Position numbers and translations under genes: made by a program. Below are positions 1 to 64,000 of a DNA stretch of 64,000 nt, in pieces (the first letter of the stretch is position 1; each line of letters starts with the position of its first letter). The stretch is from Lytechinus variegatus (lineage: Eukaryota; Echinodermata; Echinoidea; Temnopleuroida; Toxopneustidae). The stretch covers positions 31,471,292 through 31,535,291 of the forward strand of contig NC_054753.1 in NCBI RefSeq assembly GCF_018143015.1. Direction: 5' to 3'. The notes under the pieces are model-generated. The model made no database searches. It was given only the letters and a program-made list of their open reading frames with translations, and was not told the origin of the DNA.

Positions 1-1389
1 CATTGAAGAGCGCATGCATTATTTCAGTAAGGAAATAAAAAGTCGGAAAGGGGTTGTTTTCGGGGGTAGGTGAGGAACGGGAAGAATACGAATAGAGCGA
101 CTATTGACTAAATGCTAAAATTTAGAAACCCCCTAAATGAATGTAATCTATATCGCGAAATATTATATATAATTTGTATCTGCTGTGAAAAGACCAAAAT
201 GAAAGGACCTCCGATAAAAAGCCCTATAAATGATAAAAAGTTAAAATAAAAAATCGGGAATTGATCCAGGCCCCGGCCGTAACTTTTAATCTGAATCCAA
301 ATCCCTAAAATTATAAACGGTGCGTCGGGGGTGCATCCTCTTGTGGAGTATGTCCTAATGACAATTGAAATTCCTGTTTGGGGTTAACAAATCTAGCTAA
401 GACATCTGCACATAATCCACACTTCGAGTGTCCACCGGCTGCTCCTGAATCCTTTTTCAGGATGATTCTCGCTGATGTCCACTATTCAATGGAAGTGACC
501 CCCTTGTGCTTGTGTGAAAATATAGAATTCAAAGAAACCGATCGAAAATTTGAGAAAAAAATGAGCAAATGATAAAAAAAGTAATTTGAGCATTTTGAAT
601 GTCAAAATCACAAAGCTATAAGAGATCATCTTATTGGCAATGCGACCAACATATCTGATGTCACATGCATACAACTCCTAAATCACTTTACTACATGATT
701 AATTAAATTGTCAATTATTTTGATAAATTCTTTTCACATCAGGTTTAGAATGAGCAAATCATATTTTCAAGGTGTAAAAAGTGGTCGCATTGCCAATCTT
801 CTCCATAGTCAGTTAGCGATTTCGACGCTCAAATATACTCAATTGTTCTCAGTCCCCGTCTCAGTCTTTCGTTGATCGTATTCTTTTATCCCCCCCCCCG
901 TTTTCATAAAAGCTAACTTGTTCCGCGGATTTAATTCTTAGAAACTACATGGGTTCATCTTTCTGCATTCTCATAAAAAGAGGCATCCACCAATCCACCA
1001 TTCGTCTCATATACCCTACCACCTTGATAATGCTATGATGCGATTATCTTCCTCAGAGTTATAATGAATCACTCCTTGCTACACATGTGACCTCTTTATA
1101 TTCAACGCTCCTCGTCTGGAATAATAAATGACATCATCAAGAGGTTCTAAATTTATTATGAATACTCGCCAAAGTCAAACTATCATTGCTTATCCACAAC
1201 ATAGAGCAAAATGTTCTTAAATCTATAAACCCAATATGGTTATCCCTCGCGTGTTTATCCTTTTAGAGTTTAGTCTCTTTCATTGTACCGATAAACAAAC
1301 TTTACCGAATAATTTGTTTTGTTTGATATTATGTATCCTAAATGGTTAACCCGTTGAATGAGGTCGATTGGAGTTTCAATGTGCCTCCA
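1..1389. other. Flanking DNA without recognised gene
   Basis: No convincing coding exon on either strand; the longest ORFs are about 60 codons and AT-biased. The only structure seen is a short inverted repeat: ggcaatgcgaccaa near 637-650 is repeated in reverse complement near 782-796. This suggests a decayed fold-back element. Confidence 0.5.
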
Positions 1390-1555
1390 TGCGCACGTCG
1401 CACACGTTTCCAATAACCTCAGTCAGATCAGACTCTGGAGCGCCATTTTGGATTCCAAATATCGTATCAGCTCGGAGGTTGAAAGTCCGAAGAAACTTGA
1501 TCATACTTTTCTCGAAATCGCGCTTTTATGGACAAATGCTCACATAATCGTGTAG
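1390..1555 (+). promoter_or_regulatory. Candidate noncoding 5' exon / transcription start region
   Basis: This stretch is richer in CG than its surroundings. It contains CGCCATTTTGG at 1441-1451, which matches the YY1-type CCAT core often found at transcription starts, and it ends in a plausible splice donor (TGTAG|GTGAGA, donor at 1556). It could be the untranslated first exon of the downstream PRDM2 gene, whose first coding exon at 18459 opens with a 3' splice site and so needs an upstream exon. A 17-kb first intron would be required. No transcript supports this, and a second candidate lies at about 2030-2195. Confidence 0.2.
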
Positions 1556-2029
1556 GTGAGACTCTCAGCTTTCATTTTGTGCCCGATTTGTTTCATACTT
1601 TGCTGGGAATCAAAATATTTTGCCTTGGAAAGATTCCGAGATCATTTCGCTCTTGATCAGGAAAATATCGTCAAACTGGTTGGTAACATATCACTGGGCG
1701 TAATATGCTCGATGCGTGTATGTTCCGTTAACACTGCTAATGTGTGTGTCCCACACACACACACACACAGGATCGTAGGGCATCAATACGTGGAGCGCGC
1801 GAATGATTCTTTTTTGTCCAAGCTGAAATCTCTCTCCGAACAATAAGGTACGAAACACTGGCAAGTTTATTCTTATTAAACCCATGTTTGGTGGTCTGTT
1901 AACCTTAAAGGAATTAAGGATACTCAGTTTTCCTGATTCTTGTGATCAGTTCTTGATATCAGAAAGATGGGACAACAGATTTCATTTTCATCCTAAATAT
2001 TTCTGACGGGATCCGGAGTCTGCTCAAGT

Positions 2030-2195
2030 TGTCACGTCATTAACTTCATACACAAGTTACCGTTCAGTATTTGCTTGTACGTCTCTCTGCATCTTATATC
2101 ACATACCGCAGGCGGGTTAATAAACTGTATGAAGGATCTCGTGCGCCGCACGAATAGGAGTTTCCAATCGCCCTCAAAACTCTCTTGCAAAAGTG
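2030..2195 (+). promoter_or_regulatory. Alternative candidate 5' exon
   Basis: The region contains a CRE-like GTCACGTCAT near 2031 and a CG-rich patch (gtgcgccgcacg) near 2141-2152. It ends with AAGTG|GTGAGTTC, a strong donor-like site at 2196. It competes with the 1390-1555 segment as the untranslated leader of the PRDM2 gene. There is no coding signal, and the call rests on composition and one donor-like motif. Confidence 0.15.
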
Positions 2196-2196
2196 G

Positions 2197-3190
2197 TGAG
2201 TTCTTATTAAACCGTTTGATAATCTCATAACATTTATACTACACCATACCAGTAGTGAGTGTGTTTTCTGGATGATCTTACTTTATCTGAACTGTAATTT
2301 CTTTGCATATTCAATATATTTTTTGTTACTTGTTTAGTCATCAACACATTTTTTTTTTCGGCTGTTGTGTGGTAACAGCTTTTGTCCTTCGATAGCAGTT
2401 TCCGCGCGGTGGGGTCCTTTCATTGTAAATCCTTGATACAAGATGGTGGAATATTTCATCATTCACTCTCCTTCCACCTTAAAGTTTCAAGATTATGATT
2501 TCATTTTCTCATGGACTTGGATTCATGGGTGAATATTATCTTTTCATGATAACGGCTAGCGATTGTATTGTTTAGAAACATGAAAGGTCAGTAGTAAATA
2601 TTTGTATGATACTTGGCCCTTGTAGACTGGGCTAGCTTGGGTGTTGTCCCTGTATTTTAATACACACATGTACCTTTTCAATCAGCTTTAATCCTTTGGG
2701 CAGTGTGAATGTGTGTGTAGGTTTTTTTCAATGCTGGTCCCATGTTTGATTTTGTCTCTGGTTGGGGTAGTATTTTTAGGGTAATACTCTAGCTCTGTTT
2801 TTGTTGATGTTTTCTTCAAAACTTTTTTTTTAATTCCATGGATTTCATGTCTTGCACCAAGTTTGGTTTATTGTAGGTTTAGTGGTAGGCCTAAGATGGG
2901 TGGATGTATTACAATTTGGCCTTGATTTGTGACACACACACACCTGCCCAAGCAAGTGAAAGTTAATTTATGGAAAGTGATGCTTCATGTATCTTAGGCA
3001 GGAAGCTGGAGGGGGGGGGGGCAGATACATGCAAACCCTCTATTTTTCCTGAAATTTATTTAGATATTTTTTCATAAGTGGACATGAATGAAATGAAAAG
3101 TAGCTTCATATACTGTAGATTGTTTTCTAAAATCTCACTAGTTTTAGAGTAAAATAATTGACATGATACTCCTTGAAACACTAACAAAAT
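2197..3190. other. Noncoding, presumed intronic or upstream DNA
   Basis: AT-rich sequence with short homopolymers, including a G tract near 3011-3020. No ORF, RNA gene or element ends were recognised. Confidence 0.4.
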
Positions 3191-3194
3191 ATTG

Positions 3195-5105
3195 TGAATT
3201 GAATTGAATTGAATTGAATTTATTACAGAACGTCACCGGCAATTGCCAACATTTTGTTCAAAACAAGAAAATATATACATAAACAGATAAACAAAGACAA
3301 AATAGTATTTTTTTGTCAAACAAAAACAAAATCAAAACAAAATATAACAAAGCAACTTATATATAAAAATATACACTATAAACATAGGCATTATTCGGGT
3401 ACTCATTTTAACAATGAGTAAAAAAGAAAAAAAAAAAAAGCTGATGTCCAAGAGAGGACAAGGAAAACACAAGGAAAGTGGGAGAGGAGAGGGAAATAAA
3501 GAGGAAAGAAGTTCGAAAATAGAGAGGACGGGAGAGAGGAAGAGTGAGAAGAATGGCATCATCACATGTAAACTTATTGTGTAAGAATATTGCGAGTGTG
3601 TAAATTCAAAGTGTTTGCCGGTTGATATTTTTAGTACTCAGAATTCCCCCCTAATATTAATTATGTTTTGGACAAAAGAACAAAATAATTTAATTAATGC
3701 ATCAGTTTCCAATTTCATGATGTAAATAAATTTTTCCTGGTACTCCATTTCAGAAAACCTAATATTAAGGGTACTTATCTTTTCAAAAAAATCTTTGCGC
3801 AAATCATTATATTTATTACATTTCATTATAATGTGAAACTCATCCCCCACCAAATTCAAATTACAATCCTCACAAAATCTCAGGTTAGATGGTATCTTCT
3901 CCGGTCTTTTGTACCTCCCTGTTTCTATTGGTAGATTATGAGCGCTCAGTCGGAGCTTGGTTATATTTTTTCTCAAATTGACATTGTGTATTGAACATAA
4001 ATAATTTTCTTGCCTTATATTGAGTTTGAATTGCCTAAAAGTTCTTAGTTTATTTCCTTCCCTACTGTCCCTGTCGTTAAATAAATCTAATTTAAACTGT
4101 TCATCAAATCTCCGTTCCAAGGATGTTTTGCATATTGTAATAAATTCTTTTTGGGAAATTGGTATATTTTCTGGATCGAGTATGGGGGTGTCATTTTTCC
4201 GACAAATATCTAATATGTTAAAAATATCCTGAATTGTCTTAAGCCAGCAGTTGTTTCCGTTATTCAATAGACTTACATTTTCTACAAAAGCTTTGTAAAC
4301 CAAACTATCTTCGTCCATATTACGTATTCGAATCCAATATTTAAGTATATTTATTGCAATTTGGATGACTTTTGGATATCTACCAATTTCAGCTGTCGCT
4401 GCTAAGTTACTGCATTTGCGGTTTACCCCAAGAATATATTTACAAAATTGAATGTGCACCTTTTCAGATTCATGTTTAAAATATAGCCCTGTTTTCCCAT
4501 CAATTAATTGTAGATTTTTTCCATGTCTATAACATTTGTACCCCATATTTCAGATCCATAAAGTAATATCGGCTGTATCGTTGCATCGAAAAGATGCAAC
4601 AAGGTTTTAGTGCTTGGAGTATAGGAACCAAAAGATTTGTACAATTTGAACAATGCTCTTCTCGCTTTATCAGCTAAATCCCTTGCGGCCACTTTAAGTG
4701 ATCCATTATTTGCGAAAACAATACCAAGATATTTCATTTCCTTAACAGTGCATAGTATTTCTCCATTAATTTCAAATGAAACCTGTTCGTTTGATCTCCC
4801 TGATTTTGAGCACACCATAATCTTAGTCTTAGATACATTTATGTTTAGCATCCAGGATTTACAGTATGTGGTGAATTTATCTAAACAGTGTTGCATACCT
4901 TTAGGGGATTTCGACACAATAACGAGATCATCAGCGTACATTATACAATTTAGTTCTTTATCAAAAAGTGTTACTGGATCGCTTACTGATGTATCAAATA
5001 TATTAGTTATGTCATTAAGAAATAAATTAAATAAAGTTGGACTAATTACGCAACCCTGTTTTACTGGTGCAATCACTTGTGCTCCCTCCATGTTTGTCCT
5101 GCATT
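3195..5105 (-). mobile_element. 5'-truncated non-LTR retrotransposon (LINE), antisense to PRDM2
   Basis: Minus-strand sequence carries the 3' half of a LINE polymerase, followed by an AT-rich 3' UTR and a terminal pentanucleotide tail read on the + strand as GAATT repeats at about 3195-3220. Such short tandem tails are typical of several LINE clades. The copy begins abruptly inside the reverse transcriptase, as expected from incomplete target-primed reverse transcription. It is inserted in antisense orientation in the presumed first intron or upstream region of PRDM2. Confidence 0.85.
3638..5091 (-). pseudogene. LINE reverse transcriptase fragment, frameshifted
   Basis: Two minus-strand ORFs (5091-4504 and 4546-3638) together make the second half of a LINE polymerase. 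The first contains the reverse transcriptase palm: QGCVISPTLFNLFLNDI, then the catalytic YADD box (YADDLVIVS), then KMKYLGI-like and LYGSEIWG motifs of the palm/thumb. The second carries the thumb (FCKYILGVNRK) and a C-terminal zinc-binding-like region (CEDCNLN...H...C). The ORFs are in different frames and join within 4504-4546, so the copy is frameshifted. The endonuclease and the fingers are missing. It is a dead copy, but its long open frames suggest a fairly recent insertion. Confidence 0.85.
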
Positions 5106-5779
5106 ATATTTGGATGGGGCATTTATAAATGCATACTTTGACAAGAAGGCAAGAAGCCCTCCTCCCATTCCCCTCCCCCCTTATCCTTGAAACTTAAACT
5201 TGGACTTCAGAATTTTTCCTAGTGTAGGCCTACATGTTAGATACATGTGTGTCACTCACCAGTTTGTTTTATTTGTAGGGGGGGGGCTGGTAAAAGACAA
5301 CATAAAGGTGAAAATTGTAGTTTTGTAACCAAAACTATCTTTTTGAAATTTCTCTTTCTTCCCCCTTTTTTTCTCCTTATTCTATCCAACATTGCCTATT
5401 CACGATTTAATTTTTTTATTGATTTATTTAGATGTACAGTATCACTTTATTCATTCATTATTATTATCTTTATTATCAATTTAATCAGTATAATTCTTTT
5501 TTTATTTTCATTTTATTTATTTTTTAGTTTATTATTATTTATTATTATTATTTTATTTATTTTTATTTATTTTTTTTTTTTTTGGGCGGGGGAGGGGCAC
5601 TCGACCTCACGTGTGTCCTCCTTAAAAGCACTACCACACTTTAGATACATTCATAATATATTAATTTTCTTAAAATATGGAATGGCCTCAAGTTAATGAC
5701 AGTTTGGGACTATGGTTTGGTTTGTTAACCGTATCAACTTAAAATTTATCAATATTAACATTAACAATATGCTCAAATT
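5106..5779. other. Low-complexity T/A-rich tract
   Basis: Pyrimidine- and AT-rich simple sequence, with TTAT/TTTAT runs at about 5440-5580 and poly-G tracts near 5277-5287 and 5583-5598. The 149-codon + strand ORF here is a hydrophobic low-complexity translation of the T-rich tract and is not credible as a gene. Confidence 0.55.
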
Positions 5780-6270
5780 GTATTGACAGTACTTAGTTAA
5801 GTGGGGGGGGGGGAGGGATGGGATCGGAGGGTGAAAGAAGATGTTACCATAATGTTTACAGTGTTTTTGTTGATTGTGGTGAAGGGGGGGTGGAATGATG
5901 GATGAAAATGCCCCAATGTTCAACAATTTTTGAGGTGGTGGGGGGGGGGGGGGGGTAGAGTGAAGGGAAAAGTCACCCCAATGTTCAAAATATTTTTTGT
6001 TACCCCTATTATCAAACTGTGTTGGTGGTAACCAATATGATGAAAGGGGGGGGGGTGTGAGAAGAGGTGATATTGACATCAAATCAATCACCCCAATGTT
6101 CAAATTGTGTTCTGTGTGTGATAAAAGGAAGGGGGTGGAGTGAAAGGTGATATCACCATTACGCACACATTGTTTTTGTCGGTGGTTGTGAAGGGGAGGG
6201 GTGGTATGATTGATAGGAGAGACAGAGTCCACCCCCCCCCCCCACTGCCAATGTTCAAACTGTTTTTGGT
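5780..6270. repeat. G-rich minisatellite, about six diverged units
   Basis: A unit of roughly 75-80 bp recurs: CACCCCAATGTTCAAA, a T-rich stretch, GGTGGT, then a poly-G tract and GAATGATG-like sequence. Poly-G tracts of 7-16 bases recur in nearly every unit, giving strong G-quadruplex potential on the + strand. The 179-codon minus ORF is only the proline/histidine-rich shadow of this array. Confidence 0.7.
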
Positions 6271-8311
6271 GGTTGGTTTATTTGGTTATAGTAAATGACA
6301 AGTATTGGTTTATTAATATTAACACTCTTATTTAAATTTGGCTTTCAACAGCTTAGCAAGTGAGGATAGTCTCTATTGGCCAGCCACATCTCACAAACAT
6401 GGACTGCAACAAATATTGACTGTGCATTGTGATATGTACCTGCATTTTTGTTTTATTGATCTAGGTAGGAGAGAAGTATATAATTATTTAGTCCACATAG
6501 AAATGATTTAGGGGTTTGATGTGATTTGGCACACTAGGTTCAACTTCATTCATACTGAGGAGATACATGTACCATTCCAACCCTCATTTAAATAGCTTAC
6601 TTGGAAAAAGAAGTTAGAGTGCCCGTCAAGTTCATAAGAATCCATTTTATGTTTTGATCGAAGGGGTATTAAGCATGTGCGCGTAATGAGGAAATAAAAC
6701 AAAAATCAGAACAAGGAATCAGGAAGTATTCCCATTATCAAATCTTAGACATCGGACCTCTATATTTATGCCTGTTGTGGAAACAGACTTTGGATTTTGT
6801 ATTCTCTTAATATTTGGCATTTAAATTTTGTACGACCCTGGATATTACCACTTACTCTGTGGATGATAGAGGGCACTCTTTCAAAATTGTCTACATGTTT
6901 TGAGATGTAATGTGGTTCTGTCCGAGCTTTTCAAAAGTTGATTCACAGTAGGCCTATTTAGTGTCATCAGATCTGCATGAATATTTTTGTATTTCTCATA
7001 CATGTATAAATCACCATGATCTCCCTAATTAGTTCAAGAGATTGGTGTTGGCTATGTACATGATGTAGGACTGGTCTGCAGGCACAGACCCTGATTGAAA
7101 CTTTGATCAACAATTGTGTCTCCACGCAAAGACTAGCACATACAAAACTTGCTGAGCGAGAGGGCCTTCAGTACACAAGGCATTTTCTGTATGTAGATTT
7201 ACAAAAACATCTCGTCCTTTCAGTGCAGATTTAATTTCATCGATTTGAAAATCCTTAAATCGGTCAATATTCAGCATTTTAGAGGCATATATTCATTGCT
7301 CTTTGATATTTCGTTGTCACTCTTTGCCAAGAATCCACGGGTTGCCATTCAAGATGAGCTCATGAATATTCAATATGTCGTCATAGCAGCCCGCGCTCTC
7401 ATTGGATGATTTTTGGTAAAAATATTGGTAAAAACACTAAAAAACAAAAGAAATTAAGTCGGTGAAATTCGGCTCAGATGTCAAGAGGCCCTGTCTCGAG
7501 CCGCTCTGCTTGGCTCTCTCTCTTGCTTCGCCATGTTTGCTCGGAAAGCAGCCGACAGGGCCTGGACAAGAGGCTAGTATCACAGCTGATTCAAGGAGTC
7601 TGCAAAGCAGATTGTAGGACTACTGCGGCTCGCTTCGCTTGCCCTTTCAGGCTGGTTGCAGCAGCGCTGAGATCCCACCTCACGAGCCATGCAGAGTCTG
7701 CAGAATATGACCAGGAAATTTTTGGCTCATCCCCCTCCCCCCCCCTGGCCACTGTCCCCTGTTACCTCCTGTTGAGAGCATGAGTTGCCCAAGATGCTAT
7801 TTGTTTGTTATTTCAAGGGGTACTTTGGGTTGCATGAAAATAATATGATTTGAACAGATGAATTAAAATCAGACAAACAAAACACTGAACATTTCATCAA
7901 AATCAAAAAAGAAAAACCAAAGTTATAATATTTTAATTTAATAAAGTTCTTAATGAAAATGCAATGAGAAAGCTGATTGATGTAATTTCCCCAGTTTGTT
8001 CTTTCGTATTCTATTATATGAAATTCTATAAATTTTGTTGTCCAAAATTGAAAAAAAAAATAATGCAGCTTCTGATTTTATGTGTAATCAGTGCTGCACT
8101 TAGTTTTGTTACAAGGGAGGCATATCATACACACATGTATGACAATTATGTACATTGAAGAAAAAGGAAAGTGGGGACATGGCATAACTGCTTAACCTTA
8201 TAATTAAATGATTTTTTTATCAGATTTTAAAGAAATTCTCAATTTTAGGTTAATGGTAAAAGTATAATTATTTTTAGCCTAGAGTTTTTCCTCTAAATAC
8301 CGTGGAACTAC
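6271..8311. other. Presumed intronic/upstream DNA with one GC-rich patch
   Basis: Mostly AT-rich without coding signal. A GC-rich patch at about 7478-7780 contains the inverted pair AGGCCCTGTC (about 7487) and GACAGGGCCT (about 7553); this could be a fold-back remnant or an unrecognised noncoding exon. The 101-codon + ORF over it has no recognised family features. Confidence 0.4.
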
Positions 8312-8888
8312 GAGGGGGGGGGGTACTTCCATTGACGAGTGGATACCATGCGCGACCATGGGGTTTTGAGAATCACCCTAAACACATATTTTCCATATTC
8401 TGAAAATGCACCCCTTAACGTATTGGTGTGTGAAGCCCTACCCTTAACAAGTATTGGAAACAAAACAATAGGCCTACTCTTGGCAAGTATTCCCTGAATT
8501 GACCCCCTAAACAAGTACAACGATATTTTTATTGTTATGTGCACTGTCATACCTGATTGGGTTTAGTACAGCACCTCCCACATCTCACACAAAATCATAC
8601 TCTATACACATAGTGTTGACTCTTGGGGCAAAAAGTACATACTTTGTAAAACATTTACCGGTAAGTCTTAATTTTTTGCACCCTTGCAAATTTGACCTTA
8701 AACACGTACATGTAGCTTTCCTAGTGAAAATAGATATCCTTTTTTCATTATTTTAGTGTTTTTGACACCCTTATTACGTTATGTACATGTACGTAACGTG
8801 CCCTATCTTGAAAAAGACATCCTTTTTTAAAATGTTTTTTTGGTCGCGCATGGTATCCACTTGCTAATGTAAGTGCCCCCCCCCCCCT
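8312..8888 (+). mobile_element. Inverted-repeat element, family A copy 1
   Basis: The ends are a poly-G tract followed by ACTTCCATTGACGAGTGG and, inverted, a CACTTGCTAATGTAAGTG-like sequence followed by poly-C. Just inside both ends lies the GGATACCATGCGCGACC motif and its reverse complement. The interior carries CACCCTAAACAC and AAGTATTGGAAAC motifs. There is no coding capacity, so it is a non-autonomous element. Three further copies lie in the window. Confidence 0.75.
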
Positions 8889-9512
8889 TATGTATTTTAT
8901 ACATGGTTTGGCTGAAGTATCCTGGTTCCACTGCCCTTGTGAAACCCTCTTCTAATGCAGTGACATACATGTAGAGGTGATGGAGACTGTGTTATAGCTT
9001 GAATTGAACTTGGCACAGACTGACTTTGACCATTTCTTTCCTGTGTGTATAAATACAGCATCTAGAGTTGAACTATCAACCTACTTTGCCCATAGATATC
9101 AACAATGCTATCATGTATTCAATTACCAGTTGTGTACAATCTCAACTGCCCAGTGAGTTACCATCACTGGGTTCAGGTCCTGATAGCCAATGGAGTGTAC
9201 AGATATGGTCAATAATTTTCACTATCCACTCCTCATTGGATATTAAGAAAACCATAGGAATGTCATTTGTTTAGATTTGTAATGTGCCATTTCTATTGAG
9301 GAGATCACAGAGCTGCAATGTTTATCTGTCATGATCCTGTAGGGCTATCTCTCTCCCGGGGGGGGGGGGGGGGGTGGGGGGGGGGCCACTTCCATTCACG
9401 ATTGGATACCATGCGCGACATTGGGGTCTCGAAAAGCACCCTAAACACGTAATTTCCATATTCTGAAAATGCACCACTTAACAAGTATTGGCGTGTGAAA
9501 CCCTACCCTTAA

Positions 9513-10033
9513 AGCTTGTGTATAGTTTTGGTAAATCCACCAAAATGCACTTATCACTATTCAAATTCATTGCTAGCTAATATGAATGGATATGCCCTAT
9601 AACAGTTATGATGTGGAGGATATGAAATGAAAGTGTGTTCTACAGGATAAATTTTGCGATTTTACATGGAAATTTAACTTGATCGGGTCACCCGATCAAA
9701 TTAAAATATCTGTGTGTTTTTGTCTTTCAATTAAATCCTATTCCAAATCATGGAATGGGCTGAAACTTTCAAGATATGTTCTTTGTCTGTAACTTTTGGA
9801 TATCTAATCACTAAATTTATAAGATAAGTGTTTGAATGCCCATTTTTTAGATTTAAAACAAGCATCGCCGAGAGAGGGCGCTATATATCCAAGATTTGAA
9901 TATTTGAAATTTTCTCAGAGAAGTGCAGTTGGAAAAATATCTAACGGTCTCTACGCTTCAGTAAGACTGTCATATTAGATGATATTCGATATCAATCACA
10001 TTATTGACCCTCTACCAAAGCTATACACAGGCT
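9513..10033. mobile_element. TTAA-flanked MITE nested in family A copy 2
   Basis: Terminal inverted repeats AGC(T)TGTGTATAG / CTATACACAGGCT are bounded by TTAA on both sides. The empty site CCCTTAACAAGTATTGG is intact in copy 1 (about 8450-8467). TTAA duplication is the signature of piggyBac-type integration. Confidence 0.75.
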
Positions 10034-10354
10034 TTAACAAGTATTGGAAACAAAACGATACTCTTGGCAAACCTGAAGTGAACCCCTAAACAAGTACAGG
10101 AATGTTTTATTGTTACGGGTCCTTCGGTCGTCGGCTTTACCTTATTTGGTTTAGTACGACCCCACCTTCTACACCTCGCGCAAATCGGATTCTAAACACG
10201 AAGTGTTGGGGCAAAATGGACATCCTTTATAAAACATTTTAATTTTGTTTTATCATCCCCGAGAATTCGACCCTAAACACGTAATCTTCCTAGCGAAATA
10301 GATACCCTTTTTTCATTATTTTTGTGTTTTTGACACCCTTATCACGTTACGTAC

Positions 10355-10709
10355 ATAATAATAATAATAATAATAGCCAATTTTTATAAAGCGCTTTTCC
10401 CAGAATGGCCCAAAGTGCGTTACAGCATATTATTACCCCGGTCATTGGATTCATTTCAATCAAGCACGAAAAGTGCACAATTTCCACTCCCTGGGGAGCA
10501 TTCCTTGCATTCATCGCAGCCACATTATGGCGCTGGCAAAACCAAACATACAATATCCTTCGCATCCTACCGGGTACCCATTTAGCACCTGGGTCGAGAG
10601 TGGCAAAGTGTGGATTAACGCCTTGCCAAAGGACTCTAGACCGCGGTGGGATTCGAACACAAGACCCTTTGTTGACAAGGCGAGAGTCAGAACCACTACA
10701 CCACGGCTC
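10355..10709 (-). mobile_element. tRNA-derived SINE with LINE-like tail
   Basis: On the minus strand the element starts with a tRNA-like head: an A-box region GTGGTGTAGTGGTTCTGA and a B-box GTGTTCGAATCCC. The body follows, ending GCGCTTTATAAAAATTGGC and an ATT trinucleotide tail. The tail resembles 3' ends of L2/CR1-type LINEs, whose machinery probably mobilised it. It is flanked by an 8-bp duplication TTACGTAC (10347-10354 and 10710-10717). Confidence 0.9.
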
Positions 10710-10808
10710 TTACGTACGTAACGTGCCTTATCGTGAAAAAGACATCCTTTTTACGTGTTTTTTGGTCGCGCATGGTATCCACTCGTCAATGTAAGTGGCC
10801 CCCCCCCT

Positions 10809-11584
10809 GGGCTCTCTCCTCATTTATATTTTGAGAAGTTCACATCAATATGCCAAAGATGTACATGTAGGGGACCTGTCATAGAGTTGATTATTATTAT
10901 ACATTATATCTTAATACAGAGATTCTTGATTTTGATCCTGTAGCCAATGGAATTCAAGTGGTATAATGGTCAAGTCTTTTTCAATCTCCCTCCTTAATTC
11001 AAACATTTAGACATTCACATCAAAGTCAATTGTTTGCACTTTATGTTGCTATTTACATGTAGGACACTGAGCTGAAGGGGTACTTCCATTTACTAAGTTA
11101 GACCTCACTTCCTTCCAAGCACTACCTGTCCATTACTGTAGTAATTACTAATATAACTATGGTTTGATGATTTTAACCTGCCCTTTTTGTTCCTTGACAC
11201 CACTTGAGGTTAAGCAATCAATTGGAGCTGGAACAGAATTTCTATTGTACTTAGGCTTTTGTTCAGTGCTGTTGTGTGTTGATCCTGTAAAGCCTCTATT
11301 GTTGTGTGTCTCCCTCTACTGTCATACATGGGGTTATTGATAAATGTGTGAAAGGTTTTTGTTGTTTTATTGTGTGGCTAATCAATACATTGCTTGCTAT
11401 GTACCCACCGATCTGAGTATATTCAGGTCAGTCAGAGTCAGTCCAAGTGTAGCCTTTTTCTATTTTATTTCATTGAGGAGTATTACAATTTTGATTTTGT
11501 AATATTTTTGTGGTGTTGTAATTTGAGTAGAATCACTACCTGTCTACTGTATATGTCGGGTTATTTCTTTGTTCGTTATTGTTA
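10809..11584. other. Noncoding DNA
   Basis: AT-rich sequence without recognised coding, RNA or element signals; probably intronic to PRDM2 if a 5' exon exists near 1.4-2.2 kb. Confidence 0.35.
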
Positions 11585-12060
11585 TTAATCGCATTAAAAA
11601 TAAGATTGCTTTTAACCTACCATTCACTTCACAACCTTGCCCCTTCATATATTTCCTCTCTCATTCATTCCTCTTCTACTACTCGTACTGGTCTTCGCTC
11701 ATCTAATTCCATCAAACTAAAAGAACCCAGAACAAAGAGGACATGGGGTGACAGAGCATTCTTTGCTGCTGCACCCCGTCTCTGGAACTCAATTCCCCAC
11801 ACTGTTCAAATCTCATCCTCTCTTCAGTCATTCCAAACAAACTTGAAAATCTATCTTATGTCTCATAATGTCCAATAATATGTGTACCCTACTAACTCAC
11901 CCCCCCCCTCTCCTTACGAATTTGAGCTTATTTTTTGTTAATATATGATTTTATATTTTTCCAATTTACTGTTTATATTTGAATTTATGATGAATTGTCA
12001 GGTGCCTTCAGCATTCTTCAGAATGGATATGTGCACATTAGAAATATGGTTATTATTATT
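11585..12060 (+). mobile_element. CR1/L2-like LINE 3' end (reverse transcriptase C-terminus)
   Basis: The + strand ORF to 11878 reads LLLTYHSLHNLAPSYISSLI, then ...GDRAFFAAAPRLWNSIPHTV and SSLQSFQTNLKIYLM. This is the well-known C-terminal signature of Jockey/CR1/L2-superfamily polymerases. A 3' UTR of about 180 bp follows and ends in TTATTATTATT near 12050-12060. Everything upstream is missing (5' truncation). Confidence 0.88.
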
Positions 12061-12617
12061 GTTTTTCTATAGGTGGTCATACATTATTTGTTTTATTGAT
12101 TGATTGTATTTAGGCCTTGCATTTGGTCACCACTCACAAAGAATGAGATTGGGCAATAACATACAATAGTAGGCCTACGTCGTGTGATTTAGGATCATAT
12201 GTTGGAGTGGGTCAGAGATTGAGGGGGCATACAGGGGGGTATGATACAGGGAGGATAAAAGGGAAATGAAGATAGTGAAGTTTACCTTGATGCCAAGTTG
12301 TTGTTTTTTTTTGTTAAAAAAGAACCAACTCCCCCCTCCCCCAAAGGAATAAAATGATATTAGTCCTTTTTATTGATACAACTTTTACATTACCTGGACA
12401 TGAAATATATCAGACAATTTGAGATATACAGATATGAGAAAAAAATCATGAAACAATTATAAATGCATGAAATAGGAAGGGAGTTGGGTTGTTCACATGT
12501 AACATCATAAAAGATTCATACATGTAGCTTTAAAAATTCATAACTCTGTATATTCGATCTTTACTTGATTTCACCAAACTCTAATATTTTTCTCTTATTT
12601 GTATATTTCTGCATTAA

Positions 12618-12939
12618 CCCTAGAAAGACTTGGGGGCTATGATGGCCCCCGTTGACGCTTCGTGCGATATTTACAAAACACAAAAATATTTGAAGTGAAA
12701 TTGGGTGTACATGCATTTGCAAATAATGTTTTTCATGAATAAATTTGCATATTTTATTCATAATGAATAAAAATAGTTATTTTCAGAATTCTTAAAAATA
12801 CTCTCTTGTAGTTTATGTGGTTTGTGGTTTATGTGCGTTCCAAATTTCGGCATGATTGCGTGAACGGCTCCCGAGATCAGAAGGGGGGCCATCATGCCCC
12901 CCCCCCCAATACTTCTCAAATGGCCCAGGCCTTTTAGGG
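12618..12939. mobile_element. piggyBac-type MITE
   Basis: The element is bounded by TTAA at 12614-12617 and 12940-12943. The ends are CCCTAGAAAGACTTG on the left and an inverted ...CTTTTAGGG on the right. CCCTAGAAAG matches the terminal sequence of canonical piggyBac. Subterminal GGGGGCTATGATGGCCCCC and its counterpart GGGGGGCCATCATGCCCCCC are extra palindromes. There is no transposase ORF. Confidence 0.8.
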
Positions 12940-12943
12940 TTAA

Positions 12944-14970
12944 AGAACAGATAAATTTGAATTTCAGTTGAATTTCTCCATAGGGAAAAGAAATGCAATG
13001 GATGTGGGTATTTGGGGGAAGAAGGAAGGAAGAGCGGGCAGGCATGTGGGAAAGGAATCAATATTGAGGGCCAATTTTTATTTGCTTGTCTCTTTTTAAA
13101 AGATATATTGGACATTTTACTACACCGATAACAGAAAAAAAAGTAAGGCTTTTAATGATATTTTATGCACTTTATGTGTACATATCATGATTATGTTTAT
13201 TAAGCTATATTAAATCAACAATGTATTGGGATTATAATCTAGAGTAAACAGTGGCCCAGGACCTGGGCCCCAGGTATATATGGACCTTTGATATACTGTA
13301 AAATGTATCAAGATATGGTACATGTATACATGTACATGTAATTAATTGTATAATCTGTTCAGTACAAGTGGTGCATTGGAGACACGTAGGACCTTCTGGT
13401 GCTATTAATAGAGAAGGGATCCCCAGTATAAAAACAGTCATTTAAGAAAATTAACATTGAATTTTTTAATCCTCGGCTCTACAGGGTTGTCTTCCCATTT
13501 TCTGTGTAATATCTTGTTATCATAGATCAGAATTTAAACTTAAAATACATGTATCTAAAAACATTACCCACTCTTTTAAGGGTTGAAGTATGTTTTGGAT
13601 TTTAGTTAATTTTATCTTGTTTGCTTTTAGTACCATTTTGAAGGAGTTTTCACTCTTTTTTATTTTATATTCTTTAATATTCCCCTCCTTAAATTATGTT
13701 TGTTGTCATTTTCCTATTGTCTTTTTCTTTCCAGTAGGAAGAAACTGAAGCCTTCTTTGAGGTCTGTCTGTCATGTTCTATTTTTTTAAAAACATTTCAC
13801 AATGTATCTCGATACAAGGTGTCATCATATTTGACCATATGTAGAAAGCAGAATGTTACAGTATATTAAAACAACCTAAACATCAGTGGCCTTTCAGACA
13901 AAGCTTAGCAATGATCATAGAGCATTTTTCTATGATTGATTGCATTGACAACAATCAATCATAAATATGCATATGATTGATTGCTAACCTTCGTGTTACA
14001 GGACCCTCATCTTTCAAATTGTGAAATTGACTGCCTCTCAACCAGTTTAGAATATTTTAATTTTATTTTGGGGGACATTTCCTCCTGGTTTCGGGTGGAG
14101 GGGGCCTGTCTTTATTACATGTTTACGGTAATTAATTAAACCCACAAGTTTCACATTTGTGGCAATTTTAGAGAGTTCTTACAATGGCAATAAGATTCAA
14201 TTACAAATAGGATGGAAACCAAACTTGTTTATTTTATTTGTCATGTTGCAGTAGATAAATGTGAATGAAACCAAAATTACCAATGAAGCTCTTGAACCTG
14301 TCGGTACACAGTCAATTTGGCACAGACAATGTTATGATTTGTCATGTGATAATGTAAATGTCAATTGAATGTGTTTGTATTTAAAGTATTAACAATAGAG
14401 AGTATCATTTATCACTTGTGGGGCAAGGCAGGAAAGGGGGGGGGGGGTAGGTGACAGATAATCATCAGGATAGTCTGCTCTCGCTCCTCCTCCACCTCCT
14501 CCTCCTCTTTTTCACAATCTTCCTTACTTTTTCCTCCTGTTTTAATGACAAGGTGAATTATTTTCAGATTACTGTTTGATTCTTTGATCATTCTTTTGGC
14601 AGCAGTTCACAAATTGGGCAATAGTAACATTTTGATTCATATTGGTTACCTTTAAAATAGAAAGAAAAATACAAGAATAATGAATGAATGGCAATATAAC
14701 CATGGACCTGGTAAAGAAGGCAAATGGCAAACACATTTTAATTAATTGCTCATTCATCATGAGTAATTTTTAAAAAGTCCCATGCTCATCTTAATATCTG
14801 TACATGTCATCAGCTATATGATCAAAATGAAAATAAAAACCAATGACTTTAATAATATTAAAAGTGCAAATAAAATCATAAACATGGAATTGTCAGTGAG
14901 ATGCATAAAGGGTCACTAACATTATTGCCTGTGTCATAGTATAGTCCTTTTCTTTATCTGAGTCTCTTCC
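12944..14970. other. Noncoding, presumed intronic DNA
   Basis: No coding signal. Contains short microsatellites and a poly-G tract near 14437-14447. Confidence 0.35.
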
Positions 14971-14975
14971 CCGGA

Positions 14976-15437
14976 TGGGGTGGGGGCATTTCCATTGGTG
15001 ACCATGCGCGACCATACGAAAAGCACCCTTTTCCATATTCTGAAAATGCACCCCTTAACAAGTATTGGAAACAAGACTATACTCTTGGCAAGTATGAATT
15101 GAACCCCTACTACAGCGACATTTTAATTGTTATGTCACGGATGTCGGTTTTACCTACATCATTGGGTTTAGTCTGGCCACATCTCATGCAAATCGGACTC
15201 TAAACATGGGTACCGTAGTAATGATTGTCGGGGCAAAAACATTTTCTTTTTTATACCCTTGCAAAATTTGACCCTAAACACGTAGCTTTCCTAGCGAAAT
15301 ACATGCCCTTTTTTCATTATTTTAGTGTTTTTGGCACTCTTATTACGCTACGTACATAACGTGCCCTAATTTGAAAAAGACATCCTTTTTACATATTTTT
15401 TTGGTCTTGCATGTCAATGTAAGTGCCCCCCCCCCCT
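14976..15437 (+). mobile_element. Inverted-repeat element, family A copy 3 (degraded)
   Basis: Shows poly-G with CATTTCCATTGG, CCATGCGCGACC, AACAAGTATTGGAAAC and the inverted TGTCAATGTAAGTG-poly-C end, with internal deletions relative to copy 1. Confidence 0.7.
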
Positions 15438-17359
15438 CCGGTCCCTTCTTGCAAAAGTTACTAGTGTAAATATATATTATTTAGTTTTCAATAAATGATA
15501 ATTCTGAACAAAAATCCCTGAACAATTGTATTGTATGGAGATCATTTTTAAAAGCTGAACTACATTATGGTTTGTTGGTTATAAAATAAGGGCTAAGTCA
15601 TTATGTAGGCATCCATACATCCAATGAGAGTGCAATAAAGAACCACGACTCTTGATAATGTATCTTACATGATGCAACAAAGGGCACACTCTTTCCTTGG
15701 TAGGAGTGTTGTAGCGCATGTAGTCAGTTAGGGTGAAAGATGAGTGCTGATACACTTCTTATGACCCATAATGAAACCATGGATCTACTAGGTCCATGAT
15801 GAAACCAATCCAGGATATCTGTCCATGGCAATATTTGAGGTATATAGAGTATGATGATTGGTTGTAGGTCAGCCAGGAAAAGAAGAAGGAGGAGGGGGAG
15901 GAGGAGGAGAAAGCACCACAAATTAAAAACTTAAAAAAAAATTATGGCTTATAGTTATTGTTTTGTGGATCACTTGAAATTCTTCTTTGATAGAAAAACA
16001 TATAAAAATAATAAAACATGAAAGAAATAACGGTATTTGCCAAAATTGATCAATGATCTCTACTTTAATGCAAGATTGACTTTTATTGAATGACTGCTAG
16101 ATGAGAGACTTATCTTTTTGCCAACTCTTTGTCTTTGCAAAATATGACTATCGTTCAAATAATCTTGATTGAGAACAGTATACTTTTCCACCTTTGACTT
16201 TTATTTTAAGATGATATATTTTTCTTGTGATGCAGGGCTCTCACTGATTCAAGTAAAACCAGTGGGGCAAAAGCATTCCTCAGACAATGACACAACATTT
16301 GACCTTGCGACAATTGAAACAGTTCAGTAGAAAAAAATGTGAATGAAAATAACTTGAACTTGAATAATGAATAGTTAATCAACTTTTTATGTTATGAACA
16401 CAGTATCATCTACTTTTTAAATTCATTTTGAATTAGCATTATTGGAAGGGAAAATAAAAAAAAGTGCAGTTCCCTTTTTTTCTACTAAAAGGGAGCTTTA
16501 TATATTATTAATTATGCAGTATACATGTAGTGTACATACACTGTATTGTTGAATTTACCTAAAGATGTGTTTGACTAGCAGAATTTTGAATTGATTTTTG
16601 TTTATTTTTTTGTCTTTAATACAGTTTGTATTTCTATCGGGCAAGAAACTTGCGATCAATCGCAAGTCTATTTTCAGTTTAAGTTAATATATCAAATTTC
16701 TTGCAATTAATTGTAACTTTGTGACTGATTGCTAATCTGCTCCGTGAAACAAGGAGTGTAATCTGATTTGATACAGCTAAAATGGATCTATTGAAATTTG
16801 CAATTGATTGCAAATTATTTCTTGCAACACCCCCTATGTTTTTTATTCTAATGCAGAGCCCCCCCCCCCCCCCCGTGTAAAACAGGTCCTATCTCAATTA
16901 CTGATTAAGGCAATCCTTGCTGAAATAAAAGATAATGAAATCCTGCCGTGTCTGTCAAGAAAGCTCAGTTTTACTATTCAAATGAAAAAGGAGTTATAAA
17001 AATGGTGATGACAAAGTGTAGAAGAAAGTTTAGAATTGACATCACTTGTCGATGGACTTCCTCTTTCATTTCTGAATGCTTTGAATTTGATTTGAGAGGA
17101 AACTCACAGGCAAACCAAGAAGGGTAGGCATTTCCTGCTCAGTTTAATCATTTTATTTCTTGTGAAAGCAGCAAGCCCATCTCAATGCATCCCACCTTGT
17201 GCATTCTTTTTTAACTATTAAAGTTAAAGAAAAGAATGTATACAGTATATCTGCACAGTTTGCTATTTACAAACAATATTTTTTAAACCTTATGCTTAGT
17301 CAAAATCGTCTCCATTCAGGTATTTGATATTAGTGGATATGGTGCAAGTAACCCATAAC
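15438..17359. other. Noncoding, presumed intronic DNA
   Basis: AT-rich with no supported gene. A poly-C tract lies at about 16860-16874. Nearby TTGCAATTAATTG/CAATTGATTGCAA-like dyads at 16640-16815 are probably a decayed inverted repeat. Confidence 0.35.
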
Positions 17360-18262
17360 CAGGGGCAGTATTCTGAACATTGTCTTTTCTCCATATTTTG
17401 TCTTTTCTCAGAGATATGACAGAATCGGTATTCTGGTGGATGTCATAAATTATGTCTCTTCTCTGTTGTGCACACCAAAAATGTGTGGTTCTAAAAATGC
17501 ACATACATATATGTACATGTACAAGCAAAAGATAGACAGGGTCTAGCAGTCATAAATTTTGTCATATCTTTTAGTACCGTACCAAATATCCCAATATGCT
17601 GCCGACTTAATGTCATGCATACAATGATATTATTTAGATTAGATTGTGGTATTAATTTCACTCATCATCCATGACTATTTTCAAAAATATTTTTTCATGC
17701 TACAATTAGTAGGACCTACATATCAATTCCTCGTTTTTTTCTCTTTTTTCCTCTTTTTCTGCCTCTCTTCTAAAACTTCTTTACAGCTCCCTATCCCTCT
17801 TTGTAATCAAGCGCTTCAATATACAGTCGCGCGATGCCAGTTACTGTATAAAGGATAAGCCCCATGTGCTCATGGTCCTTAGCTGGTTGTTGTGGCATGC
17901 GCCTGTAATCCAAGCTATGTGGGAAGTTACACAGATTGATGCAGAGGTTTGAGGTTCGAGCCCTGGTCACGTCGTTCTGATGGTGACATTAAAGGTCGGT
18001 CCCAGTCGTAAATAATCATATCTGATTGATACATGTCTGACAAAACTCAAATACACACACACATCACGGGCCTTAGGGCTCCTAACGGTGATTTGATTGG
18101 TTTGCCTCTGAAAAGATGTCAGAAACTTTGAGAGATATGACAGGAAAAAGTCAATGTTCAGAATACTGATTTGTGACAATCATAGCAGTGTCACATCTCA
18201 GAGAGAAATGACAAAATTTATTACAAAAGTTATGACAGTGTTCCAGAATACCACCCCAGGGC
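17360..18262. mobile_element. Fold-back MITE upstream of PRDM2 coding exon 1
   Basis: The left arm (CAGTATTCTGAACATTG at about 17366, then GGTATTCTGGTGGATGTCA) is matched in reverse complement by the right arm (CAATGTTCAGAATACTG at about 18152, and TGACAGTGTTCCAGAATACC near 18230). Arms are a few hundred bp and diverged. The loop has been enlarged by a SINE-like insert. The right end lies about 200 bp upstream of the PRDM2 exon at 18459. Confidence 0.65.
17881..18070 (+). mobile_element. 7SL(SRP)-RNA-like SINE
   Basis: The head TGTGGCATGCGCCTGTAATC is followed by CAAGCTATGTGGGAAG. This closely follows the Alu-domain core of 7SL RNA (GGTGGCGCGTGCCTGTAGTC, CCAGCTACTCGGGAGG). A perfect Pol III B-box-like GGTTCGAGCCC lies at about 17953. 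A tail of about 100 bp follows, ending in an AC repeat (about 18052-18064). It is too short and diverged to be a functional SRP RNA gene, so a 7SL-derived or 7SL/tRNA-composite SINE is the best reading. The alternative is a tRNA SINE with chance similarity. Identity is judged by eye against the remembered mammalian 7SL sequence. Confidence 0.5.
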
Positions 18263-18458
18263 ACTATCTGTGGAATGCTTTAGTTCTGCACCAAAAGATA
18301 CCAGCAATTATAAATTCAAGCATATTACTGTTACCAGTAGTATGTAGATTGCAAACCATGTTACAATCATAGATCTATGTTATGCCCCTCTGATATGACC
18401 AATATACACAGAATATATTATATTATAACACAGAGGTATTCTTTGTTTTTTCTTGTAG

Positions 18459-18535
18459 AGCTTTGATGATGGTGTTTTGAATCAAGACCACTGAAAACTA
18501 GAAATCTGCCAGCATGTTAGAGGATATAGGAGCAG
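18459..18535 (+). CDS. prdm2: PRDM2 exon with start codon
   Basis: A strong acceptor (TTTGTTTTTTCTTGTAG) precedes the exon. There is a 55-nt 5' UTR, an ATG at 18514, then 22 coding nucleotides ending in phase 1 before donor GTATCA at 18536. An in-frame TAG at 18499-18501 shows the ATG cannot be extended upstream within this exon. The split glycine codon (G|GA) joins exactly to the PR-domain exon at 18888, giving MLEDIGAGVWAKK. Confidence 0.65.
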
Positions 18536-21500
18536 GTATCAAAGCCCCTTCTGGGCTAGAGTTCAGGCAGTCTAAGATGGAACTAACTCTAATGGGTAAC
18601 TAACTCAGTCTTTCTACTTTTTTTTAGCACAATTGAGTTACAGTCTACATGAATTCTGCAAGATTTTTTTTTTGTCTGATAACCTTTTTCAGAAATATAA
18701 TGTTGAAGTCAAATTTTTATGCAAAACTAGGATGAATAGACCTGGCTATTGACTTTTCAATCTGTTGTTGTTATCAGCTTAAGAAAATTTAATTTATATA
18801 TTACTCTCCTTGAAATCATTTATTCAATGTACTGTGTCTGTATGCCATGTACATGCAATCATGTTTTTTTCTTGATTGTTATAACAGGAGTATGGGCAAA
18901 GAAATCTGTTAGGAAGGGACGAACCTTTGGGCCTTTCATTGGTGAGAAGAGAGATTGCAGTGAGGTCTTAGATGATACATACTCTTGGGAGGTGAGTCCA
19001 TCAACACCATTTAAGCATGCAAATTTATGGTGTAAATGAAAGCTGAAGACAAAAGAAATTTATTAGTGAAGGTTTAGTGAAAATCTGTAAAAGAATAATA
19101 GAATTTATTTTTTTTGTAATAAAAGTGCAAACACCCAAGTCCTTCATATTTCAATTGCAATGGTAAATGGTCACATGGAATACACTCTTGGTCTTCAGGG
19201 AGTAGTTTGCTGTGGTTCATGACATTGTAGGTCAAGGGATCATCTTGTTTTTAATTGGTGGGGGCGGGGCACTTGTTAATTCCCCTCAACATTCAAGTGG
19301 AGGGTTTTATGATTGTTTTTCTTTTAAGTTTTGGGCATCATTTGAGGCAAAATTTACAATGTTTGTACATACAGTTCCTAAGTCCTTTAACATTTCATTG
19401 AAAACAAATTCGTCAAAATGTTTATTGGGATTTCCTTCTTCATCAATTCATTCCAACTATTTTTCATTTTACCTGTTTGTCATCCTCCATTAGATCCGAG
19501 GGCCTAAAGGAGTACGGCTTTACAGCATTGATGCATCAGAACCTTCTAAAGCAAACTGGATGAGGTACGTGAAGAGTGCCAGAAGTTTTGAGGAACAGAA
19601 CATGATTGCTACACAGTACAAGAGAAATATCTACTACAGGACACTAAGGGTATGTAATTGTTTGATCCAAATGTGATGAGGGCTTTTGGTCAATGAAATC
19701 ATAGAGGGGTGGTCGATGGAAACTGGTTACAAATAAAATGAAGTCAGGCATTAAAATAGGATTTATGGAGGGGCAAGGCAACTAAGATGAGGGGCACTTT
19801 TTAAAATAGGCTAAGCAGCAGTGGGCACCAAGGTTAAATAGGCATGTAATGAAGTACTTCGTTTATGAGATAAAGAGATATGTCACTTTATGCCAAAACC
19901 AATAATACTTTGCTTTAAAAAGTAGATCCTGAGCTTTAGTATGATACATTCTTGGTTTATTTAATAATTTCAGTGTGAAATTTTAAAGGAAAAGAGGTTT
20001 GAAATTTGAGTTGACAAGCTTCAGCAATGCAGTGAATGGGGGGTTTTCCAGTGCTCTTTTGGGTATTTCCCCTAGCCCCCATGTCATTTTTCCCTTGGTT
20101 CAGTCAAGCATGGCATATCTCTGTCAAAGCTAGTTTACATGTAGACTTAAAGTTTGGAAATAACAGTGTCACTATGATTATATTTGTATTTTGTTTCATT
20201 TATATTAACTTTTATAATTTTGATTTTTGGAAGCCAATTACTATTTTGGCTATTTTCAGAAAACCTTTCATTGCAACTATTTGTTGGTTTTGATGAGGAG
20301 GGTAATGAATAGTCTCTTTTGAAATATGAATAATGTTAGGACTTTTACTGTTATAATTCTTAGACTGTTAACTTATTCCAATATTTTGTGTACAGCCTAT
20401 AGCTGCTGGAGAAGAACTGATGTGTTGGTATAAGAACCTGTCACCCACGGCGCGTCCATTAGAGACAGCCGAGTCATTAGAGATGGAGGAGAGTGATGGC
20501 GCCCTCAACACTTCGGGAGAAAGCATCACAAGTGCCAAGTCTGATGGCAATGAATCTAAATCAGGTAAGGATCCTATGTCATTTAGATGTTAATTTACTA
20601 TTAGATAGCTTATCAGAAATAATGTCCATTGGCCCGAGTTCATATTGGTGGTTTTGAATCTTAAACAATGGACATAGGCAGAATTCATGCATTAATTACT
20701 CATGATTCACCAGTATATTGAGAAAGCACAGTAATAACTCCATGATTTTATCAAAGTGAAAATAATGACTTGTCATATTAGTTATGCAGGTAGCTAAGGG
20801 TTGCAAACAAACAGAACAAAATGGCTACACCCTTACATATCATAACATTACAGGTGAATAAATTCAAGCAAGATTTTTGAGAAGTCCTGCTTTGTAATAT
20901 TATATGTTTAGTTCTTCTTATACCGTGTTTACACATGCATCGACTTTTTGTTCAGAACCAAAAGCCAATTCTGCATCGGCATTTGATTTATCTTGCACTG
21001 TTTTTACACGCTGTCACAGCTCACAGTGCAGAATCGGCTTGCACGGCGAAAACCTGAAATGGTCCGAGCACCAACAATATACGTCATAATAAAGACAATG
21101 CTGGATCAATGTAGGTAATTATAGTACAGTGAATGAAATGCGGGCCAATTGCCGATGCAGAATTGGCTTTCTGTTTACACGAAGAAAAAAAGCCAATCCT
21201 GCATCGGCTCGCGGTTCTGAAGCTACTACTTTGGTGGTGCAAAATTGCGGATTCTGCAGTGAGAGCCGATGCAAGTTAATCGCGTTAACACGTAACAAAA
21301 AAGCTGATTCTGCATTGGCTCGCGGTTCTGAACCGCGATCCGATGCAGCGTGTAAACAAGGTATTAGATGATTAAATTCTTTAATATAATCTGAAACTTT
21401 TGATATATATATACATGTATATAAGGAAATTTTGATAGGCCTTAAAGTGGTTCATTACCACTAGTGCTGTAGCCGAACTGCCAAACCAAACCGAAGCTCG

Positions 21501-24500
21501 CCAAATTTGGCACTTCCGAACTGGACCGAACCGAACACAAATGCTTGGTTCGGTATAAAATACCAGGCACGTTTTTTGCTATTGATGTCAGTTGAGATCC
21601 CATATGGGCATTTTCACGGCGTTACACGGCACAATTTTACACACCTTTCATTGTGTGTATGACTATCTCTAACAAATGATGGGAGATTGCTTTTTCGCAT
21701 ATACATGTATTTAAATATAAAATAATTAACATTTTTATTGCTTAGTTATTAAGCGCAATAAGAATTCCACTCAATTTTTTTTTTATTACAGTACAAAGCA
21801 TTGGCCTCGTCTTTGAATCAATTCTTATCAATTTCAAAATGTTTATTAACATGAATTTATTTTTTTTCTTCATTAAATGGGAGGACATTTAAAGCTAAAC
21901 TCGTTATAATAGTGGGTGAATGCGTATATGGTAGTAATTGATCATATTTGTTTTTCATTGAATAAAAGAAAATAGTCAAGATATAAATACCTTCCTCACA
22001 AGTGACAAATCAATGGTAAAATTTCTATTTCACCTTCTGAAATGTCCTAAGAAATGAGAATAGAAATAGAATTCTAATTAACAGAAAATATCAAAAATCA
22101 AAGCAAAGCAATGCCATGAAGGAGTTTCGGGGGGGGGGGGGGGTGGCGCTTCCATTGACAACTGGATACCATGTGTGACCAAAGAAACCTGTAAAAAGGA
22201 TCTCTTTTTCAAGATAGGGCATGTTAGGTACGTAATGTAATATTACGATGTCAAAAATGCTTGAATAATTAAAAAAGGTTATATACATGTATTTTGCTAG
22301 GAAAGCTACATGTTTATGGTCCAATTTGCGAGGGTATAAAAAGGCTATACTTTATAAAGGATGGACTTTTTGCATCAACACATCTTTAGGGAGATGGGGC
22401 GGTCCCGGGAATAAGTTGTTTGTTTGTTTGCTTCTCTGATGTAATGACATACTGTACTGGAAAAGGATTACTGCTAATGCTGGGGCTGTTACTGTACATG
22501 TTTAGGGGGTAATGTTAATGTTATGTTACCAATTCTTGTTAAGGGTAGTGTTTCACATGCCAATACTTGTTAAGGGGTTCCTTTTTTAGAACATGGAAAA
22601 TACTTGTTTAGGGTGCTTTTCGAAACCCCATGTTCACGCATTGTATCCACTTGTCAATGGAAGTGGCCCAGCCCCCCCCCCACGCATTCGGGAAATAGTT
22701 GATCTAGAAGTATTTGGCCGTAATCAATCGTAGTTGTAATCGGTCATAATTGTTTTATATTTAATAAAAGAAAATAGAGAAGACATAAAAAAGTCAAAAG
22801 CAAAAGACAAAAGGTCAAAGCAAAGCAATCATGATGGCATTTGGGAAATAGATGATCTGGAAAGTAAAAACAAAACAAGGTGCACTTTGCTGCTGTTATA
22901 CTGGTAAAATTCACATTCTGAATATGAAGTGTTCTTCCAAAGTCAATATCAGTTTTGTCCTGAATGATCCATGCTGGTGATTTCACAACTGAAAGTGCAT
23001 AGTACAGTCCCATGTACTAATTTTCGTGCTGAAAATGTGTTTGACGTCACTTACTGTAGATCTTTAAGGACTAAGAATGCACTGATAATTTATCTTCTTA
23101 GAGTAATTAATTGACCATATTAAACCACTTTTAAGAAAATATGGACTTAGGAAATCATATCATATTATTTGGAAAATGAATTTTACCAGTTTAATAGCAG
23201 TTGAGTAGAGATTCTGTCTCATGGTTCAACATTCCTGATCAACAATCTCTCAGTCGGAATAGCTGTGTTCGTTATGACATTGTAATCAATCACAATCATA
23301 TATACATTAAATAATCCTGAAAAAAAATATTCTGTTCATTGAAATTCTGTTTCTATCATCATTCTCTCATTTTCTTTTTTTCCTTTGGTAATTTTATTAA
23401 ATTTGAAATGAAAATATGAGTTTTACTACTATTTTTAACAAAATGAATAAAATAAATTTATGCAACAATTTTTATAACCATTCGTTTTTAAAAACAAAAT
23501 TTATTTCAAGTATGTGACAGACATTGGTTACAACTAATATTACATGGTTTAGGGCTAGCAACCTTTTTAAAAAATGTTTTTGAAACTTATTTAGTCATAC
23601 ATTGCTGAACCCCGAACCAAACCAAAGTTGGGAAGAAAAAAATTCCCGAACTCTATTGAACTAAACCCAAACATTGGGCCTGACTAGCAGCACTAATTAC
23701 CACAGTTGTTGATGACTCTGAATTTCTTATTAATGCATTTCTTCATTTCACTGGTCCAACAGTCTTCCTTCACTGGACAGTTCATGTTAAAAAAAATTTG
23801 GTATGAATCGGCCCTAGGAAATTAAATAACTTTCCCATCCTGTAAAACCTGATGATGCAATTGACTTCCAGATAAGGAGATGATCAGAGATTAAGATAAA
23901 ATATGGTTCCACTCCCTTGCATGACTAATCAGAGTCAAATGTGAACTTTGACCATGATATGGGTAATTTACTGTCTTAAACATCAGGACCATCTTAAGAC
24001 AAAGGGAAGTGATTGATTATGAAGCTCATTTTCATGATTGATTGTATTGCTTATTATGTGAAATCTGTTTTGAAATCAACAGAATGATGAATTTATAAGC
24101 GCTGTGTTACAGTTCCTTTATAAGTGGTAATTAAGAGGATGTTTGTTTTCATCTTTGTTGGAAAATGAATAGGGGCATGCGCTCCCCCACATGAATATTT
24201 ATATTGAAAGCAGATAGAAAACATATACATTTACTGACAAAATTATGTTTTTATTTTGTATAGTCTACTCATTAATGTTATTATTTTTTTATTTAGATGG
24301 TGACAGCTATGATATGCAGATGCCAATCTTGGAGAAAATGGAGACATCAGATATTGTCCCATCCCAGCTGGACACCAACATGTCTACAGAGTCAGAGAAC
24401 AGAGCCAAGGTACCAAGTCACCTTGATGTTATGGGTCATGATGAGATGGATGACAAGGTTGCAGAACCACCTCTCATCTCTCCCATCTATCCTTCCAACA

Positions 24501-27500
24501 GCCAACACTCAGCCAACTTCTCCTCCATAACAGCTGGGGTTGACATAGGTGGTGTTGGAGATAGCAACATTCAGATCCAGGAACCTGATATCTCATCCAG
24601 TGATGCCACCTCCCACTATATGGCAAGTTCTGAAGAAACTATGGAAGGACATGTGGACTCCACCTCAATCACTGATTCAAAAGACAATGTGAAAGGTGTT
24701 GTTGCTAAAAAGAAGAGCAAAGCGGATTTGAAACGTCAGCTTAAAGGTCAGGGTGGTGCTCCAAAGAAGAAAACTAGGGTTGGCCAAAAGATAGTGGGAG
24801 CACCAAAGTCTCAGAGGTCTGTGACGATGATGGAAAAGGATAACAAGATACCAGTAGATGAAGATGGGAATAGTGTCGCAGTGATTGGACCTGATTGTGT
24901 CATTACATTTCCTGATGGAAGTGAACTATTCGAATGCCAATTTTGTCCAAAGAGATGTCGTTTTCCCAACGGCCTCAAATTACATCTTAAGCTGAAGCAC
25001 CATGTTATGAAAATCACAGTGGAAGGTGTTAATACAACAAAGTGGGGAAAAGGATTAGGACCTGATGATATCAAAAACAGAAAGAAAGCAAAAGTAAAGA
25101 AAGAGGAAGATAAAGTGAAAAAAGACAAACTAATTCAGGAAACTGTTGATATTGTAAAGACTCCTCCAGAGGAAATGAAAAAGCCTCCAGTCTCTTTGTC
25201 TGCTAAGAAAAGTCCAAAGAACACTAAAAAGGGACAGTTCAACTGTCACCTATGTAGCAGGACATTTATGTATGCAACATGGAGGGAGAAACACTTGCTG
25301 AGACACAAGGTTGAAGGGAGTAAGGAAATGTTCCTCTGCCCTGAATGTCCAAGGAGGTTTGTTACAGATGGAGACTTGACAAAGCATAAGCTCACCCACA
25401 GATCACTTCCTCAGGATCTAACTACAGAAAGTGAATCAGATGTTCCTGTTCAAGGGCCAGGCCAAGAAAATGCTGTGGAACTCCAGATAAATAGTCCAGG
25501 TGATGAAATAGATAATGGTGTTGCATCAGAAACATCTGAGGCTCCAGTAGTGAAGAGTCCAGTTCAAGATGTTCATTCATCTGTGACGACGTCTTTTGAA
25601 AGTGCTGATGGGACTGACAAAGGAACATCTGATGATCAGGATGTAGCAAGGAGACGAACCATTACCAACAGGAAAGGTGCTCTGAAGAAGGTTGCTTCAT
25701 GCAAAATATGTGGAATTGAATTTGTGTCCTCATCAAATCTCCATCGGCATCTTAGGAAGAGGCATGGACTGAATCTTGTGAAGAAACAAGGACCAAAGTC
25801 ATCTGGAGAGAGTGATGTCAAAACAGAAGGTATCCCTGATGAGGAGAAAGAATCAACAGCCAGTATGAAAGCAGAGGTGATGAATAAGCCTCTTTCTCAA
25901 GAAAGCTTGTTAAATGTTCCCATAGTGAATCCATCACAAACAAAGGGGCACATGAAGACAATGGCCAATATGACTAGGATGATCAGAAGGAAGCATGCTA
26001 CTGCAGTTCTTCAGAGCATGATGAAAGAGAAGAAGCTTGGTGGAGAGGACTCAGTAGGTGACCAAAGCAAAATACGAGCCAAGCTGCATGCTGCATTGAA
26101 ACATGGAAAGAATGCAAAACGCAAGCAAGGTTTTAAGAGGATTGAGCAAGTTGCTTCCCTCACCGGTCTTACTGGTGAGCCATGCCACACTGAAATACCA
26201 AACCAAATATGTCCTTGGCAGAGCAACGTAAAACCGCATCCCTTCATCCCTAAGAAACCACCTACCCCACAGAGTGACCTGTTAAGTCCAGGACCTTCGT
26301 CCAGCAATATTGAAGTCTTGGACCTAAGAGTGAAGAAGCCTAGGACAGATACCTCTCAGAAGCAGAATACAACTCTATATATCTCGGCAGATTCATCACA
26401 ACCTTTGGATCTATCATGCCATTCTCGTCCAGTGGTGCAAATCCCCAAGTACCAGGTTACTCGAAAACAAACTCCTACATCTCCTGTTGCATCTGCCTCT
26501 CCTGCATTCACTAGTCATCAAGAGGTAAAGACAATAACAAGATTTAATATAACCCCTCGCATGAAGTCAACAGGTTGGAGATCTTCTACTTTGACCACTT
26601 CTTTGGAATCTGCAGATCTTGAGAGGCCAACCAAGTTTTCAGTCCTGGATGCAGCCATCACATGTAATGTTTGTGAGCTTCCTTTTGATTCAATGAAGCT
26701 CCTAACCCAACATGTGGTAGCCCATGCAGAGGACTATCCTTACAAGTGTGAGTTTTGTGTGAAGCTCTTTGAGACAACAGATAGTTTGGCATCTCACAGG
26801 TATGACTTACACAGAGTTGGCAAGATGTACTGTTGCTCCGAGTGTCAGCAAGAGTTTGCCTACCTTTCAAATCTCAAGCAGCACCAAGTAGATATTCATT
26901 CAGATCACATGTGTTCGTATACAGAGCGGGGGCCTGAGGAGATCAGACCACAAAATTTCACTGACCCCACAAAAGCCATACAGACACCACCGATCCTACC
27001 AGAGCCTAGAGAAAGGATATCCCTCATTGCTCATGAAATGAGCAAAGTGAGTCCTTCCAAGTTTGGTCGTTTCACCTCGACCCATATAGCAGACACCAAA
27101 AACACTCCTCGAAAGAAATCTAAGAAAAAAAAAGATGTTCCGTGCAATCCTCAAAGACATCATCCATTCGCCCATGCACGAGAGATCGGATACCTTAGTA
27201 CCCTACCAGATGGCAGTGTTACAAGTGGAAAGACTGTAAGCCACTTCGAAATGACTACAAATAATCGCTGCACCAAATGCGCCAAAGTATTTTCCAGTAC
27301 TGCTGATCTGCATGTACACATCATGGAGTGTGCTGCTGCTAATGTGCCAGGGAAGCAAAAAACCCCTGTCAAGACTCCTGTCAAGACTCCTGTCAAGACT
27401 CCTGCAAAGGTTGCTGACAAAAAGAAGCTGACCCAGGAAGAGAATAAGCAAAAGAATGCCAAGGTCAGGAGGATCAGGATCCAAGCTGCTAAGAGGAGCA

Positions 27501-28906
27501 GAAGCAGAGCCATTCAAAAAACCAGTGAGAGTGAAGAGAGTGATGCAGCCCAGAAGCGGAAGAGAGCTCGTCCTGGACTCAAGATGTACAACCCTCTTAA
27601 TCATACAAGGAGAAGGGCCAGTGCAAATATTGTGGATGTCCATGCTTGCCTTGGCTGTGGGAAACAGTTCCACTTCATCAATGGTCTGGAGAGGCATATG
27701 AAGCTATGTCCAAATAAGGATAAGCTCTTTAATAAGAACACAAATCCATACTATGCTCCTCGTAATATGAACCATCAATGTGCCTACTGTGCTCGCCAGT
27801 TTGTCTACCTCAGAAGCCTCAAGAAACATATCTCAAGCTGTCCTTCCAGGCCACCAGATGCTCCCACCTCTGTACCATCCCTGATTGTTTCCTTGGCTGC
27901 TGCGGCAACATCAGGAGAGTCCGTCACAGTTTCTACTGCATTCTCCCCAGCTACCACCGTTACTCCTTCAACTTCTGCCTTCACACCTATCCCTGCTACT
28001 AATCCTAGTTGTGCAATAACAGCCAAGACTGAAATCCCCCAAAAGGGTTCTTCACTAGAAGTTACCTCAGATATCCTTAAGAATAATGTTTCTCTCGAAG
28101 CAGCTACTAAAACAAATGATAATTTAGTCAAGGATGAGGTGCAAGGTGTCGTCTCAACTGTAGGTGGGGAATCTTCCATTTCAGGAACTCCAAGAAAAGC
28201 AAGGAGAAAGAGGAGGAGGTTGGATCCATACAGCAAGAAGAAGAAACGATCCAGCTCACCAAGGTCAAGGCAAAAAATGGAGATTGAGGTAGAGGACGAG
28301 GATTATGATGTGGAAGGTGATGAATATGAAGATGGCGGTGATGAAGGAGAAGAGAAAGAGATGATACAGATAGATGCAGAAAGCAGTCTAGATAAAGGAA
28401 CTTGTGTAAAGGTAGAAGATAAGGCGCAACAAAAAATAGAAAATGGTAGAGAAGAGGCAAATGGGGACTTAAAAACAATAGAGGAAAATGATGCTGATTG
28501 GAAGAAAAGAATTAACGAAGACCAACAGAAAATGAAAGAAAATATTAAAATTTGTGAGACAAAGGAACACATCATAGAAAACAAAGAAAAGATAAGTTCA
28601 TTGCAGCATACTGGTAAAATCTTAGTGGACGAGAAGAAAGATACAGACAACTGTACAGAGCTTAAAGAACCTGAAAAAGCCAAAGACAAACAATTGGACA
28701 AGGAAGTGAGTTGTGTTGCTTCTGATGTCACAATGAAGGAACGGATGAGCTGTAAGAATGATGCAGAAATGAATTGTACAAGTGAAGGTCCATCAGGAAA
28801 TGGACAAGAAAATAAAGACTATGAGCTTCTGAAAGAAAATGAGGTAGCAAAGTGTAGCAGAAAAGAAAATGAAGAACAATTTGAAACAGATAATAAATGC
28901 AGATGA
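18514..28906 (+). CDS. prdm2: PRDM2/RIZ orthologue: PR/SET-domain zinc-finger protein (5 coding exons)
   Basis: Coding exons are 18514-18535, 18888-18991, 19494-19649, 20396-20564 and 24297-28906. They join in phase to 5061 nt (1686 residues), close to the roughly 1700 residues of vertebrate PRDM2. Residues about 6-115 form the PR (SET-like) domain: GVWAKKSVRKG, FGPFIGEK, SIDASEPSKANWMRYVKSA, EEQNM, NIYYRTLRPIAAGEELMCWY. Zinc fingers follow at about residues 362, 465, 496, 618, 938, 966, 995, 1141, 1266 and 1310; the last three end in Cys rather than the second His. IRPQNFTDPTKA just after the central triplet is a near-identical PRDM2 hallmark. A CtBP-type PLDLS lies near residue 853. The C-terminus is acidic and Lys/Glu-rich. 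Known PRDM2 is a nuclear H3K9 methyltransferase and tumour suppressor; activity here is inferred. The N-terminus before the PR domain is only about 7 residues, shorter than in vertebrates. Confidence 0.93.
18888..18991 (+). CDS. prdm2: PRDM2 PR-domain exon (first half)
   Basis: Acceptor ATAACAG|GA, donor GAG|GTGAGT, 104 nt. Encodes GVWAKKSVRKGRTFGPFIGE and onward to the conserved SWE (residues about 8-42), matching the first block of the PRDM2 PR domain. Confidence 0.93.
18992..19493. other. PRDM2 intron
   Basis: AT-rich intron between PR-domain exons, with a G-rich patch near 19257-19268. Nothing else recognised. Confidence 0.8.
19494..19649 (+). CDS. prdm2: PRDM2 PR-domain exon (centre)
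   Basis: Acceptor CCATTAG|ATC, donor AGG|GTATGT, 156 nt and exactly 52 codons. Encodes YSIDASEPSKANWMRYVKSA, then EEQNM and NIYYRTLR, the core SET-like beta-sheet and helix blocks. Confidence 0.95.
19650..20395. other. PRDM2 intron
   Basis: AT-rich intron; no element or coding signal recognised. Confidence 0.8.
20396..20564 (+). CDS. prdm2: PRDM2 PR-domain exon (end) and acidic linker
   Basis: Acceptor GTACAG|CCT, donor TCAG|GTAAGG, 169 nt ending in phase 1. Opens with PIAAGEELMCWYKNLSP, the last PR-domain block, then a Ser/Glu-rich linker. The single overhanging G completes GAT with the next exon. Confidence 0.95.
20922..21366. mobile_element. Terminal-inverted-repeat MITE in PRDM2 intron 4
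   Basis: The left end TACCGTGTTTACACATGCAT is matched inversely by GATGCAGCGTGTAAACAAGG at the right end. The interior repeats the motif TTCTGCATCGGCTCGCGG several times in both orientations. No ORF of note. Confidence 0.7.
21466..23697. mobile_element. Possible inverted-repeat element enclosing family A copy 4
   Basis: Left end TAGTGCTGTAGCC and right end GACTAGCAGCACTA are approximately inverted. AACCAAACCGAA-type repeats lie next to both ends (21485-21560 and 23605-23660). The interior includes family A copy 4. Boundaries are approximate. Confidence 0.4.
22128..22681 (-). mobile_element. Inverted-repeat element, family A copy 4 (opposite orientation)
   Basis: Poly-G plus CTTCCATTGACAACTGGATA at the left and GTATCCACTTGTCAATGGAA plus poly-C at the right. 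The interior order (ACATGCC/ACGTAA block first, AAGTATTGG block last) is reversed relative to copies 1-3. Confidence 0.75.
23698..24296. other. End of PRDM2 intron 4
   Basis: AT-rich intron sequence up to the T-rich tract before the exon at 24297. No other signal. Confidence 0.7.
24297..28906 (+). CDS. prdm2: PRDM2 terminal exon with zinc fingers
   Basis: Acceptor TTTATTTAG|ATGG; open to TGA at 28904-28906 (4610 nt). It holds all the zinc fingers: a first finger (FECQFCPKRC...), a pair (FNCHLC..., FLCPEC...), one SSSNLHRHLRKRHG finger, the central triplet CNVC/CEFC/CSEC, and three C2HC fingers. Between them are basic linkers, a PVKTP tandem repeat at about 27362-27405, and an acidic patch near 28285-28365. 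The ORF extends upstream to 24245 through the intron, but phase and the acceptor place the exon start at 24297. Confidence 0.95.
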
Positions 28907-29060
28907 AACAGGCCTATCTTGGAGATGGATGCAGGTAATACAAGGAGAAATAAGACCTTGACCTTTTGAATGTCACTCTTATCAGGGATGAGCTGTAGGA
29001 TAGTTTTATATATAGTACTACACAGAAATTGTTTGCAGTACAAACTACACATGCTTGTGA

Positions 29061-29066
29061 AATAAA
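29061..29066 (+). terminator. prdm2: Candidate PRDM2 polyadenylation signal
   Basis: AATAAA lies 155 nt after the PRDM2 stop codon, followed within 30 nt by GTGTAATTTTTTT, a plausible GU/U-rich downstream element. Longer 3' UTRs using later AATAAA motifs cannot be excluded. Confidence 0.45.
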
Positions 29067-29322
29067 TTTGAAATAGTGAAGGCAAGTGTAATTTTTTTTT
29101 TTCCATTGAACCTATTCAACTGTATTTTTTTAGTCATAAAAAATTGATGCAGAGTAGTTGTTTGGGCAGTGCAGTCTGGGGTGTCCAAGCTATTGGAAGA
29201 ATTATCAAAAAGAAATTTAAGGCTTTGAATATCCCAACAGTTTCACCAAGAGCATATTAATGGTTGGCATTTATAGGACAAGGCGTGTATACCGTGTCTG
29301 TAGTTTTTAAAATTTATTTTTA

Positions 29323-29411
29323 TATCTAAAATGTAGCACATATGGCTTGCCCTTCACTCCTTACATGATGTAACGAGTGAAGTACAAGCCATACGTGCTA
29401 CATTTTAGATA
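29323..29411. repeat. 43-bp inverted repeat, near-perfect hairpin downstream of PRDM2
   Basis: Arms 29323-29365 and 29369-29411 are separated by 3 nt and match at about 39 of 43 positions. The left arm starts TATCTAAAATGTAGCAC; the right ends GTGCTACATTTTAGATA. If the 3' UTR extends this far it would form a long hairpin in the mRNA. Confidence 0.85.
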
Positions 29412-29569
29412 TGAACATAGTAATGTTTTTTTTGGGAAAAGCAGTGCAATGTTTTTTTTTTCACTGAATTTAAGCTTGTCTTACCTTGTTTAATGCTGCA
29501 TCATCCATAGTTCCTTGGAGGAAAATATTGGTAAATGTTTGGTTAAAATCTGTTCAAGATTTGATTTTT

Positions 29570-30225
29570 GTCTCGCCTACATAGCAGAGGGAAACTATAG
29601 GCGCCGCTTTTCCGACAGCGACATCGTCGTCATGTCAAATCTTAACCCAAGATTAAGTTTTTGAAATGACATAACTTAAAAATAATATGGACCTAGTTCT
29701 TGAAACTTTGTCATAAGGATAATAAAGTATGACTGAACATCCTGCTTTGGTTTCAGATCACATGACCAAGGTCAAAGGTCATTAGGGTCAATTAACTTAG
29801 ACCATGCTGGGGGGAATCAATATCGAAATCTTAACCTAAAGTTAAGTTTTTGAAATGTTAACTTAGAAAGTATATAGATCTAGTTCTAGTTTATGGAAAG
29901 AGTTCATAAAACTTGGACATAGAGTAATGAAGTATTGCTGAACATCCTGTGCGAGTTCCAGATCACATGATGAAGGTCAAAGATTATTTAGGGTCAATGA
30001 ACTTTGGTCATTTTGGAGGTATTTGTTGAATTACCATCATAACTTTAAAAGTTTATGGATATGTTTAATGAAATGTTGACATATGGGTAATCTAATATCA
30101 ATGTTTTTTTTTTGGGGGGGGGAATAATTATTTTATAGCCATTTTCAAAGTCATCACTGCTGCTTTATTGAAACGCGTAATCCAGGCAAGACTGCCTTAG
30201 GCAGTGCACTCCACTTGGTTTTTTA
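29570..30225 (+). repeat. Dispersed repeat with internal ~190-bp duplication and a DR1 motif
   Basis: Starts TGTCTCGCCTACATAGCAGA and GGCGCCGCTTTTCCGACAGC, then repeats a block containing TCTTAACC(C/T)AA, TGAACATCCTG and GATCACATGA twice. A perfect AGGTCA-A-AGGTCA direct repeat lies at 29769-29781. No ORF. Similar to a repeat class I recall from marine invertebrate genomes. Confidence 0.55.
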
Positions 30226-33200
30226 CAGCACAGATGAGTAGCTCCTCTTCATGTTGATATAAATATAAAAAATGCCTATTGCTAGAAAAATTGAAAGTAA
30301 TTGTATTTGTGAGGGTGGATACTATCATTAGACACATAATTTTATAATCCCTCCTATAAGCAAAATATCTTTATCATGTTCCATTGAAAAAAAAAAGAAT
30401 TTATATTACATGATATATGGATACCTGCTCGCACTTGACGTCACAAATTAAAAACCTTAAACAATAATTTTCTCTAATTTTTCTGCTTTTATTAAAACTA
30501 CTAGTATATTATTAGGATGACTTTCTCTTTAATCACAGGTAATGATAAAAGAGTGAAAATTGAAAAAATAAAGTGTTCACGATTCTAACTGGGAAAGAGA
30601 ATGTTAATGTCTAGAAATGTGAAAAAAGTTTGTTTCAACTTCTCACCTTATATTTCAGGGCTGTAAAAATGCCCTATAAATTCAGCAAGAAACACTGAAA
30701 TGACCAAAATATCTTCTCAGTTGTCATGTTATTAATATTAAGATTTGGGGTCTAAATCTTTATACATGATCGGATGATTGATGAATTGATTATGAAATGA
30801 TTGCATTTAAAATCATTCATATTGTTATTATTCCATGTCCTTTTGTATTCAATATAGAAATTAATGGAGTTAGTTGCTAAACCTTAGGAACAATCTTCTC
30901 AAAATCTACCTCCTCCCTGATACACACCATCCATACTCTCTTATACATGCTGTTTTAACAATTTTGTGTCAATTATTCCTTAATTTTTCTTTAACTTCGA
31001 TTTGGCACAATAATTTTGTGATTAATAAAAGCCAAGTTGCAAGATTCAGAAGTGAAATCAACATAGGTGTTTTTATTTTAAAAATCCTGTTAGCTTCCTA
31101 ACTTCTTGTATTTGATAAAAAGAGTGAAATGGAAAGGTTTGGATGCTAAGAATGTTGAAATTAGCAAAATATTAAATTCAAAATTATAGTTGCCTCAAAG
31201 AAATTTCCTCTATTGTGTATTGGTTAAAGAGATATTACAAATTGTGTTAGTATTATAGCAGTGACAATAAAATGTTTTTTTTTCAATCAAAGACTTGTAC
31301 TGAAAAGGTTAACAATTTCTTTGCTATAGGCAATCACTGTAACCAGCACCGACTTGCTTGTATTAATACTTTTATTTCATTAATTTTATTAGAACAAAGA
31401 ATTGTGTCAGCCATAAACAAGCTCTAATTTTATGTAATACACACAGATTTGGTCTCATTTGGTTATCAATTCTAGTTTACCTTCAAAGTCTTATTATTTA
31501 CATCTCATTGGCGAGACTAAAGTTGCAGTTAGTGATTTCAACTGACAACATTGGTCTAGGCTACTAATATGCAAGGCCATTGGGTTAGCTGTAGTATAAT
31601 TCATGAAGTAGCAAGGTTTTGCATGAATTTGTCTAACAAAGAGCTTTGATTGATCTCATCAATCAAAGCTGTGAAATTTAGTCAATGTAATCTTTATGTT
31701 TTCTCCAATGTACCTTTTGAAACAGCAGAGCATTTTATTGTCAAGGCACTGAAGCATGTGCATAGATTATATTTAAAAAAAATCATTTGACATTCCCAAA
31801 TTGTTGGGTTTCTTTTTTTTTTGTAGTTATTGGAGGGTTTCTTTTTTGTAGTTATTGGATCAAATGCAACTCTTTGTAATACAGATCATTGATCCTTTGT
31901 AGAACCCCATAACATTCAGAAGTGGATCAACATAAACATGGCTAGTCACATTAAATCTGACAAAATTATCTCCTTTATTCCAATTATGTTTTTATACCAG
32001 TATTTATTCTTGTAATATGATAATTGGTCTATTTTTGTCACCTAATATGATCTGGACATTCAAGTGCTATAGGTAATTGTTAAATCTGTTATGAAACCTA
32101 CAATGTAATTCACTGTAATTCATTTCTCATTTAGCTTTATTTTGGTATATATACTGTAAGTAAAACCACTTCAAACAGCCAAAATGTCATTAATTCTATC
32201 GTTAATCTAGCATTGGTTATTTAATGAGAAACTAATCTGAGATTTTTGTTGACCTGTTTACCTGGCTCTTTTTGGCTGGAATTGTCAATAGCTCTCAAAT
32301 GAATGAGATCCTGTTTTATTATCAATTATTATCAATTTATTGACATATGAAACGTAAGGTATATATATAGTTGTATATTTTCTTTAGCTCATTGGAAGTG
32401 AAAGAAAGTATTTAATATCCATTAGAAGTAATTTTAATTAGGTTTTAATTAGATTTTTTTGTAATGAGGAAACAAAAGAGTTTTAAATAGCTTTTTAATT
32501 TTTGGCAAGTTTATACTTTTTAAGTTAGATATTCTACATATTTTCACTGGAAGTTGAAGTTCTTCAAAAAAAAAGATGACCTGAGTTAATAGAAATGGTT
32601 TTAACATGTTATTATTTGTGATTTATGTAAATGTATAAGACAGTCTTAGTTTATAACATGAATCAGGGGTGTGTTTCATGGAACATGTTATCTGTGATTT
32701 TCCTTCAATAATTTCTCTCTGAGCCAATCAGAGGCAAGCATTTCAGTAACTTATAACAAAATACTTGGTGAAAACTCACATGTAATATCTGTTTCACATT
32801 GTTTAATGCCCTGTGAAGAATAGACAAAATAAAACAAACATTTGTGATTAGAATACTTTGTCTGAATTGAAAAACTGGTTTGAAACATGGTTCAAACAAT
32901 TACTGTGAATTTAGCTTGATTTGTTTGAACTTCCTTGAATTTGTATTGCAACATTACATTTTTGGATACCATTCAGCCCTGAATAATGGTGATAACAACT
33001 AGGACAATGTTACACAAAGGATTACAATTGATTGCAAATATGAAAGAACAATTCTGATTTGTTACTGGACATTATTCTTAACATCTTGATTGGCCCTTTC
33101 TATCTCTTACTATATTGTAATACTTTGTGTAAACCCTCTTTCATTCTGCTTCCACTTGAATTGCAGTTAGTAAATTCTTTTATTTGATACTTCCTTGAAA

Positions 33201-33484
33201 CTTCCACAAATCCATTACATGTACTCCTGTATCTTTGTACAATACTCATTACTGTCATGCTGCATTATGATGAATAGCCTTATTATACATTATAATTATG
33301 CCACAGTGACATTGATGGTACTCCACATAAAGCTCTTTTCAATGACATACCATGGGTCAGTTTAGAGTCAGTTTCACTGATGTGACTGTGAAACCTTTGT
33401 AAACCTATAAGTTGGTATTTCTACATTATTGATCTAGTTAATACTGAATGAACTTGTACTCACTTGAACAAAGTGGTCCCTTTA
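30226..33484. other. AT-rich intergenic DNA
   Basis: No coding exon, RNA gene or clear element ends recognised on either strand; homopolymer A/T runs only. Confidence 0.45.
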
Positions 33485-33765
33485 TACAGGATTTTCCAAA
33501 GGGGGGGGCACATTTTCCCCAAGGTAAAATTTGACAAGCAAAACAAAGACATTTTATCCAAGAAAAATTTGACAAGCAAGCAAAAAAAAGTTGTCACTCT
33601 AAAAAAAAAAAGGTGTGGGGGAGAGGGGCACACTTCTCTTTTAACGGCATTTTTACATTACAAATTTTAATTGTGCCTCTCAAAAGGGGGAGGGGCACGG
33701 GCCGGCTTTGCCCCCCACTCCTGGATCCATCTGCCAGTGCCTGTATAATTCCTCTGGAAATTAGA
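33485..33765. repeat. Dispersed G-rich repeat
   Basis: Poly-G blocks (GGGGGGGGCACATTTT, GGGGGAGGGGCACG) flank internally repeated AAATTTGACAAGCAA units, ending near CCCCCCACTCCTGGATCC. No coding potential. Boundaries are approximate. Confidence 0.5.
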
Positions 33766-34891
33766 GAAATTAGTCAGTTAAACCCATTGCCTACGGGTAC
33801 AATGCCTATGGGTATCACATAGGTTGATAGTTATGATAACCATATAAGTTTGTACTCCATTACATTGATTTAGTTTTGGGCAAGTAACCCAGTTGACAAG
33901 ATCCAACTTGTAAATCAACATGTAATATTGATTCTTAGATGTCATATTACAGATTATCTGAAATGAAATTCTTACATTTGTATCAGAGTACACAATTTGT
34001 GTTACCCTTTAAGGCTCCTATCCTTTGGTGTATTGCTTTATGTACATATTTTTCTGACATGTTGGATTATACCACTATCTGAACAACAGAATGGTTTTAG
34101 GGTTCAGATAGATTCTTATTTAAAATATCTTTTTATACATTTTGACAGTCAAAAAAGGTGCTTAGATAAGATCTTTTTTTCTGGAAATATGTTATAGGTA
34201 CAGTTATTGAACTTGAAATCTAAAATTGTGATGCTGTTTGAGTAATGATAGGCAACTTGATAATAGCCTGTCCTATGTTTTTAAGCAGATATCCCTCAGT
34301 GGCTTTTACAGTGGCTTTCATGCATTCCCCATTGTTTTGTGTTTTCTGAAATGGAACAGAATACTGAAAATACTGAGTTTCTTGCTAAAAGATGTGCTGA
34401 GGAGTGGGTTCAAGATGCCTATTATAATTACTCTGATATTAACTTAACGTGATGTGTACCAAGTGTGTGATGACAAATTGATTCATATTTATTAGTATTT
34501 ATTGAGTCCTTGGAGACATAAAGTTATAAGAGAATATTATCTTTAATCCTCTGGCCAAAATAAAAAACAGTAAAATATTCTTATTTTAACTTATCTTATA
34601 TGTTTCTAAATTAGAGCAAAAAAGCAATGATATTTCTGTTTTGTAAAATTGTAACTTTAGGGAATTTTATTTACCATTTCATACATGTTTATTGATCAAC
34701 ACTGCTGGTTTTAGATATTAAATGATGATTAATTAGAAGTCTTTATCAATCTCCCTACCTTGAACTATCTTCTTTAATATTGGAAAATTTTCTTTAATAT
34801 TAAAATCTTCTTTAATGGAATATTTTGATTTTGAGCTTTGAATTTTGAATTTTAATGAGCTCTACTTGATAATGCCTTGTTCATTTGACAC
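33766..34891. other. AT-rich intergenic DNA
   Basis: No supported feature. Near 34768-34813 CTTTAATATT-type units repeat three times. Confidence 0.4.
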
Positions 34892-35098
34892 ACTGGCCTG
34901 TATTCTCAAAAGAGGTTTCAATTGTACTGTGGTTCACATAGTAACGAGCTACAATTATAGGCACCCTGTTTCGAAAGCGCGCATTATGATCAGATTTTTT
35001 CTTTGTATACACGATTACATAGCATAGTTATGTACATAAACCATGCATGGTTTTGTATCATGTTACAATTGAAACGTTTTGTAAGAATATGGGCTGTT
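34892..35098. mobile_element. Short fold-back MITE
   Basis: The left end GGCCTGTATTCTCAAAAGAG with GTTTCAATTGTAC is matched inversely by GTTACAATTGAAACG and TTTGTAAGAATATGGGC at the right. Roughly 40-bp arms, no ORF. Confidence 0.7.
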
Positions 35099-35289
35099 CA
35101 TTTTTGATTGGCCATGTTTAAAGTGTACTATTGGTAAAATGAGTAAGAATATTGCACACTGACCAGAGGGTGTATTGACGGGGACTAATGATTGCTTTGG
35201 GAAGTGTTGATGATCCATCATGTTGTATACCACATGCCACATATATTTCTGCTTCACCCCCTGTTTGCCCATCCTGACACATAGAAGGT

Positions 35290-35877
35290 ATTTAACTCTA
35301 TGCCACACCCACCCTGCCCCGCCCACTATCATACCACACCCCACCCCCACTCTCATACCACACCCACCCATCCATACCATGCCATGCCTCACTCCTGTGA
35401 AATGACCTGTTATACCATTAAGTATGAAGTACTATTAAGCACTGTCTTCCAAGAAAGGGATGTAGCATGGTTGACCCTTTTGTGTTCTTTCTGTAATGCA
35501 TGCTTGTATATTTTATCTATATTTATAAGAATATTCATCATCAAAATTTACTTTGTTTTCTCTTGGATTAAAGTGTTGCTGAACCATATGAGATATGATA
35601 AGGGATGTGTTGTGGTAATTTATTAAGTACACGTGATTTGTGGTCTTATTCTGAGAGTGTTTAGATGAAAATATGGAGGGAGGGGAAAAGAGGAGAGAAA
35701 GAAAGAGACGATAGAGAGAGAAAGGGGGAAATTAAGAAATGTACAGAATGAAAGAAATGTGGACTAATATAGAGAAATGAGTTTGAGAATGAGTGTGGTA
35801 CGAGAGATAGTATAATACGAAAAGGGGAAAATATAGAGATGGAGGAAGATTAAAGTACCAAAAGGATGTAAAGGAGA

Positions 35878-35906
<29 letters not shown>
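35290..35906. repeat. Simple-sequence cluster: CCACACC minisatellite, purine-rich tract, (AT)n
   Basis: 35297-35393 is a C/A-rich array of CATACCACACCCAC-like units. 35660-35870 is rich in A and G. 35879-35906 is an uninterrupted AT dinucleotide run followed by a short CA run. Confidence 0.75.
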
Positions 35907-35912
<6 letters not shown>

Positions 35913-35929
35913 CATATAAAATATATTTC

Positions 35930-36760
35930 AATCTGTTTATTTCAAAATGTTTATTTTTTTCAGGATAAAGACATGCATCAGGACAATGGCGGTTTTACAT
36001 CATGGTCCTGAAGGACAAAATATAATCAGTAAATTAAATTCAATATTCATGAAGATTAATACAGAGGGAAAAAAACCCGAATATTAGATACAAACAATGT
36101 AGAAAAAATAAAGAGTGCGGCCAGAAAAGGTTCAAATCAAGATAAATGTGACGAGTGGAGTTTGGAAGTACAAACGTTTGAATGTCTGAGAAATAGAAAC
36201 AGTGTGGGAAATAGGAACGATGGAGGTTTGAGTAATAGTCTACTCCAAGGATGGAGCGAAAATAGAGGTGATGGGAGTCAGAAAGAAATGAAACAAGAAA
36301 TGCAATAATAATGAGGGAAGAAGGAATATTAAGGAGCACATTTAAACAAACTCAAAACTTTTCAGATTGTAACTAACATATCAATAATAATACAAAGTAA
36401 ACATAATTATTCAAGTCATTGTAATAAAACATGTGATTAAAGATTAATATAAAACTTAATTAAAAATATTTGTGTTTATAATTTGTCTTGAACGAGGTGA
36501 GGGTTTGTATGTAATGGAAAGTTCGGTATTGGGTTTGGGCGGGACTACATTTAAAGAATCAGCATTGCGAGTATTGAAATCATGTCTGTCAAAACCTTTC
36601 TATTTCTACAGTTTCAGTAGCGCAGAGCCATGTATGAAACGATACATAAATGAAATAATATCTTTGCGTCTCAAAGTCTTGCCATTTTAAATCTTTAAAT
36701 AATTTTGAAATACTAATACCACGTACACCATGATTCTTAGTGACTCCACGAGAAACTCTT
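35930..36760 (-). mobile_element. CR1-like LINE 3' fragment (family B, copy 1)
   Basis: On the minus strand 36740-36475 reads ISKLFKDLKWQDFETQRYYF, then MYRFIHGSALLKL and HDFNTRNADSLNVVPPKPNT, typical of the C-terminal region of CR1/Jockey polymerases, with frameshifts and stops. The 3' UTR reaches about 35950, where TCAGGACCATGATGTAAAAC matches the tail of the + strand copy at 48.1-48.65 kb, so both belong to one family. Confidence 0.7.
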
Positions 36761-37290
36761 TTCCTTCAATGTTGCAGTGTACTGTACTTATATGATTTTT
36801 TTGAAAATTCAATTTGTGTTACAAGTAAGCCTATTCTAAACTCATACGAAAGAAAAATGACAAAAATTGTCTGGACCATGTACACAGTGATCTGTTTATT
36901 GAACATTTTGTATACAACTTCCCGGGACAACTTCTCTCTTAAATCTAACCCGACTGGCAATATCTTTTTCGTCTTATAATGCATATGATGATAAAATGCA
37001 GATTCGGACAAATTAAGACTAGCACAAAATCTGTCGGTGGCTTCTCGTGCCGTTGTACAGAACTCAGACAAAGTAATATTGGAGACAATATTTCAAGGAA
37101 ATTAAAATTAATTTCAATCTTCAAGTTCAAGTGTTCCTTGGGACAATTACATTACTTCAAAACATAAAATATGGAAAAGTGTTCAATATAAAACAATCAT
37201 CATATCCGGGCATCAAATTCAAAATGGAGATCATACCTTGCAATACAATCCAGTAATGGAATCATAACTATTCCTGATCGATACATTATA

Positions 37291-38108
37291 CAGTGCGTCC
37301 CACAAAAAACGAAACCGAGATTTATCGATGATTTATCATAACTTAATCACAAATACAATAGACAAATGACCTATCATTTTAAAGCTTAGAACCTCCTCTT
37401 TTATCTGAAATTACTTAGATTATTTCCCAAACACGCATGAGTGAGCAAAAACAATTTGAAAAGGGGATACCAAAAAGTCACTTGGCGGGCCGTATCTGGG
37501 TTGTAAAGAGAAAACCACATTTTCAAAAAATTCAATATCTGCTCTTGAATTTGATACCTCAATTACAGAAAATGATCAAGAAATAACAAAGTTCTGGTTA
37601 TTTGAAATAAGGCTTGAATTTCAATAATTTCATAAAATGAAGAGGTTTTACAGGCTAGCGTTCAAACTCACTCGACACTCCGTTTTGTTACGATCAGCCA
37701 TGCATTAAGTCTTTTGTTACCGTGCGATAGCTTCTGTGGGAAAACTGTGAAAACACGTTTATTTAATGAAATTATGGAAATACAAGCATTGTTTCAAGGG
37801 GTCATAACTTTTTTACTTCTTGATCATTTTCTGTGATTAAGTTATCCAATAAAAGAGCAGATATTGAACTTTTTAGTCATGTGATTTTCTTTTTGAAATT
37901 CAGATACCCCCCGCCAAATGAGGTTTTGTCATCCTTTCTTCGAATTATTTTTGCTCACTCATGCGAGAATGAAGAATAATCTAAGTAATACCAGATGAAA
38001 GAGGAGATCCTAAGCTTTACATTGGTAGGTCATTTGTCTATTTTATTTATGATCAAGTTACGATAAATCATCGCTAAATCTCGGTTTCGTTTTTTCTGGG
38101 ACGCACTG
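37291..38108. mobile_element. Mariner-like full-length palindromic MITE
   Basis: Ends are CAGTGCGTCCCACAAAAAAC and the inverse ...TTCTGGGACGCACTG, flanked by TA on both sides. Almost the whole 818 bp is inverted-repeat: arms of about 400 bp keep GAAACCGAGATTTATC, ATGAGTGAGCAAAAA and CAATATCTGCTCTT in both halves. No transposase. Terminal CAGTGCGT and TA duplication point to Tc1/mariner-type mobilisation. Confidence 0.85.
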
Positions 38109-39046
38109 TATAAATGATCAATATATCCAAATGTAACCAAACAGTTTACTTTGTTACTGCTTAAAGTCCAAAAGTTCTTTTATTTCTATATCTTCATTTC
38201 TTTAAAATATGGAACCTGATCTGAAGAATTTCTTTGGAATCCCGGGTTGGAATCAATTGACCGTCTAACATGGCCGAAGTCATTCGACGTTCGCCTTAAA
38301 CTGACTCAACATGACTAGTGTAGACTTTACATCATGCTGTAGTTTACATCAGGTTTACACCTCTACGCTTGAGAAACGCCTTCACTCAATGGACATCATA
38401 ACGTCGTACTTAAAACTGTCGACATCAACGTCAACGTGGTCAACGTCTACGGGGTTAACGCCATCTACATATAAAAAAAATACCAAGGCATAAAAACTAC
38501 CTATCCCTAACAAGAGAATTCATGCATAATATGCAGAATTTACGATTCTATCAAAATATCACCATGAATTCTCACCAGTATTAACATCATTATTTTATAT
38601 TAACTAGTTAAATCGACTAAAAAACCACAAATATCTTCAATTGAGTAAAGTGATTATTTCACGCAAAGTTAAATAAAGATTAATAATTTTAATCTGAATA
38701 TAAACATGGAGGAAATTTGACATCACATGGGCGGCATTTCATTGATGGACTGATTTATCACAGTATCAGCGATTCTATAGCCAATAAAAATCAAGGAAAT
38801 TTGTAAACTGGAGGACTTAAAGGAATGCTCCGGGCTGAAGATATTTATATGTAATTAAATAGAGTAAAATTCACCCAGAAATGCTGAAAATTTCATCAAA
38901 ATCTAAATTAAAATTCTGGTGAAACAGTTGTAGACATGACTTCATGAATATTCATTTTGTGGGCTGATAATGTCACACCCCCACTTTTCGTTTTGTTGTG
39001 TTATTACATTGAATATAATTATCATTTATTCTAATTTGTGTCACTC

Positions 39047-40130
39047 TTTCGTTGTTACCTTCGATATTTTGTATAGCCTCCTTTTAAACTGTCTTCCGTC
39101 TCTCCTTTATACAGTGCGTAACAAAACGAGACAGGTTTGAAAAGTCTATAAAAAATTGTTTCAAAATAATACCTATATTTTGATGCTAATAGATGGTCTG
39201 AGATCTTATCTTTGAAATGCCATTAAAAAAAATTGTTCATACTTGAGCGAACACGGGACGTTTTTGTCGGGGGTTCAAAAAGAGGCTTGCGCCAAAATGG
39301 CAGAAATAAGAAATTTGATGATTAGACTTTCGGCTAATCAGAAAACTTCCTCTTAATCTTTTCATTATCTTTGTCATAATTTTCGAATTATGCTGTCAAA
39401 TTTCATTTACAAATTTATTTATTTACCTGAATTATTTTATTTTTCAATTATACTTCTTGAACCTTTGAATTTTCCTTCATAAGCTAAAAGAGAACATATA
39501 AAATGGAACAACAACAGATATATTCAAGCAAATAAGTAGAGTTAGAAATGAATTTTGACCGTATAATTCGAATATTATGGCGAAGATAATGAAAAGGTTT
39601 AGAGGAAGTCTGCTGATAAGCAAGAAGTCCGACCATCATATTTATCATTTTATGCCATTTTGGCGCAAGCCTCCGTTTTAACCCCAGACAAAAAAATTGC
39701 ATGTTCGCTCAAGCATGAACGAAACTAAATTATTTTAACGACATTAAAGGATAAGAATTCAGAGCACCTATTGACACTAAAATATAGAGATAATAATTTG
39801 AAATCAAAATTTATAGACTTCAAATCTGTCCCGTTTTTTGATACGCATTGTATAGTTTTGTAATGCTGTCTCTACATATTGAAACTAAGTTACAGGGGCT
39901 TGACTCCCATACAAGCTTTGCTTTTCTTGGCAAGCCCCTCCTTCTGTTTTATATAGTTTCTAGTCAAAGTTACTTTGGTTAGCATTAGTTCTCATTGTAT
40001 ATACATTCTAATTCTTATGCATTACTCCGATTAATATTGTACTTTAAATTTGAATATGTATTGTCTCTTTGATTTTGTTGTGCTTTGTGAACGGAAAATC
40101 AATAAATCTAATCTGATTAAATCATAATAG
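39047..40130 (+). mobile_element. LINE 3' end nested in family C MITE
   Basis: The segment interrupts sequence that is continuous in the other family C copy. It has a 3'-UTR-like body (GGGGCTTGACTCCCATACAA, GGCAAGCCCCTCC) and the tail GAAAATCAATAAATCTAATC, as seen at CR1-type LINE ends. No polymerase coding remains. Confidence 0.5.
39112..39850. mobile_element. Mariner-like palindromic MITE, innermost of three nested elements
   Basis: CAGTGCGTAACAAAACGAGA at the left and CGTTTTTTGATACGCATTG at the right, flanked by TA. Both arms carry the GGCTTGCGCCAAAATGGCA / TGCCATTTTGGCGCAAGCC pair, so the arms extend far into the element. No coding. Confidence 0.8.
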
Positions 40131-40751
40131 TTTTTTTTTAATTAATGTGTAAATGATGTGTCTCTATTATATTGAAATACGTTGTAGCAAGAAATAACTA
40201 ATGCACTAAATCAGTTGTCAATCCAATTGCTTTAGTTCTTGGTAGACAATTTTTGAATAAACTTAATTTCATAGTAAACTATACAAAAGAACAAGTGGGG
40301 ATATGACATCATCATGCCACCTAACATTGCCTAATGAATTTAAATGAAGACATGCCTACATCTGTTTCACCGGAATAATGCACATCATTAAAATTCGATA
40401 AAAATTTTGATCTCAAATTTTCAGCATTTTGCTGTTTGAATTTTACTCTATCTATTGAGATATAGATTTAACAAAAATATTCAGCCCGGAGCATCCCTCT
40501 ATTAAACTTTGATGAAACGCTCCTTTGAACGTTTTAACCGACGGACGTATCGCCCTTTCATTTCTGATAACATGTTGTTTCTTGTTTTCAAGAATTTGCG
40601 TTTTGTTAACAAAATCTGTGATGAAATAATTTAAATTTTTGACATTTTAACTTGTTTTAACGAAATTAAGACAATTCTTGATACCGAGAATTAAATGTAT
40701 GATGAAAAGGCACCGTCAGAATGTACGCCGGCTGACTAATATACAGAGTGA

Positions 40752-43004
40752 CAGAGGCGTCGATCAGGGGGGGGGGGCGATCGCCCCCAACAATGAAAAT
40801 ATTGGGGGGGGGCAAACATATCGTTCCCCCCAATAATTCCAAATGTGTGCAAAAATAAAATAAGATTGCAATGTTACACCGAAAGCAGCAAGCGAGATTG
40901 ATATACACAACTCATTCTTTATTTAAACTCGTGTTCAAAATCCGCTTTTCTGATTGGAATATAAAAAAATTTCATCATTTCTGAAGCAAAAACTCATACT
41001 TTTCATGACTAAATAGGTAAATAGAATGTCCCCTTTCAATTCTAAACCTCAAATAACTCCTGCTTCGATTCGCAATAATCCTTTGTTGGATATATATCTT
41101 GTTCTTTATCAAAAAGTCCATTATACTGTCAATTTGTTTCAGATCAAAATATAAACAATTTCAGCTCGTGCTTCGCGCTCGCATCTATTGTTATTTTAGA
41201 CACACATCTTAAACATTGGTACCAAAAATGCTTATAAAATATTAAGCTTTCAGGTCAGAATATAAAGAAATTTCAGCTCACTCTCGGCACTCGCATGATC
41301 TGTGTAGTGAGATATGTATCCTCCTCATGAGTTACTACAAACAGGTACCTTTTCCTGTTTTCAGTTTAGTATACTAACAAATTTCAACTCGCGCTCGCAT
41401 TAATTTGTTGGTGAGATATGTGTCTCGTGTCTCTTTCTCATAAGTCATATGAGTCATATATATATATATATATATATAATGTGTGTGTGTGAGTTTGTTT
41501 GTTTTGTGTGATCGAGGGCCTTTGAAACGTTGAGTCAGGAATTTGCCCCCCATCTGAAAAATGAATTGACGCCCCTGCCAGAGGCGTCGATCCTGGGGGC
41601 AGGGGGGGGGGGGGGCGATCGCCCCACCAATGAAAATATTGGGGGCAAACATATTATTTTGCCCCCTCCAATAATTCCAGATAGATTGTAATGTTCAGCA
41701 AGCGAGATTGAGATACACAACTCGTTCTTTATTTAAAATCGTGCTCAAAATGTCCGCTTTTCAAATTGGAATATAAATTTTTCATCATTTCTGTAGCAAA
41801 AACCCATACTTTTCATGATGAAATAGGTGAATGTAAATGTCATGTTTTCAGTTCTAAGCCTCAAAAGAACTCCTGCTTCGATTTGCAATCATCTTTTCTT
41901 GGATATATATCTTGTTCTTTATCAAAAACATCTATTAAACTGCCATTTTTTCAGATCGAAATATCAAAATTTTCAGCTCGCGCTTCGCACTCGCATCTAT
42001 TCTTCTTTCAGATACAAATCTTAATCATTGGTACCAAAAATTTAGAAATTCAAGTTTTCAGGTCAGAATATAAAGAAATTTCAGCTCACTCTCGGCACTC
42101 GCATGATCTGTGTAGTGAGATATGTATCCTCCTCATGAGTTACTACAAACAGGTACCTTTTCCTGTTTTCAGTTCAGTATACTAACAAATTTCAACTCGC
42201 GCTCGCATTAATTTGTTGGTGAGATATGTGTCTCGTGTCTCTTTCTCATAAGTCATATGAGTCATATATATATATATATATATATAATGTGTGTGTGTGA
42301 GTTTGTTTGTTTTGTGTGATCGAGGGCCTTTGAAACGTTGAGTCAGGAATTTGCCCCCCATCTGAAAAATGAATTGACGCCCCTGCCAGAGGCGTCGATC
42401 CTGGGGGCAGGGGGGGGGGGGCGATCGCCCCACCAATGAAAATATTGGGGGCAAACATATTATTTTGCCCCCTCCAATAATTCCAGATAGATTGTAATGT
42501 TCAGCAAGCGAGATTGAGATACACAACTCGTTCTTTATTTAAAATCGTGCTCAAAATGTCCGCTTTTCAAATTGGAATATAAATTTTTCATCATTTCTGT
42601 AGCAAAAACCCATACTTTTCATGATGAAATAGGTGAATGTAAATGTCATGTTTTCAGTTCTAAGCCTCAAAAGAACTCCTGCTTCGATTTGCAATCATCT
42701 TTTCTTGGATATATATCTTGTTCTTTATCAAAAACATCTATTAAACTGCCATTTTTTCAGATCGAAATATCAAAATTTTCAGCTCGCGCTTCGCACTCGC
42801 ATCTATTCTTCTTTCAGATACAAATCTTAATCATTGGTACCAAAAATTTAGAAATTCAAGTTTTCAGGTCAGAATATAAAGAAATTTCAGCTCACTCTCG
42901 GCACTCGTATCTGTGTATTGAGATCCGTATCCTCCTCATGTGTTACTACAAACGGTCTTAAACAGGCACGCTTTTCTTGATGGTGAGATACGTGTCTGTG
43001 TCTC

Positions 43005-43041
<37 letters not shown>

Positions 43042-43136
43042 AGGGTGTGTGTGTGTGGGTGTTTTGTACGATCGAGCGCTTTTGGAACGTTAATAACTTT
43101 GCCCCCCCCAATCTAAAAAATGGATCGACGCCCCTG
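40752..43136. mobile_element. Three tandem hAT-like non-autonomous elements
   Basis: Unit starts CAGAGGCGTCGATC at 40752, 41579 and 42387; unit ends GACGCCCCTG at about 41577, 42385 and 43136. Units 2 and 3 are nearly identical over more than 500 bp (period about 808 bp), differing mainly in poly-G length. Each interior repeats the roughly 110-bp module with CAGCTCGCGCTTCGC(G/A)CTCGCAT and GTGAGATATGTATCCTC. The 139- and 129-codon ORFs inside are translations of the module and are not credible genes. Confidence 0.75.
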
Positions 43137-43338
43137 AGTCCTCTGCTCTCCCAGCTTAGACATTTAATGACGTCATTATCAAATCCTTCCGGGTTCGTAT
43201 CAATCTGAGAGGCGTTATAATACTATTTTTAAATTGAACTTTATGATCACTTAAGTATAGCATTGCCCTCTTCATTCTTGAAGCTTTAATTTTATATAAA
43301 ATTTGTCATATTTTGTGATTGGCAATAAATGCCTATAC

Positions 43339-43557
43339 TCATGGGCGGAAATCCCAAGGGGATAGTAGGGGTACACAATTTCAATATCCCCCTACTATTT
43401 TTTGGTCTTTTTATGATGGAAAGAAATACATCATTCAAAATCGAAGTAATACATTATTTATGGTGATACCCTTTATTTATTTTTTTTTTGGGGGGGGGGC
43501 TTGTCAAATTTTCAGTCCCTGGTCCCCCTACCTTTGGGAAAAGATTCCCACCCTTGT
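43339..43557. mobile_element. Small inverted-repeat element
   Basis: GGGCGGAAATCCCAAGGGG at the left and CTTTGGGAAAAGATTCCCACCC at the right are approximate inverted termini; the interior has poly-T/poly-G tracts. It lies about 140 bp upstream of the BRICHOS gene promoter. Confidence 0.5.
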
Positions 43558-43698
43558 CTATATTTTAGAGCAACTGAGATCTCTCAAAATTTATAAATGA
43601 GTTATCATTATCCTCTGTAAGCTATTTACATCTCAGACTTTGTTTTATTCTAAGCTTTATGATTGATCTCCTAAGTTCATAAGGAGATGGCTTCACAA

Positions 43699-43746
43699 CC
43701 AATCACAACCCCTCCTTATTCAAATAACAAAATTAATTTATATAAA
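43699..43746 (+). promoter_or_regulatory. CCAAT and TATA boxes of the BRICHOS gene
   Basis: CCAAT at 43699-43703 and TATATAAA at 43739-43746 are about 40 bp apart, which would place transcription start near 43770 and leave a leader of about 100 nt before the ATG at 43871. Spacing is canonical for a metazoan TATA promoter. Confidence 0.55.
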
Positions 43747-43870
43747 TTAGTTGGAAATAAATCCTCGTTTGAGCATTAGTCCACAGAGGCTCTCCAGTGG
43801 GGTATAAGCAAATCAACACACATCAAGCAAATACGTGAATTGTCGAGTTCTTACCTTCATTATTCTGATT

Positions 43871-43903
43871 ATGTCATCATCTGAGAAGATTATGGATTCA
43901 GAG
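43871..43903 (+). CDS. Candidate first coding exon of the BRICHOS gene
   Basis: ATG at 43871 begins MSSSEKIMDSE and ends at a GAG|GTGATT donor (43904) in phase 0, matching exon 2. Support: the CCAAT/TATA pair upstream and the right distance. Weakness: the donor is not optimal, and the frame stays open past it into the purine tract. Confidence 0.45.
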
Positions 43904-46900
43904 GTGATTTCATTTGACAATCATCTAGTCAAAAATGTTTTTCTTCTTTTTATCATGGATTTCGAACATTATGTGTTTATTTTGGAAAGTAGATTTTTTT
44001 TTTGCGGTGATATAAAAGAGAGAAAAAAAGGAAGAGGAAGAAGAAAGAGAAGTAAGAAGAAGAGGAGGGAGAAGAAAAAGAAGTCAAAGAAGAAGGAGAA
44101 GAAGAAGAAGATTAAAAAAAAAGAAGAAGAACTAGAAGAAGAAAAAGAAGAAGAAGAAGAAGGATGGAAAGGAGGAGGAGAAGGAGGAGGAGAAAAAAAC
44201 GAAGAAGATATCATTATGATACTATTCTTTTCACCTTTTGTTTTTTTCTGGATATTCTTCTCAGCCAGCTAAACTTCATGCGATCTCATCCATCATTGTC
44301 TCTATCATTGTTACCGTCGGGGTGATCGTTGCTACAGCTATCCTAGCCGGGGGTGACTACGGAAGATGCTCGAACTCGTGCATGATCACGGATGGAGGGG
44401 CAAGTACCAAAGCTATGACTTCTAGCAAGGTAAATAATGTTTAGGAAATTATGTGACTTTATATTCACACGATGCCTACAAGGAAGATATATTTCTCTCT
44501 AAATCAATGAAATATGAAACATAAGACTAACAACGAGATGAAAAAAGCAATGAAACAAACACAATATCTCGACTGTCAATTCTTCGAGGTTAGAAACCAG
44601 ATGCCATATAGGCAGAATATTTTCGTTATTATTATTAATATTATTATCTTTGTTATTATTATCATAATTATCATCATAATCACCATCATCATTGGATGTA
44701 TAACGCTTTTATTGGCTTTTTTGTTCAATTGAGGTGGCAGTAGATATATGGATTAAAGTCAAAGTGTTCTAATCCTTTCTCTAACGAGTACTGAAATCTT
44801 TAGGAAAATCCATATACTTTGTAAGCTCTGGATCCCTTTTCAAGAACAGTCTTTTGAGATGACCGCACATCCAGGTGTTATAAAATATAAACCATGCATG
44901 GCGTTTTAACATAACACCAAATTGTGTTAAAAATAACATACAAAGTGTGCGATGATCATGTTCATGTAACAGTAATCTAAAACCATGAATTTGAACACTG
45001 GTGTAAAATGCTCGTTGTGACCTTGTGTTAAAACTGGGGGCCGTTACATAAAGCTGTTCGTAAGATAAGAGCGACTTTAAGAACGACTGGTGAACTTCTC
45101 TTATACGCGCTTAACCAAATCGCAAATGAATATACCATGTACCACAAGGAAGGATCACCAGTCGTTCCGGGAGTCGTTCTTAAAGATCAAGTCCATCCCA
45201 GAAAAAGTAGATTTGAATGGATATAGAAAATTCAAACAAGAATAATGCTGAAAACTTCTTCAAATTCGGATGGAAAATAAGAAAGTTATGACATTTTAAA
45301 CTATGGCCTATTTTCACAATTTCTTTTGTTTTTTATTGTTTGAATTATGTTCAATAGTTCATTTTTTACGGATTTAACAATCATGACCATCTTGTTTGAA
45401 CCACAAAATGTTTAAGCAATCGAATATAATTCCACATGTTTAGGGAGGAATGAAACTTTGTATGACAATGAGGAGAAAATTCAAATATTTCATATTTCAT
45501 ACAATAAAATACAAAAGAAATAGTGAGTGGGTGATGCCATCAGTCCCCTCATTTGCACACTGACCTGGTTGAGCATAACTGTTTCGTGAAATTTAGCAAA
45601 ACTTTAAAATGTCATAACTTTCTTATTTCCGATTCGATTTCGATGATATTGTCGGTTTTATTCTTGTTGATCTTTCTCTTTCTCTTCAAATCATCTTTTT
45701 GTTTGGGTGGACTTGTCCTTTTAAGTCGCTCTTAATTTACGAACAGCTTTATGAAACACCCCCAGGTTTGAACACACCACTATTTGTGCAGTGTAAAATA
45801 ACACCGTTGTTATAAACTTAATAATGTATATAGGCTAAAGATGTGATGATCATGAAGGGTGATGAAGAGATTGGTATGCAGACAACATGGTATGACTACA
45901 GCTCAAACACTTTACAGGCTGAGACACCATCGGGAACATCCGGGGATTTCCTCAATTCAACTATTGTCATTGATTACAACAGGGTAAGGAAAGGCGTTAA
46001 TCCCGGCGGTCGGGTGGGGGGGGGGGGGGTATTCTCCCTTCTAGTTTCGATATTTTGTACAGCATCGTAGAGTCTTCTCGTCCCCCTGAAGTGACTAGAA
46101 ATTCGAAGAAAGTACGTGCTATACGTATAATGAAGACATGTCATCAGCATGATCAGGGAGGGTGGGGTGAAGGAATTATGAGACAGAGAGAAAGATGGAG
46201 GAAGGAGATGATACATAAAATAGTGAGAGATAGAGGGAGAGAGAGGGGGGGGGGGGACTCGGGGAAACAAGCATATATAAGCACCGGGAAGACAAGTTTA
46301 AATTAAATAATGTGTATACGATAATGATCTTTTCACTAATCAATTAACAGATTCATGGATGAAGTTTCTTTAGGCATAATTATGCAGTTCATTCTTTAAT
46401 GTTATCATAATTTTTTTCAGGAAGTGATTTTTATCAGTATCCCTGATCGACACTCATGCTATGCATCTTCTCTGAGTGGGGATATGAAAGAAATGTCAGA
46501 TCGATCAATTGAATTTATGGGACGTGAACAGGATCATGAACAGGTAAAGAAAATTACATGTAGTGTTAAACGTATATAGGCTCACGGTCAAACACAGTTT
46601 ACAGAATTAAACAAATATGTATCAAGGAATTAAAAAAATGGAACCAGTAAAATTATCATGTTATAAAAAGCGTTATAACTGAACGCTCAATTATACGGTT
46701 CCCCTGTTGTTTTCATGTTCACAAAGATATCCAATGTCATTTGAAAAATGTCCAGTTATCAATATGTGCCGTATAAACATAGTCCCAGCATATGCTAAAT
46801 AGATGCGCCCATTTTGAAAACTTTCTAAAAATATGTACTTTTCCAAAATATGCTGTGATATGGTGTACAACACTTTTACGAACTGTCTGGAATCTAGTTG

Positions 46901-49900
46901 CCCTTAGTTTTCATTTTAAAATATTTGTATAGACGTTTCTTCTGGTACGAAAATGTACATACATTGCAATCAACATTGCAATATAAAATCTTCGACTAAC
47001 AAATAACGTACAAACTTAACAGTAAAATCAGGAAACCAAAAAATAGCCAATAGTAGATATTGACTTATAAATCACTCCAGCGAATATAAGCAGTCCTAGC
47101 CTAGTTTTATTTTTCTGAATTGAAGATTAAGAAGATAAAGTAAGAAGTGAAAAAATGGAGAACAAAGAAAGGAGTAAAGACATCCCTACACAAACCCACA
47201 TCCTCACTCTTCATAACATCCCTTCTCCCTTCCTACCAGAGCATCCCCCCACTTCTGCATTATGACTTTTAAAAGCTTAAGAAACTACAGACAGCCAATG
47301 ACGAAACAGAACTCTTTTCATATCATTTTTTTAATCATTATATTGCTAGCATAGTTATGATCATGTCTTTTATCTTTAAGATTGTATAGATTACTCGTGT
47401 ACACACATATCTTTCTATTTATTTTTTATTGTTTGCTTGTAAATATAACAGTTCTAATTAGCTTCTTTTCTGGACCCCATGGAAGACCAGCAGTGTCGTG
47501 CCTGTCACAGCTGAATATGGGTTATCCAGCCGATTCCATTTTGTTGTTTCTCTCACTCTTAGATATGTATGTATTTGTCTTTTTCAATGTATTCTGGATC
47601 GGAAAAATAAATACTATACTATACTATACTTCCTTTTAAAGGATGTTAGTATTTATGTTTAGTTAGTTTACTCCAACGATGTTGTAGGACGAAGCCTGTT
47701 CATCGATCAAAGTAGAAATTTCTATTGTTGCTCTCCTTCAGACAAAATTAGATGCGCTAGAGAATTAGCAAGTGAAAAGACTTAATACCAAAAATTGACA
47801 TGCTGGTTCTCCCCTCATACATTTTGTACATAGTTTTTGTGGCTCAACTTACCCCAGAAGGTGGCTCAAACTTACCCCATATATGGGGCAAGTTGTGCCA
47901 TTTGACATCGTTTTTTTCAAAGGTCACGATGACTTTAAGTGTGGGGATAGAAAGATATATATAGGTGGAAAATATTTCAGAAGAATTAAATTTCAAGGCA
48001 AGGTACTTATTTCGACAAGATTGTTAATCATACCAATTCTAACATACAAAAAGCAAAAACTGTCACAACTTACCCCACCTTCCCCTATTCATGGAAAGGC
48101 CCCAGTCCGAATGTGCAATGAAGTGGAAATGGTTTTTAAAAGACACTCTGTTAACTTTAATACTAGACTTGCCGATACGTTGGACGTCGTTTTACAAAAG
48201 CCTTCTCTCGAATGTTAAGAGTTGTTTTAAATATGCTGGTGGCTTGTTTTGGAATAGCCTTCCATCTGATATTCAAATGCGAATTCTCTTGAAGTTTTTA
48301 AACGTATGTATAAATGCCATTATTTTAAAGATGTCGTTTAATGAAATGATATGTTTTTTTTTCTTATTGACCGACCTTCTTTTATTTCCTTCTCCCCCCT
48401 CCCCCCTCTTTCTCTTACCTTCCTCTCTCGTCTTTCTTCTTTCTTTTATCCTGTTCTTCTTTTAGGTCAGACCACTTATAAATCTTTTTATATTGTGAGC
48501 CATTGTAGTTTACTACTTTTTAGAAATAATTTTTATGCATTGTATATATTTTGTGTGTGTTGTCAGGACCATGATGTAAAACAGCCTCGGCTGATCATGT
48601 TTTATCCTTATCCTGACTAAACATGTTACAATAAAATAAATAAAAATAAAAAAAATAATTTTTGAATAATGTTGGTACACTCTTTGCTTGACTTGATCAT
48701 CAAGTCAAGCAAAGAGTGTACCAACATTATTCAAAAATTATTTTTTTTATTGTCTTGATCTTCCTCATTTCCTCTCAGAAAGATATGTTCTCTTTGATAT
48801 CTGTAAGTCCAAAGTCCCCGTAAATTTATTTATTTTGAACTTTTTGCTCCTGTCAGGTAAACAATATATTTTTAGATGTCGATGCAACGAAAGAAAACCT
48901 ACTCTCTCCCACTTCTATCATTTGAAACTGTTGAACATGCTATAGCGCAAAAGCATGTTGGCAAGTGGGCCACCATTTTGAATATCGTATAGAGGCGATA
49001 AAAGCAGAAAGCTGTTTTTCATAGGCCAAGTGCCTAATTATTTTGTGTTTTGTTGTAAACAAACAGGGCCCTGTCTTACAAAGAGTTGCGATTTATCCGA
49101 TCAAGCACAACTATGGACGGCCAGCCACGTCAACATCTCAATGCAAATTAGGTCAATTCTAGATAGGATATATAATTATTCTCTCATACATCATCCTCTT
49201 GGAGATTCAGTGTGATTTCTTTTTGTTTACTAAGGACATTGTGCAAATTTCTTGTAGAAAACTTATGTTATGGATGATTTTCTATACAGTTGAGATTGAT
49301 TTGATCAATCGTAACTCATTGTAAGACGGGTCCCTGATGTCTATGTTATTTTGTTTTATATGTTAGACATAATATGCCAACGTCATTTCAATCTTACTAT
49401 GTGATCCGTTATATCATGGATGTTTTGTTATCTTCATAGCCGTACGCAGACATTTTTCGCTGGGGGAAGGCAGCATGGCATGCGTAAACTTTTTCGAAAA
49501 AACTCAAAAGCGAGGGAGCGCTTTTGTCTTTTTAAAGTGGAATCAAAGGATTTCTTGCATTCTTTTGTTGAATTTTGTGAAAATTTTCAGTAAAAAAATG
49601 CAAGTTTTCAAAATTTCGGGGGGGGGGGGCAACTGCACCCTGCTGCATTCGGCCATGGTTATGTTTACAATGGATGAAGATCAATAAAACATAAATTAAA
49701 ACATAGTGGAAAAACGACTCCACCATTTACCCGAAATCATGAGCCTCCCATTTTTTCTTTTTGAGAGTTTATTCGAATTTAGGGCTATGTATTTCTACTA
49801 TATTCAACTAGTGTTTCTTTAACCTCTTGGTTATTTGTATTCTTTCAACTTTGAAATACTAAACAATACAAACACTTGAAAATAAAAGACGATATTATTA

Positions 49901-50369
49901 TGTTTCTACTTCGTTTTTCCAAAATGAGCATAAATCACTGAAAACAGACCAAAGTTATGTAAATCCTGAAATAATACCATGTAACTATAGTACCATTCTG
50001 AATTGGGATTTTCTGGGTTTACTTTTCAAATTACATATACTAAGTCTTGGTCTGAAAAAAATTATATTATTTCATGACCTTTACACATAATCATGCTTTT
50101 CGTTGTTGTTTTACCCCCCCCCCCCCCGATCTATTTAGGCAATCGACATAACAATGCACCGAGATATTGACATGAACTATAGAACGGTTGGCCTGATTCC
50201 TGCTGGATACGTAAGCAAAGCCAACGGACCAATCATACGCGCTCTTTGTATGGGGGCTGACTCCTATTGGACGAAACCGAGAATAACGTCAAGCGAGATT
50301 CGTCGTCGGGGAATCGGAATTTCTACCCGTATTTGTGTTTTCTTTATCTGCTTCAATTTGAGTTTCTAA
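43871..50369 (+). CDS. BRICHOS-domain type II membrane pro-protein (5 exons)
   Basis: Exons 43871-43903, 44265-44429, 45834-45983, 46421-46543 and 50139-50369 all join in phase 0 to a 233-residue protein; the first exon is the least certain. Residues 1-16 are a short cytosolic tail, 17-39 a hydrophobic segment (ISSIIVSIIVTVGVIVATA) without a signal-peptide cleavage pattern, then a luminal linker and a BRICHOS domain (about 85-201). Visible BRICHOS hallmarks are the conserved Asp in STIVIDYNR (D113) and the cysteine pair C129 (RHSCYASSL) and C194 (IRALCMGADSYW), 64 residues apart. N107 (NST) is a potential glycosylation site. After the domain comes IRRR then a 19-residue tail with CVFFIC. Known BRICHOS proteins (ITM2B, pro-SP-C, chondromodulin, annelid antimicrobial precursors) chaperone a beta-prone peptide; function here is inferred. 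Confidence 0.75.
44019..44212 (+). repeat. About 190-nt polypurine tract in BRICHOS intron 1
   Basis: Nearly pure A/G sequence made of GAA, GGA and GAAAA units from 44019 to 44200, ending 50-60 bp before exon 2. Potential triplex (H-DNA) former. The Lys/Glu-rich ORF across it is low-complexity. Confidence 0.9.
44265..44429 (+). CDS. BRICHOS gene exon 2: membrane segment
   Basis: Acceptor TTCTTCTCAG|CCA, donor AAG|GTAAAT, 165 nt. Encodes PAKLHAISSIIVSIIVTVGV and on through the hydrophobic helix to a Cys-containing luminal stretch (GRCSNSCMITDGG). Confidence 0.75.
45036..45766. mobile_element. MITE with ~40-bp inverted termini in BRICHOS intron 2, hosting a second MITE
   Basis: CATAAAGCTGTTCGTAAGAT near 45056 and the inverted AATTTACGAACAGCTTTATG near 45733, plus GAGCGAC/GTCGCTC pairs, define the ends. 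A nested inverted-repeat element lies inside at about 45187-45722. Confidence 0.75.
45187..45722. mobile_element. Nested fold-back MITE
   Basis: AAGTCCATCCCAGAAAAAGT at the left is inverted at the right as TTTTTGTTTGGGTGGACTTG; AAGAAAGTTATGACATTTTA recurs inverted as AAAATGTCATAACTTTCTTA. Only AT-rich loop between. Confidence 0.75.
45834..45983 (+). CDS. BRICHOS gene exon 3: start of BRICHOS domain
   Basis: Acceptor TATATAG|GCT, donor AGG|GTAAGG, 150 nt. Encodes the beta-rich lead-in MQTTWYDYSSNTLQAE and the conserved STIVIDYNR block. Confidence 0.8.
46421..46543 (+). CDS. BRICHOS gene exon 4: first conserved Cys
   Basis: Acceptor TTTTTTTCAG|GAA, donor CAG|GTAAAG, 123 nt. Encodes EVIFISIPDRHSCYASSL and a polar linker; the position of Cys and the preceding I-P-D match the BRICHOS pattern. 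Confidence 0.8.
46544..47383. other. Start of BRICHOS intron 4
   Basis: AT-rich intron; no exon or element ends recognised. Confidence 0.5.
47384..47635 (+). mobile_element. LINE 3' tail with ATACT pentanucleotide repeat
   Basis: GGACCCCATGGAAGACCAGC with GTGTCGTGCCTGTCACAGC, then AT-rich sequence ending ...AAATAAATACTATACTATAC, a short tandem tail as used by CR1-type LINEs. Coding part absent. Confidence 0.55.
47835..48086. mobile_element. Small repeat with AACTTACCCC motifs
   Basis: CTCAACTTACCCCAGAAGG, GGGGCAAGTTGTGCC and CACAACTTACCCCACCTTCC form direct and inverted copies at the ends. No ORF of its own. Confidence 0.5.
48090..48644 (+). mobile_element. CR1-like LINE 3' fragment (family B, copy 2)
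   Basis: The reading frames give VFKRHSVNFNTRLADTLDVV, then SCFKYAGGLFWNSLPSDIQ and NSLEVFKRMYKCHYFKD after frameshifts: the C-terminal signature of a LINE polymerase. The 3' UTR shares TCAGGACCATGATGTAAAAC with the minus-strand copy at 35.95 kb and ends in AAATAAATAAAA. Confidence 0.75.
48645..48751. repeat. Perfect 107-bp palindrome (53-bp arms, 1-nt centre)
   Basis: 48645-48697 is the exact reverse complement of 48699-48751 around C at 48698 (centre GACTTGATCATCAAGTC). It starts in the A-rich tail of the LINE. No mismatch was found on manual comparison. Confidence 0.9.
49064..49336. mobile_element. MITE with CTTACAAAGAGTTGCGATT termini
   Basis: AGGGCCCTGTCTTACAAAGA at the left is inverted as CATTGTAAGACGGGTCCCT at the right, with GAGTTGCGATT/AATCGTAACTC just inside. 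No coding. Confidence 0.8.
49435..49665. repeat. Dispersed poly-G-containing repeat in BRICHOS intron 4
   Basis: Starts around CCGTACGCAGACATTTTTCG and ends with a poly-G tract plus CAACTGCACCCTGCTGC. No coding; boundaries approximate. Confidence 0.4.
50139..50369 (+). CDS. BRICHOS gene terminal exon: second Cys and C-terminal peptide
   Basis: Acceptor ATCTATTTAG|GCA (preceded by a 14-16 base poly-C tract), phase 0, stop TAA at 50367-50369. Encodes NYRTVGLIPAGYV, IIRALCMGADSYW with the second BRICHOS Cys, then the tail after IRRR. Confidence 0.8.
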   Translation, partial: AIDITMHRDIDMNYRTVGLIPAGYVSKANGPIIRALCMGADSYWTKPRITSSEIRRRGIGISTRICVFFICFNLSF

Positions 50370-50407
50370 TTTCTTTCTTTTATTTCCTTTGGAGAAATTT
50401 AAACGTA

Positions 50408-50413
50408 AATAAA
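50408..50413 (+). terminator. Candidate polyadenylation signal of the BRICHOS gene
   Basis: AATAAA lies 39 nt after the stop codon at 50369. The downstream sequence is G-rich (GGGGCCGGCGGGGGAGGGG) within 25-35 nt. Confidence 0.5.
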
Positions 50414-50429
50414 AGAAGGAAGAAAATGG

Positions 50430-51749
50430 GAGAGGGGCCGGCGGGGGAGGGGGTCAGGAATTGGAAATTAGAAAACTGTAATGCAATACCACAAACGGTC
50501 CTACACAGACCTACATAAAACAATTATAACGTCTGCACGTATTTACAAACTTAATTTACTGTAAACTATTGGATAATGTTAATTTAGCAAGTGCAAAGTT
50601 ACGTTTATATACCTTTAATAATTCATATTGACTCTTGATAATTGAGAATAGAAAGTTATTACTATCACATATTTTGGAGAAATAATGTGTTCATAGAAAT
50701 ACGGGCATTGGAATATTACTTATTTTTAATGTCCTTTATTTTCAGAAAAAAATTACTACTTTGTCAGTGCAGACTTTCTTACCAAATTTACTTTTGAAAA
50801 TTGAATTACAAAGGACAATTTGCAATTATAAATGCCTCACTCTCGTTATTGCTTTCGACATCTGATAATCTAGAGTCGTTGTATCCGGTATACAATTTCA
50901 TTTTCTTCGAATGTAACTATTAATTATGTAATATCACCTTTCCGATAGAAACCCTCGCAAATAGAAACAAGCCCATTGTCTCTATTCCAGACAAGTGGGA
51001 ATTCCCTGGTTATTAAATCTTGTGATTTATCAAGGGTTCCATGACATTTGCTCTGGCGACAATTGCTCTGCTCTAAATTCCTCACACTGATCGAATACTT
51101 CAACCCTGGGTTTAACATTATACCCTACACTAAACCCAACCCTGTAAACATAACTAAACCCTGTTACAACCATTACTCTACATCTTATAAGAAACTAAGC
51201 GAGGAGCAATTATTATCGCAGGAGCAGTTTGAAATGGGTGCGATGGAGCAAGATGGAGACAGGAAGCATTTTGAAAATACTTCTACCAATGAAGTTCTAT
51301 TTGATCATTATTGTTATAAGCTACAAACTATTAATTTTATTGCTTAATACTCTGTAATGGTTTAGAATAAGCATTGTGAACTCAATGATCAATGAAGAAT
51401 GCTACATATCTGATCAATAAATCAAACTGACCCCCAATCATAGAGACATATCTCAGTGTTTACAGGCTTTACAGATCATTTTTACAATTATCTACATGAA
51501 CTCATAGAAAGAAAATAAAAGTTTCAAGGAAGATTGCAATCAAAGTCACTACTGGTCCGATTCGGAATCAGTTTTATGATGCTCGCTCGTTTTAGGAAAG
51601 TTTCTGATGAGTTGTAGAATAGCATTTTAAGGAATTTAGAAGATATGACATTTAAAATAAAAATTAAAAATGCAATAACTGTTATTCTCTGACGGATTAT
51701 CGCCAAACTTTCACTTCTATCCCTATTGTAAAGAATACAGTATCCTTAA
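50430..51749. other. Intergenic DNA with one unexplained ORF
   Basis: Mostly AT-rich. The + ORF 51048-51347 has a hydrophilic segment (KKLSEEQLLSQEQFEMGAME) with coding-like composition, but no splice context or family resemblance was recognised. AACCCTAAACCC-like direct repeats sit at its start. Confidence 0.3.
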
Positions 51750-52735
51750 GGTGTGTTCCACAGTGTGCTCACAGTGTGGAGGACAATGTGAAATCATCTT
51801 CACACTGTGAAATATGAACATTTCAACAGTGCGAATCACATATTCATATAGTCGACCATGTGAACACGCTGTATACAGTCACAATGTCCAGGTGTCCACA
51901 GTGTGAAAATATCTTCTCACTGTTAAATTTAAGCATTTTAACACAGTGTGAATAATATTTTCACACACTCTTAAAAGGATGGTCCAGGCTGAAAATATTT
52001 ATATCTTAATACATAGAATTCACTGAGCAAAATGCCGAAAATTTCATCAAAATTGGATAACAAATAATAAAGTTATTGAAGTTTAAAGTTTAGCAATATT
52101 TTGTGAAAACAGTCGTCATGAATATTCATTAGATGGGCTGATGATGTCACATCTCCACTTTCTGTTTTCTTATGTTATTACATTGAATCACAATTTTTTC
52201 ATTATTTCATAATTGTGTAAATAATATGTCTCCCTTATAATGAAACAAGTTGCAGCAATAAATATCTAATGCACTAAATCAGTTGTCAATCCAATTTTTT
52301 TTAGTTTTTGGAGGAAAAAAATGAATAAACCTAATTTTAATGTAATACAAAAGAACAAGTGGAGATGTGACATCATCAGCCCACCTAATGAATATTCATG
52401 ACGACTGTTTTCACAAAATTTTGCTAAACTGTAGAATTCAATAACTTTGTTATTTGTTGTCCGATTTTGATGAATTTTTTCGGAAATTTGCTCAGTGAAT
52501 TCACTCTATTCATTAAGCTATACATACTTTCAACCCGGACCATCCCTTTAAAAATGTTGGGAGACGTACTCTTGGTAGTTTTCAACCAATACTGTATAGT
52601 TTTCACCCACAGCACACATTATTGGTTTAAATCTACCCGGCATTGGATAAAGTTTTAACCAATCGCTGTGTGAACAGTATGTTACCCAACATTTTATAAG
52701 AGTGTATAGTCAACTATGTGAACACACTGTGATCA
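51750..52735. mobile_element. CACAGTGTG-rich element interrupted by a family C MITE
   Basis: Many direct and inverted CACAGTGTG/CACACTGTG motifs occur at 51750-51970 and again at 52665-52745, flanking the inserted 51975-52552 element. Confidence 0.5.
51975..52552. mobile_element. Palindromic MITE family C, copy 2
   Basis: AAGGATGGTCCAGGCTGAAA at the left and TTCAACCCGGACCATCCCTT at the right. Arms of about 200 bp repeat TTTCATCAAAATTGGA and GAATATTCATTAGATGGGC inversely. Centre landmarks match copy 1 at 38820-40500. Confidence 0.85.
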
Positions 52736-53425
52736 TTGTGTGTGATACTGTATTCATTCCAGTAAGGATGCTTCTTGAATTAAAAAAAATGTTTTTATAA
52801 CTTGAAATCAGGGTGAAATAAAGGGCAAGTACCCAACATAAGAAAAAGTTGAGTTATACATAGAGAACTGTCAATAAGACAGTGACAATTTCATCAAAAT
52901 TGGATGTGGAATGAAAAAAAAGTTATGACATTTTAAAATTTTCGCTTATTTTTCACAAAACATTTATACACAACACTGCAAGTGAGAGAGTTGATGATGT
53001 TACTGATATACTATTTAATTCTCTTGTATCAAATTGATGAAATTATTCCATATTTCACTTGTATTAACGAGAAGGATGAGAGATACGGAAGAGATGATAG
53101 AGGGAGAGCGAGAGAGAGAGGGAGGAGGGGGGGGGGGAGAAGAAAGGCCATACCATGCCGAGAGCCTGCAACATCTTGATTCATCTTGATTCATCTTTAA
53201 TCTTCAATCAAAATAAAAAGAAAAACATTTGCTTTTACCTATATAAGCAATGTTATAAGAGGTCCGTTATTGTTTGAATATTTTTTTTTTCTGTTTATGA
53301 TTGTGACCTCAGTGCTTAAACGGTTCACAACATGTTTAACTACTGTATTATCTTAAATATTAAAAGAACATCTTTAAGGGGCCCACTATAATTCTGTACA
53401 TCTCTCTCTCCCAAAATAATTTCAG
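52736..53425. other. AT-rich DNA with a purine tract
   Basis: No gene recognised. A GAGA/GGGA-rich stretch at about 53090-53142 is the only notable feature. Confidence 0.35.
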
Positions 53426-53707
53426 GTGCACCTCCCGAGTATCTTAATCAAGAGATTCAAGTTTCAAATTTTATCGATCAAAACCAACAAACATTGGATG
53501 GTTCTCATTTTGACAAACACTTTTATTAACAATTACAGTCAAACACAATTAAATATCAATCACATACACAGATATAAATGGGAAACTGAATGGGGGATGT
53601 CAACACTGATCATTGGTAATAACCGTCTCTCAGTAAAGATGTCAGTGGATATGTATGATTCTTTCTTGTATGCATTACCTGAAAGGGAAAATGAAAGTTT
53701 TTTATGA
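53426..53707 (+). CDS. Possible unrecognised terminal exon
   Basis: An acceptor-like AATAATTTCAG precedes a frame open for 93 codons from 53426 to a TGA at 53705, beginning VHLPSILIKRF. It contains YKWETEWGMSTLIIGNNRLS near the end, and phase 0 would fit the neighbouring BRICHOS exons. A second frame from the same acceptor (APPEYLNQEIQVSNFIDQNQ) is open for about 34 codons. I do not recognise either product, and in sequence this AT-rich chance is possible. Confidence 0.2.
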   Translation: MHLPSILIKRFKFQILSIKTNKHWMVLILTNTFINNYSQTQLNINHIHRYKWETEWGMSTLIIGNNRLSVKMSVDMYDSFLYALPERENESFL

Positions 53708-54641
53708 GAGTGTAGTTGCGTGCCGAGAGCAGAATATTAATGATGGAAAGGAATTGATGACTTAATCACCGACAGTGAAAGTGATACACTCATTCCCGAG
53801 GTGATTTCAATTTATCTTACCATAGCGAAAGATAAATTGGTTAAGTTGATTTGATTGGCGGATATATACTTTACTTGTTTTAAAAATTGTGCATTTGTTA
53901 TCATAATAATTTGTATGAAACGGGGCCCTAGTAATCTAATGAATAGGCCAACATAAGAGAATAATTTGTTTGCTTGTCCTAAATTATGTTTGTTGAGAGA
54001 ATATCTTACATCTTTTATTTGCATATGGGCGACTCCACGTTCAATCACATTACACTTTTACGTGTCTTTTCTAATACTTGGTTCCGTCAGTTTTACAGGG
54101 GTGAGTCTTTCTGTCAAGTTTATACTATCAGTTCATCTTGACAACCAATGCTTTAAAACAATACATACAGAAAGGTGTGTACATTGTGGACGACGTCCCC
54201 AAATTCGGTCAGTCGTATTACACAAAAAGGACATGGAAAAAAGTGACTGATTACTTTTTAATAGTTCTTTCAGATATCAAATCACTTTTAGCGATATCAA
54301 TACCTGCAAAACATAACTCACATAATTATAGAAGTCTCAAATAAGACATTTGAATTTGGGAAGAAAAATTTAGTTTCTTTTGTAGATAGAAAAACTCTGG
54401 TCAGTCGCATTACACCGGCACCACAAATTTGACATTTTAACCCTTCCCACAACTTACATTTGAAATTTTTCTTTTAATATGATGTCATATGATGACCTTC
54501 AGATTATCCGACTGAAAACATTACAAAACAAACAGTTTCTATAAAATTGAAATTGATAGAAAAAGAGTTTTAATTTATTTCAATTTTTGTAGAAAACTGT
54601 TTTGTTCGTTTTGGGCCTACACACACACACACACATATATA
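53708..54641. other. AT-rich DNA without recognised feature
   Basis: Overlapping + ORFs of 94 and 68 codons at 53966-54344 have no recognised family or splice support. Confidence 0.35.
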
Positions 54642-55920
54642 CAGTGCGCGTATAAAAAAAAGTTTACACTTTGAAAAAGCCATCAACATCGTTTTTCTTC
54701 ATGATTATACAGTGCGTTTAAAAAAAAGTTACCACCTTCAAAAAGACCTGGGAATTAAAAAATATACATCATGTGGGTAATCTTTTCACATATATTCTTG
54801 GGTTTGGGTCTCATCTATCCAATGAAAGTAAAAGTTTTGACAGAATGTTATCCTTAAGTGAGCACTGTTCATTTTTGTAAAGCTCGCAAAAATCTGTTTG
54901 CGCAGAAATGCCCATTTTCACGCTGTGTCAAGGGGAAAGGGCGAAATCAAACTTACCCTGCAAAACATTTCTCATACATTTCCCTTGCACTTTTAGTCAA
55001 CTGAAATAAAATGGATAGATTCAAGCATTTTCTAACGATTTTGCCACCCAAATTTAAATTTCAACACTCAGAAGGCACAACCTAAACCCTTTCTGTGCCA
55101 GCTGGATCTGAGGACATAACTGAATCTGAACAAAAGTTTCTCTGAGACATCTCCAGCATTTTTTCACTAAGTTTTTATCATTTAAAGTGAGTTTACATTT
55201 CTTGTTTTCATTTAATACTTGTATCTCCACACTTTTCCAAGCTTGACAATGATTAACAAAATGAAAATAAAGCCATTTCATGTATATCACAGCTCAGTGT
55301 AAAGCAAATATCGTCACGATGGCCTCGGTGTGTGGGGGAGTGGGGTGGGGCGCAATACACTCTTTGAAGTGTTTTGGGCTAGGAAACAAGTTAAAATATG
55401 TAAAAGATATCTTTAAATCAATTTTACTAGCTATATTACACGTGTTCTTCATGATTAAGGTCTACTTTTATTCGTCTAACTATTTCAGACTTCTGCGCAA
55501 ATCATTTTTCACTAACTTTTCAAAAGTAAGTGATGCTCACTCAAGCGGAAATATTTTTCGATAGTTATATCGTCATTTGCTTAAATGGATCTGTACCAAT
55601 GTTAAAATGTAGAAAAACCTTCAGGATATTACAAATGTATACTTTTACAGGATTTTTTCAAAGTGTAAATTTTTTTGATACGCACTGTATATGTATACTG
55701 TATATAGCCTACATGTATATATGGGCCTCATCAATCTAAGGAAAATAAGATTTTTGACAGAATGTCCATTTTTGTAAAGCTCGCAGAAATCTCTGCGCAG
55801 AAATGCTCGTTTTTACGCTGTGTAAAGGGGAAAGGGCGAAATCAAACTTACCCTGCGAAACATTTCTCATACATTTTCTTTGCACTTTTAGTTAATTGAA
55901 ATAAAACGGATACATTTGAT
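54642..55920. mobile_element. Nested mariner-like palindromic MITEs
   Basis: A first end CAGTGCGCGTATAAAAAAAA at 54642 is interrupted by a complete TA-flanked element at 54710-55687. That element has ends CAGTGCGTTTAAAAAAAAGT and TTTTTTGATACGCACTG. Beyond it, sequence related to the inner element's interior resumes at 55750-55915 (AGCTCGCAGAAATCTCTGCG and GGGCGAAATCAAACTTACCC occur in both). Outer and inner are therefore related copies. Confidence 0.75.
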
Positions 55921-55922
55921 AA

Positions 55923-55990
55923 GAGCGGTGTTGGCTCAGTCGGTAACGCGTCTGCCCGTCGAACCAAAGATCGTGGGTTCGTGTCTATGG
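55923..55990 (+). mobile_element. tRNA-like head of a SINE
   Basis: TTGGCTCAGTCGGTAACGCG contains an A-box and GTGGGTTCGTGTC a decayed B-box at normal tRNA spacing. There is no proper acceptor stem closure, so this is a SINE fragment and not a functional tRNA. Confidence 0.6.
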
Positions 55991-56014
55991 AAGCAGGAAA
56001 GCGTCAAAAACATG

Positions 56015-56340
56015 GATATACGTCGTGTCGTAATTCAATTTACGACGTAAATAATTACGTCGTGTAGCAATTCGAATTAGCCTACTACACGACGTAAACT
56101 AATTTAATGTCATGACGTTAAATGAATTAGTGTCGCTACATCAAATAATTAAGGTTTAGTAATTCGAATTACTATACACGACGTAAATAATTACGTAGTG
56201 TAGTAATTCCAATTACTACACTACCTAAAGAATTACGTCGTGTAGTAAATAATTACTACACGACGTAATTCCGAATTACTGCTCAACGATTTAACGTCAT
56301 GACGTTAAATGAATTAGTGTAGTGACGTTAAATCAACCAA
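56015..56340. repeat. Cluster of short ACGT-centred palindromes
   Basis: TTACGTCGTGTAG and its reverse complement CTACACGACGTAA recur about seven times in alternating orientation, interspersed with AATTCGAATT. GTCATGACGTTAAATGAATT occurs twice (about 56110 and 56297). The whole 325 bp can fold on itself at many scales. Confidence 0.85.
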
Positions 56341-56583
56341 TGAGACCGTTCGTTATATGATCGCAATGCGAAGAGCTGAGACTACAGAGTTCCTCGTCAC
56401 TTCATGTACAGAGAGAGCGGCAGTCAGGAGTGAAATCCGAACATGCTTTTGCAGTCGCGTTGTTTATGATAGTTTTTTTTTTAAAAATAAATTATTAACT
56501 AAATGAATAGAATGACAGACAAAATCAAAATAAACAGATACTTATAATGGAAAGACAAATTGAAGTTTGATGGATTGATACAC

Positions 56584-57202
56584 TTAAAAGCTGCCGAAAG
56601 ATAGATATAGAAGACTGATAAATAGATATATAGAGACAAGATAGACAGATATATAGATAGATAGATAGAAATAGAGAGAGAGGTGGATAGATAGATAGAA
56701 AGAGAGAGAAAGAGGGAGAGATGGATGGATAGATAGATAAATAGAGAGAGGGGGAGAGACAGAGAGGTCGATATATAGAGGGAGAGGGGGAGAGAGAGAA
56801 AGAGAGAGAGAGAAGGATAGATAGATCTAGATAGAGAGAGAGAGAGAGGGAGAGATGTTGTAGATAGAAATATGGACGGACAAAGAGAAAGAGAGAAAAA
56901 AGACAGACAGAATGATGCTAGAGAGGGAGAGAGATAGAGAATTTGAAAGACAGATAGATGTTAGATAGATAGAAAGATAAAGAATGAGAGAGACAGAGAA
57001 GATATGCAAATTAACAGATAGATAGATACATAGATAGATAGATAGATAGATAGAGAGAAATAGCTAGAGAAAGACAGACAGATGGATAGATAGATGAAAG
57101 ATAGATAGATAAAGAGGGAGAGAGACAAAGAATGTTAACAAATCAACAGATAGATAAGTTTAAAAAATAGATAGAGAGAATAAGAGAAAGACAGACAGAT
57201 GG

Positions 57203-57233
<31 letters not shown>

Positions 57234-57490
57234 TATTAAATAGATAATTAAAGAATGAGAGAGACAGAGAAGATTATTAACAAATTAACAGATAGATCGA
57301 TAGATACTCTAGTTAAAAAATAGATAAATAGATAGAGAGAAATAGAGAAAGACAGACAGACAGATGGATGGATAGATAGAGAATTTGAGATAGATAAATG
57401 TTAGATAAAGAATGAGAGAGACAGAGAAGATTATTAGATAGATAGATAGATACTGCAGTTACATAGATATAGAATTTGAGAGAGAGAAAG
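56584..57490. repeat. GATA/GAGA microsatellite tract
   Basis: About 0.9 kb of interspersed GATA, GACA and GAGA repeats with short variants such as GAAAGACAGACAGATGGATA recurring, indicating higher-order duplication. ORFs here are low-complexity shadows. Confidence 0.9.
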
Positions 57491-57586
57491 ACAGACATCA
57501 GCAAATCGGCAAGGCAAATGATCAAGGCAAACATTCGTATTGAACCTGGAAAGTATAAGCTCAGTTGCATTTGCAAGTACGGTATG

Positions 57587-57847
57587 TTATGCGGATAACT
57601 TCGGTGCGGACTTTGGATCGCGCGCCCAGCTGATAATGTAAACAAACGTAGACTTAGACTCTTCACTAGTCGCTTTTTGGCTACTTTTCCGGAAAATGCC
57701 TTCGCCAGGGTGTAAAACGGAAACAGGCACCCCGGCCGTGCGGGAGGTTGACCGTGATAGAGAGCCGTCGACGATCGACAGCGCATGGATAGAACTTGAT
57801 GACTGAGGGTCACGATATGAACGAGCATTGATACTGGAAAGTGCCAT
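57587..57847 (-). CDS. Possible N-terminal coding exon on the minus strand
   Basis: An ATG on the minus strand at 57847 (context GATATGG, favourable G at -3 and +4) opens an 86-codon frame beginning MALSSINARSYRDPQ, Ser/Arg-rich, with GVPVSVLHPGEGIFRKSSQK in the middle. The DNA is clearly more GC- and CpG-rich than its flanks, which is unusual in this window and typical of a promoter-proximal first exon. No clear donor was found before the TAA at 57587, and I recognise no family. An overlapping minus frame (57828-57313) is longer but runs into the GATA tract. Could be a real unknown gene running left, or chance. Confidence 0.3.
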   Translation of the reverse strand: MALSSINARSYRDPQSSSSIHALSIVDGSLSRSTSRTAGVPVSVLHPGEGIFRKSSQKATSEESKSTFVYIISWARDPKSAPKLSA

Positions 57848-58063
57848 ATCGAACGCGCAATTAAAACAAAAAATGAAATTAGTTAGCAAAAAACACATTT
57901 ATTACAAAGATCTGCTCAGAATCGATATAAGAAAGCAAAAAAAACTTAGAACTTACTCATGATATGATATATCATGGAAAAATCACACCAATTCTTTTTT
58001 ACATCACTAAAATCAAGAATATTTTTACTCGTCCGACCGTCCGGAATTATGATATAATTTGTC

Positions 58064-59727
58064 CACTGGCGTAAATCCCGGGGGGATGGGGGGATATATC
58101 CCCCCACTTTTCGAGGAGGGGGGATGGCCTGTACAAACATCCCCCCACTTTTTACGAAAGAAATGAAAAAAAAATCACAAGAGATAGTTGCTTTTTTGAT
58201 AAAAATTCTTCCTAAAAGGCACCGCTTAACAAATAAAACAATTTTATTGAATCATAAAATGCAAATAAAGAGCCAGTTCACCATTCCCAAACGAAATACT
58301 TATGTCCTTATTATAACATTGAAGAGAAACCCTCGTTTCTTCCAATTCATCAATGTTGGGGTCTTTGGGAAGGGATTAAGATGGAAAGTCAATTTTTTTA
58401 TGTAATCTCTAATAAAACCATTGAACCATCATGGGGTAAGAAAAATAATAATATTGGAGGGGTATTTGCCATATGGACATACAGTGGCGTAACTACGGGG
58501 GGCACATACCCCCCCCTCTCCATCGGCTGACCCCAAAAAAGGGGAAAAGGAGAAAAGAGGGAGAAAGGAAGAGAAACGTAGTGGGAAAGAAGAAAATATT
58601 ATTCATTATAATGTTATATTATATTATAATTATGTTATGTTACATTACATATAAAAAACATTTTTATCATAACTTTATGAAACACAATTTGCCCAGGGCC
58701 TACGTCTTCATTGTTCCTGGTGCTCGCATTGTCTGTTTAACGAGATAGGCCGATATAATCCTGAAGTACTAAAACATTCCGTTTTCAAGTCATTATAAAC
58801 CAAATATATTTCCTAGCACTTGAGTTATCATTATTTTATGTAGTGACATATGCTTCTTTTACATGACTCAAAAAGTGATTGCCCCATGTTAAGGTCTTCG
58901 TATATATGAAACATTTCCTGTCCGTGATTACGTTCGCATTAGTGGATTGGTGAGATATGTCTGCTCTTCATGAATTCCTAAAATCAGTCCTTAAAATGTT
59001 CCTTCTGATGATCTGAATATCAAAAAAATTCAGCTCGCGCTTCGGGCTCGCATCATTTGGTTAATGAAATACCTATATGGCCCTAGTTAATTCCTACAAA
59101 GAAACCTTAGAATGCTCCACTTCAGGTCTAAATTGTCTAAATTTTCAGCACGCGCTTCGCGCTCGCAATATTAGATTAGTGAGATGCGTATGATAATCAT
59201 GATTGCAATGACTACAAAAAGTGTTTCATGTGTTCAGATGTAATTCTAATAAAATCAGCAAGCGCTTTGCACTCGCATTAGATGACTATGGTGAGATATG
59301 CATACTCTTAATGGATTCCTAAAATATATTCCTTATAATCTCGCTGTTTGGGGTCAAAATATGCGAAATTTTCATTTAGCAAGACAGGTACCTATCGTGA
59401 TTATAATGTCCCTTTTTAGGTGTGAATTTAAAAAAAATTCAGCTCGAGCTTCGCGCTCGCATTATTTGATCAGTGAGATACATATCCGTTTAATGACATT
59501 GTCCTTAAAATTTCTAATTTAGGTCAGTATAACTGTCAAATGAGCGCCCTTCGCGCGCTCACTCAGTGATTCAAAAATTTTGCTGGTGCCCCAACAATGC
59601 CGTGACCCACGGTACACCACTGTGGACATATCAATGACAATTCCTTGCATATCTAAATACATGATTGCAAAAAATGCCAAAATATTTTAGCCATCCCCCC
59701 ACCCATCAACACGGATTTACGCCAGTG
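58064..59727. mobile_element. Inverted-repeat element, outer
   Basis: Ends CACTGGCGTAAATCCCGGGG and the inverse ...CGGATTTACGCCAGTG, with ATATATCCCCCCACTTTT-like subterminal sequence. It is split by a complete second element at 58482-59622. Confidence 0.75.
58482..59622. mobile_element. hAT-like element nested inside the outer element
   Basis: Termini CAGTGGCGTAACTACGGGG and a degenerate inverse ...CCGTGACCCACGGTACACCACTG are flanked by an exact 8-bp duplication TGGACATA (58474-58481 and 59623-59630), the hAT-type size. The interior holds several copies of the CAGCTCGCGCTTCG(C/G)GCTCGCAT module. No transposase. Confidence 0.8.
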
Positions 59728-60500
59728 AATTTGTCACGCACGAATATAATTGTTTTTCGCGGAGGGGTATGCGGCAAGTGCGAGGCAAAGAAAACGATTG
59801 AAAAATATCAAATGATTTCATCATATTCATAATTTTCAGAATATTTGGAATAGCAAGTGATAATTTTTATTGATTGTATTTCCTCTAGTTGTCATTTTTA
59901 AAGCACTGAAATAAAGGTGTCCGGCAATATGATACACTGCCATATGATGGCAAAATTTCGACTTTCTTAATCTCCCGTTCTGTATCATCTAATCAAATAC
60001 AATGCTCTCTTTCTTTAACTTTTTATTCAATAGTACCACCCACCTTTTGGCGCAGTCACATTTCCCCTACAGCGGCTGTACGGCGAATAAAACACAGACG
60101 CTTTAACAGTATTTGTACAGCTTGTGGTTATAATAAAAACATAGGGAAAATGTGAATGGGGCATTATTCATTAGCGTTATGCATTAGAAAGCTCAATTAT
60201 GTAATCGATGTAATACATGGTTGCCCAAATATGATATGGCTGAAAATTATCGAAGCCTTCACCCCATTCCTTTAACTCCCATATTTCAAATTGTTAGGCC
60301 TAAATTAATTACCCGGAATTACTTGAATATTTGACACTTTAATATTGCAAATGAGAATGAAAATGAAATATTCGACTAGCGTTTGAATTCATCACTTTCT
60401 GTTGCTTTTGTTGAGTCGATTTTCCACTTGAAGCGAAACCAGCGCCCCTTTGTGTTTATGATGTCAAGTTTAGAGTGGGTGAAATCAGTCAACCCTTCTT
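59728..60500. other. AT-rich intergenic DNA
   Basis: No coding or element signal recognised. Confidence 0.4.
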
Positions 60501-60672
60501 GCATAAATAACCGCGAAAAATACTACAGAAAACATTATCGGATCAGGAACTAAACCAGTCATCATACCTCGTCGCCTTATTAATTTCAAAGAAGTTTGGA
60601 CTTTTTCTTCAAATCCATTTGTATTGCCAGCGCAGAAAGAGATTAATGGAAAAGGAGATGGATTCTTCATCG
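60501..60672 (+). CDS. Candidate promoter and first coding exon of a second BRICHOS-like gene (partial)
   Basis: A TATA-like CATAAATA at about 60502-60509 lies 140 bp before an ATG at 60646. It opens MEKEMDSSS and meets a TCG|GTAATA donor at 60673 in phase 0. The layout and the peptide resemble the BRICHOS gene's first exon (MSSSEKIMDSE, TATA 130 bp upstream, phase 0 donor). No membrane exon was found downstream before the window ends, so any gene would continue beyond 64000. The similarity is short and may be chance. Confidence 0.3.
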
Positions 60673-60739
60673 GTAATATCGAATTTCTCTTTTATTATTA
60701 TTTATTATTATTATTGTTATTATCATTTGTTTGGCGTCA

Positions 60740-60985
60740 CCTGTGCCTGGGAGGCGAAAAGCGAACTGAATCGCTATGACCCGCAAGTCTTTCCTCCCGA
60801 TATAACTGATTTGGGGGTAATGCAGGTGGACCATTTCACCAGGGTTTCCCCCTACTCTTATACGAATAGTGCAGTGGGTTCCTAACGTGCAAAGGTGGTG
60901 ACTGTCCTCTACACGGGGCCTCCATTTAACGTCCTATCCGAGGGACGGTGTGTTTTCCATTGTAACATAGCCTGCATCTATGAAA
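60740..60985. repeat. Dispersed repeat fragment
   Basis: CCCCCTACTCTTATACGAAT, GCAGTGGGTTCCTAACGTGC and AACGTCCTATCCGAGGGACG are landmarks of a repeat I recall as widespread in marine invertebrates. A related piece (TTAAGGTCCTCTCCGA) is at the window's right edge (63975-64000). Confidence 0.4.
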
Positions 60986-61637
60986 CATGGGAGACACGTT
61001 TACACACAACGCACTGGCTTCAGTCATCCGTCATTCATTGCAGAATCACTGTTGCTTTGATGTCGTTTTTCTCAAAATTCGTTGATAGAAATTGATTGAA
61101 GTAAATTTGATTTCTTTTTTTGGTTCCAATGTTTCTAACATACAAAAATAATCGTGTTTGTTTATTTCTTTATCATTCGTGAAATTTTCATTCAGATACT
61201 CATGACTTTAGTATTTTTCTTGTTTCTGATATAATCATAGATATTTTCTAAACATATTTTTTAACCGTATTTGAAAAGGGTAGCTCATAATTGAGAGTAT
61301 AAACAATTCATGTGAAATTCAGGACATGGGTGCGATTCCCTGCTGAGTTACGTAACTTTCTATCTTCTATAGACAGTTACGTAAGTAGGAAAAGGGTACG
61401 ATGAAGATAATTAGTTGGACTTGGAATTAATATTTCAAATGTAGAATCTGTTGTAGGTATATTAAATGGGGTATCAATCTCATTTCTTGTCTCCTTGTTA
61501 TTATACGCCTAAAAAGAAGAGGATATTACGTATATATGTTAGTTTTTGTAGGAGAAGAATATAGGGTGCAGTATAGATCACTTTTCTTGAATACATAAGA
61601 AATAACATCCGGAAGTTACCTAACGGATTGAGGAAAT
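60986..61637. other. AT-rich DNA without recognised feature
   Basis: Contains a short inverted pair GAGTTACGTAACT / AGTTACGTAAGT near 61344-61393; otherwise nothing. Confidence 0.35.
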
Positions 61638-61832
61638 ATGAACAAGATAAAGGTCATTATCAGGAAGCCAATGAGAGATGGGGTGGCTCAGATCACAAGG
61701 AAGCCACATCCCGTGGTGAATGAAGGGGGTTCGGTATTAGGGTTGGTAGAGGATATCTGCCAGAGGAAATACATGGAGGAATTAGATCATAAGGAAGCCA
61801 CATCCCTTGGCATACGAAGGAGGTTGGGTTAG
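61638..61832 (+). other. Unrecognised 64-codon ORF with an internal duplication
   Basis: MNKIKVIIRKPMRDGVAQIT opens a frame to 61832. GATCACAAGGAAGCCACATC (61691) recurs as GATCATAAGGAAGCCACATC (61787), about 96 bp apart in the same frame. No family recognised; it may be the edge of a repeat. Confidence 0.2.
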
Positions 61833-62024
61833 TCGGTTACACTTCGTAATTCCGAAGGTTCTTTATTCCGAAAGCTCGTCATTCCGATAATGACACGTAA
61901 ATTGCCTATACCTCGATGTTCGTTAATCCGAAAACGAACTATGGTTCGTTAATCCGAACATTTGTGGCGTTAATCCGAAACACCGTTACTGTTCAATTGT
62001 TATGAGGATGGGAAGGCAAGGGTG

Positions 62025-62900
62025 GCCGAACGAATTTTCGTTTGGGGGCAAAGCCAAAAATGAAACTCATACGCCAAAATGGGCACTTTGGTGATATTTT
62101 CAACTTCAACGTGAAGTCATTGTGTGTTTATAGTAATTAAGTAGAGAAAAGCATTTTTTAGGCGACTTCTGATTATCAAAAGATGTATATTTAGGCATTA
62201 TTTTTTCGCGAGAGAGTATAATGAGCGAGTGGTTTGGTAAAAAAATTCAAAGCTGAAGTCAATTATTTTTAAATGGCATTATTGCGAGGTATGTGAATCA
62301 CAAGCTAAAACTTTAGGTCATTTCAATAAGAAATGAAAACAAAATCTGAGCAGGTTTCTGCTGTCATCAAAAAGATGTGCATCTAACTAAAGAATAAACA
62401 CGAGCTTAAATATACTGACCAGAAAATGAACCTGTTAAGGACTGCATTTAGTGACCTCTTTAGGATACATATTTCACCAATCGAATAATTGAGAGTGCGA
62501 AGCACGAACTGAAAATTTGTAATATTCCAGCCTGAAAACTAATCTAAAATGTATACTTTAAAAAGAGTATTTCATTTTGAAAAAGGGCACATTTCATTTC
62601 GAAAAAAGGGCACTTTTTCCTACGAGGATGTTTTTTTTTTTTTTTGGGGGGGGTGGGCACTCACCCCCCCGTTCCACCACCCCTTGTTTCAACAATTAAA
62701 CAATGCGAGTACGATTTAACTTTGCATTCCGACCTAAAATTGACATTCTGAGCAGTTTTCGTAATCACGAACGGGATAAGTAAATAAGTAACAATTGATT
62801 CGAGCGCGACGCGCGAGCGGAAAATAAAAAGAGATTTCAGACCTGAGAAAGGGTTACTCTATTAATGTCTTGTGAATCATGAAAAAGATGGGTAATTGGC
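62025..62900 (-). repeat. Module-bearing repeat inside the fold-back element
   Basis: On the minus strand it shows the same theme as the hAT-like elements: GAGTGCGAAGCACGAACTGA and CGAGCGCGACGCGCGAGCGG are inverse-orientation versions of the CAGCTCGCGCTTCGCGCTCG module, spaced with GTGAAATATGTATCC-like sequence. Ends near GTTTGGGGGCAAAGCC and a poly-G/poly-C tract at 62646-62670. Confidence 0.55.
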
Positions 62901-63461
62901 TATACACATACACACACACATAGGCCTACTGTTCGGTGGATACGAATTGAAATGCATTCCATTTTTAAATTCCACAAGGATTATAATAAAAAAAAGAACA
63001 TTAAATGTTAAACTGTTATCATTTTTATCGTCATTAACATTGTCAACACTAGGTAACGATCAATAAAATTTTATTAACATTCATATTCTTTTACCATTTT
63101 TAATTATGATCATCGTTTGGATTATTATGTTCATCATTAGTATTATTTTCATTTTTATTACCAGCAGATGCTGTTATTATTTATTAAAAATGACAACCCC
63201 TCCAATACAAATCCTATTATCTGGACGTTAATCTCACGCGACCAACACACTTAACCCCCTGTATCATTAAACCATTTGCTTAGGCAGCAATTGCTCAGAT
63301 AAAATCGAAATGAAGCCTATGCTTGATACGGGCACCTATTCCTAATTCAATGCATGCTTTGGCCACAACTATTATTGCATAATATCGTGTTTTCTAGTAA
63401 TAACAACACCGTTTTTGTTACCAAAATGAATTAATTTCATTTTCTGAAATACGAACCTTAT

Positions 63462-63832
63462 CTAATTTTCGGATTAACGAACCTTATTTCGTTTTTTTGG
63501 ATTAACGAACCTTCGGAATAACGAACCTCATTTCGTTTTCGGATTGACGAACCTTCGGAATTACGAACCTCATTTCGTTTTCGGACTGACGAACCTTCGG
63601 AATTATGAACCTTATTTCGTTTTCGGACTGACGAACCTTCGGAATTATCAATCTCATTTCGTTTTCGGACTGACGAACCTTCGGAATAATGAACCTCATT
63701 TCGTTTTCGGACTAACGAACCTTCGGAATTACGAACCTTATATCGTTTTCGGATTAAGGAACCTTCGGAATTACGAACCTTCGGAATATCCGAACCTTCG
63801 GAATAACGAAGCTTCGGAATTACGAATGTAGG
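63462..63832. repeat. 42-bp tandem array (right arm of the fold-back element)
   Basis: About eight units of TTCGGAATTACGAACCTCAT + TTCGTTTTCGGACTGACGAACC with point variants; the period of exactly 14 codons gives open frames on both strands (e.g. PKVRQSENE repeats), which are not genes. Confidence 0.9.
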
Positions 63833-64000
63833 CGGGGTTAATCCATACAGTGTTGCTGCTATAAATGGCAGTCATGAACAACATCTCATGTCATGTCATA
63901 TGTCATGTCATGTCATACCGAGGTTTTACCTGACTGATTAGAAAGCACGAATGCCTGTGAGCAAGCAACCAGGGGACCGACGGCTTAAGGTCCTCTCCGA
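63833..64000. other. Window edge
   Basis: A CATGTCATGT tandem repeat at about 63886-63915 and the start of a dispersed repeat (GGACCGACGGCTTAAGGTCC) that continues past the window. Confidence 0.4.

Follow-up and report, generated by a model that had tools for sequence, protein, structure and literature searches.

A tandem sea urchin gene family that probably encodes BRICHOS membrane proproteins with a releasable hydrophobic C-terminal peptide

A 64,000-nucleotide stretch of the Lytechinus variegatus genome (the window; positions 31471292–31535291 of contig NC_054753.1, denoted C14) raises the question of whether one of its genes, gene A, encodes a BRICHOS protein from which a short C-terminal peptide is released. 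A reading made from the sequence alone (the sequence-only reading) had interpreted the product as a BRICHOS precursor with a candidate client peptide, and this interpretation is supported by a match to the BRICHOS profile and by the conservation of the tail in the paralogues. Judging from the sequences, it appears fairly probable that three tandem sea urchin genes encode BRICHOS membrane proproteins releasing a hydrophobic C-terminal peptide. The assembly searched comprises 869.6 Mb in 33 contigs.

Structure of gene A and its paralogues

Gene A consists of five exons on the forward strand (43871–50369 of the window), all in phase 0 with AG acceptors and GT donors, and encodes a protein of 233 residues; the 233-residue model proposed earlier, ending in EIRRR followed by the tail, was reproduced at the same positions. 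Exon 1 (43871–43903) encodes MSSSEKIMDSE, the presumed cytoplasmic N-terminus, and is the weakest part of the model; in a scan it was the sole candidate within 1.5 kb upstream of exon 2, and it is identical in the mirror copy A′ described below. Exon 2 (44265–44429), conserved in the paralogues B and C, contains the transmembrane segment (residues ~15–40) and the juxtamembrane C46 and C50. Exon 3 (45834–45983) encodes the linker and the start of the BRICHOS domain with the invariant Asp (D113, 45972–45974), and the domain continues in exon 4 (46421–46543), which carries the first invariant Cys (C129, 46457–46459). Exon 5 (50139–50369), translated as AIDITMHRDIDMNYRTVGLIPAGYVSKANGPIIRALCMGADSYWTKPRITSSEIRRRGIGISTRICVFFICFNLSF up to the stop, encodes the domain end with the second invariant Cys (C194, 50247–50249), a spacer, the basic triplet RRR (50301–50309), and, directly behind it, the 19-residue candidate released peptide GIGISTRICVFFICFNLSF (50310–50366; Cys codons at 50334–50336 and 50349–50351). 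The stop codon lies at 50367–50369, and AATAAA or ATTAAA starts 39 bases past it.

With a 19-residue hydropathy window, residues 15–40 are strongly hydrophobic (up to 2.87), and the C-terminal 19 residues form the only other stretch above 1.4 (value, 1.64). The product is probably a membrane protein of type II, an orientation suggested by its layout. The GT dinucleotides of exon 5 were judged by eye without a splice-site scorer, and none past C194 resembles a good donor; a downstream exon replacing the tail was rejected on this by-eye absence. A strong-looking donor (TAC/GTAAGC at 50211) precedes C194, which would be deleted by its use. Out-of-frame splicing before the tail of gene A looks unlikely.

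Upstream of gene A, two near-identical open frames on the forward strand (41712–42185 and 42518–42961), ~800 bases apart, form a local direct duplication, and intron 4 of the gene contains a 53-base perfect inverted repeat whose arms are 1 base apart (48645–48751). The window also includes a 1562-residue open frame with C2H2 zinc fingers (24218–28906, forward strand) and a reverse-transcriptase element fragment (4504–5103, reverse strand; RVT_1 in Pfam, E = 8.8e-22), whose adjoining frame (3638–4549) had no Pfam match. An Rfam search of the window gave no matches.

Whole-genome translated searches identified at least 22 places with the gene A protein and at least 23 with paralogue B, and all but one of the places listed for each query fall in two mirrored stretches of C14. 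One stretch (31.515–31.568 Mb, forward strand) contains gene A and its tandem paralogues B and C, the latter two located just beyond the window, within which no paralogue of gene A was seen; the other (32.104–32.173 Mb, reverse strand) contains the mirrored, near-identical copies A′, B′, and C′. A and A′ retain all five exons intact; four phase-0 exons with intact splice sites were assigned to each of the genes B, C, B′, and C′; a search for exon 1 of B and C within 6 kb gave 0 and 4 candidates, respectively, with no pair among them. Aligned blocks of >1,500 bases between the mirrored stretches are 87–99% identical, and the exons differ by 6 of 702 nucleotides in A/A′, 13 of 651 in B/B′, and 10 of 660 in C/C′. 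The two stretches are either the arms of an inverted duplication, separated by roughly half a megabase, or the result of the assembly retaining a second haplotype. Bindin, which is not known outside echinoids and their close kin, was matched by Pfam in this assembly (E = 4e-66), which supports the echinoderm setting of the sequence-only reading. It is a single-copy gene in sea urchins but has two loci on one contig here (C13:18.60 Mb and C13:24.95 Mb), so that the assembly may retain second haplotypes. The family contains at least three genes, and six are possible. The remaining listed place (C14:8269284) resembles the domain end (GVIPDGFLRLNTSPVVALHCANFETYWVE) and then runs into a C-terminus rich in Thr that lacks the cysteine tail; by eye, the frames upstream of this distant relative (within C14:8260001–8290000) resemble a membrane segment and the start of a domain.

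Relation to the BRICHOS superfamily

In a Pfam-A search, the whole gene A protein matched BRICHOS with E = 0.017 and 15.7 bits, residues 108–201 being aligned to positions 5–91 of the 91-position profile, and the trimmed 102-residue domain matched with E = 0.0023 and 18.6 bits. The assignment to BRICHOS by the sequence-only reading is thus borne out by the near full-length extent of the match, but not by its score, which stays under the curated cut-off of PF04089 (25 bits). The profile was not matched by B, C, or a hand-made consensus, nor by single exons of gene A. As a control, BRICHOS was matched in none of eight shuffles of the trimmed domain in which the Asp and both Cys were kept in place. 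When PF04089 was searched across the whole genome exon by exon, nothing was found at E = 0.001; six weak matches (E = 0.3–4) were all below the cut-off, and the five inspected by eye were unlike BRICHOS. Searches of the PDB by sequence, with single and profile queries, gave chance-level matches only, including no solved BRICHOS structure and no ITM2 sequence, and NCBIfam gave one weak, irrelevant match. An AlphaFold prediction for exon 5 alone had a mean pLDDT of 46.7 and was uninformative.

According to Hedlund 2009 (PMC2751770), only three residues are invariant in the superfamily, D144, C160, and C219 of ITM2A. Their counterparts in gene A are D113, C129, and C194, and the same columns are invariant in B and C. 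The Asp–Cys spacing of 16 in gene A equals that between D144 and C160 of ITM2A as given there, and is 14 in B and C. The same text gives lengths of 12–33 residues for the hydrophobic segment, 24–105 for the linker, 83–104 for BRICHOS, and 29–149 for the C-terminal region; the corresponding lengths in gene A (~26, 63, 98, and 32 residues, with borders that we set from hydropathy and the Pfam match) are within these ranges. The domain is acidic in all three paralogues (net charge, −4, −5, and −7), as opposed to the neutral or +1 tail. Although the formal Pfam threshold is not reached, it is highly likely that the gene A protein belongs to BRICHOS.

Conservation of the tail and the basic site

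The C-termini of the paralogues read GGRKRR followed by SASGSVRICIFGFCFNISF in B and GGRKKR followed by QASSTFSIQICIFQFCFSFSF in C. A basic or dibasic site is thus present directly ahead of a C-terminal peptide of 19–21 residues in A, B, and C. The site had been described earlier as lacking the P4 Arg; this is true of gene A with its RRR, whereas both paralogues have the strict convertase motif R-x-K/R-R (RKRR in B and RKKR in C). In all six copies, the tail behind the basic cluster follows the consensus [RQ]-I-C-[IV]-F-x-[FI]-C-F-x-x-S-F-stop, both tail Cys are present, and the residues S, I, C, F, C, F, S, and F behind the site are invariant together with the position of the stop. The net charges of the tails are +1, +1, and 0, which agrees with the low positive charge noted previously and falls short of a cationic peptide. 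An N-x-S glycosylation sequon lies inside the tail of A (50355–50363) and B and is absent in C and B′.

In neutral simulations anchored at the stop codon, the A/B tail, with 32 of 57 nucleotides changed and 10 of 19 residues shared, showed an identity that was reached in none of 20,000 runs; for A/C (31 changes; 8 of 19 residues shared) and B/C (19 changes; 11 of 19 shared), the fractions of simulations reaching the observed identity were 0.001 and 0.0285, respectively. Both Cys were kept by chance with probabilities of 0.014 (A/B), 0.019 (A/C), and 0.134 (B/C). In exon 5, dS for A/B and A/C is saturated in the domain, the tail, and the core. Over the same two pairs, dN is 0.36–0.37 in the domain, 0.60–0.68 in the tail, and 0.38–0.47 in the 11-residue core, all of these values coming from few codons; A/B has a core dN of 0.38 at saturated tail dS, and B/C a core dN/dS of 0.12 over 11 codons. 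Constraint is much weaker in the 11-codon spacer (dN, 1.29 and 1.53; A/C dS, 1.17). Since the framework of the tail is kept while synonymous sites are saturated, the tail is evidently coding and under purifying selection. All three exon-5 differences between B and B′ change amino acids, two of them within the tail, and A/A′ and C/C′ have no difference in exon 5; the B/B′ pattern speaks against strong constraint, with the reservation that it comprises just three changes.

The exons of B and C are 90–95% identical in DNA, and their introns are unalignable save for one 66-base match out of order. In 30-base windows of exon 5, the identity of B and C is 93–100% in the domain half, 83% at the border, and 63–70% in the tail half, and dS rises from 0.03 in the domain to 0.71 in the tail. 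The drop at the border includes synonymous sites and is therefore not just a matter of relaxed selection on the protein. Gene conversion among the domain exons, sparing the tail, would explain this pattern. The refuting condition set by the sequence-only reading, an unconserved tail beside a conserved domain, did not come about, the framework being kept in two paralogues at saturated dS, although the tail diverges faster than the domain between B and C.

Three other explanations for the tail and its surroundings were weighed. An origin of the tail in the chance translation of T-rich 3′ sequence is hardly conceivable: its DNA is indeed 47% T, and among random stop-free 19-codon tails of the same base composition 4.35% contain C-x4-C, but a stop-anchored tail is kept in three paralogues at saturated synonymous divergence, with an A/B identity unmatched by the neutral simulations. 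This explanation was rejected on the conservation of the tail and is effectively refuted; as C-x4-C by itself is unremarkable, it is conservation rather than the motif that carries the case for the tail. Very unlikely, too, is a look-alike secreted or membrane protein outside BRICHOS that took its tail and site from an unrelated peptide-precursor family. The sub-threshold Pfam scores of gene A, the lack of any match for B and C, and the Asp–Cys spacing of 14 in these two would suit such a protein; the near full-length alignment and exact Asp–Cys spacing of gene A, the clean shuffle control, and the second Cys, single hydrophobic segment, region lengths, and acidic domain, all of which fit BRICHOS, argue for membership instead.

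It is also conceivable, though unlikely, that the tail is never released and stays in the ectodomain for good as its C-terminal strand or as a hydrophobic plug, with a small disulphide ring and with the basic cluster as an exposed linker. Such a role would be compatible with the mere RRR of gene A, with a tail hydropathy (1.64) that passes the 1.4 threshold over 19 residues, and with the two C-terminal cysteines that are conserved in ITM2A and most BRICHOS families according to Hedlund 2009 (PMC2751770). However, B and C have the strict R-x-K/R-R at the same place even though the nearby spacer diverges strongly from that of A, and their tails have diverged at synonymous sites next to a near-identical domain, as might be expected of a module in its own right.

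Proposed processing and comparison with known precursors

The predicted precursor has a short N-terminus, one transmembrane helix, a linker, a divergent BRICHOS domain, a convertase site, and a hydrophobic peptide of 19–21 residues. In the secretory pathway, the BRICHOS domain, closed by the disulphide C129–C194, would bind the β-prone, Phe-rich tail and prevent its aggregation, and C223 and C228 would close a six-residue ring while the tail is held. A furin-like convertase would then cut behind RKRR, RKKR, or RRR, and the freed peptide, which would be neutral or +1, cyclic, and lipophilic, may act on membranes or on an extracellular receptor. Release, ring closure, chaperoning, disulphide pairing, orientation, and extracellular action are all inferred. 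C50, C129, C194, C223, and C228 are invariant in A, B, and C, and C46 is missing from B and C and replaced by Gly in A′. Pairing of C129 with C194, the superfamily pair, and of C223 with C228 in the tail ring is likely and leaves the membrane-adjacent C50, a candidate for a dimer bond. The six-residue tail ring may resemble the rings of urotensin II or of the vasopressin type.

Because of their net charges, the tails are unlikely to be classical cationic antimicrobials, and the function of the annelid peptides cannot simply be transferred to them. An antimicrobial role is not implied, and the tails may have a membrane-active or signalling role. Tentatively, the family may represent BRICHOS-chaperoned, released cyclic peptides that are neither Bri23-like nor cationic antimicrobials; their Phe-rich, nearly uncharged ring would serve as a lipophilic signal or a non-cationic membrane agent, the domain remaining uniform between two paralogues and the tail diversifying in a fixed framework. 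If so, echinoderms would gain their first described peptide-effector branch of BRICHOS, and a nearly uncharged aromatic ring in sea urchins would point to the combination of BRICHOS with a small disulphide peptide as an ancient plan among animals that is not bound to the killing of bacteria. The family would also offer a compact natural candidate chaperone–client pair, with three client variants, for studying the hold of BRICHOS on aggregation-prone peptides.

Peptides located behind BRICHOS are already known from marine worms and mammals; in the sea urchin family, the predicted precursor logic is as known, and the animal branch and the peptide chemistry differ. The closest layouts are those of annelid nicomicin and HfBRI-18. 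Nicomicin from Nicomache minor is a C-terminal peptide behind BRICHOS and a dibasic site, with a Rana-box-like loop; in nicomicin-1, the Cys24–Cys29 disulphide closes a six-residue loop in a solely aromatic and hydrophobic region. It shares with the sea urchin tail the extreme C-terminal position behind BRICHOS and a basic site, and the six-residue disulphide loop, but is longer, at 33 residues, with an amphipathic helix at its N-terminus and four Lys, and is made with a signal peptide, whereas the sea urchin tails, with 19–21 residues and a charge of 0 or +1, leave no room for that helix and belong to a transmembrane precursor. For Heteromastus filiformis, PMC10745061 describes precursors of BRICHOS, dibasic site, and peptide, 5 of 13 being transmembrane (HfBRI-20, -23, -25, -28, and -54), and an 18-residue peptide, HfBRI-18, with a C-terminal six-residue disulphide loop. 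The three-part precursor, transmembrane in some cases, and the ring size of HfBRI-18 are similar to those of the sea urchin family, a likeness by description only. The peptide parts of HfBRI are described there as enriched in positive charge, except for HfBRI-75 and -91 with no pronounced cationic property, and are thus mostly cationic, in contrast to the net 0 or +1 of the sea urchin tails.

Among the mammalian proteins, ITM2B/Bri2 is a membrane protein with BRICHOS from which furin cleavage near the C-terminus frees a 23-residue peptide (Bri23). The ITM2 (Bri) proteins resemble the sea urchin family in being membrane proteins with a furin-type site before a C-terminal peptide, the strict motif being found only in B and C, and, according to PMC2751770, in the two conserved C-terminal cysteines; by the same description, the two are set apart by the spacing of these cysteines, 17 in ITM2A (C244 and C261) versus 5 in the sea urchin (C223 and C228). 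That text also mentions a ‘divergent group’ of two sequences, from an echinoderm and amphioxus, outside the named families, and describes no peptide for it; compared by description only, the sea urchin family resembles this group in its echinoderm origin. In PMC10608444, BRICHOS precursors are tied to polychaetes, and the sea urchin centrocins and strongylocins are given other propeptides. The sequence-only reading knew of no echinoderm peptide of this sort, and none behind BRICHOS was found described in the open-licence literature searched, as far as its accessible text extends.

The preproalvinellacin genes of Alvinella (PMC5431198) form a multigene family, some of whose members are arranged in tandem. 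They encode BRICHOS and carry the peptide in their last exon; the peptide is under purifying selection, and paralogues recombine with one another. These traits recur in the sea urchin family, in which recombination between paralogues is likewise suggested by the B/C pattern. In Alvinella, however, according to that paper, paralogues have the same peptide and differ in their BRICHOS part, the opposite of what is observed between B and C.
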